64,000 nucleotides of DNA from Tubiluchus corallicola (taxonomy: Eukaryota; Priapulida; Priapulimorpha; Priapulimorphida; Tubiluchidae): NCBI GenBank assembly GCA_030141605.1, contig JAQGDQ010000252.1, positions 1 to 64,000 of the forward strand, read 5' to 3'. Both the position numbers and the translations under genes were made by a program. This document shows positions 1-64,000 of this stretch, piece by piece; within the stretch, counting starts at the first letter, position 1; each line of letters opens with the position of its first letter. The notes under the pieces are model-generated. The model had not been told where the DNA came from. It ran no database searches and was given only the letters and a program-made list of their open reading frames with translations.

Positions 1-2304
1 AATAATTACACTATTTTCATTGACATGTAATAACATATGCCTGTTGAGTTTGAGGAGAATCCATTAGTATTTAATTTCGGTTGACTTTGTGATGCTAGTT
101 CTTTTTTCCACACTGTCTCTCTTTGTATGTATACTTTGTTTACATTGTTCTTATAATGCTTGTAAGGACCAAGGAGACAAATAAATCATTATTTTGATGT
201 TTGAAGTTTTATTATTATCACATTCAGTACAATAGTAACATTCAACACATAGCTACAAACTAACCAAATTGTTACTTCATGCTGTGATATATGTTTCATA
301 CACTGTCATTACCGTAAAAGAATAATAATTGTACTGCAGTGGGCAAGAGAAGCAAAGGCTTGTATAAGCCCACTAGTAGCTGCCATGTGAACCAGATAAA
401 AGAAAGATCGATATGTGAGCAACAACGAAAAAAAGAACAGAGAGAAAGGTTAGATCACATAAGACCAGAAGAAGGATGTGTTAGTGGAAATAGTAGGAAA
501 AAAAAGACGATAAGTTGTGTGATGTTTACATCGGCTCTAAAAATTAATCATTGGTGTCTTTTTGGCATAATCTGTACTGAGACTGGGGTATGACTGGTGC
601 TATAGGTGTAGAATATTAAGAAGTATCGTATTTAATGAAAATCGTTGCTATTTATTTCTTTTAAAATATTTGAGTTGGCTGAATAGTTCTTAGCTCATCA
701 TTTATGTTATTCCAAAGGCTTTGACCAAAATTTGCAATGAATTGTTATGCCATGTCTGTTGTACAGAAGTTAATGACAAACTCATTCATTCTGGTTGCGT
801 AATGCTGATTATTAAGTTGGACGGGATCATTAAAGAATGTTGAAAAGAGATGATATTTAGTTTTGTACATGTATATAACTGTGTTCATTTGTTTTAAATC
901 GTCAACAATTAAAAATGTTAATAGTTTTGCAACATGTTGAACTCAGATGTTCTCTTTTTCAAAGATTACAAGTGATTTTAAGAAATTTTCTCTGGGTGAC
1001 TCGCAGTTTATTTATGTTAGTTGTATAAGTATGTCTGCAAATGAAACAACACTACGCTATGTGAAGTATGGTAATATTAAAAAATTGTACAAGGATATTA
1101 GATGTAAATTATAAATTAACAAAGCAATTTTTAATCCTACATATGACATTTATACCTTTTGAAATTTTACTTTTGATCATATCTATGTATGGCTTCCAAT
1201 CCCAAGGTGTTCATTTAGAATGATTCTCAAAAGTTTTATTAAATTTCCTGATTTTTAATGATTTCAATGAGGAATTATTAATTTTTATATCACTATTAAT
1301 AATTGGAATTTTCTTGTGTCTTGCTCTAAAAATGATCCAAATAGCATTTTTTGTAATTCGCTGTTACACTATTATACAATTAGATACATGTAAGTTACAT
1401 TACATTAAACAACACATAACCAAAATTGAGTAGGAGAATAAACGAAACCGACTAAAATGCCTAACAAGACATCTTGGCGGAGACAGAACATTCTTCTTTT
1501 CTGCTGCGTAAGGCGTCCGCTGAAAAAACGTTGATAGAAGAAACTGTACGGCGCTGTGTACGCTACTAGCCGAAGTAGGACACTTCTGCTAAAGCACATG
1601 TGCTAAATTTGCGGAAAATTAGTATCGTACAAGTAGGGATGTAGGGCACATAGCTCGCTACCCCCATTTACTTAGTAGAAAACAATTATTTGCCCAAGAG
1701 GTATTGTGAAACGAATCACCTGTCTGTGAAGCGAGACAAAGTAAAAAATGATACTATATCTTGAACAAATGTTGAAATCGCCTAAAAAGCGGGCTTATTT
1801 CACTTCAAAAAGATTAAAATTGAAGGCAGATTTAATATTGGGCGTTCTACTAGCTAGCTCAGAATAAATTTCTTTATTTTATCAGGTGTAAAATAAATTA
1901 TTCACCGTGTATTGACGTTTTTAATTATTATTATAAAATAAACAAAGACAACGGACGCTGCCAGTACGGTTAACGACTCAATTCTTGACCTGTCTCCAGT
2001 GTCCTACTTGGGTAGCCCATGTACGATGCGTTCTACTTGGGCTAGCCCGTGTACGCCAACTGTCCTACTTTGGCTAGTGTCTTACTCGGTTCCCAATATA
2101 AACTGTGGAGACCGTACGTAGAGAGTCTACTTTAGGGGAGGTAAGGCCTTGGGAATTTCGCCGAGTACGCTACGGAGCCTGGTGGCGAAGGCATTTGCAA
2201 GCAAATATAATGTTCATATTTTCAGTTTTGGTCTTGTTAAAACAATTTAATTTTAGTACATACTTTAAAGATCGTGTATTATTATTTATTGAAATTCCAA
2301 TTCC
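1..2304 (+). repeat. Left arm of a giant inverted repeat (palindrome)
   Basis: This arm is the reverse complement of 4029-6369. Coordinates mirror with a constant sum of 6370 over the outer 2 kb; for example 339-593 pairs with 5777-6031 and 1405-1599 with 4771-4965. Only scattered single-base differences were seen by eye, so identity is very high. The arm reaches base 1 of the window, so its true outer border may lie further left. Short open frames inside (84 and 64 codons) start at non-ATG codons in at least one case and resemble nothing I recognise. The mobile element 1546 to about 2095 lies within it. Confidence 0.93.
1546..2095 (-). mobile_element. TIR element copy inside the left arm
   Basis: This is the mirror copy of 4273-4824 and is related to the free-standing element at 9052-9977. 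It carries three roughly 30-bp subrepeats built on CCTACTT-GGCTAG-CCC-TGTACG between about 1995 and 2090. In this arm the inner end runs straight into the flanking sequence and lacks the 22-bp duplication seen in the right arm. Confidence 0.6.
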
Positions 2305-2500
2305 CCATCAGCCATTGATACCCATCACTCTTTCTTCACCCCCATCTGACAGCTATACAGACAAGGCATCTGCTGTCCCTCAGCAGTTGTTCCCGACTTG
2401 CGACACTTCAACCGAGCAATCTATCCCTCCAGCCACCGATTATTCTCATCCAAAACGCAGTCGTCGCCCCCCAAAATATCTTGCTGACTACGTTACCTGA
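2290..2500 (+). pseudogene. Retroelement polyprotein C-terminal tail (fragment)
   Basis: An open frame crosses from the left arm into the spacer and ends at 2500. Its last residues include KRSRRPPKYLADYVT, a basic stretch followed by RPP.YL.DYV. This resembles the extreme C-terminus of Ty3/gypsy-type integrases. The upstream half of the frame (2105-2290) is arm sequence and probably not coding. No reverse transcriptase or integrase core is present in the window. The assignment rests on one short motif, so it is tentative. Confidence 0.4.
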
Positions 2501-4028
2501 ATTTTATCCTTTTTCTTCAGCATTTACATATCAAGTTGTAAGTGTGCCTTTTTGACTTTATAATGTAAGTTACACACAAATTTTGTATTGCGTTTTTGAG
2601 TAACATAATCTGATAATATTACCCTAAATCATTGACTTCATGCTAAGTTCTATTATAGTCGTGCTGTATTTCTTTGGTCATCTGTGTATTACCTCTTTCT
2701 ATATGTAATACTGTGACAGCTATCGTTAATGCACTTATATTCGCATTACTGTACAAGCACATACTGTTTTCATGATAAACAACGTATATTAATGTTGTGC
2801 ACCGCACATCGTAGTTTGCGATAGTTCATAAATTACATTCTATATCGTTTGTATTGTAATTCTAGTTACAAGTTTCACCTTTTGTGTCATATTACATGTA
2901 TACTAAATGTTGTTTGATTTTGTTTCTAGCCATCGGTTAAGAAAAAGGAAAAGAGAAGCCGCGCCAGTATACATGCGTGTTGTTAGTTTTATCAACTTTA
3001 CCCCTTTTGCAAAGTTGCTCTTTTGTTTTCAGCTTCTTTGTTTTTCGGGTTGCGCTCATCTTTCTAGTTATAACCTCGTTGCTTTGCGAGTTACAATAAA
3101 GTTGTTAAATTTATTCTTGTCGTCTTGGTGTTTGAGACAAAGCTGGAACATTCTTTAATTAATGGCGCTGCATGAAGCCAAAAAAGTTTCAGTTTAGACC
3201 ATTGAGGGCAGAAAGAAGTTCCAAGAAAGGCAACAACTAAAAGCACTTGGCTGATCTTGAAAGGTGATCCAGAAATACCTTTAGTTTCGTATCATTTTAC
3301 AAAATACCTACTAGAAGCCCTAAATTCATTATTACATCACTATGTGAAGACTGGATATACGAGTATGTACGGGTTGATTCATGTCTGAATTTCACAAAAA
3401 TTGGTAGCAGTACCCACATCCTGAGTAGCATTACAGTGGGATGATGTTTGGCCCAAATTTTGCATAAAACAAACGTCACACCAACCGTGTAGAAATCTTT
3501 TTACTAAACGTAATTAGTAGACCCCAACCAGTCCCAATGTGAACTCCCCAACTTGCAAGAATACATTGCGAAAACGGTTTTCCATCGTTAACTACATGAT
3601 AATGTGCGAAAATGTCATCTTCACTGCGTTGCCCACATCTACCATCATTAAGATCAACTGCACAGCATTACTAAACTTGCAATGTTGTAAAAATAATAAA
3701 ATTTAATTATACATGTAAAAGGTTTCTCATAAATCAATAACAAAGTTTAAATAAGCAGACTTGCTGTGTTTCGTTGAACAGTTTCAAAACATAGATCGAC
3801 AGATAGCCTAGATAAGTACGCTTTTCGCCCATAGTTGTCTCTTGTTAAACCTCTGTTAATTGTTATATCCAACGTTCTCTCTCGCGTTTTACATTTATGT
3901 TCTCTCTCTAAAGTTGTCTCTCAAGTGGAAGTGCCGCCTAGCGACAGTTTAAAATTATTTTGATAAGTCTATACAGGTCTGTTTTGACATTTAAATTAGT
4001 TTGATATGGTGACAAATATATTTCTAAC
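2501..4028. other. Palindrome spacer, no intact gene
   Basis: This is single-copy sequence between the two arms. The part from 2510 to about 3150 resembles a long terminal repeat. It follows the retroelement-like tail, has an AATAAA near 3097, and ends close to a TGGCGCTG that could be a primer-binding site. No matching second LTR is present, so this is only a suggestion. The rest (3160-4028) is AT-rich with no supported gene. Confidence 0.35.
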
Positions 4029-6369
4029 GGGAATTGGAATTTCAATAAATAATAATACACGATCTTTTTAAAGCATGTACTACAAATTTAAATTGTTTTA
4101 AACTTTTAAGTTAATCTCAAAACTGAAAATATGAACATTATATTTGCAAGCAAATGCCTTCGCCACCAGGCTCCGTAGCGTACTCGGCGAAATTCCTAAG
4201 GCCTTACCTCCCCTAAAGTAGACTCTCTACGTACGGTCTCCACAGTTTATATTGGGAACCGAGTAAGTTTTTGTTGGGAACCGAGTAAGACACTAGCCAA
4301 AGTAGGACAGTTGGCGTACACGGGCTAGCCCAAGTAGAACGCATCGTACATGGGCTACCCAAGTAGGACACTGGAGATAGGTCAAGAATTGAGTCGTTAA
4401 CCGTACTGGCAGCGTCCGTTGTCTTTGTTTATTTTATAATAATAATTAAAAACGTCAATACACGGTGAATAATTTATTTTACACCTGATAAAATAAAGAA
4501 ATTTATTCTGAGCTAGCTAGTAGAACGCCCAATATTAAATCTGCCTTCAATTTTAATCTTTTTGAAGTGAAATAAGCCCGCTTTTTAGGCGATTTCAACA
4601 TTTGTTCAAGATATAGTATCATTTTTTACTTTGTCTCGCTTCACAGACAGGTGATTCGTTTCACAATACCTCTTGGGCAAATAATTGTTTTCTACTAAGT
4701 AAATGGGGGTAGCGAGCTATGTGCCCTACATCCCTACTTGTACGATACTAATTTTCCGCAAATTTAGCACATGTGCTTTAGCAGAAGTGTCCTACTTCGG
4801 CTAGTAGCGTACACAGCGCCCTACAGTTTCTTCTATCAACGTTTTTTCAGCGGACGCCTTACGCGGCAGAAAAGAAGAATGTTCTGTCTCCGCCAAGATG
4901 TCTTGTTAGGCATTTTAGTCGGTTTCGTTTATTCTCCTACTCAATTTTGGTTATGTGTTGTTTAATGTAATGTAACTTACATGTATCTAATTGTATAATA
5001 GTGTAACAGCGAATTACAAAAAATGCTATTTGGATCATTTTTAGAGCAAGACACAAGAAAATTCCAATTATTAATAGTGATATAAAAATTAATAATTCCT
5101 CATTGAAATCATTAAAAATCAGGAAATTTAATAAAACTTTTGAGAATCATTCTAAATGAACACCTTGGGATTGGAAGCCATACATAGATATGATCAAAAG
5201 TAAAATTTCAAAAGGTATAAATGTCATATGTAGGATTAAAAATTGCTTTGTTAATTTATAATTTACATCTAATATCCTTGTACAATTTTTTAATATTACC
5301 ATACTTCACATAGCGTAGTGTTGTTTCATTTGCAGACATACTTATACAACTAACATAAATAAACTGCGAGTCACCCAGAGAAAATTTCTTAAAATCACTT
5401 GTAATCTTTGAAAAAGAGAACATCTGAGTTCAACATGTTGCAAAACTATTAACATTTTTAATTGTTGACGATTTAAAACAAATGAACACAGTTATATACA
5501 TGTACAAAACTAAATATCATCTCTTTTCAACATTCTTTAATGATCCCGTCCAACTTAATAATCAGCATTACGCAACCAGAATGAATGAGTTTGTCATTAA
5601 CTTCTGTACAACAGACATGGCATAACAATTCATTGCAAATTTTGGTCAAAGCCTTTGGAATAACATAAATGATGAGCTAAGAACTATTCAGCCAACTCAA
5701 ATATTTTAAAAGAAATAAATAGCAACGATTTTCATTAAATACGATACTTCTTAATATTCTACACCTATAGCACCAGTCATACCCCAGTCTCAGTACAGAT
5801 TATGCCAAAAAGACACCAATGATTAATTTTTAGAGCCGATGTAAACATCACACAACTTATCGTCTTTTTTTTCCTACTATTTCCACTAACACATCCTTCT
5901 TCTGGTCTTATGTGATCTAACCTTTCTCTCTGTTCTTTTTTTCGTTGTTGCTCACATATCGATCTTTCTTTTATCTGGTTCACATGGCAGCTACTAGTGG
6001 GCTTATACAAGCCTTTGCTTCTCTTGCCCACTGCAGTACAATTATTATTCTTTTACGGTAATGACAGTGTATGAAACATATATCACAGCATGAAGTAACA
6101 ATTTGGTTAGTTTGTAGCTATGTGTTGAATGTTACTATTGTACTGAATGTGATAATAATAAAACTTCAAACATCAAAATAATGATTTATTTGTCTCCTTG
6201 GTCCTTACAAGCATTATAAGAACAATGTAAACAAAGTATACATACAAAGAGAGACAGTGTGGAAAAAAGAACTAGCATCACAAAGTCAACCGAAATTAAA
6301 TACTAATGGATTCTCCTCAAACTCAACAGGCATATGTTATTACATGTCAATGAAAATAGTGTAATTATT
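4029..6369 (-). repeat. Right arm of the giant inverted repeat
   Basis: This is the reverse complement of 1-2304. The two arms differ by a 22-bp local duplication near 4255-4290 (the motif GGGAACCGAGTAAG occurs twice here and once on the left) and by a few substitutions, for example near 1555/4815 and in the 64-codon frame (Q versus R). The outer border falls at 6369, followed by a T-rich tract and unrelated sequence. Confidence 0.93.
4273..4824 (+). mobile_element. 552-bp TIR element nested in the right arm
   Basis: The left end begins GTTGGGAACCGAGTAAG.CACTAGCC and the right end is the inverse of GTAGGGCGCTGTGTACGC.ACTAGCC, so the terminal inverted repeats are imperfect, about 35 bp. Flanks AGTTTTT (4266-4272) and AGTTTCT (4825-4831) look like a 7-bp target duplication with one mismatch. 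There is no coding capacity, so it is probably a non-autonomous DNA transposon. Its relative at 9052-9977 has the same ends. Confidence 0.6.
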
Positions 6370-6489
6370 GTTTTTTTTTCAGAATACAATAGTCTTTTGT
6401 CTGTAAATGCCGACAAAATCAGTGATGTCCCCAACTGAACATGGCAAGCTAGCACTTTTCAAAGAATCTATGTGTGCAGAGATTAAGAT

Positions 6490-6912
6490 CAAGTCAGCTA
6501 GTCGGTCATAATAGTGACTGGCTAGCAAATTAGTCTGTCAGCCAGTCAGCCAGTCATGCAGTCAGTGATCAGCCAGTTAGTCGGTCAGAACAACAGGCAG
6601 ACAGTAAGTAAGTGAGTCAAAAGCAAGCCTGCCAGTTAGCCAACTAGTCAATTATAGCAAAGCAGTCAATAATTAAGTAGGGCAGTCAGACATGGACAAG
6701 ACAGTGAATCAGTTACTCAAACTATCAGTCAGCCAGAAGCTATTGTAACAAACTAGTTAAAAAGGGAAACATAAAGATGCACAAAGCAGTTAGTCAGTTT
6801 CAGTCAACCTTGCTTATTATTGCCTTGCTAGATAGCCAGTTTGGTACAGTTGATGCGTTACTGAGCTGGTTGTTTGACAATCAGTTTGTCAGTCAGTCAG
6901 TCAGTCAGTCAG
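6490..6912. repeat. Degenerate CAGT/CCAGT tetranucleotide tract
   Basis: Imperfect repeats of CAGT, CCAGT and TCGGT fill much of this interval. A pure (CAGT)n run lies at about 6890-6912. The sequence between 6912 and 7460 is AT-rich. It ends near 7330-7365 in AAATAAATAAAATGAAATTGAAATTG, the kind of tail left by a LINE or SINE insertion. Confidence 0.8.
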
Positions 6913-7464
6913 AAATTGATCAGAATAAGTGACAGTTTTTATAGTTCATAAGATTCATGTAACTGAGTTGTCAACTCTGCCACTTAAAACCCACAGATTT
7001 GAATTTTGTATTGAACATGTTGAATCATAATATTCCAGATCGTTATTGATGTTAAAAGTGAAAAGAAATGTTGAAAATAATTTTCAGGTCTAGATAATCA
7101 CTCTCTTAACTTCAAGGAAATATATGGACTAAACCAAAAAGTTGGACAAACAACTAGTTGACAAAAGCTACTATGTTATTCAATCATGCAGTCAGTTAAT
7201 CCTTCACAAAGCTTGTTAGTGAGCATGTCTCACTCACTGTATATGTTAATTTGACAGTTGGTTATCGATGGTAACAATGATCATCCATGCTCAGTATTCT
7301 CAGTATATAATGATATACTATTGATGTGAAATAAATAAAATGAAATTGAAATTGAATTATACCTATAGTTAAAATTTGTCCACTTATATATAATTTGATG
7401 ATGTTGATAATAACAATTATTCTTATTTAAAATTTAATGGATTATGCTGCAAGAGTAGAGCTGT

Positions 7465-8065
7465 TATTAATAGGTTTTTAGTCAAAGGACTCGACCCAAA
7501 TTGCTACTCATCTGGATGTTGCTGTTGTTTCCTCTTTTCTTCTTCTGCTTGAGGCCAGGATATCGAAAGCCTTTAAAAACGCCAAAGCGCCTTCAATTTA
7601 TAGTAGATTGTCATAAAACTTGACACGAATATGCTAGAACAAATCCTGCATTGACCAACAGTGTCAAATTTTCGATCAACGATTTGAAAATCAAGATGGC
7701 GACAATCAAATCATTAACTTTTAAGAAAAAGCGTCAGGCACTGTAATTCACAATAGATCATCATGAAACTTAGAGGAACATATACCGGAATGAATCCACA
7801 TCGAATGACTCTGTTTGATTTTCATTTCACGATTTTGAATTCAAGATAATCTGGTCATAGTATCATTTAAACCAATTTCAAAAAAGCCTAAGATATATAT
7901 ATATATATATATGCCCTGCCAATTAGCAAATAACGGATTGTTGTGAAACTTAACAAGAATGTACTAGAATGAAATCTGCATCAACTGACAGATTCGGATA
8001 TTTCATTTAGTTCAGAATTATTGCAAGTTGCTATCTAGAAGTCTGGCATTTTGTTGCTGACAGTT
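7465..8065 (-). mobile_element. Element with internal ~140-bp tandem repeats, copy 1
   Basis: At least three diverged tandem units contain a CAAGATGGC-type segment, a TCATGAAACTT segment and a GTATACTAGAATGAAT segment. The same units occur at 39.09-39.53, 39.94-40.31 and 58.66-59.34 kb. This copy starts with a GTC.AGGACTC border followed by a GTTGCTGTTG tract, which is the reverse complement of the right border of the copy at 58.66-59.34 kb, so it lies in the opposite orientation. An (AT)n run is present at 7893-7912. No protein is encoded. Confidence 0.6.
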
Positions 8066-8679
8066 AAAATAACTGCAAGAGAAGGTTGTGTGGTAATTAA
8101 TAGTCATTGTTTGATTGTGGATTATCAGTATAAATCAACCAAGCAGTCATACGTTCATTGTCCACTGTCTATATTATAGTGCTAATTTACAACCACAAAA
8201 TTTATATAGCAAAAAGCAACAATTGAAAAATACAATTATGTAAACATTGGTCATTACTGTGATAGTTAAGGCAAGCGGCAATACACGTTTTAGTAAATAC
8301 AACAAATTGTAGTGCGATCTGTTCAACACACAGAGTTAGAAAAGAGTTCAGCATTTACATTATACAGTACTGTATCATTAGTCAGCACTGTTCGTCAGTA
8401 CGTCACTAGTGTGTTAGTTGAAAATCAAAGCAAAGGAAAGCAGAAGAAGAAATCTAAGTTTTCTCGCATTGCTTTTAGTTCCCTGACAACAGCTGACTCA
8501 GTACTGTTTTTCAGGAATTGCCACGTTTTTATTGGTTGTTAGACTATCACTTAATCATTATTTAATTGTCATATCTATAAAGACTATTAATAATAAATTA
8601 AGAAGATGTGCTAGTGGACATAAAGGCATTTAATCTGTTTTTAGTTAGTTAACTTGCTCGTCTTTCCCCAGTGCGTACA

Positions 8680-8890
8680 CTCTATCTATGTACCGGTAGT
8701 ATGTCGCCGTGTACCACCTTTCCATGTACCACACCGAACATGTACACACCGGTACACTGAACCACGGTACGGCAAGGTACAAGGTGGGGCAGTATAAGGT
8801 GAGATGGTATGTGGTGCTGTGCTAAACGGGGATGTGGGCAAGTGCAAACGCCCCCACATAATGTTCTCAAGCACCAGCTATAGTGGGTCA
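8680..8890. repeat. GC-richer tract with GTACC/GGTAC inverted repeats
   Basis: Multiple copies of GTACC, TGTACC, GGTAC and CCACC/GGTGG are arranged with partial dyad symmetry over about 200 bp, in contrast to its AT-rich surroundings. Open frames on the minus strand here are low-complexity and unlike any protein I know. It may be part of a foldback or MITE element. Confidence 0.4.
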
Positions 8891-9051
8891 TTTGGACACC
8901 CCGAATTTATCACTCACAAAATCAAATATTTTACTTATTAAGGTGATAACACGTCCTCTCCATGATTTTTTGGGTAACTCTTTCAATTTGAGTACCTTAT
9001 GAAAAATTGCTTTCTTGGTGTTATGAACAATAATTTCAGACAATATCTACT

Positions 9052-9977
9052 GTTGGGCGCAGAGTAACCCATTAGCGGAAGTAGGACAATTGGCATACAT
9101 GGGCTGGCGCAAGTAGGACGTGTCGTACATGGGCTGCCCAAGTAGGACACTAGAGACAGGTCGCGAATTGAGCTGTTAAGTGTACTGGCACGGTCCATCG
9201 TCCTTGTTTATGTAATAATAATTAAAAACGTCCATACACGTTGAATAATTTATTATACATCTAATAAAATAAAAGAATTTTATTCTGAGCTGGTAGAACG
9301 GACAATATTAAATTTGGCTTCGATATTAATGTTGTTGAAGTGAAATAAACGCACTTTTTAGGCGATTTCAACATTTGTTTAAGGTGTATCATTTTCTATT
9401 TTGTTTCGCTTTATATACAGGTGATCCGTTCGACAAATATATGTTATCTCCTAAGTAAACATTCTAGCGACCTATGTGCCCTACATGGCCTAACGAGCCA
9501 TGTACAACAGTGCCCTACATGTTACAATACTGTTGATATTATTAAAACTAATTGTCTTTGATTTTCCTAAAAAGTTAAAAATTACTTTTTTGTGTTGTGA
9601 AGGCTCAGCATCATCTGTCTTATTTTTAAACTTTCAGTTATTTCTATAATAACTGTGTGCATAATTTCTTTCTTTAAAGCATTAGATACTTAGTTTAATG
9701 TTATGATGATTTTAATGGAGCTAATAATACTGATGATAGTATTGTAAAAAATACATTAATTTTGTAAATTGTCATCCATCATTATTATAAAGTTACTTTT
9801 TCTGTAAAACAAATTTAGTTTTAAGTTTTATTATGTCATTATAATTTTCGATTCCCGACAAAAATCGCCAGGGCCCTATTTGGACTGCCCATGTACGACA
9901 CTGCTTTTCCGCAAATTTAGCACACGCGTTTTACCAGAAGTGTCCTACTTCGGCTAGTGGCTTACTCGGTGCCCTAC
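9052..9977 (+). mobile_element. 926-bp TIR DNA element, free-standing copy
   Basis: The terminal inverted repeats begin GTTGGGCGCAGAGTAA on the left and, inverted, GTAGGGCACCGAGTAAG on the right. Both then run on to a (A/T)TAGC(C/G)GAAGTAGGACA block. The element is flanked by exact 7-bp direct repeats ATCTACT (9045-9051 and 9978-9984). About 540 bp matches the copies in the palindrome arms. The extra ~370 bp lies at about 9535-9890 and is AT-rich. There is no transposase, so it is non-autonomous. Confidence 0.7.
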
Positions 9978-9984
9978 ATCTACT

Positions 9985-11168
9985 AAACATTCAATATTTT
10001 AATAACTTTCAACAATTCTTTGTGAGGTACAACTTTGCAGCTTGTAATGTAAACAAACTATACATGCATGCCACATGTGACTCACTTAGGGCAAACTTAC
10101 TCTCTTTGCATCGCCATTGATAACAGATTTTTGCTTTGTCTTTTGTTTAATAGATAGCAGCAACTGTGGTGCCCTGGCAGTTTTTCACTCCCAGCAAGCA
10201 CAGTAGCACTTTCTGTGTAGTTTTACTCTCATTGCAACTTTCAGTCTCACCACATGGTATACCAGCTCTCATGTCAGCCCTTATTGTAATTACTTTATTT
10301 TTTCTTCATATAGCTGTGCTTTGCTGTAGCTCACTGCAACTCCCCGATGTCGCCGTTCCTTCACTCCTTTTTGTGACAGTTCATCCCACCTAGTTATTAC
10401 CTATAACTGTTAATGCAAATTATATGAAAATAACTAAATAATTAATCAAAATCAAATAATTTGGATACTTGTAATTTGTTTTAAAATCGTTTTATGTTTT
10501 ATAGTCAAGTAAAACATTTGCTCTTCTGTTGTTATTAATTTTAGTTTATATTGTTAAGGACATAAATTAGGAAGAAAGGATGTTTTTAAACCTAAGTGAA
10601 AACTAGTTTCTAAACAAATGATGGCATCTGTTTCAAATGCTGTACAATACATGTATAAAAGTTGTGATGTTTTTTGAGTAAAAAATGCTAGAAGAATTAT
10701 TGGATCAGGTTTACAAATAAATTGTTCAAAAGTGGGCAACTCTTTTATTTTGTAACCATGCAGGGATAAATGATTCAGTCAGCAGCTATTACGTATATTG
10801 TAAATATATGTTGTATACAAAAACAACAACATACTATGACAGAACAATTTATTATATCAAAATATTGCTTAAACAATAAGGAATCCATCATGCCCTCAAA
10901 CCTAGTACATTTTGCACAACCTGCAGTCTTGAGGTATATGATTGATGTATATTAAGGTATATTTCTCAAAACCATTTTTGATCACTAAGTGCATCGTACA
11001 AAAAATAGTTTTTTAATTTGATACTTGAGCATTAGAGGCTGCATTACTAGTTTTCATAACACTGATGCACTTCGAGTGAGTCCGTCATCTGATAACTTTC
11101 AGAGGATTTTTCAGTTATTTAATATCATTTTGCAGTCAAATTCCATTATAGGACATTGTTAATTATAT
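9985..11168. other. Region upstream of GALE
   Basis: No coding exon was recognised here. 10,790-10,980 matches the end of the transposon remnant at 48,120-48,240 (shared ACAGAACAATTTATTATATC and a downstream CCTGCAGTCTTGAGG block). The GALE promoter and 5' untranslated region should lie in the last few hundred bases, but no clear core promoter element could be picked out. Confidence 0.4.
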
Positions 11169-21634
<10,466 letters not shown>

Positions 21635-21968
21635 AAGTGGTCAATATAGACATTTTACTACCGTACCATGCAATGTAACATATGTGATACAGTTGTTTTA
21701 TTGTAGTGCTCCAAGGTCCACCTTGTGCCTTGTAGAATTGTATATGTCTAATTAGCTTTATCAGGGTGCATTTTTCTATTTTTATTGTTTTAACTATTAC
21801 TCTAAGGCTTTTACAGGGATTTTTGTAACATGAGCACAGAAATTAGTGACAGAGTTTTTAATTGTACTTTTTTAAAAAAAAAACATAGTTTTTATATTCT
21901 AGAAGCAGCAAAACCTATTTGCTTGTATGCGCGTTTGTTTATTTTAGCAGACATTTTTATTACAGGCA

Positions 21969-21974
21969 AATAAA
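21969..21974 (+). terminator. Candidate GALE polyadenylation signal
   Basis: AATAAA lies 335 bases after the GALE stop codon. A second candidate, GGAATAAAAAC, lies near 22,488. The actual cleavage site cannot be chosen from sequence alone. Confidence 0.4.
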
Positions 21975-23080
21975 ATAAGTAAAAGTGAATCAAATTAGTA
22001 ATATCTTATGCATTTTACAAGTAGCTGTAATAGCTAACTTAAGTTAATTTTCACCATTTATGGTAAGAAAGTAGTAGAATCTCATTTGTGTTAAATTTAA
22101 GATGCTGTTCGAGCAAAGTACATATATTGTTAACTATCCATATTTACATTTATGAAGTATTTTCCTCAACTCAAGAAGGTTTTGCCAATGCTCATGTTTG
22201 TGTCAGGTCTTTTTAACTGTAACAGTGAAATTAATGAAAGGACATCATATTATCATAATTAGCATGTAGCAGATTGTTAACAGCTGTTTAAGAACGAGTA
22301 ATCTGGATAGTAGTTAGTCATTGTTAAATATATTTGTTTTGTGTATTAACGTTGCAGTTGTGATTTTAAAATCTTTTTAGCATATTAATTATAAATTATT
22401 TACTTATCACTGTTTATGTAATAATTGTTCACTGATATGGGACCAGCATTTTACTTGGGTAATGGAATGCATAATTGTTGTTATGGAATAAAAACATCTA
22501 GAATCATTATAAAAATTTGGAATATAATTTTTTAATACTGTTTTGTCTTGTTTGAGAGCTTCTACAATTCTTGCATCACACTTAATTACCATCAATCCCG
22601 CATGAGTGACTAAAGCTGCCTAGATGTTGAGCAAAATTAATAATATTGAAAAAGTTCCGGTGTAACTGTCTTATCAACCACTTATAATATAAGTACTAAG
22701 TAGTCTGCTGAGTCACTGCTTTTATACTTCGTTCTAAATTCAGCAATCTAGTGCAATCAATGTAATCATTCTGTAATTACATATCTTAGCACATTGGCAC
22801 TACTGTTAGTTGTGTATGACTGAAGGTGAAAATCATCTAAAGTAAAATGTGACCACCAGCAAATGACCTCGTAACGGCTTTCTACCGGCTTCATATACAA
22901 ACATTGTACTTATCAGGCACCATTTTAGGTTCAAACTATTCAGATTTTTATTTAGAATTATGTTGTAAGTTCTGTTTGTGTCTCATCAATCAGCAGTTTC
23001 TCTCTGTTGAATGAATATATTAACTAATTCTTGATTATTCTAACCTTGTGCTAGGGACGTGCAAAATCATTGAATAACAA
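21975..23080. other. Intergenic, downstream of GALE
   Basis: AT-rich sequence without a supported gene. It may include the GALE 3' untranslated region up to about 22.5 kb. Confidence 0.5.
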
Positions 23081-23590
23081 AGGACAATAATTTATTCTAT
23101 GAAGGAATTCCTAAATCAGTAGATATTGTCAAGCCCTTAGTGTTTAGTGTGGGTGGCTCATGTATTTACGCACAGCCTGTAATCTTGACGACCAAAGGGA
23201 GAATCAAAGAGGCCAGTGTCGAACACATGATGTTACAATACATCTCGTAGGCCACTCACAAGTTCTCATTTTGAATGCAAATCAGCGATGTGTTCCTGAA
23301 TCATTTTAGCTTCTACTCTGTCCTTCCACATAGCTCCAGTGTGTTTGCTGGGGTTGAGGTCTAGTGGATTTCAAGGACATTCGATTTGATACATTTCCTC
23401 CGATCACAGTTCTCAAGACTGCACATTGCACAAGACATACCAAAGTTCCACACCAAATATAGAGGACCTAACAGATTTATTTGTTTAGCAGTACTTTGAT
23501 GTAACAATTTGTTCTGTGTTACTACTTGTTTTTTTCGTATTCCTGCCAGATAAGTTATTTTATTACACCCTGTAGTTCTTATAGCAAGTA
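23080..23590 (-). pseudogene. Tc1/mariner-like transposase C-terminal remnant
   Basis: On the minus strand around 23,390-23,270 the translation reads WNPLDLNPSKHTGAMWKDR followed by VEAKMIQEHIADLHSK. Further on come DTGLFDS and a final THT-like end. This is the typical DLNP...KD.VE...DTDLF...RAV...GGHT tail of this transposase class. Stops interrupt it. A perfect 9-bp hairpin (TGGGTAGAT/ATCTACCCA) follows at 23,689-23,709. Confidence 0.6.
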
Positions 23591-23892
23591 ATAAATTGAT
23601 AAAAAATAATATCTCTAAGTAAATTTTACGGAGAGTAGTGATATGGCAAATAAGATGTTTGTTAATTTAAAACAAAAGTAGCAAAGGATGGGTAGATTTT
23701 ATCTACCCATTAGCGTATTTCCGACTAATTGGTGTTTGAAAGGTAATGTTGTACCGTCGTGCGAGCCACGATAGTGGTAGTAGCTTGACGGTGCTTTTGA
23801 GTAGAAATTTTTCCGTTTGTTCATAGTTTAAAAATGGCAGCGCACACGTGTTTGAGAACTGTTTATAAATCCTTAGGTTGGTGTTACTAGCT

Positions 23893-25931
23893 CAGTGGTT
23901 CCCAACCTTTTGTTGACAGCGACCCCTTTCCAGAACCCTGCATCATATTGCGACCCCACGAAGAACATAATGTTATACTATTACACATCATTATCATTCG
24001 CATTTATTAATTGAGTGATTGTTGCGTTAATTCATTCATGTGATGGTTGTACCTGTTTCTCAGCGACCAGTATTGCAATGCCTTGCAGTATTTATAAGCT
24101 CAACTGTGAAGCTAATGCCAAAACTAACACACCTATTGGATTTACTAAAAGTATTAAATTAACTGAAGATGTAAGGTAGGGCATCCCAATAGAACCAACA
24201 CTATGTGAATAACTATGAACGATATAATAGATATACAGTATCATCCAGTGACAATGTTTGGCCCTGATTTAGAAATTGGCACCCTGTTATACGTGGATGA
24301 CGTGTTATGAGTAGGGACTGCAGAAACAGTGATTAAAGTAGCAGAGAATTTTAGCGAGATAGAAACTCAAAAAATGATGACCTTCAACCAAAAAACCAAA
24401 ATAAATGGCAACTGATATGACAAAAAAGAGAAACAGTAAAGAAGTAATATTGAATGTAAAAAATGGCCAAATTAAACAAACTCATGAATTGGTTTAGTAG
24501 CAAAAATAATTATCAGCTTATGTTTGAAAAAAGAAAAGATAAAATGAATTATGATTTTAGAAATAGTGAACATTAGTAATGAATCTAAAATTGGAACTAC
24601 TGTTACAGCTGTTCGGCTAATGTTGTAGGTAAACACAGTAATACCATCAGTAATCAATAATGCTGAGACTTGGACCGATCTCACCACATCAGAATTAGAT
24701 AAATTGGAAGCATTCAAAAAGAAGCACTAGCAAAAATTTTATGTCAAAAAGATAGTGCGCCATATTGGGACATGTTGAATTATGAATTTATCCCACAGCA
24801 AATCATACGTCTTAACATACATACAAGTTGTTTTGACATTATAAAATAAAATGAACAAGAATAAAATAACAACAAAAATGAAATGAAATGTTAAGTGAAA
24901 CAAAAACATGGCCAATGATTTGTAGGGTAGACTATAAAAAATTAATGTATTATCATCTGTTAACGAACTCAAATGATGAAAGAATGGCAAAACAAGTTCT
25001 AAAAGTGTAAATAAATAATATCTTCAATAAATGTTGGTATTCAGAAATTAAACACATTGTGAATATAATATTGATATAAATACAGTGGATATAAATGTAA
25101 TAACCAAATCTAGATGGAAAAGTATGTAAAGAATGAAGTTCATTTATTCATAGAAAGGAACTTAAAACTAAAATATAAACTATGAGAAAATTGAGATTTT
25201 TAAAAAACAGAACTTTCCGAAGACAAATGTATGTCGAAAAATGTAGGTTAGATGGATGGAATGAAACATATTATGTCAATTAGACTTAATACGATAGATG
25301 TTAAAGCAAATTTTAAAAACCTGTAAATAAAGGGGATCTGAAATGTTCTTTATGCCAGGTAGCAGAGGATACTTCTGAGCATCTTTTTGAATGTAAAGCT
25401 GTGTATATCAACAAGTTGGGCTTGGCTGCGCAAGATATAAGTGAACGGAACATAGATAAATTACAACTGACTAGGATGTATGTTACCGAGCTGTTGAAAC
25501 TAAAAATTAATAATTAAAGACGAGTGAACAGTAAAGGCAAGTTGAAGTAAACAGTATTTGGTGTGATTTGTAAAACAAGTTGATCATGTTGTTGATCTCG
25601 CAAACAGACACTTTTGACACTTTTTATTGATGTCTGTTTGCTCGCCACTGGTGGTGAAGAGGATCAAGAGTATCCATGTTAATGCAATAGGTATCTAAGG
25701 AGACCCATCGTAAAATAAATAGCAACACGCTGGAACACCCAGCAACATTTCCTGGAAAATCAAGCACCGGTATATTGCATTTAAAGTGGGAAAACCCTGT
25801 CACTTTCCAGAACAAAATATGTAATGAAAAATTGAGGAAACAAGACCTACTTGCATACTTTTCATGAAAAGAGCATTTTTTAAAAATAGTTTTCGACTAC
25901 CCCGCGACCCCAAGGTTGGGAACCCATGTAG
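23893..25931 (+). mobile_element. hAT-like element, 2.04 kb, exact 8-bp target duplication
   Basis: The left end CAGTGGTTCCCAACC is mirrored by GGTTGGGAACCCATGTAG on the right, and both subterminal regions repeat GCGACCCC. The element is flanked on both sides by TACTAGCT (23,885-23,892 and 25,932-25,939), the 8-bp duplication typical of hAT transposons. No hAT transposase is visible. Most of the interior is a decayed LINE, and a further perfect 11-bp hairpin (GCAAACAGACA) sits at 25,600-25,641. Confidence 0.82.
24250..25520 (+). pseudogene. Decayed LINE inside the hAT-like element
   Basis: Sense-strand translation in broken frames gives LLYVDDVL near 24,285 (the RT catalytic YVDD box). Next come WTDLTTSELDKLEAFKKK near 24,670-24,725, LRFLKNRTFRRQMYVEKCRL near 25,190-25,245, and a C-terminal zinc-finger-like KCSLCQVAEDTSEHLFEC near 25,340-25,395. 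The final LLKLKINN precedes a stop near 25,517. Many stops and small deletions are present. The order matches RT core, connection region and C-terminal CCHC finger of a non-LTR retrotransposon. Confidence 0.82.
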
Positions 25932-25939
25932 TACTAGCT

Positions 25940-28462
25940 TGTTTTACAATTTAAACCGTTTAAATTTTAAGTAGTTTGTCTTGTAATGCTAGCTAATTTT
26001 GTGCGTTTTAAAGATGTAAGCTCTGGTTTTTTATGGTCATTTGATCATTTACACGCCCCCTTCTATTAAAAAACTTAATCCATTGTTGGCAACTGAGTTT
26101 TTTTCATTTATTTTGGAGTTTTTTAATCTAGAAAGGTGGGAGAGCTAGATTGGTGCTTCTTCAACTTCAAAAACCTCTTCATTCCAAACTCTAAATGTCA
26201 TATTGTATATTGTATCCTTCTGATATAGTTGTATAGTTTAACTGAATAGAAACCATGATCAGATGATTAAAATATGCGCATAATTATTAAGCAAAATTGC
26301 ATGGTGATATTTACAATGAGATGATTAAGCAGATTAATTAGATTAGTGTAAAAATAGTTTTTGCCCATTACATACTTATAATAAATGACCTAGCAATGTT
26401 TTAGTAAGGTAAAATTAGTATTTGATGTGATAAATGTATTTGCTCGAAACATCATAAATTAAGCTTAAGCATTTACAGTGTTTCATGATATAACAATTAT
26501 AGATTATACCTAGTTATGTGGGCCTCAGGATATCCTAAGTAAGAAGCCTCCTGGAGATAATATAGGGCTTGGTGGGCTACTGTCTCAACCTAATACAGAT
26601 TGGACACAAGTTAAGTAGACTTCAGAAGAAGCCTATTAGAAACAAAATACAGTCGAACCTCGTTATAGCCCCCCCCCCGATTATAATGCCAACTGTTGCC
26701 CTGCCCTGAAAAACAGCCATTGTGTTGTAAAAACAATGACCTCTGAACAGAAAAACGATTATGATGTACAATAATTTGAGCAAGGAACATGCATTTTAAG
26801 AGTGCAAGAGTTGTGTAGCTAAGCTTCAGTACTGAACTAATGTGAATTTAACGGCTGTAAAAGCTGTTTGACTCAAGGTCAAGTTATTTGCGGCAGCTAT
26901 TAGTCTTAATTAATTATTATGGTACATTGGAAGTGTGGGTGGGCTGTGTGGCTGCATATTTCTCTTATCGGGAGGATTTCACAAGATTGCTAATCCACAA
27001 TGTGTTACCTAAGAGTTTTGCAACGGCCCATCGTAGAACTACAACTGTTCATTAATAAATCTGTTGCTGCTGTAGATCGAAGCAGACAGAGTAAACATTC
27101 TGCCTCGAGGTATGACGTACTGGCACATTTCTCGACAAAACACCTTTATGTTAGTCACTATGTCTACTCTCATGATATTTTCAGCAGCATACTCGAAAAC
27201 CACATCTCTGTCACTTTTAAGCTTATCTTCATGCTGATGAACTAGGCTTCACTTCCATGTCATTTCTTATTATTTGAATTATCATGCATACTGAAAACTA
27301 GTGGTATTTACGGGGAGTTCTCATTCAGAACAACTTATCAAAGAGACTAGAAGAAAACTGCGAAGGCTTGGAGAAATGCTGTAAACCCTCCCAGCAATTT
27401 TTGAGGTTCTTGAAGATTTTTTCAACCAAGATTCAAGAAATTTTCATTTAAGTCAGGGCGTCACAGCATCTGTAGCCCAGGGGCCAATAAAATTGAAATC
27501 CGACCCCGATAATTAATTCATATAGGTCTGATGGTAATTATTTGAAATTTTATTGATGTAATTACTGTGTTAATAAGTCAAGTTTTTATTATTCCAGAAA
27601 AAGAATGATATGTTGCACTTCATAATTTTACAATTGTATACTCAATGTTGCATCTTGCAGTTTAATCACTACAATGATAATATGTACATAACTTAGGATA
27701 GAGAACATTTAGATAAGTGTATATATTATCAAAAACACACATTTATATAATTCTGCAGTGTGCACCTAGTTGTACCACAAAAATTAGCTCAATTCTTGAG
27801 ACTCCAAAGATCTGTTCATGTTTGACATCTAGATATAAAAGGATTTAGGCATGGAAGGACGTAGTATTTACTTTGCATTATGGCAACCTTGTGTATAGTC
27901 TTGCCTCTGGATAAAGTCCGATTTTGGGACTGACAAACTAAACCTCTTTCACTTTTTAGTATAGTCACTTAAGATAAAAAATGGGCAGACTCCCTGCAAA
28001 TAAAGTGAATTCATAATACAGATAATTTCTATAAGCGTCCTCTGGCAGGATTTGTAAAAATTGCCGCAAAATGATAGTTCAGCAGAATGGTGAAAGATTA
28101 CACGCTTCATTTTCAAAGCTTGAAATTTTGTAGAATGTTGGAATCCATTAAAGTAATTACATTTAAATGTTTATGGATCCAATCGAGAATCATCCAATAT
28201 GGCCACTGTTTTCGAGATGACTGAAAAATATGTCTGCTGTTAGCTTACGAACCCATATCTTAGCCATTAGAGCAGGAAAGATGATGATTTTGATGTCTAA
28301 ATATAGGTTTTCAAAGTCAACGATCTGGTATCTGGTACTTAAAAGTTCCTATAATATGATCCCAGTTAGGATTTCAAGGTGGTTGCCAAGATAACCATAC
28401 TGCTACTGGCTGTATTGGAGCAATCAAATTGATAAGCCAAAAAGTTTAGGTACTTCCACTTA
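25940..28462. other. Intergenic repeat-rich stretch
   Basis: No gene is supported. At 26,650 a CAGTCGAACCTCGTTATAG border looks like one end of a pogo/Tigger-type transposon, and the other end was not found. 26,584-26,641 matches the unit at 20,076-20,138. A poly-C run of about ten bases lies near 26,669. A single open frame at 27,000-27,245 resembles no protein I know. Confidence 0.5.
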
Positions 28463-28729
28463 CAGGGCTAGATTTACCTACTTTTTGGCAACCAAATTAA
28501 TAGAAATGTTAGCACAGGGGCCCTCATACTCCGGGACCTATTCTTATTTTATTCTTATATTACAGGGGCCTTTATGGTTTTGAATATATTATATAATGAA
28601 ATACCCAGTGTACATTTGAACAAAATTATACACTGGTATGTTGGGCGACAAATTAGTTTCAATGGGCTCCTAGATACCCGTGGGCACTAGGGCAATGGCC
28701 TACTGTGGCTATTGGTAAATCTGGCCCTG
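28463..28729. mobile_element. hAT-type MITE, 267 bp
   Basis: Terminal inverted repeats CAGGGCTAGATTTACC (left) and CAGGGCCAGATTTACC (right, inverted) differ at one base. Flanks TCCACTTA (28,455-28,462) and TCTACTTA (28,730-28,737) form an 8-bp target duplication with one mismatch. It is too short to encode a transposase. Confidence 0.8.
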
Positions 28730-29085
28730 TCTACTTAGCTAGGAAAGTAAACAAGAAAACAATGGTAATTGTTCATCTGTTAAAAAGCCAGAGTTTCTTT
28801 TCACCAATGGGGAAATGATGAGGATGAAGTACCTTAAAACGTGCGAAAACTCATAGTATAGTTCACATTACTTCACTGATTGGGTCCTTTAGATCTGTTA
28901 TAATTACAGCTGCTTACATGTAATGAAGATATTAATTCATGATTATCGTTCATGATATTCATGATATAGTTCAAAATTATTTATTCTATATTTGTTCTTG
29001 CTTCTGTGCTCTAATGTCACTATGAACATATGAACCAAATAGTTGTTTCTCGAAAATTAAGAATTAAGATACATCTGTTTATTCA

Positions 29086-31124
29086 ATGTCATGTGAGTAA
29101 AATTTGTAGTCTACATATTACTATTGTATTTTAATAAAATTGTGATTTGCTAATTTTAAAAATGATATCAACTTCTTGCAGATTTATCAAAGTGTACACT
29201 ATGCAGACATCTTCATGGAACACATTTAGCATTTGGAGGCAGAAAATGGAGAGTAGAGTAAGACCTGGACTATTGTTTCTACATATATAGGGCTGCATAT
29301 ATAGTACAAAATCTATGTCGATGGAAGTCACTCAATCTGACATGAATTGGCAAATACTCTCTTTTAATTTCTTTAGTTTCACATTCACAGATGCACTGAA
29401 CATTATGGAGCTGAAAGTATTAGATTTTAATGGTATCTATCTACTTTACAGGCATGGTCTTCCAGAAAAAGGATTAGATGCAGAATATGGACCCTTTGTA
29501 GACAAGCCTGACTGGTCATATGCGGGTTTGTGAATTCTTGTGCAAATTATGCTTGGAGTTAATTTTGTTCATTTATAGGGTTTAATGAATTTGTAATATT
29601 ATCTATTATTATGTGAACTTACGTCAAGACTTCGAGGTTCATAGTAAAATTTGTTGAACTACGTCAAACTTGAGATTTCCTTTGTTGCCGCCTGACCTTG
29701 ACGTTCTGAGTGACACTTCTTGACATATAGAATTTTTCAACCATTTCTTTTATGTTGCAAACAATTAAATATTTACCAAGCCATTCTGCCATTCTAGCTG
29801 GGGTAATTCATGTTAGTATTGTTACAATTTCTTAACTGAAATAGATTCTCTTCTAGTTCTAGATATTATTTTAAGTTTTACAAAACCTGAACTAAATGCC
29901 AGTTTCTTTATTTAATGCAGATGGCAGACCAGCACCTCCTACAGTTGGAATGCTTAGACGAAAAGCAAAGAACACAGAATTAGCTGTAAGTGCAACTTTT
30001 CAATTTCAACTTTCTGAAGGAAAACCGGACCCAATCTTAAACTATAGCTCTAAGCTATCTCCCCTACAAAGTATTGAAAGGGACACTTGAAAGAGAATAT
30101 TTTTTAAAGCACCTAATTTCGCATTCGTGCTGCTAGTTCTTTGACGTTACGAGCATTTTGCCATACTCTAGTTAGATAGGCACTAGCATCTACATGCTTG
30201 GAAGTGTGTTGCACAAAAAACAGGCAGTGTACCTCTCATAGTTCAGCTGTAATGTAACGTACATGTTCGAGAATTCATGCTTAAGCACAGTGGTAAACTT
30301 GAAATTTATGTCTTTAAACTTAAATTTTGCAAAGTTTTTGCGCTTCACACTGAGTGTTGTACACTTAGCATTGTACTTGAATTTTCGCTTTCCCAAAGAC
30401 GTGCAGTTGCTCATGGAATGTTTGTGCTGTTGAAAATTATGTTCATTTGTGATGTCATTACTAGCTGGGCTCGCTCGCCTTTAATTACGTTTTTAATTTA
30501 TTTTTTAATTAACAGAAACATTTTGGCATTATTATAGGTGTTAAAAAATAAAAACATTTTACCATTCTTCAAAATGGGGGTAGGATATGAAAAATCATCC
30601 TGTTTTCCTTTAATGAATAAAATGTGCTACCAAGACAGGTGGTGTAGTGCACTGTATTCTCATCTTCAAAATCAAAACTAGAACGCAGCAGCCAATTGAG
30701 TAAACTCTGTTTTTGTTTTGCATTTACTTGATTGATTGAAAAATACCGTTAGTATCCAAAGCTACTTCTTGTGCAAGTAACAGAATAAAGCATTATCTTC
30801 ACCATATTATTACATACTACTTCAGCAGAATAATGAAACACTTCCGCAAGTTCTGCTTCTGTTCCTAATTGTTCATAACCCTGTTACCTTATTCATTTAT
30901 TTATAGTTGTGCATAAATGCAAATGTGCAAGAACTACTAGCAGAGCTAGAAATGAAAATGATTTAATTTTGATTCAGAGAAAAACTGTAGAATATCTTAG
31001 CGATCTCAAAAGAGCAAAATCCCTACATGAAGAGAAAGTCCGCCAACATCATGGTAAAATAAAAGAAAAAGAAGCTGCGAGATTAAAGCCAAAGGGCAAA
31101 TTGTTATCTAAAGAAAAACAATAA
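29086..31124 (+). CDS. MRPL52: Mitochondrial ribosomal protein mL52 (5 coding exons)
   Basis: A component of the large subunit of the mitochondrial ribosome. Exons: 29086-29092, 29182-29257, 29452-29525, 29921-29985, 30978-31124. The joined frame gives 122 aa, against 123 in human. Diagnostic blocks are [40 protein letters not shown] and a basic helical C-terminus ending RLKPKGKLLSKEKQ. The N-terminus is rich in Cys, His, Lys and Arg without acids, as for a matrix-targeting presequence. The first coding exon is only 7 nt (ATGTCAT before a strong GTGAGT donor). It is the least certain part, chosen because it supplies an ATG in the required phase. The last exon starts at 30,978, not at the AG at 30,905-30,906, which would hit a stop after about 19 codons. 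Confidence 0.9.
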
Positions 31125-31412
31125 GATTACACCAATCGTTTTATTGTAATATATTCAAATGCGATTTGTTATCAATTTACATTTACATTAGTTTTCAATA
31201 ATAACACACTTTGCCAACAATTATGATTTAAAAGCCTTCATCGTAACTGTTCCATTATGTGTTCTATTAAATGTCTCATGTTAAATTAAGCAAATTTATT
31301 AATGCAAAATTTTCTATTGTACATATTAATCTAGTAAATGTTGCTGTAGTATGTACAGTATTAATCTAGTACCAATTAGTTGATGTAAACTGCAAGTAAA
31401 ATATTTGTATAT

Positions 31413-31418
31413 AATAAA
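31413..31418 (+). terminator. MRPL52 polyadenylation signal
   Basis: AATAAA lies 289 bases after the MRPL52 stop and is followed by a TTGTTGTTGTT tract, a typical downstream GU-rich element. The gene converges with the carboxypeptidase gene, whose stop lies at 31,871 on the other strand. Confidence 0.6.
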
Positions 31419-31870
31419 ATTGTTGTTGTTTCCGATTCCAAGTTCAATTTTAGATGCTTTTCTTTATAAAAGTGTAATGCACTAATTTTCAGCAACACTC
31501 ATTGCAGCTTAAAATAAATATAATTGAATGACATTATGCAATAATCAAAACCATATCACAGAATGTTTTAATTAATAAAAATAAATATAACAATACGTAC
31601 GCTGACTTGCAGGTGTTTTATGTGTTATATAGATTTAAGCCTTATATAGAGTTGTGCATGTAATCGAGTGTCCTTACAATTATAAAAATAAGTAATGTTA
31701 AAACAGAATTCAAAAGTATGCAGCCGTGTATAGATATCTAAATTACTAGCAATAATGTAAAAAGATCAAATATAGTTTAAAATAAATCTAAGCACCTTAA
31801 TGTAATTAGCTTTCTGTGGAAATTCATTGATGCCATTCGGACAGAAATCACATATGCGCTTCATTTACTT

Positions 31871-34800
31871 TCAATACTCTCCATTAAATAACCACCGTGA
31901 AATCATTTTCAGTGACGGTCCCGGTTTAAACTGTGGTACCATATGACCAGCTCCCTGTAAACATATTTAGAAACAGCTGGAAGTTTGTGATTCATTGTTC
32001 TTTTTCATAGCAACATCTATAACTTTTGCTTGGTTAATCGCTTATTAAGAACAATTATTGTTTAACTAATATCAGCATTAGGTTGAGAAACCTAAACATT
32101 CCATCTACATTGTAGTAATGTAGTTCAGGGAAAATTAAGTCTTAATTTTATTTATTAACAAAACCTATTTCTTTTTTACGCTATCATTTATGACAACTCT
32201 ACAAACAGTTTGTACTGACCATATTCAAGTAGGAACTGTTATATTCCAAAAATAAATTTGTTATCAATCATCTCTAAATTTAGTTATTTGGTTATTTCGT
32301 ATGAAAGCAAAGCAAAACTTTAACTGCATGGTCGTTCATACCTATTTGTATTACGCAAACGTACAACGTACGACAAAATCAGACCAACGTACAAACTCGC
32401 AAAAAAGTAATTCACAACAAATTACATAAGCACTAGGAGATGAAATTTAATGTAATCTAAAGCAACCTTAAATGCGTGTTTGTGCCTTAATGCAAAACAA
32501 AACACGCTGTTAATCAGGATAATCGCTCAACAGTGATAGAAGACGGCTTAAAGAGGCTAACATATTACACAAACTGCAGCTACAATAACACAATATCAAA
32601 TTGCTAAATGCTGTCAGTAAGATAGCCCTATTCTAGGATAATCAAAAGGAGATGAACAGACACTGTAATGTCAAGCGTTAAACAACTGCTAGGCATTCAT
32701 CTGCCATTAGACAATTATGGTATATAACTTCCTTTGTAATACATAACTTGTGCAATATCCTTACCTTTACAGTTACAAAATCCAGGCCTTCGAAACGCTT
32801 TACAAAACCAGCCACTTGGCTGTTAAACCTCCATTCTGCTCGATCTTTTCTCACCTAAAAATACCACGTATGAATCTGAAATACTGTAAATGCTACTAAA
32901 GCAATATTACGATGGTAGCGCAGAAAGCAAAAATCACAGCTACGAACTAGATAAATTATTATTTAGGTTGAAACAACTTAGTAGATGTTAATGACCGATG
33001 TCACTTTGCTTGCTGTATGCTGAAAAGAAACAGCAACTTAGGTGTGCGACACCTTGAACGAACCTGCTGCACCAAACCTCACCTGTTGCTTCAGGGATTC
33101 CACAAACCACTGATCTCCAAGGAAGTTACATGCCATGTCTGTGTCACCGTTGTAAACTAGACCACGTATTTTGGGCAGGAGTGTACGGTACTGCTCACGC
33201 ATAGTTGTGTAAAGAACCTTATACTTTGAGCCCACTTCTGAACTGCAGCAAATAAGTATTTACTGTATTAGAATTGGGAGTGTACTCTACTGAATTAGGA
33301 ATTCCACTGAACTAAAGGAATCGACTATTGATTAGTATATCTGCTTTAAAGTGTCCTGGCACCTATATGCAGATGCTATTTAATGAACACACTAGCCACT
33401 ACCTGCGCATAGTGAACAAATGATATTTATACATTGCACGATAAAATTTTCTATACGACAGTCTATTTTTCAGGCAGTTTTAAATGAAATTAAAAAATTG
33501 CAAGTATGTAACTGTGTACCATTCTTGGGTTTTTACCAAAGAATGATAATCAATTTCTGGTTCAATTGTCATTTTTGCGGCCAACTCATGTCTATTTCCT
33601 GACGTCACAGTATAATTATATTGCTCCTCTTCCAAAAAAACAAAAGACATTGCACAAGTGAAGTTGCGGCTAAAAATATTGCAGCAAGAGTGTTATTGCC
33701 AGGTTTTTACTACTTGCAGAAAAAAGATTGTAAATTTTCCATTTTGTACGAGATATGAGAAACTTGTTACTACTTAAGAATGACAAGATGGTTGCAATTA
33801 CTGTTCACAAAATTAAAATTATTTTTTTCCGACAATTTATAGTCCATCCCAGATTTTTCAGTAACGCTTTCTGTGGTGCTATTAATCTTGTCTGGTATTT
33901 CAGTAAATTTCGTAACAGTTGTACATTTTTGGATCATGCGGAACTAATCTCACATGAAACTTTAAAAAAACGCATTTTGTTAACAATGGCACAGTTTTGG
34001 ACATTGCGGAATTATATTAAAGTTTGACATGTGCAAATTAAATTAAAAGCAATGAAAGAAAGTGATAAGATATAATCAGGGGCATATCAAGACATTATGA
34101 CACCCTAAGCTGATAGTACTGCCCATTTCTAATATGGATTTATGTTTTTTATATATGAAGAGCAATACAATTATATGTAGCGTATTAGTAGCATGCTATT
34201 ACCTAATATCTATATGGTTATTATTAATGACATTTGTGTAGTGCTTATATCTAATTAGGCCTTTTTATGACTTTTTTTCATATACTGCATGAAATGCAAT
34301 GCACAAGTACTTGTGGTGTGTTAGTGTTAATCACACATATATTTGCATAGTGCTTATATATAATTAGCAATTCAATTTTTTGTGGTGTAGTACCTGTTAT
34401 GGAATAATTTTGCTTGTTTGTTATATTTATATATGGCACTCAGGAGTTACTACTTGCTGGTGGTGTGTTATATTATACATGCTCTATATGAATATGAAAG
34501 GATACTCATTTTTGAGGATAATAAGAATTTTCCGACACTGGGTCCCTAAAATTCAAAATTTCCGCCTAGACTACAGCCTAGTTAACCTATTGGTGAATAT
34601 GCTCCTGGCCTTCAAATATGTCGAACTCTAAACATATACGTGTGTGTGTGTGTGCATGCGTGCGCGCTCATCGACATGTCGCTGTACCGTTTTTTAATTC
34701 AGTTTTTGTGCAGATACACCATTTTTTCCTAAAAGGACATTGTAGTGAATCAATTTTTAAGATTTTGCACTGCAATTTCACTCCAAAAGATCAAGCAAAA

Positions 34801-37800
34801 TTTCCAGATTTGCCAAAACTCATGATTGCACCTAATGTTTTAATGTTTGCAAGGCAGATTTTTAAACTCATCACACAGTTGGTCTGACACTCAAAAAGTA
34901 AATCACCATAATTATGTCAATTCATTAGTGTAATTTCTCAATATAATTGGAGCACCATAGTTTTGTTTTAGCAATGCTGATTGCTAAAGTACCGATGTTG
35001 CCTTCAAGTACTTACAAGCTGTTCACGTTGTAAATTCGTAATGTTGTCATCTGTGTATTGATTGTTAAAAATTTCAGCACATACGAAAAGAAAGCAAATT
35101 TGGTCGATTTTGTGACAATGTCAGATAGCAGTAATTGCAATTACATCTCATAAGTTTTACAAAAGCATTGATTCGACATAAGTATCGGAATAAAACCAAG
35201 AAGTAATTAAGACGTATTGCAATACATATCATATTGAATCAGCACAACCAATACCCATAGCCAATATAAAAAAGTGATTGCAGCCAATACGGAAAACTCA
35301 TGTATTTATAATGCATATATTACAACTTACACTATGATAATGACAGAGCAGTGAAATATGAATTTTTTTCTACCTGCAAATCTCCCAGTCCTGTACTTTC
35401 TTAGGAATGTGCAGAGCTTTTCTAACATCATGGCTGTTCAACCACGTCGTCACTGCCGAGGAATTTATACAAGGAACGTCCGATTTTAACGGTTCTCCTG
35501 GTTTCTCCCAGTTTATAGAGACCGGCTTCAAAACATTCTAGAAAATTCATAGGTGACTGAAGACCGGCAAACTGCTTTCCATCATTTATCCACAGTACAA
35601 AAATTCGGCTAAAATGATCCGAATAATTAGTGGCTTCTAATCTACTGCTGTAAATTTGCAATTATATTAATTTGTTTAATTTACTCGATATTTTCACAAT
35701 ATTTTGCAATTATCAATTTGCGTATAACGTACAGTAAAGTCTTTTTAAAGGATTCAATGCGTGGTTCCTAGGCATAATTATATACATGATGTTGTTATTT
35801 CATTAAAGTTAAGATATTTCCTCAATTCTCACGAAATTTACAAGTTAAGAAATACTGTTTTTAGGATTTAGTTTATTAGTCAAATGGTTAAAATTTAAAA
35901 GCAACAAAAGTACAATTTAAACTGATTATTGACGTCAAATCATGCTTCATGCATAAAACGTGGGCTCTTGGTCGGCTTTCTCTATTTAAAAGAAAGTGAC
36001 TTTCAGTCAGCAAACAGAAAATCTATATTGATGAGTAGTACCTCTACGAAATGTCCCTTTAAAGACAAATTCTCTCATATATCTACAAAACCTTATATAC
36101 AGGCAATTATTCTGTAGGTAGACTGTTATAAAATTATGATAATTCACTTTATAAATGTACACAATTGTTTCTAAAATGCTGTAACAGGAATACTACTATG
36201 GATAAATCTTGAACAACTAAGAGAAAAAAGTAAACATAACAAATCTTCACAAAGGAATAACAGTCTACTTAGCAGACATCACACATTGAGTGTCTAATCT
36301 CTGTCACTCCCAATGTACACAGGTGACTGAAAACACCCAACTTTGCTAAAATGACTATTCTATCACAAATACGATGTCACAATGGTACTAATTTGAATAA
36401 AAATTCTTTTGTGGAAAGTCGAGAGATCTGAAGGTGCGGTAACTGTGTCTATGCTCAAGGTAACAGTAGAAGAGAGAACATCTAATAGCAGAGTGTAACT
36501 AAAGTAACAGCCATTTTTAGAATTTCTTTTGCGGTCGTTCATCTTACAGTGAGAGAATATAGACTCATAGTTCATTAAAGTAAAAGCCAAGGCTCTTGGA
36601 AGGTTATTTTAGTATTTGGGGAAAACGTTAGAATATTTCAACAATAAAATTATGATAAGTGCCTCTTGTAGTTAGTAATTAAATATCGCAATCATTTCAC
36701 ATTTGGGTATGCTTATTTTGAACTAAAAATAAGGCCTGTGCCTACTGTCCAGTATAAACACTTATTCCGTCATGTACTTAAACAAACTTTTTTGCAGTTG
36801 CAGTTACTACTATCAATTACAAACATCCAAAAAATTAAACGAAAGATTATTAACACCATTTTTTGCTTTATAATGACTCCTATTGTCATGTGGCTACCGT
36901 GCAATAACCCATCAAGTGCATGAGCAAACTTTTTTGCAGTTGCAGTTATTACTATCAATTACAAACATCTAAAATTTTAAACGGGAGATTATTAATACCA
37001 TTTTTTTCCCTTTTGTTGAATCCTGTTGTATACCGCATAGTGAAAATCAATTACCAGCGTAATATTAATAACCTCCAGCTCAGTTAGCTAACACTGACAG
37101 TGACAATAATTATTTTAACAAGCTAAAACTGAACTCAATAACGTAAGTAACTAAACTGAATGTAAGTAAACTGCTTGGCACCTACTGCATGCTTGCAGCC
37201 TCGCAGAATCCCATCCTTATCTGTAACTAGATTTTCTAGTACTTATGCATTTTGAGGTACAACCCTGTGGATTAAAGCTATGTAAGCACTTTGTAAGTTA
37301 TTGCGAATTGATCCGACAACTAATTTTTATATTAACACAGTTAAAACACAAAGATTTAATCAACTAGCATAGCAGAACTTCTGAGTGAGCTGCAGGATGT
37401 TTATCACATGTGCCTTCGTGCTGTCTGCCAGCTTACTTCATTTTTTTCAAATATGCCTGCAGTGAGGTGCATTTGGCAGGAGAAAAAATGATTTAAATTT
37501 CTTTTGCATTTCTAGCAATGCATTTTACGAACACATATTCTGTGGTAATTTCAATAGTTTTAAATGTATAATAAAGTTATAATAATGTTGTTCGAGGTTA
37601 TGGTTTATCCTTTTTGTCCAAGTAGTCTGCAAGCTCACTACTGATAATAATCCAAAGACAGGTAGCAAAACAGTACTAAACAGAGGGATCTGTTTATCAG
37701 ATTTTCAGCACAAATGTTGAAGCTATCACATAATTTTACAAGGTTCACAATGCTAGCCTAAAAAGAATACTAATGAGGTGCTACTACCGCAAGATCGCTA

Positions 37801-40800
37801 AATTTTTAATATTCAATGACATTCATTAATACATTTACATGACCTAAGTGAAAGCTGTGCTACAGGTGAATTAAACACTTTATGGTAAATACTTTAATGA
37901 CATTAAATACTTACCTCCAACTTAGCAGTGTAATCAGGAAAGAGACTTTTCACATCACTGATAAACCGCTCATGTTGCGGTGTTATTCCGGTAATGCAAT
38001 CAGAATACAGCGAATACTCGTTTAGGCCACTATTGTAGACAATGTCTGCAACATGACTAACCTGAATTGAAAAAAGTGATCATTAGCGATATATACTAGT
38101 GACACCTAAGGATATTCTGTGAATGTCAGATTTTTTGTCAGTTTAATCTCTTTATCTGCTAACTCCAACAAGTTACAAGACAAATAGTAAGAATTTCTTG
38201 CTTTTTAGTATACCATTACCCCATTTATTTTTAATGAAATTAATTGTCTCTCATCTCTTTTTCTCACAATAGCAACATTAAATCTATCTTACTCAAACTT
38301 TATGCTTTCTATAAAATTCTAATGTTATCAGCAACAACTTTAAACACCACAAACAAGCATTTGTAATGCAATACCAAGTACACGAAAATCTTCTGTCTGA
38401 TAATTCCTAAATGGCAAACTCGTTTACTTACATCGCTTTTACATTCTGGGTTTTTGTTTGAAACAAAGTCACAGTTATAATCGCCAGGTCCTTCACAACA
38501 GTCATCTATCAGATCACCCCATAATCTGAAATTCAAATTTATGTAGTATATATACATAATATAATAAGTACAATTGGTTTAAGTAAGTAAGTTTAACAAG
38601 TCAACACCATTTAATATCTAACTAAAGTTGCATACAAAAAACCAGTCTACAAACTCACACGATTCCCTTGAAATTTGCTAATCTATTTTTCACATATAGT
38701 ATCTGTGATTTTTCTGATTCATTATTATATTCAGTGATATGTATTCAAAGGAAACTTTTAAGCTAGAATAAAATAAAAAATAGGTGTTATAAAAGTGGTA
38801 GCTTTCAACACCTTTTCATACTTTACGGTGACAAATAATAAACAGAAAGTAAGTACAATAAAAGAAAATGTTTAGTCATTGTCGTTGTGTCAGTCGCGAT
38901 CATACTTAATGAAATGATATAAAAACTTTAAGGTCACATATTCACTTATTTTCAAAATAAAAAGTGCTACAGTATGTGATTAACAGTCACTTATTTTCAA
39001 AATAAAAAGTGCTACAGTATGTGATTTAATTTCAAATAATATATAATAAGCTTCAGCATTAAGACTTAAATCTAACAGAAACAAGTTAGACTCGAACTAT
39101 TGGTCGAGGAACTCAATGACTGTACTCAAGACTGCGGATAAAAAATCTGTTTCAGTTAATAGATGTGAAATTTGTTCTAGTATATTCGTTCGCAGGTTTA
39201 GATTTAGGTTTTTAGATTCTTTAGAAAATGAGGTCAATGTATACATCTTGAAAGTCTGACTCTGCTTCGTGACAGCCCGCTGTGAATTACTGGAGTTGTA
39301 GACTTTTCGAAACTGATGTTATCGCTGCCATCTTGAACTCAAAATGGCAGATCAAGAATCTAATGCAGAATTTATTCTAGTATGTCCGCATGAAGTTTCA
39401 TGACAATCCACTGCAAATTGGTTGAGGCCTAGGGTTTTTTCAAAAGTAATCCCATGAACAGCAAGAACAACAACACGAAAATAAAAAAAAAGTAGTAATC
39501 TGGGGTTGCTCCCTTGTAGTAAAAGATCTGCTTTAAAGATCCAAACTCAGCAACTATAAACTAAAACTGTTGTCCCAAGAATGAAATTTAAAACAGAAAT
39601 AGAAACCTTATTTACTAATGCATAGCTTCTAAGAGATAATACATCAAACTTACTTGTCTCCAAACAGACCATGGTAATAAGCAAAATAGACAATGCTTTG
39701 TCGAAGATACTGGAAACTGGTGACACCATTCCCAACAGCAAAGCCCTAAAAAGTATAAGCAAATAAAGTCTTGAATAATAAACTATAAAAGGGTTTTAAC
39801 TAAGCTAACTTACATGCTTGTTATCTCTAAGGCTGAATCCTGAGAATGCCCATGAGAACGAGTACAATTGCATAAGTCAAACCACATTATTCAATATTGT
39901 AGATGTCAACTTATGAAGGCACAAATAATTTTTTTATAAATACAATTCTTTATTGTTCACCAATTTACAAAGGATCTTCATGAAATTTCACACGGACATA
40001 GTAGAACGAACTGTGCATTGATTGAGGTTTGAATGATTTCTGATCTTCCGTTTTGAGATCAAGAAGGCAGCGATAATGTCATTTTTGAAAAAAGCCTAAA
40101 GCTCTGTGAATTTGCAACGGATCATTACAAAACTTTTTAGGAATATACTAGAATGAATTCCTCATTGACTGACGGAGTCAGACTTTCGATCTATCTATTT
40201 TATTTCGAGATAGAAGCAACGACATTGTTGTCGAAAAAACCTAAGGTTCTGTCAATTTGCAATGTATCATCACAAAACTTTACAGGATTACACTTCAAAT
40301 TAGTTTCTTATTTAAAGATAAAAACAAATAACTGTGATGCTAAGTACTTTTTTTTTAGATATCTTACCTTCAAGTTCATAGAAACGTTACCATTGGCTAC
40401 TCTAACTGCAAGTGTAGGTACGTAAATACCACCATAACTTTCACCCGTGATATAAAAATCATTCTTTACAAATTGGGGATATTTCTTGAAGAAATCCTGT
40501 AATGCCAGGTAATTGTCCAGAGAAACCTGTTAAAGAGAAATCAAATTCTTGACACACAAAACAAAGTTTTAAAGATGATTGTCCAAAAGCATGGCATTAA
40601 ATTGTTTTCAGGACTTTAACTATGGTACATTCATATAGTGAAAATAGAAACCTCTTAGCTAAACTGTAACTACCTTGCTGTTTTCAGATGCAATAAAATG
40701 ACTAGTAAAAGATGCAGTTTTTGAAACATATAAATATCAGCAAGTCTTAAAGGTGTTTCATCTTTCTGTATTTAGTACCATAATAGGTGCTGTTTACAGG

Positions 40801-43217
40801 CTAAGGAAGGAAAGTGGTTAATTTCCATTGCTGTTGAGGAAAAAGTAATGCCTTTAAGTGGTACCTTTCTGCTAATTTTTACATTCTTTATGTTCACCTA
40901 TTTCCCTCTTTGGGGAGAATGTATACACAAGTTAGCAAGCATAAAACAACTCTACCAATTCAGTGTTTTGTCTAGAAAGGATTATTCTTGATAACAGGCT
41001 AGTCTTAAGTCCTAACATAACTTGACAACATTAGTAGTAGGTCCTGTCACTGAGTGCCGATTTCTGGCATGCAGTGTGCTGCTAACCTGTAAAAATGAGT
41101 GGCAATTTTTAAAAATGATCTTAGATTCTCAAATTTCAATTAAGCACCTTTTTTGATTCCAAAGGTTCTTACTAGTCGCATTACTGTCTTTATAGGCAGC
41201 AATAGTAAGTAGTAAGTACATTTAGACAAACAAGTAAACTAGTACAGAGCCAACATCAAAAAGAATAATAGCTACAATAAACTAACTCAGGACATGGATT
41301 AATTGTGAGATTGCATTATTAACAAAATACATTGCAGATATTTTAATTCAGTCAGAGAGATATATTCTGTGGTGAATCAGCTTGTAACCTAGCTCGAAAC
41401 TAAAACATTGCAATTAATGTTTATGATGAAATAAACAAAAAATCCAAGTTATTAATTATTTATAATCAGAAAATAATAATCACATTTGTAAAAATCAGTG
41501 TTCAGTCACATATAAGAACTATAATTATTATCTCGAGATAAACAATCAAGTGCACGAAGTTGTTTTTTGAAGTAATAAATCATCTAAATAAAATACTTTA
41601 TCGTCATCTGTGGCATATTTTTTATCATCAGAATAGGAAAATCCAACGCCAGCTGGAGACTCCAAAAATATGACATTGGCTATCTAAACAGACACAAAAT
41701 ATTAATGTTAGCATTTATATATGCCTTGATTTATACGTAATCACGTACAGTACATGTATAAACACTCATTTGCAAAAGTAAACAAAGTGACAAAAATAAA
41801 AACAATGGGCAACTAAGTAATGGCGCACATATTCATAATGCTATAAGCTGTTTACAGGGGCGCAACAAGACTTTACGACACCCTAGGCTGATGGTGCTGC
41901 CCACCCATCTCTATTGTGAATTTATGGTAGTTTATGTAATCAGTTTAAACATTTAGTTGTGGTGTATTAGAAACACTATTAACCTAGTTTCTATGTAGTC
42001 ATTATTAATCACATATATTTGCATAACACCCATGTTCAAGCAGGCGGTGTAACTGCTTGTTGTGAAATACCTTGCTCCTGTTCTTTATGTGGCGCTTATA
42101 TAAAACCAGAGCTTAGTAACTGCCTGTGGTTTGTTATAAAATGCACCCTTTACATGAATGTGAAAGTGTACACATTTTCCGAGAAGAATAAGAATTTTTT
42201 CTAAAATGCCCTCAAACTTTGGTGCTCTAGGTAGGCTATAGCCTAGTTAGCCTATTGGTTAGTACATCCCTGGCTGTTTAAGATATAAATGGTCAAAATC
42301 AAAGTTCAGCAGAAGGCAAGCAACAGACAGTAACAATAAATAACACAGATGTTACTTTTGACTTGCAATAGCTTATAGTGTTATCCATTTCCCCTTTAAA
42401 ACAGCTGAATTCAATGAAAACCATCATTTGAAGTGATTTTAAACATTAATATACCGTGTTCCAGCTATAAGGATTTACAGTGAGTGTTGCTCCATCAGAT
42501 TTGACCCAGAACGGACCGAGTTCAGATAAAAAACCATCCAGAGAGCTACAGCCTGGTCCACCATTGAGCCATAACAGTAACGGGTCCTTGGCAGGATTAT
42601 TTTGTGATTCGACAAACCTAAGTTAGCAGTACAAAGAAAATTTGTGAAAGCTTATTGCATCAAAATAGTGTTATGATGTTTGTGACATTTTAGAAAGTTG
42701 GTGCACATTAACCAGAGTTCCTGAATGCAGTTCTGTCCTTTGTTTGTGGCATTGTCTACGTAGCAAAAACAAAAGTTTTTTGCAAACAAAAAGTATTGTA
42801 TATCAATATCCAATAAAAGAAACATTTCATCTCATTATTCTTAAGGTGGGAGACTCAATATAGTATGCTTTAATACAGGCAAACTTAAATCCAGGTGGCA
42901 CCTATTTTACCTATTCTTTTCAACACAGGTTGTCATTGTTACATTTTTACGTAGCAAAGGCAAAACTTAAGCAAGACTTGTTGTCGTACGCATAGAGCAT
43001 ATGAGCATAACAAAATGTTATTTGCATTATTAGTTTCTTACCAATAGTGAAGCTTCTTGCTCCCTGATGCAGACAGGTAACCAGAATAATGTTTGAAGTT
43101 TGGCTTAAAATGCAGTCCAGGAAGATTAGTCACTTCATCAGGATTGTGGGATGATGGACTCCATCCTTGTACCAAACATAAGATCAGAACAATCCAAAAC
43201 GCTGGCTCTTTTATCAT
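31871..43217 (-). CDS. CTSA: Lysosomal serine carboxypeptidase, cathepsin A-like (11 coding exons)
   Basis: A secreted/lysosomal peptidase family S10 enzyme. Vertebrate cathepsin A removes C-terminal residues and stabilises beta-galactosidase and neuraminidase 1. Exons in transcript order: 43217-43042, 42617-42455, 41683-41597, 40526-40368, 39745-39654, 38525-38432, 38061-37915, 35537-35374, 33242-33083, 32854-32765, 31954-31871. The frame joins to 471 aa (human precursor about 480). A hydrophobic signal peptide ([12 protein letters not shown]) follows the start. Catalytic signatures are GESYGG with nucleophile Ser172, the [10 protein letters not shown] block (Asp, residues 392-401) and GAGHMVP with His448. 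NGGPGCSS and [11 protein letters not shown] are also present. The ATG at 43,217 is preceded by in-frame TTG GGC ACG, so ATG is the natural start. Whether the vertebrate-type complex function is conserved is not shown. Confidence 0.95.
34077..34606. mobile_element. hAT-type MITE in CTSA intron 8
   Basis: It begins CAGGGGCATATCAAGAC and ends GCTCCTG, and is clearly related to the copy at 41,855-42,272. Shared blocks are the GACACCCTA.GCTGAT segment near the start and CTA.AGCCTAGTTA.CCTATTGG near the end. It contains internal reiterations of a TGTG.TGTTAGT...TATATTTGCATA unit. No clear target duplication was found, so one end may be eroded. A (GT)n-rich run at 34,639-34,667 follows it. Confidence 0.6.
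36783..37013. repeat. Tandem duplication, period ~142 bp
   Basis: The block AACTTTTTTGCAGTTGCAGTT...ACTATCAATTACAAACATC...GATTATTAA.ACCATTTTTT occurs twice, starting at 36,783 and 36,925, within CTSA intron 7. The copies differ at several positions. Confidence 0.8.
38942..39026. repeat. Tandem duplication, period 45 bp
   Basis: Two essentially identical copies of a TCACTTATTTTCAAAATAAA...GTATGTGATT unit lie in CTSA intron 5. The near-identity suggests a recent event. Confidence 0.85.
39088..39530 (+). mobile_element. Element with internal tandem repeats, copy 2
   Basis: The left border TTGGTCGAGGAACTC is answered on the right by GGGGTTGCTCCCTTG, a weak inverted repeat. Inside are diverged ~140-bp units with AAGATGGC-like, GAATTTATTCTAGTAT and TTTCATGACAATCCA segments. 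They are followed by a GAACAGCAAGAACAACAACA tract that is also found at the right end of the copy at 58.66-59.34 kb. Confidence 0.6.
39940..40310 (-). mobile_element. Element with internal tandem repeats, copy 3 (fragment)
   Basis: At least two and a half of the same ~140-bp units occur here in the orientation of copy 1. The GTTTTGAGATCAAGAAGGC and ATACTAGAATGAATTCC segments mark the repeats. Borders were not recognised. It lies in CTSA intron 4, adjacent to exon 4. Confidence 0.5.
41855..42272. mobile_element. hAT-type MITE, 418 bp, exact 8-bp target duplication
   Basis: It begins CAGGGGCGCAAC and ends GTACATCCCTG, and is flanked by perfect GCTGTTTA repeats (41,847-41,854 and 42,273-42,280). 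It lies in CTSA intron 2 and has no coding capacity. It is related to the copy at 34,077-34,606. Confidence 0.85.
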
Positions 43218-44099
43218 CGTGCCCAAATCTATTTGGATTACATCAGAACTAAATCTTTTGAAAAATAAAACTCACTTTCATTCTAAAAACTACCAATTTG
43301 CTATAAATATTAATTAGAGCTGTTACTAAAACCAAATTATCATTTTCGTTCAACATGAATAGCTATCAAATTGTAAAAATGCTAGAGAATTGGGAATGGC
43401 ATAAGGAATTGCTGTTAAGCTTTCTCTGGTAGATTTTTAAGACGATCTTTTAGCAATTGAAAATCGAGAAATTTTTATTCGACTAGGTAACTCCAAGTTT
43501 TTTAATAAAATTTTGGGAGGTCTTATAATTGTGGTTGAAATAATGTTACTTATAACAACATGTGCATAACAAGTGTTATGTGCAGCATCATTATCACTGC
43601 AACCACATTTTTAATATTTAAAGTTTTAGAAACTCTGTTCAGTTTTTATTTAAAAACCTATCTTAAGTTTGCAAATCTATTAAAATATGACTATCGTACT
43701 GTTTTACAAGTTATGTCTTGCATTAAAATTGTTTTTTTCAATTAAAACACAGCAGCTGCTAACTGCATCATGGCAAAAGTGCTTTGAAATCATTAAACAA
43801 AAACTTCAGATAGGCCACAGGATATCATAGGTAAATGACTGTCTTATAGTGAAATCACACTAATTACTATAATTTTACATGTATCATAAGCTGACATTAG
43901 AGCTGGCAGTTAAGCCATGGACCATAATGTCTACGGTTAGGCACTATAATGTACTTTATTACGTTCGGCTAAATTTCGTTTTGTCAAAATTAAAGCACCT
44001 ACTCTGGTTAACCAAGTGGACTTGGTAATTAAGAATAGAAAAGAATATAATTTATATGCCTTCCAGATAATGACAGAATAGTACATAACAATAAACTGC

Positions 44100-44310
44100 A
44101 CACTTTAACGAAGGGAGGGATGGCGAAAGACCAAATGGTCATCTAGTCTGCCATTCCTAGTAAACAGTGACTATTAACTATGAATTTATTTTCACACATC
44201 AAAAAATACAATATCAAACACATCAATAAATTTAAAATAAAATTATTTGAGTAGTGCAAGGTGAGTGTACGACCATACGGTCATTAACACACTCACCTTA
44301 CTTAAATGAA
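44100..44310. repeat. Compound hairpin, possible SINE fragment
   Basis: An 11-bp perfect stem AAGGTGAGTGT (44,258-44,268) pairs with ACACTCACCTT (44,289-44,299), with an inner GACC/GGTC stem. Just upstream (44,110-44,160) a GGCGAAAGACCAAATGGTCAT segment forms its own small dyad. The two could be parts of a short interspersed element in the presumed first intron of CTSA. Confidence 0.45.
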
Positions 44311-44660
44311 AAAATGATTATAATTATGCATGCACCTGTAGATAACTTCAAAATGTAAAAAAGGATGAAGTAAATAATGTAAGAATAGCAGTGGTATAAG
44401 AGCAATATACAGAAAATTGAGTAAGGAAAACATAATATGTAATTACGACTTTGAGTGAGCCTTAAAGAGTGAAAAATTTTAAATAGTTACGAATTTGAAT
44501 TATCTGATTATCTGTCAATGCACTAACAAGCAGTAATAACTACATATTTATATGGTAATGTATATTGTTAATTCCACAGAAGAGAACCATAATGATCATT
44601 TAAAGCTGTCAGTTAGTATGGGGAACTCTTTATAATATTCTAAATCGATATACAGAGTAG

Positions 44661-44719
44661 ATATATATATATACACACACACCCACACGCACGCATGCAC
44701 ACACACACACACACACACA
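44661..44719. repeat. (AT)n(AC)n microsatellite
   Basis: An AT run passes into AC/GC alternation and a pure AC run. Further low-complexity tracts nearby are a poly-G run near 44,827 and a perfect 10-bp dyad AGTATTAGTA/TACTAATACT near 46,076-46,097. Confidence 0.85.
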
Positions 44720-45339
44720 ACTCCAGCCCCATATTTTACTTGTAGCAATAACTATAATTGCACATAACATTTAAATGTAACTGATGGTAGTAACGTAGCC
44801 ACCATAACCATTAAAGATAGGCTATGGGGGGGGGGCAAATTATAAGAATAAAAGTGATTTGTTAGCAAAATGAATGCTACAATAATACATTCAAAATTTT
44901 TTGTTTCATGAGGAAAATAATGTTGATTATATGTGGGCGAAGAGAGGTTATATTATAAGTCGTTATAACCAAATTATTTTAACAAATATGGCTATTAGGA
45001 ACAATCGCAATACCATAATATGCATATAATATTATGAGTAATGAAGAGAGAGGGGCATTCATTGGCAAAGTATGATTCTTAATCGAAATTAGAACTAAAA
45101 TAATATATTCGATTGTACTATGTGAAAGATAATGATACTTTTCTCACATAAATTAATTAGTCAAACTAATCAAGCAAATACTCTGCTGGTTATAAGCAAA
45201 GAGCATTCAAGGGCTATTTTCCAAGTGGAAACAGATACAGATACAGGCTGCGATGAATGAATAATTTCATTTTAATTGGTTTATAGTATACCTTTTATTA
45301 ATAAAAGTAACAAAAGTCGTTATTGTAAAGATACCTATT

Positions 45340-46010
45340 AGTAAAAGAAAAACACTAGTACAAAAAGATACGTGGACAAAAAAAGAAAAAACTCTGGTCT
45401 TCTACGCCAATGAATATTTACTAATTAAAAACATCTTATATTGCTTGGTAGCTATTTTTAAAGAAGGAGAGGAAATGATTGTGTTGGGCACACTATTCCA
45501 CAAAATAACTCCATTGTGCTGTAGGTATTTAAGCCATACACTCAGTTAAATTGCATTTTAAAATAGTGTCCCATACTGGAAGACCTAGTATAGTGAGAGT
45601 GAACGTCTTCGATTAAGGTAAAGTAGTTAGCATATAGTTCAGGCAACTGTCGGCTATTAAACTTATACATGAATTTAAATAATTTAAGATTAGAAATATT
45701 TTCAATAAACTAAGGTGTATGTACGATGGTGTCGCATGGTCTCTGTAAATGGCGAGAGTCATGTCTTTAACTATTTTATTCTGCACTGTTAATAGTGGTT
45801 GTGATAAATATTTTTTGTTTGCCACCAAGACAACACGCAATATTGCAGATACAGATAGACTAATGCATGGCAGATCATTTTCAAAATAGGCAAATTAATA
45901 AAATGTCTTAACTTTGCAAAAATACCAGCTGTTTTGTTTAATTTTGTTGCTGTAGAGGAAATGTAGGTAGAGCACTTTATATTGTTATCAATATGCAACA
46001 CAAGTTAAAT
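45340..46010 (-). pseudogene. Decayed LINE reverse transcriptase C-terminal part
   Basis: Minus-strand translation reads TKLNKTAGIFAKLRHFINL, then HALVYLYLQYCVLSWWQT and LLTVQNKIVKDMTLAIYRDH. A His-Ser-His-Tyr-Thr-Arg segment and FCGIVCPT, an analogue of the usual WN.(V/L)P block, follow. This order matches the thumb/C-terminal region of CR1/L2/RTE-like non-LTR elements. Stops and frameshifts interrupt it. It lies upstream of the CTSA start codon, in its presumed first intron and in the sense orientation. Confidence 0.75.
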
Positions 46011-46269
46011 CTACGAATTTCTGTACGGCGAATAAACATTATTAATATTATAACGAAAATAATGGCTATTACAAGTATTAGTATTACTAATACTATTACT
46101 AGGAGTAAATACAAATCAAAATTAAATTGATGGGAAGCAATTGTATAAAAAATATGTCAATTTACGCAAAACGAAAAAGCTGTATTCAATATGAAAAATA
46201 AGATTTTAATTTCTCTCAGAATAACTTGAAACTTACTCAAACCACAGATCTTGAGAAACACTCATGCAC

Positions 46270-46345
46270 TACAATCGTCACGTGCGATTCACCTGACTGA
46301 TTTTTGAAGTGGCAGCTAATGACTTGTCTTTACCGCCATCTATTA
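46270..46345 (-). promoter_or_regulatory. Presumed CTSA promoter/first non-coding exon with CLEAR-like E-box
   Basis: CGTCACGTGCGA at 46,276-46,287 contains the palindromic CACGTG core (46,279-46,284) in a GTCACGTG context, close to the GTCACGTGAC CLEAR site bound by TFEB. On the minus strand an AGATGGCGG block (RC of 46,333-46,341), a YY1-like motif common near housekeeping starts, is followed 40 bases later by CAG/GTGAAT (donor GT at 46,291-46,292). A short 5' untranslated exon there could splice to an acceptor near 43,252. The promoter assignment is inference. Confidence 0.4.
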
Positions 46346-47783
46346 ACAACATTAAAACTTGTGAAAAAGTTACTGTTGCGGTTTATGCAGAAAACATCGC
46401 CCGCGCCTATCTTAAAAGCCAAAGTTAAGCAAATTAGTTATTTAAAAATTAATAAAACGTTGCTATGTTGGTGTGATGGCTATGGTAAACAATTATATTC
46501 TCATGCAAAATGAACCAGGTCATGTTATTTGATATTGATCATACTTTGAATAAATGAAGAGCATTAATTGAGCAAGTCTTGTTTTACCATAGCCAGTTTT
46601 TACAGTTGAAATTACAGCTGATATCAAAAGGCATATACAAACACATATATTAAGTAAATACTTCTATTATATTAATACCGATTACAACTACATACAAGCT
46701 TACATGAATGATCAGGAAAAAAACAGATTGTCCAATCTGATGAAAAAAATAATTACAATAACACACAACTCGTGTTCAGTTAAACAAAATATTGCTGCAG
46801 CCCTGCTCAATTTAACAAACTAACATTCTTGGTACAGTAGCAAATTATATTCTAACTTAAGCAGTTTTATTATTAAAGCCCATCTTGTCAATGTTAAAAA
46901 CAATAGTACTGTACATCTGTATTATCATATTATAGCTTACAGTATTTTACTTTACAGGATGTACATTATCTCAGCGGCATGCTAACAAACAGTATGTGTA
47001 TTGTTAATTACACTGATCCTTAAGCAATCACTTGTGCATAACAAATGCATGTTATAAACTATGACAAAGTTCTATTTCAATTCTTTAGCAACTGATAGAT
47101 GGGAAGACAAAAACATGTTTAATTAACTGCAATATTTCAACTAAACAACAGACAAAAATGACATCAACCTACAGCGATACAAAAGATTCTGCTAGCATAA
47201 GATTTTGATGGCATGTAAATTGAGTTTTATTTGCAAATAAACACAGTAAACAGTCTTTTTCAAAGACAAGAATGTAGTGATGTATAAACCACTTATATTA
47301 GGGTGTGTGTCGCACAAATTGACAAGCGAAAAAAAACATTTAAAGTAAAATAAAATCATAGATGCACAACTGCAAGTACAGTCTTATATAAGTAATGTCG
47401 TCTCAGAACATTAAAAGTCAGGTATTCAAAACTTGATGAAGAAGCAGGGCTCATATATAAGTGAAATATACATCAAAAATTCACACACATAATCTAATTT
47501 TCAACAATGAAAATATACTTCTAATTGCATGTTAGAAATGAACATTTCTGATTATTTAAAAATACAAAATGGATGACAAAAAAAGAAGCAATCAATTTGA
47601 AGGTATCATCACATACACGATGGCATGAAAATTTGAACAATTTCTTTGATATCTAAACTTGCACAGAACACGACTACATTAAGGGAACCCATCATGCACA
47701 CTGTCCTCTGTTTCCGTTGATTAGCATGAATTGTATAATTTACTTGATTATTTTGTTAATCAATGACCAAACTGGTAGAGTAA
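46346..47783. other. Intergenic between CTSA and CNOT1, with CNOT1 3' UTR
   Basis: No independent gene was seen. The two minus-strand genes are arranged head to tail. A minus-strand AATAAA (TTTATT at 47,226-47,231), about 555 bases after the CNOT1 stop, is the best polyadenylation candidate. Confidence 0.5.
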
Positions 47784-50700
47784 TTAATGAGTTTCCTGAT
47801 CTCCCATTGACTGTGACTGCTGCTTCGGTTGCATACATGATCTTGCAACAGACTCAAATAATCTGTCAAATAAACAAAAATCCATTTTGTAAATCTAAAC
47901 AAAGAAAATTAAAAACAATAAACTTTTATTTGCTGACTGCACAGAAATGATTGCCAGGCAAAACAATGCAAGCAAACTGACAAAATATGAATTGGCAATG
48001 CAGGTATGTGAACAAGTTAAATAACATATACGATCTTTTGGCATCCTTTAGTTGAGTTCAGTGATTTAATGAATGTAAATGACATTTGCCTGGTTGAACG
48101 AGGTTGTCTTACTATACAGGGTGGTTTCTTTAGCAAAAACAATGAGTAATAGTACAGAACAATTTATTATATCAAAATATTGATGAAACAAAAGCAAATC
48201 TATCATGGTCTCAAAATTTTGTGTGGAAACCGCAACCGCACCTACAATTTTGAGGGCTGTGATTGAAGCACTAACTCAAAGCACTATAAAATACTCTACT
48301 ACATCTTACACATGTCTCACAAACATACACGTTGAATAAGGATCAATGGCATGTTTTTTATCATCCTAGCATCCACTTATTCCAATGGATAATGCCAATG
48401 TGTTTGACAGGCTTAAGGACTGGGAAATATCCAGGCCATTCATTCAAGTCACTGATTCAAACTTTCCCCTACAGACTGCAGGCTGTACAAGGCAAATTTT
48501 CACATTAAATTTTGAGGGTATGATAAATTCTTGACTGTTTCTGCAATAGTCTGATGTTAATAAATTGCTCAGGGTTGTTGCTCATTGTTTTTGTACCCGC
48601 TCCCCCTAGCGAAAAGCAATTTACCACCGTGTATAATACAACATTATTGTCAGCAGTCGTGCAACAATAAACAAAATACAAAAAACACGATAATAAAACA
48701 ATTTACTAATTGCTGCTATCCTGATTAATGTTTTTCACACAATTCAGCATCAGCAACGTAGCACTCACTGTCATGGGCACCTTAATGTAGGTGTGGTTGT
48801 AACTAGACCAGAACTGAACTTACAATCAGAGACAATTAGTGGAGATGTGAGATTTCACTGGAAGAGACATCTTAACCACGCTTGGATGCTTATATGCCCA
48901 TTCAATGAGAGCACTAAATGACAATGGTACGGCAAATGAAAATGCCCAAAGCAGTTTTTGAATTCCTTATAACCATATTCATTACCTGATTGATTCAGCA
49001 TCGTTCAACTTCAGTCATGAAGCATATGTGCACACGCGCACGCACGCACAAACCCACCCAGGCAGCCGGCCGGCCAGCCACACGCACACACACACACACT
49101 ATGACTACTCAGCTATTTCTCTGAGTAAAAGAAAGTAAAAAGAAAAACAGGCTGAAACTTACTTTTCAATTTCCGGAGCACATCTGACAAAGTCATGGTT
49201 CCAAAACTTAAACGTTGGATTCTTGATCAGCTCTATGAATGTAATAAGGAGACCCCATGGATGAGGTCGGTTGACTATCATTCGTTCAAGAAGAACCCTG
49301 CAAAACAACGAGCTTTTGATGTTCTTCACTACATGTACATGCAAGCAACTTTTACTTAAACAGACAACTCTTGTTTTATTATGTGCCTAAAGCATAGAAT
49401 TGGCAAATCATCAAGTATTAAGTGAAAAATGAGTTATGTGATTAATTTTAGAAAACTAATGCCACTGATTAAATTGATTAGAACCCATACTAGAAACAAC
49501 AGGTGCACAGGGAAATGCGGTGAAAAGTAGTTTGGAAAAAGAAATGGGTGCCGAAAACCAATAAGCTAACGTCTCATTATAGTTGAATATGTGAGAATAC
49601 TACAGGTTCTACTTAATTAGCTTAATTACTGATTTTGAAACTTGCAGACTAAATAAATTTTACAACGTAAGCAGTTGTAAAAAAAATAAAATGGTCCCGT
49701 GATTAAAGCACAAAACGCAAAAATCATATTAGTGCTCACATGCCACGAGTCACGCGTAAACGAAAAGAGGAGTGTACAAAAACGACGATTCTCTTGTAAT
49801 AAGGAAATCACAATTTTCTTATCGACTGGAACTGGTGGACTTTTGACCACTCAACCTAGTGGGCGCTATTACACTTTCGCACCGCCTAGCTTTTTCTAGG
49901 TTATTACTCGTTTTTAGGCTCGTAAGTCATCATTCTATTATTCTTACGTCATCAGTGAATGTTTCCGCTAATCTAATTGTAATTTAATAATATATTTAGG
50001 TATAATTACCAATAATTACGCTGTATTCACAGTTCTACACCTATACAGGGCGTATCGCCATCTTGTTGACGAATTTCGTACTAGTTTATGCATTATCAGG
50101 GCCTAGCTTAAAAGGCACGTGACACACTTTCATCTTCACCGCATTTACGAAATAAAGAAAAAAACCTTTACTTTTTTATAATCTAATAGTAATAATACTG
50201 CAGTAATAAATAAAATTAATGATAAATAACTGCAGTGGTCTAAAATAATTTCCCGCGATACGATACAAACTCCCGTAGCTGCAACCCTAATAATCATAAA
50301 TTATGCGAAGAAACTAAAAATACAGGTTAAGGGCCACACACGTCACTGCGCGAGAGCGATTGCGCATCAGTGATGTAAACACGGTTATTCACGTGCAGCT
50401 TTTAATGGCGGCTGTAGGTAAGTAATGCATGATTTTAATCTGGACTTATAAAGCGCAAGAAGCAATAATATTATGGGAATATGGTGTATATTACGCCTGT
50501 TGGTCTGCTTTCTGGCCTGCAGGCGTGAAAACAACCAATAGGCCAGGAAAAGCTAGGCGGTGCGAAAGTGTAATAGCGCCGACCTAGTGGTAATGTGCAC
50601 TTATGTTACAAAAATATGAAAAAAATAAGTTCTATTATACCTTGTAATCAACTCCTGTAACTGTTCATTATTGGCCTCTGCAAACAGGTAGAGAAGAGTG

Positions 50701-53700
50701 CAGCTGAAGTAGTGAGTATGGCTGTTGGGGTAGCGAAGTTGGTTTGCTATCGCATTCAAAAACAAGTAGCGACCTAAACGCAGAAGCAAATGTATTACGT
50801 AAAGCATGTTAGCTCAATAAGGCATTAAACTAATCAATTAAGCAGCTGTAACACGATTGAAAATGTAAGACAGGAAGACAATTATAAGGTGACTTGTCTA
50901 ATAGATGCAGACATTTGTTAACGCGAACTTAGCAGCTTTAACCTTAACAGTAGTCTTTTCAGCAACTGTATCTATAAATAGTATCATACTTGTATTGAAT
51001 TTAATAATACGTAAAAATAAATTCCCTCGCCATAACACTGAAGCACGCATGTTACATAACAGTTGCCACAGTGATCGATACGAACACTTACCCTCTGTAT
51101 CTAGATCAACAGCTAAATTTTGGAAGATGTCCATATGAGATGAATGAGTGATTGTGCTCATACTGGGTGTCAAACCTTTGCTGTGAATATAAGCTATTGC
51201 CTGGGTTCCGACGTACAATACTAAAGCATTCATGAGTGGGATGTTATACTTCATTCCTGGTTCACACACCTAAATTAGAAATAAAATTTAAAAATCGCTA
51301 ATTAGAAAAATCTGACTAACAACATATAGACACCTTTAAGAAAATGAATAATCAGAATGCTTGCCAATTCGAGTGTGTTTAGGGTGCAGTCTTGTTTAAA
51401 CAGTTATAAACCCTTTCATATTTTACAAAGCAATATAAAAACAATTTTTAGAAAATATGTTAGCACACAAAATATTTCCGTTAATAACTACCAAAATATG
51501 AAGTATTTCGTGTTTGATTAATCGATGTTTTATCAAACTGACTAGTGATATACAATACAGTTTGGTTTTTGAAAATTCATAAATTTATGCAAAATTTGTA
51601 TGAAAAGTTACTGGTTGATATTACTACATACCTGCAAGTTTGTCCTGAGTTCACTCAAGAATGTGACTGGGCTACGAGTCTTGATGTACGAGTCAAGATC
51701 TTTCTTAAAGCTGGCTGGCTGTATGGTGTTAACAAAATTGGTAAGAATGCGAGGTGAATGGTTGATTTCTTGCAGCATGTCCACCTGGATACATACATGA
51801 AGAAACACAAATAAAAATGTTTAAATAGAATGTTAGTCTCAAAATGATGCACAAGTTCTGTATGACCTGCTGAATCATGTACCATACTCTAGAAATGAAG
51901 CAGGCTTGGAAAATTCTGTAATTCAACCCAGGCAAGCTTTAGATATAAGCCAGGAAATGCTTTTCTGCACTTTCAGCCATTTTTGGGGCTTTAATGAAAT
52001 GTACATAATCCAAAACTAATTTTTTTTGTCAATTGTAATAAACTAGCAGTTTTGTAGTCTTTTTGAAATTTTTTGTGGATCAAACTTTACCTAGTAATTT
52101 AATTTCTCTTAATCCAATTTGATCTAAAGATAAGATCTGCTCACTTGACTTAGCAGCCTCTACAATCCATAAGAATGCAGTATGTATGAGAAAACTCTTC
52201 CGTGAGTAATATTATATGAACAATACAAACAAGTTTACATTTTGGTTTTAAAGACTTAACAGTTTTTTCACAAAAAATACCTAACAGTTTTTCCTAGAAA
52301 TAAAATCAACTGGCATAAGTAAAAGACAAACCTTTAGATTGGGGGTAAATGGATCAGGCAGTCTCATGTTACGAGGGAAGGCACTAAGAATCAAGTTGCG
52401 CATTTGAATGCAGTTAGGAGGAATCACATCACAGAAGCCGTAATGGTAATCACAAAGAAATTCCGGAAAATCATGCAGCAGTACCAGTAATGTGCGCAGT
52501 GTGCCCTGAAATAAACAAACCATAAATCTAATTATACATGTATGCTTGATGATACCAAATATTTTTCCTATTTCAGCAACACGACGAAGACTCTTTAAAA
52601 CTTGAAAGCTTGGCACTAAAGAATTTTTATTGGACATTACAATAGTTTTTTCAGTGCTATAATAGAATATATTATTAATTACTAATTACTGGTTTAATGC
52701 TGAGTTTTCTACTTTGAGCAAATTAGCAATGCCTCGCAGATGCGTAAACTTGCAGTGGTCTGAAGCTATCAAGTTCGAACGAAGAGCCTCATTTATTTGA
52801 GTTAGTTGGCTCTAGTAGTATACGAAAGCAGATGTTCTGCATTCATGGAATCATCTGATATGAAAATTGCAGTTAAAGGATTGCTAAGGTCATTATAATT
52901 AAAACAAAGTCTTGCCAAATTATAAACCAAAAAAACATGGTGGGATTTAACATTACATTTCAGTCTACATACAAGAGAAACAGCGGTCAAATTTTTCGAA
53001 AACTCTACACAGAATTAAAATAATAACACAAAGTTCAAAAAACAACACCACCAATGTACCAAAGATAAAACAGATTATCTACAGCAATAAGCTTATGCAA
53101 AAAATTACCTTGTAGAGTAGATGGACTGGTTTCGTTAGCTCGGCATTGCGCAGAAATGGAACCATGAACTTGAACAGATCTACCAGCAACTGGGCATACA
53201 TACCCCATGCCTACAAAGTAATTCGCAAGAACAGTTTGACAGAATGATGCCCGTAGTTTTTGTACATTTTGGGAAAATAAAACAGCCATCTCTAAACAAC
53301 ACATGTAATTATGTAAGCATAAAAGATACAAACCTTTTGCTGAGCAGTATTAGCAAGCATTCTAGCCAAAAACACCCGATGAGAGACAACTTCCAACCAG
53401 GCGTAAGCAAACCCTGGAGCCTTCGCAGGTCTTAAGATGTGCAATGTGTTACTAAGATATAGAATATAATATCTCATTAATAAATTATAGACATAAAAAC
53501 ACACTGGATTATGTAAAAAGTGTATAAAATTCAGGTACCTTTGAAAGTACAAAAAATATACCTATTTAAAATAGCTCTCACTTTATCTCGTAAGCAAATG
53601 TTTCTTTCCTGGCCAGTTGCAAATGTCAAGAGTGTTTTATTATTATTATTGTTGTCAACAAATAAGACACCCAGATTTTATATTCTTTATACAAAACAGA

Positions 53701-56700
53701 TTTGTTAAAAATGTCCTTATTTCAAATACATAGCCAATAGATTAAATCCTTCACAACTATGAATATTTGGGCAGTTTTTTCATCCTCAAACAAAGGGTGT
53801 TTATAACTGTATCAGATACCATTGCAAACCTAGGTACTTTCTGAGAGGGAATTAAATTTTATTTCTAGCGATCTAAATTTAACGTATAGATTTTTTATAT
53901 TCAATTAGTAATCAGCTGGATAATTCAAAAAGTTTGCAAAAATTTCTCATAGTTTTCATTTCATCATCTTCTTGCTTCCCAATGATAGATTGTATCTTAA
54001 ACTGTTCAACAAGAAAACTGTAGAGAATTTATTTCTGTGCAAAAATTCGTAAAAACGTTCAAATCGCTCTAACTTTGTATATTTTTTCAGCTGCTAAAAC
54101 GTGCCAAGATATTATAAAATTTGCTCACACTTGAGCACAAAGCAAAGTTTTTTCCTAAAGTTTGCAAAAAACTGGACAGTGGAAGGTTTAGTTAACAAGG
54201 AATTGTTGTTGCCCGTCACAGATGACGGGTAAATGTATGTACCCATTGGGAAGGTGTTTAATAAAAACAATATGCACGACCATACAGATTTGTGATGTAG
54301 CATCAAGCGTAAATTACCAAAATGCGGTCAAAACTTGAAAGTTGATAGCCTCCAGAATAGGTTCAGGAGCATTAAGTTCAAGAAACAGCAGGATAAAAAT
54401 TCGATGGTACGGCAGCTGCTGATACTCTGTACCTCGTACCTCGTGGTCCTGCAACAGTACTCCGGCAACTATACCTAAAACCTAAAACAAGCACATAATT
54501 TGTGAAAAAATGCTGCAATGAAAGAGCCAGTATCTATCTCCAAGTTCAATGGTATCATCTCTAAAATGATATAATGAACTTGCAAAGGTACAGCTCTTGT
54601 TTTGGATTTATAGAAAACCCTCTTAAACAAGAGAAGCAGTTGGTAGCAATGGTAAGTGAGCCCCCCAGGAGTGATTTTTTGGCACTAATACAGTTACTAA
54701 TGAGGCCATCTTACAGTATTGTTTAACTTTAGTTTTAGTCGCCAAGTACATACTGTGACTACTCAGCTATTCGTCTTGCTCCCGACATTGTGCATGTTTT
54801 TTCAATCAACATAAAATGTTGAGTAAGCAGTGTTAAGTACCATGTAGAGTACATATTTTTCAACTATGCAGACAGAATGTGCTCATCAGAGTTATTATCG
54901 CAATTACATTTTTGTTTCGGTTTGCCGATAACTGCACTTTCAGTTCAGTTTCGGTTTCGTCAAAGTTATTAAGTTTCATAGCCGAAAATCTGGGTAATTT
55001 TTAGTAGTATTTTTCCAAGGTTTTAGTAGCATTCATCCAGTTCACCTTCCTCTTTTCTCCTAGTCGTTAAATCTCTGCTAAAATAGTTCAAATTTTTAGT
55101 GTACCGTGCATGCTAAAAATCAGCTTTTATGGCATTTCTTCAGTATCGACGACTGTGAAGCTTCAAGGTCATCAGACACAATTAAACAAGTTTATTTTAA
55201 TAATTTATGAAAAATAGGCAGTAAACTATTAGCAAAATAAATGCTATTTTTGTTTATTTTTAAATAAATGTTTATTTTATTTTTTTAAAAATTTAGTTCT
55301 GGAAGGTTTTAGCTGCAGTTCTAGAACTGAGCTATCAATTGAATTTCAGGGTTCTAGTTCTAGTTCAGCTGTTATGTAATACAAATTTTTGTTGGCTAGC
55401 CATTTTGACAAATTTGCATCACAGCAAATAAAAGCCAACGGGCAAAAACAATTTTTTTTCGTATTTTAGAATTTTGTTTTTTTTCAGTTTTAATAAAAGC
55501 TGGTTTTGCAAAAATGATTTTGGTTCAGTTTCATTTCTCCATCAGTTTCCTACATTTCATAAATTTTGGTTTCTGTTTCACTCTGCAACTTCAATTTCGG
55601 TAACACCTGATTCCACAGCGACTACATAGCAATGATTTTTGACATTTGAAATGAAATTTGTGATTTTAGTGCTGCAGATGTGACCCTCGCTTTGAATTTC
55701 AGTTTTGTACTCAGCTTTAACACAATATATTTCCTCTGATGCCATATAATTTCGTGCAATAGTAAATCATTACCTATTAAGTTACATTCCTTGTCTGAAA
55801 AAGTGATATTCAAAAACAGAAGATTCACGATGAACTTCATCAAATACACAGGTTAACCATGAAAATGAGAAAATTACGTGGAAATAGCAAATTTACTGCT
55901 TTTGGAATTAACAAAAAAAAGGAAATTTGAAATCTGCTACCTTGTTCAGCAAGTTGATTTTAGTTACAGTGCTGTTCACATCGCCTGAGTGCTTGACCAG
56001 AAGAGCGATCAGTCTCACATAGGCGTCCAGTGTGTGGAAACATTTGGCTCTGACAAGGGTAGGAGAGTGGTTGCTATCACTGAGAGCACGATAAGTTAGA
56101 TCTACACACATCTCAGTACACAAGCGAAAGAAACGTGTAATTAAGTCGTCTGTCTTTAATATTCCTTGCTGATGCATCTGTGAATACAAAGGTAAATAAT
56201 AGCTGGCTCAGTAACAGTCAAAATGTTCTGGATCTGTTCTGAATTTAAATACAACATTATCATGTGTATAAAATTTTTCCGTTACTCAGTGATATAAGTT
56301 ATTAAAAGAAATCATCACAAAGCAGACCTCTATTAATTGTTGATAATCTTAATTTTGCTACTATAAATCAATTGTGCTACAAACTCACAATTTTACGTTT
56401 TTAAACCAAATCTTGCACCTTAATAACAGCCATAATTTAATCGAAGGAAATGTGCATATCAGATTTGACCGTTGATTTGAACTGGATACCCGGAGCAAAT
56501 CTGTTGCATTGCATGCCGTGAAAGCATATAGAAGGCATAAATATTGCAAAAAGTAAGAACTTGAAAGCCTCTATTATACTGCGCTTGTTTCATCTAGCAT
56601 AAAAGAGACGTGGTGTGCAAAAAATGAATTTGGGCTTTGTTACTTCATAGACTCCATTGCATACACCACTAGATGTAGGGCCTTCAGAAAGCAAGGGATA

Positions 56701-59700
56701 CTTTTGGTTTTAAAGATACAAAATCAGTATCATAACCTCACTTATTGCAATGTTATTTAAAAAATTTACTTAACCAACACGAACGACTAGGTCTCCACCC
56801 TCCAGTCATGATTAGCAACATCTCTGTTACACTTTAGCATCACATCAAACCCACACTAGCAATCCGAGTAGTTCCCACCTGTTCACTCACATTGCTGTGA
56901 AAATCTAATAATACACATTTTCATACTCACCTGGGCAACGAAAGCTGGAAAAGCTTTGGTACTGTCACGTCCAGCAGCAGGGGCATGGTACATATTAACC
57001 CATTCTCTGAGTAAAAACTCTGCTTTCTCATGCAAGCCTGGGGGATCATCAAATTGATCCCGTGCTTGAGATATCCCTGAGTGCATCATGCTCGTTGGAC
57101 CTCCCGGAGCCTTGTCCAGCATACCACCATCGACGTTTGACCGCACCATTTCCATTAGTGTTTGCAGGCCTTCGGGGGGTTGCCGGTAGTGCACAGCTAT
57201 TCTAGTCAGCTGCTCGATAGTATTAGCAAGATCAGCCTGCAAAACCAAATTAATTTCAACTTTGCTGAATTGCTCAGCAATACATAGTACTAATTATATA
57301 AATTACATCCTATAATGATTTAAACTAAAATACTTTTGGAGAATACAAATATTTTCCCTTGTTTATTCCAGAATTTATACTGCACCAAAAGAATATTACG
57401 AAGAAAACTCTTAAAAAGGTGGAACAGGTCAAGTCCACTAGATGTCAAGAGATGTTCCTTAAAGATCATCACATTTCCTACATTCTGTCCTGCTTTAAAT
57501 GTAAAATTTTTATGCTACGGGATCAGAAGACTTATTGTCGCTTGATTTCTTCGTGCAAAAATTAGGAAACAGCTGGCATCCACTACAGTATCTAGAACAT
57601 GACACTATCATAGGCAGAAACATCTTCTTTCCTGATATTCTAAGCATATGCCAGGTGATGCGAAAAATGTACCAAAATTTTGTTTATAATAATACAAAAA
57701 GAAAAAATAATGGAAATGTATGAAAATCAACATACTGATGTTACAGGCGCTTATGTATAAGCACTAAAAAATTTAAATCATTTCCTCAGATTAGTTCAAA
57801 GACATAAAAATTCAAAATCAAGAGGTGAAAATAATTAATGTCGAAAAAATGTCACTATTGTTAAAATTTACATCAAGTGCTCCAAGAGGTATTTAGTTGT
57901 AATACTCGAAATTTTTTTCTTTTATTTCTCTGTATCAAATATTCTGTGCAGCCGTCATACACTTACTCTTTAAAGGATTCCAGATGCTGCAACCCAGAGG
58001 ATTATGCCCAATTTTTCCTTCATAAATCTTTGTCAATACTTACCTTGTGGAGATTATGATGTAAATTGGTTGATTTCTTTATTGTTATGTTAATGCCATG
58101 TATTGATAATTTTGTATGTCAACAAGGCTATTTTTCAATGGATGATTAGCTGATATTGTTCTGACATTTAATTTTTTAACCTGCAAGACTTTTTCAGACA
58201 TAACTTAAAAACTACTAAAGCTATAAACTTATTTTTGCAGTGAAAAGTTAATGTATTGTAGTATCACACGTTATGAAAATTCAACATTGTAGAGCACTTA
58301 CTTCTAAAAGTTACTGTAATCTAAATTCTGCATATTTTTTCAGTGATAACCTGATATAAGATTTTGGAATCACCTGCACAAAAAACTCTTAGTATGACAA
58401 AAACAGCATCTCAATTTGTTACCCAGAAAAGTGGTAACACTATCAATATTTAGGAACAAACACATGAATTAGTTGCTGCAAAAGTTCTGGTTTATAGACA
58501 TTTCTTTATAGACATACTTCAGTCACTGGGGTGTTGTGTTTTTCGTCCAAACAGTATAGTTTAACCAGCTGCATAGCAAATGCCACTGCCATGAAGTTCA
58601 TACCATTCTCCAATGACTGAAATAAATATGAAAGTTTAGTAAAAAAAACTAGTTAAACTTGAACTTCTGTTCAAGGGACTCGCTGAGCTCAAGAATGTGG
58701 ACTAGAAATGACATAAATGTCAAATTCTTGAATTTAAGATGGCAAATCAAAAATCCGAATCTGTCAATCGATGCAGAATTTATTCTAGCAGGCCCTATAT
58801 TCCTGAGGAATTACATGATGATCCAATGCAAATTGACAGAGCACAGATTTTGCTCTAGAATGATGTTATTGTTGTCATCTGGAATTCAAGATGGGAAATC
58901 AAAAATCCCACTCTGTCAATTTGTTCCAGAAATTTTTTTAAGTTTCACGATAATAACTTGCAAACTGGCGAGACTTAAGATTTTTCTGAAAATATGTTTT
59001 CACAGCCGCTTGAATTCAAAATAGCTGACCAAAAATATGACTCCATCAATCGATGTGAAATTCATTCTAGTATATTCCTGTAGAGTTTTATGGCACAGCG
59101 AAATCTTGCAAAGTTTAGGTTTTTTCGAAAATTAGATTATCGCCGACATGTTGAATTTAAAATGGCGGATGGAAAATAGATGTGGATGTGGAATTCATTC
59201 TAGAGTATATTAAAGTGAAGTTTCATTTCAATCTACAGCAAATTCACGGAGCCTTAGGCTTTTTTTCAAAGGAGCCTAACCCTAGCAGCATGAACAAGAA
59301 CAACAACATGTAGTAATTTGATGGAGTTCCTCGACCAATAACAAAATGAAAAACACTTCTCGTATACAACATTTCACTAAAACTACATAAAATATAATCT
59401 CTGAACTGTTCAATGTTCTGTCATCATTAATGAACAAGAAAGCTAAACAATTAAGAATACAAAATCATGTCCGTGTCAGCAAAAGAAGATTTATAAGCAT
59501 TACCTGTGCGAGGTGTAAATCATACTGCTGCATGTTAATAAGATGGCTCCTTATAAGGCAGTCAACTGCATCAAGGCTGTACTTGTATTTTTCTCGACTC
59601 TCCGCTAAATACCTGCAAAATAAAGTTAATTACAAACAGTTTAGACAGGTAAAATTTTAGATTGTGGTCCAAATCGAATATTATAGTTTTAGCCATAATT

Positions 59701-62700
59701 TAGTTATATTTCTTCTAGTGAGGGATCAATATATCAGACTGTACCGGAACTGGTGTCGGTATAACCATTTTGGTCAATTCATTAATAGAAGAATTAATAA
59801 GCATAATCAAACATTTAAAGGGAGTCTACATAATCAATTGCTGGCACATAGCGGCATAATATTACTGTGATATATATGGGTTCACCTAGTTCAGTAGTTC
59901 ATACGTAGTACACGTGTACATATAAATTGTTATAGTAATTGTTAAAGTGACTAGACATCTACTACCCTTGATATTGTACAATATTCATGAATTGTACATG
60001 TAAGCATTAGTATGTACCTTCCTAAATTCTAAATTCTTAGATTAGTTAATTTCCGATGAAATTATGGGCCTAAAAATTAGCTTTGCTACTAGTGATGCTC
60101 CAGATATCAGTTTCATATCTAAAAATCGTGATATTTGTGACATTTTGCAGCTAATTGTATCCAATATTATCCGTTACTTACAAAACTTTGATATTCGTAA
60201 ATATTTGCTAATTCGGCTTTTGCAATATGCTATTGAAAATGTTTTTCGAATAATTCAACAGCCGAAAATAAATAAATAAAACATTACCCAAAAACTCAGA
60301 GATCGCTTTAGGCTGTGTTTGCGTCTGTCAAAAATCTTACGCACACTTTCTTTTCGTTTGTGTAATATAATATTACCTAAGTTTCTCATGCCCATGTGTC
60401 AGGCATATTCTTACACATTATTTAAAATTAAACAGCAAATCTGCAGGCAAAACTAGAAAAGTTGGTTTGGTTACCTAGTAACGTGCTTGTTAACCCACTC
60501 TGGCCCATATGCTCGTGGGTCTTGTAGAGTCTTCAACACAAGCAGGTGAGCATCGCGCAGTTGTATTAGCATTTCTGGTTCTGTACCAGGACTACTCGTA
60601 AGACTAAAACTCTCCATTAAGCCTTCAACAGCCTAGAAAACAAATACATTTTTCTCGTCTTTGAAATAAATAAGCAATAAATAAAAAAGCCTAAAGTATG
60701 TCTAAATTGTTATTGTCATTGCTAGCTAGTTATAACCCTTTTGCTGGCAAATTAATGCATTTTTTCATAAAAAATGGGCAAATAAAATTTTCGAAAATAA
60801 GTTATGTTACAGAATCGTGTTTAAAAGTCTATAAAGAATAACAATGTGTTTACTATCACTTACCTATCTATGTTTTGATCCTACACAAGATAATTAGTAC
60901 TAGCATTAGGTCCAGCTACAGCAATGTCACTATAGCTAAAGTGCAAGCTGACTACTATTACATTACCTCATCACTGCTATCACTAGAAGACTACAAGTAA
61001 TCACTCACATTTATATATATATATATATATATATCACTTTCAACAAAATCACTTTGTACAATCTCTCTGCACCATTTGCTGCATTCTTACATGCCGCCAT
61101 GATTACTATGTCCAAACAAAACAAACATGCAACACGTGATTCCTAACGATATATTAGCAACTTTTTGCATAAGTAATGAGGTCAAGAGAAACCTGAAAGG
61201 GCTGTTAGGAAACATAAAATCTGTTAGTAAAGCCTGCACAAACGATCCCTGCAGATCGTAAACCTTTCAGCAGAAGCAAAGCAACAAAAAGTCGCTCTGT
61301 CCGCGAACAAGTAAATGGAAAAAAGTCGTTCTGTCTGTAAGAGTTAAAACAAACAAAATTTATAACGGGCCCACTTCTGCAAGCTTTTTAAAACAAAGCC
61401 AGCCACACTTCATGGTCTTTCACAGCTAACGTCCATATAATTTTCAGAAAAATTTAGCAACTGAGTATAACTAACTGTCTGGACCATTCATAAACTATGC
61501 AGGCAGTATACTTTAATGCCTCAAATAACTTATTAATGTTAAACATGAAACAACAGTTTAAATGCACTAAACCACCTTCTGTAGTAATGCCAAGCCACTG
61601 ATAACATCTCGAGTCTGTCTCACAAGTATTACGGCATCTAGCAAAGACCTCATAGCTGCTGTACTGGGGTCGTTAGGTGGTACAGTTCCCAGGTTACTCT
61701 GAATAAAACCTGTGATAGTTTCCAAGCAACGGTCAAACAAAGGAGACACCTCTTCACCTGATGGAATGTGCGGCTGTTGAGTAATCTGCTGCTGCTGAAA
61801 GTAGAAGTGATGTGCCGATTAGAACTCATAGACTGTAAGTTGTACACATAATAACATCAATTTTCTTTTTTATCAATTCAAGAGCTACAAAATCCTCATA
61901 TAATCTTTCTAAATTGCCTAGTTTTATTAGAAGTTTTACATTTGATTTACATTTCTAAGGAGGAGTTCTCAGAGTAGAATAACCAGTGTTGTACTTACCA
62001 ATGGCGGGGGTCGGGCTAGGTTGGCTGACTGCACAACTTCATTTGTAGGCATGAAGCCCGGAATGTTACGAGCAAATTCTTCATACACTGCAATCTGCCC
62101 AGCCGTGACTCCACCCACCTAATAGAAAAAACACAAGGGTAATACATTTAAATCAAATATATAAATAACCGCAAAATGCATTTATTTTAGGTAAATAGCT
62201 AGTAGCGAAGCAATACAAATTCACACTAGCAAGTCCACTTCCTGATTTTTCGCCTAATATCTTATTTATGGCCATGAAACAGCACTTGAGCTTGCCTCAC
62301 AAACGTAAGTAGTAGGTAACTTTCCAAAGTTGTTGTCTGTATTCAAAAGAGAAAGAAAGTTAGACATAAAATATCACAAACCTTCATATGAATTTTCTCC
62401 GGCATTCTTTCAGCCTGATACGTCAGCACAATAGGATCACAGTAACGACGCCCCTCATTCCGTGCCTGCTTTCGCAGCTCAAATTCATTCTGAAGTCTCT
62501 TGTCCATCTCAGGAATGGCTTTCTCAACTGCTGATTTCTGAATAAAGCTGCAAGCTAGCTCCACGTTGTCGCCGGCAACCATCTGGGCAGTTTGCTCGAT
62601 AACTTCCTTCTGTACTTGCGTGGAACTCGACTAAAAAGCAAAGAATTTTTTCACAACAATTTAACATTGACGATAACATAACCTATGCTAAGATTTTTCT

Positions 62701-63854
62701 TGAAACTGTGAGTAATACAATTTCATATCCTTATAACTAAAGTACCGATGAAAACTGTTTCAACTATCTAGAATTTCCGCATGCATTGTTGTGCAATGTT
62801 TATGATGAACTAAGTTAGAAAATCCACAAAAAGTTTGGCATGCACATTTCTTTAAAATACAAACTGCTACTACATGCCTTTGTGTGTTCAAAATTGATTT
62901 GATTATGAATTTATACGTGTTAACCCATAATATGCGGAAATACATCCGTTCCTAAAATTAACAAACATGCTTGCACATGACAGAAATCTATCTGATGTGA
63001 TAGAAACATAGATGTACCCCTTTAAAGCTTTGTTTGGCATACTAGTTTGTGTAAGATGACAGCACACTACATGAACAGATGGACAGTATAAACTTAGCAG
63101 CATGGATAGGTGGAAACTGTCATATATAACGATAAAAATAGCCATACATACTCTAAGTGCTAAACCAAACTGGCTTTTTAGATTGTTGCCAATGCTGATC
63201 AACAAAGGCTCTCTGCATGTGATCATTGCCATGCCCGCTGTCATGTAAGCAACCATGTGCTGTGCTGCTGCACGCATACGCGTCTGTTCATGATCCAGTG
63301 CAAAATCCTATAAAGAAAAGATCTTAAACGCTTTAATCTACGTATACACACTTTTAGAGAAAGCTATTTTGAAAAAACAAGTTTTGCTTATCACAAGACC
63401 AATGACAAATATAATTTGTAGTTGTTCTCGATGATAAATTTTTCATAAAATCAATCAGGTGGCTTGCTAGAAGTCACTCATAAAATGTTTACAGAGTCAA
63501 ATTTAGCTGTAAGGTTTTCTGCTTTAACGCAACTATAATGGGATGAAAACAGTCGCATAAACTTTGCAATGTAATTTTCAAGCACTCAAAATGGAAGATA
63601 AACACGTGGACCAAAATAAAGCAAATGCAGCAAAGGACCCTCGCCTGATACAAAACAAATTTGAAATGTATATATCACTAATAACATATTGATCTAAGCA
63701 AAATCTTGCAAACCTTTTTAACTATCTGCTCGCACGTGGTCAATGCAATTTTGATGGATCTTTCTACTACAGGGTGAAGCAGTTCTTGTACGGCACGTTC
63801 CACAGCGGGACGTACAAACTGCTTCAGCTGCGGATGAGCTTGAAACAATGGCAG
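47784..63854 (-). CDS. CNOT1: CCR4-NOT transcription complex subunit 1, C-terminal part (19 exons, 5' incomplete)
   Basis: Scaffold of the CCR4-NOT deadenylase that shortens mRNA poly(A) tails. Exons in transcript order: 63854-63714, 63307-63152, 62630-62382, 62118-61999, 61794-61576, 60632-60475, 59612-59504, 58616-58518, 57236-56931, 56177-55941, 54481-54318, 53451-53334, 53210-53109, 52505-52332, 51784-51632, 51269-51092, 50773-50641, 49297-49163, 47862-47784. They join in frame to 1009 aa, about the last 40% of the ~2,370-aa family. Residues 1 to about 200 match the CNOT9-binding domain ([42 protein letters not shown]). From about 480 on is the NOT1 superfamily homology domain that binds CNOT2/CNOT3 ([93 protein letters not shown]). 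The last residues are MGDQETH before TAA. The missing N-terminus lies beyond base 64,000. Confidence 0.96.
48120..48540 (-). pseudogene. Tc1/mariner-like transposon remnant in the last CNOT1 intron
   Basis: On the minus strand near 48,450-48,380 the translation reads [17 protein letters not shown], a degraded form of the WPGNSPDLNP.E..G block. The end at 48,140-48,190 matches 10,835-10,865. Stops are present throughout. Confidence 0.5.
49031..49099. repeat. CA/CG-rich microsatellite
   Basis: Alternating CA and CG units with an embedded GGCCGGCCGG-like segment lie next to CNOT1 exon 18. Confidence 0.85.
49863..50581. mobile_element. Mutator-like (Pack-MULE-like) TIR element, 719 bp
   Basis: Terminal inverted repeats of about 38 bp start GGCGCTATTACACTTTCGCA; the right end, inverted, is identical over the first 31 bases. 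A 9-bp direct repeat ACCTAGTGG flanks the element (49,854-49,862 and 50,582-50,590). Nine-base duplications are typical of Mutator superfamily elements. It sits in CNOT1 intron 17 (counted within this window). It contains no transposase. It does contain unusually GC-richer DNA with two CACGTG E-boxes (50,118 and 50,391), a CGTCAC site, and ATGGCGGCTGTAG followed at once by GTAAGT (50,405-50,423). Confidence 0.78.
50340..50423 (+). promoter_or_regulatory. Promoter/first-exon-like segment inside the TIR element
   Basis: Within about 80 bases there are CGTCACTGCGCGAGAG, GCGCATCAG, TTCACGTGCAGC and an ATG in an ATGGCGGCTG context, ending in a consensus GTAAGT donor. This is the layout of a housekeeping promoter and a short first coding exon (Met-Ala-Ala-Val). 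On the other strand, AACAAGATGGCGATACG (RC of about 50,065-50,081) with a CACGTG upstream gives a similar, divergent arrangement. No downstream exon was found. Function is inferred only. Confidence 0.3.
54212..54229. repeat. Short perfect hairpin
   Basis: CCCGTCA and TGACGGG are separated by 4 bases in CNOT1 intron 11, just downstream of the 54,481-54,318 exon on the minus strand. Confidence 0.5.
54885..55615. repeat. GTTTCGGTTT/TTCAGTTC-rich degenerate repeat
   Basis: Repeated TTTCGGTTT, TTCTAGTTC and TCAGTTTC words fill a low-complexity block in CNOT1 intron 10. The outer ends (CAGAGTTATTATCGCAATTAC and, inverted, CAGGTGTTACCGAAATTG) are loosely inverted, so it may be an old TIR element. 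No target duplication was found. Confidence 0.35.
58655..59345 (+). mobile_element. Element with internal ~140-bp tandem repeats, copy 4
   Basis: This is the most complete copy, in CNOT1 intron 7. Four units start at about 58,731, 58,882, 59,013 and 59,154 with GAATT(T/C)AA(G/A)AT, and each contains AATCGATG..GAATT.ATTCTAG and a TTT-ATGA-ATCCA segment. The right end has AGCATGAACAAGAACAACAA and terminates GGAGTTCCTCGACCAATAA, the inverse of the TTGGTCGAGGAACTC border of copy 2. The layout recalls Helentron-associated elements such as molluscan pearl. Confidence 0.6.
61011..61034. repeat. (AT)n microsatellite
   Basis: Alternating AT run in CNOT1 intron 5. The rest of that intron has no recognised feature. 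Confidence 0.8.
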
Positions 63855-63932
63855 CTGTAAAAAGTTAAAAACAATAATAGCTGTAAGCTTGAAACAATGG
63901 CAGCTGTAAAAAGTTAAAAACAATAATAGCTG
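63837..63932. repeat. 49-bp tandem duplication spanning a CNOT1 splice acceptor
   Basis: Two copies of the unit AGCTTGAAACAATGGCAGCTG...AATAATAGCTG start at 63,837 and 63,886. The inner copy contains the real acceptor and first codons (Leu-Pro-Leu-Phe-Gln) of the 63,854-63,714 exon. The outer copy duplicates the acceptor. Using it would add 49 bases and reach a TAA in frame. Confidence 0.85.
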
Positions 63933-64000
63933 CAAAGAGTTGCATCATTAAGTACGATAAAAAAATTGCAAACCGCTATCCGCAGTTAGATGATTAAACT

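Follow-up and report, generated by a model that had tools for sequence, protein, structure and literature searches.

The giant palindrome that opens the 64,000-nt stretch of DNA analysed here (hereafter the window) is, with a probability that we put at roughly 0.85, a fold-back chimera at the end of a contig, an artefact rather than a biological structure. We favour this reading because of the exact contig-end position of the palindrome, the recurrence of fold-backs at other contig starts, the mirroring of contig C1667, the adapters and fused reads present in the assembly and the confinement of the gaps to the left arm. Base 1 of the window is also base 1 of the 325,481-bp contig C1047 (the window corresponds to C1047:1-64000), which belongs to a nanopore-based assembly of 343.5 Mb in 2344 contigs. 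The sequence-only reading had remarked that the left border coincides with the window edge and that an assembly fold-back needed to be excluded; it is a fold-back chimera that is now best supported.

Geometry and content of the two arms

By BLASTN, window positions 4029-6369 match positions 2305-1 in reverse with 98.16% identity over 2341 columns, the two arms being separated by a loop of 1,723 bp. The giant near-perfect palindrome with 2.3-kb arms described earlier from the letters is real in the sequence (98.2% identity, 1.72-kb spacer). It lies far above chance, and no other long inverted repeat was found in the 64,000-nt window. Its features are the following:

1-2305, plus strand: left arm, inverted copy of 6369-4029, truncated at the contig start
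190-1355, plus strand: dispersed repeat family A, in both arms; copies elsewhere are 77-80% identical
1545-2101, plus strand: MITE-like dispersed family B with inverted termini, in both arms; copies are 83-87% identical
2295-2305, plus strand: junction microhomology TTCCAATTCCC, common to the retroelement and the inner end of the arm
2295-3167, plus strand: 3′ end of an LTR retroelement, a young 5.96-kb element whose 5′ side is truncated exactly at the junction
2962-3167, plus strand: 3′ LTR of 206 bp, CGCCAG...TGGCG, followed by CTG
3168-4028, no strand assigned: remaining loop, 861 bp, low-copy apart from one short dispersed repeat at about 3790-3950
4029-6369, minus strand: right arm, continuous with the remainder of the contig
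4029-4039, minus strand: inverted partner of the 11-mer, reading GGGAATTGGAA on the plus strand; putative fold-back priming site
4268-4289, minus strand: 22-bp local duplication, in the right arm only

Since the contig end cuts the left arm short, position 6369 is a mere mirror of this end and not a demonstrated arm border, and the original arm may be longer than 2305 bp. The right arm is probably the true genomic copy, and the left arm is probably the chimeric one. No further near-identical copy of the arms was found in the assembly, nor was there a second-haplotype copy of the arms, the loop or the right flank.

Seven substitutions (left-arm positions 1505, 1549, 1992, 2151, 2199, 2200 and 2262) and nine gaps, with 36 bases altogether and the 22-bp copy among them, separate the arms, which agrees with the earlier description of a few differing bases plus a 22-bp duplication. 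The right arm is free of gaps; all nine fall in the left. Left-arm positions 1-1504 are identical to their mirror, every substitution and gap falling within 1505-2266, so that the mismatches are restricted to the inner 0.8 kb; the mirror sum of 6370 that had been given for the outer 2 kb applies to the outer part and fails elsewhere. The small gaps are not independent events since they are clustered at 2230-2266. Nanopore reads of inverted duplications miss bases past the junction (PMC7229812), for which reason gaps in the left arm only are to be expected; a genuine palindrome would be affected in the same way. True allelic variation might account for the 22-bp difference. An additional copy of family B, at window positions 9053-9978, was used to look for the ancestral state at the arm differences; only position 1992 was informative, and here the left arm has the family base.

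Each arm is a mosaic in which low-copy DNA is combined with two dispersed repeats unrelated to each other. That the arms might be the terminal inverted repeats of some large element had been one of the earlier suggestions, a transposon or an element of the foldback type being conceivable, and long near-identical inverted arms do flank a spacer here. We regard this reading as scarcely tenable. The only recurring pieces of the arm are 190-1355 and 1545-2101, found at separate places, and the pair occurs nowhere else in the assembly. The spacer consists of a truncated LTR element and low-copy DNA and contains no recognizable transposase, the outer ends are undefined, and the inner edge is an 11-bp microhomology inside a retroelement rather than an element boundary. 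A transposon with long terminal inverted repeats was rejected because the whole arm was not found as a unit at a second locus in the assembly.

In the remainder of the window, a low-complexity tract at 6500-6920, in which degenerate CAGTCAGC-type units are abundant, recurs at many other places of the genome, and exons of CNOT1 lie on the minus strand between 50.9 and 62.6 kb, as would suit an animal-type eukaryotic genome. A structured RNA was rejected, with no Rfam matches in the window.

A junction within a young LTR retroelement

The retroelement-like tail that had been noticed in the spacer was confirmed: it comes from a young LTR retroelement, of which the 3′ end is present, and the end of the polyprotein lies at 2295-2500. 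Ten copies elsewhere match this 3′ end at 98-100%, and the 206-bp LTR is present at both ends of the 5.96-kb copies (two LTRs, multiple copies). The polyprotein of a full copy matches the zinc-binding integrase domain Integrase_H2C2 with an E-value of 2.9e-5 and 24.5 bits, slightly below the Pfam cut-off of 25.5. Full copies were seen in contigs C2327, C4, C2110 and C679. Two properties are unusual for an LTR element: the LTR ends are CGCCAG...TGGCG and not TG...CA, and the target duplications are apparently 3 bp long (CTC, CAG, CAA, CTG). The CTG following the 3′ LTR in the window is a probable target duplication of this kind. The assembly was searched for the missing 5′ half of the element by the CTG expected at its flank, without success: the pattern matched two contigs only, C679, which itself has CTG as its 3′ flank, and the self-mirroring C1667, with an LTR different from that of the window.

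Homology to the retroelement starts at position 2295 and homology to the arm stops at 2305, leaving an overlap of 11 bp. Around this 11-mer the full retroelement copies read GTCTGCCTTTCCAATTCCCCATCAG and the right arm in reverse reads TTTATTGAAATTCCAATTCCCGTTAG, and the left arm changes from the TTTATTGAAATTCCAATTCCCGTTAG to the GTCTGCCTTTCCAATTCCCCATCAG version at the common 11-mer. The sequence TTCCAATTCCC occurs once in the window and its reverse complement likewise once, at 4029-4039; of 4000 random 11-mers from the window, 20 had an inverted partner no more than 3 kb away. Such an 11-bp junction is the scar to be expected when a 3′ end folds back, anneals 1.7 kb away on its own strand and is extended. 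Two marks of in vitro chimeras, an inverted arrangement of joined segments less than 10 kb apart and short complementarity at the junction, are both present here.

The palindrome might also be a genuine inverted duplication. In that case a double-strand break in the retroelement would have been resected, and the exposed strand would have paired with itself at the 11-bp inverted repeat and been copied; the product would be fixed or heterozygous, and the assembler would have halted inside it. A matching anatomy is known from human germ-line inverted duplications, where spacers measure 766-70,466 bp with a median of 3,428 (Hermetz 2014, PMC3907307) and junctions carry 2-8 bp of inverted microhomology (PMC3907307). 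In both cases an arm is followed by a few-kb single-copy spacer and an inverted arm, with microhomology at the junction and loss of the sequence beyond; the human cases, however, are large chromosomal duplications documented by array CGH and sequenced junctions, whereas the present palindrome terminates outward at a contig end and is seen in assembly sequence alone. The seven substitutions and the 22-bp unit separating the arms would also speak for a genuine duplication, as would the consideration that a real palindrome would likewise break assemblies and place base 1 within an arm. We nevertheless consider such an event unlikely: the palindrome sits exactly where its contig ends, the assembly contains several contigs that fold back as well as reads that are fused or were left untrimmed, the gaps are confined to one arm, and the outer 1.5 kb of the palindrome are 100% identical while the inner 0.8 kb are not. 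Because the gaps are one-sided and fold-backs recur at the ends of other contigs, we also prefer an artefact to a palindrome that is young or kept alike by gene conversion.

A head-to-head join of two haplotypes or contig ends by the assembler, without any chimeric molecule, is very improbable. The assembly does contain redundant contigs (C2264/C1787/C2138 and C1677/C1338), identical across the 3-4 kb compared, yet the arm is absent from any second contig, and a chance join in the graph needs no microhomology, whereas the one observed is an exact 11-bp inverted match in a unique context.

Fold-backs, adapters and fused reads elsewhere in the assembly

The first 6 kb of 20 other contigs, three of them with masked stretches, served as a sample of contig starts. 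Terminal inverted repeats were present in two of the 20, namely C933 (1-878/2000-1123, 100%) and C1618 (40-945/2971-2066, 98%). No inverted repeat of this kind was present in nine 6-kb tiles taken from inside the window or in another 34 interior loci (120 kb in total), and the comparison of 2/20 contig starts with 0/43 interior stretches gives a Fisher p of ~0.1, calculated by hand on a small sample. A third case, C1667 (78,361 bp), turned up incidentally in a search on another matter. Four pairs of mirrored points were sampled in this contig (the contig ends and 15, 30 and 36 kb), and each pair consists of 100% reverse complements; both of its ends are the same sequence since the end pair is among them. 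The arms of the C1618 fold-back (1-2971) differ almost only in or beside a high-copy 260-bp repeat (288-548), as if they had been mis-polished with reads from other copies of the repeat; when its junction was compared for microhomology, the local paralogues were highly diverged. Three contigs have oddly round lengths, C243, C281 and C611 measuring exactly 12,500, 125,000 and 25,000 bp.

The first 39 bases of C1618 contain, at positions 16-39, the Oxford Nanopore adapter sequence TACTTCGTTCAGTTACGTATTGCT, and the inverted repeat begins directly after it. This 24-mer is included in the nanopore start adapter AATGTACTTCGTTCAGTTACGTATTGCT (PMC7490894). It occurs 77 times in the assembly with up to two mismatches, against none for the reversed control, and 23 of the occurrences are no further than 75 bp from a contig start, where 0.04 would be expected. 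At four places, inside contigs or at their ends, an end adapter is directly followed by the tail of a start adapter (C71:25373, C178:15012, C611:2 and C1969:42207), and reads fused from two molecules have therefore been incorporated into contigs. The same class of artefact as proposed for the window is thus found elsewhere in the assembly, both as fold-backs (C933, C1618, C1667) and as fused reads (C71, C178, C611, C1969). No adapter was found at the start of C1047.

Origin of the fold-back and consequences

The C1047 fold-back most likely arose in the preparation of the DNA or of the library, as an inverted chimera of the multiple displacement amplification (MDA) type. A single strand, part of the nanopore library or of the DNA as extracted or amplified, would have ended within the LTR retroelement at 2295 and folded back, its 3′ end GGGAATTGGAA pairing with TTCCAATTCCC at 4039-4029 on the same strand. 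A polymerase would then have re-copied the strand outward, and the product would read, in this order, right arm, 1.72-kb loop and the right arm again, inverted. At the multi-copy retroelement the assembler would have broken off, the chimeric read becoming the final stretch of C1047 and its end becoming base 1 of the contig. The arms, the loop, the exact 11-mer, the position at the contig end, the other fold-backs and the adapter-bearing and fused reads are present in the assembly as such; synthesis of this copy in vitro and incorporation of a chimeric read are what we infer. As for the loop and the primed junction, a fold-back made by a polymerase would account for them better than two strands read successively since there is neither an adapter nor a zero-length loop.

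Chimeras formed during MDA are inverted in 85% of cases, mostly within 10 kb (Lasken and Stockwell 2007, PMC1855051); where the inversion spans no more than 10 kb, 93.5% of them have complementary junction bases of 2-21 nt (PMC1855051). The C1047 palindrome resembles them in its nearby inverted copy (1.7 kb, below 10 kb) and in its short complementarity (11 nt, within the 2-21 nt range). In contrast to them (PMC1855051), it is seen in an assembly and not in a read. Palindromic long reads have been described alongside MDA inverted chimeras (Warris 2018, PMC6218980). In ligation-based nanopore libraries, chimeric reads with inverted repeats make up 0.18-7.33% of the reads (Xie 2026, PMC13141652) and are the commonest type of chimera (PMC13141652). 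The present nanopore assembly is similar in that it retains adapters of the ligation type; it differs by the 1.7-kb loop and the primed, adapter-free junction, two consecutive reads taken as one being suspected in those libraries (PMC13141652).

At face value, the palindrome could pass for a transposon whose terminal repeats are giant or for an inverted duplication of recent date. Its recognition as a contig-end fold-back means that it should be excluded from repeat libraries and from counts of duplications. The assembly as a whole is to be flagged, as adapter-bearing contig ends, fused reads within contigs and at least one contig found mirrored wherever it was sampled can yield both false duplications and false inversions. 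We attach a small probability, slightly below that of a genuine duplication in general, to the reading in which the fold-back duplication is genuine and recent, having arisen in the germ line of an invertebrate by priming at 11 bp within a young retroelement and leaving a 1.7-kb loop. If the other terminal fold-backs were real as well, the genome would be unusually rich in fold-back palindromes.
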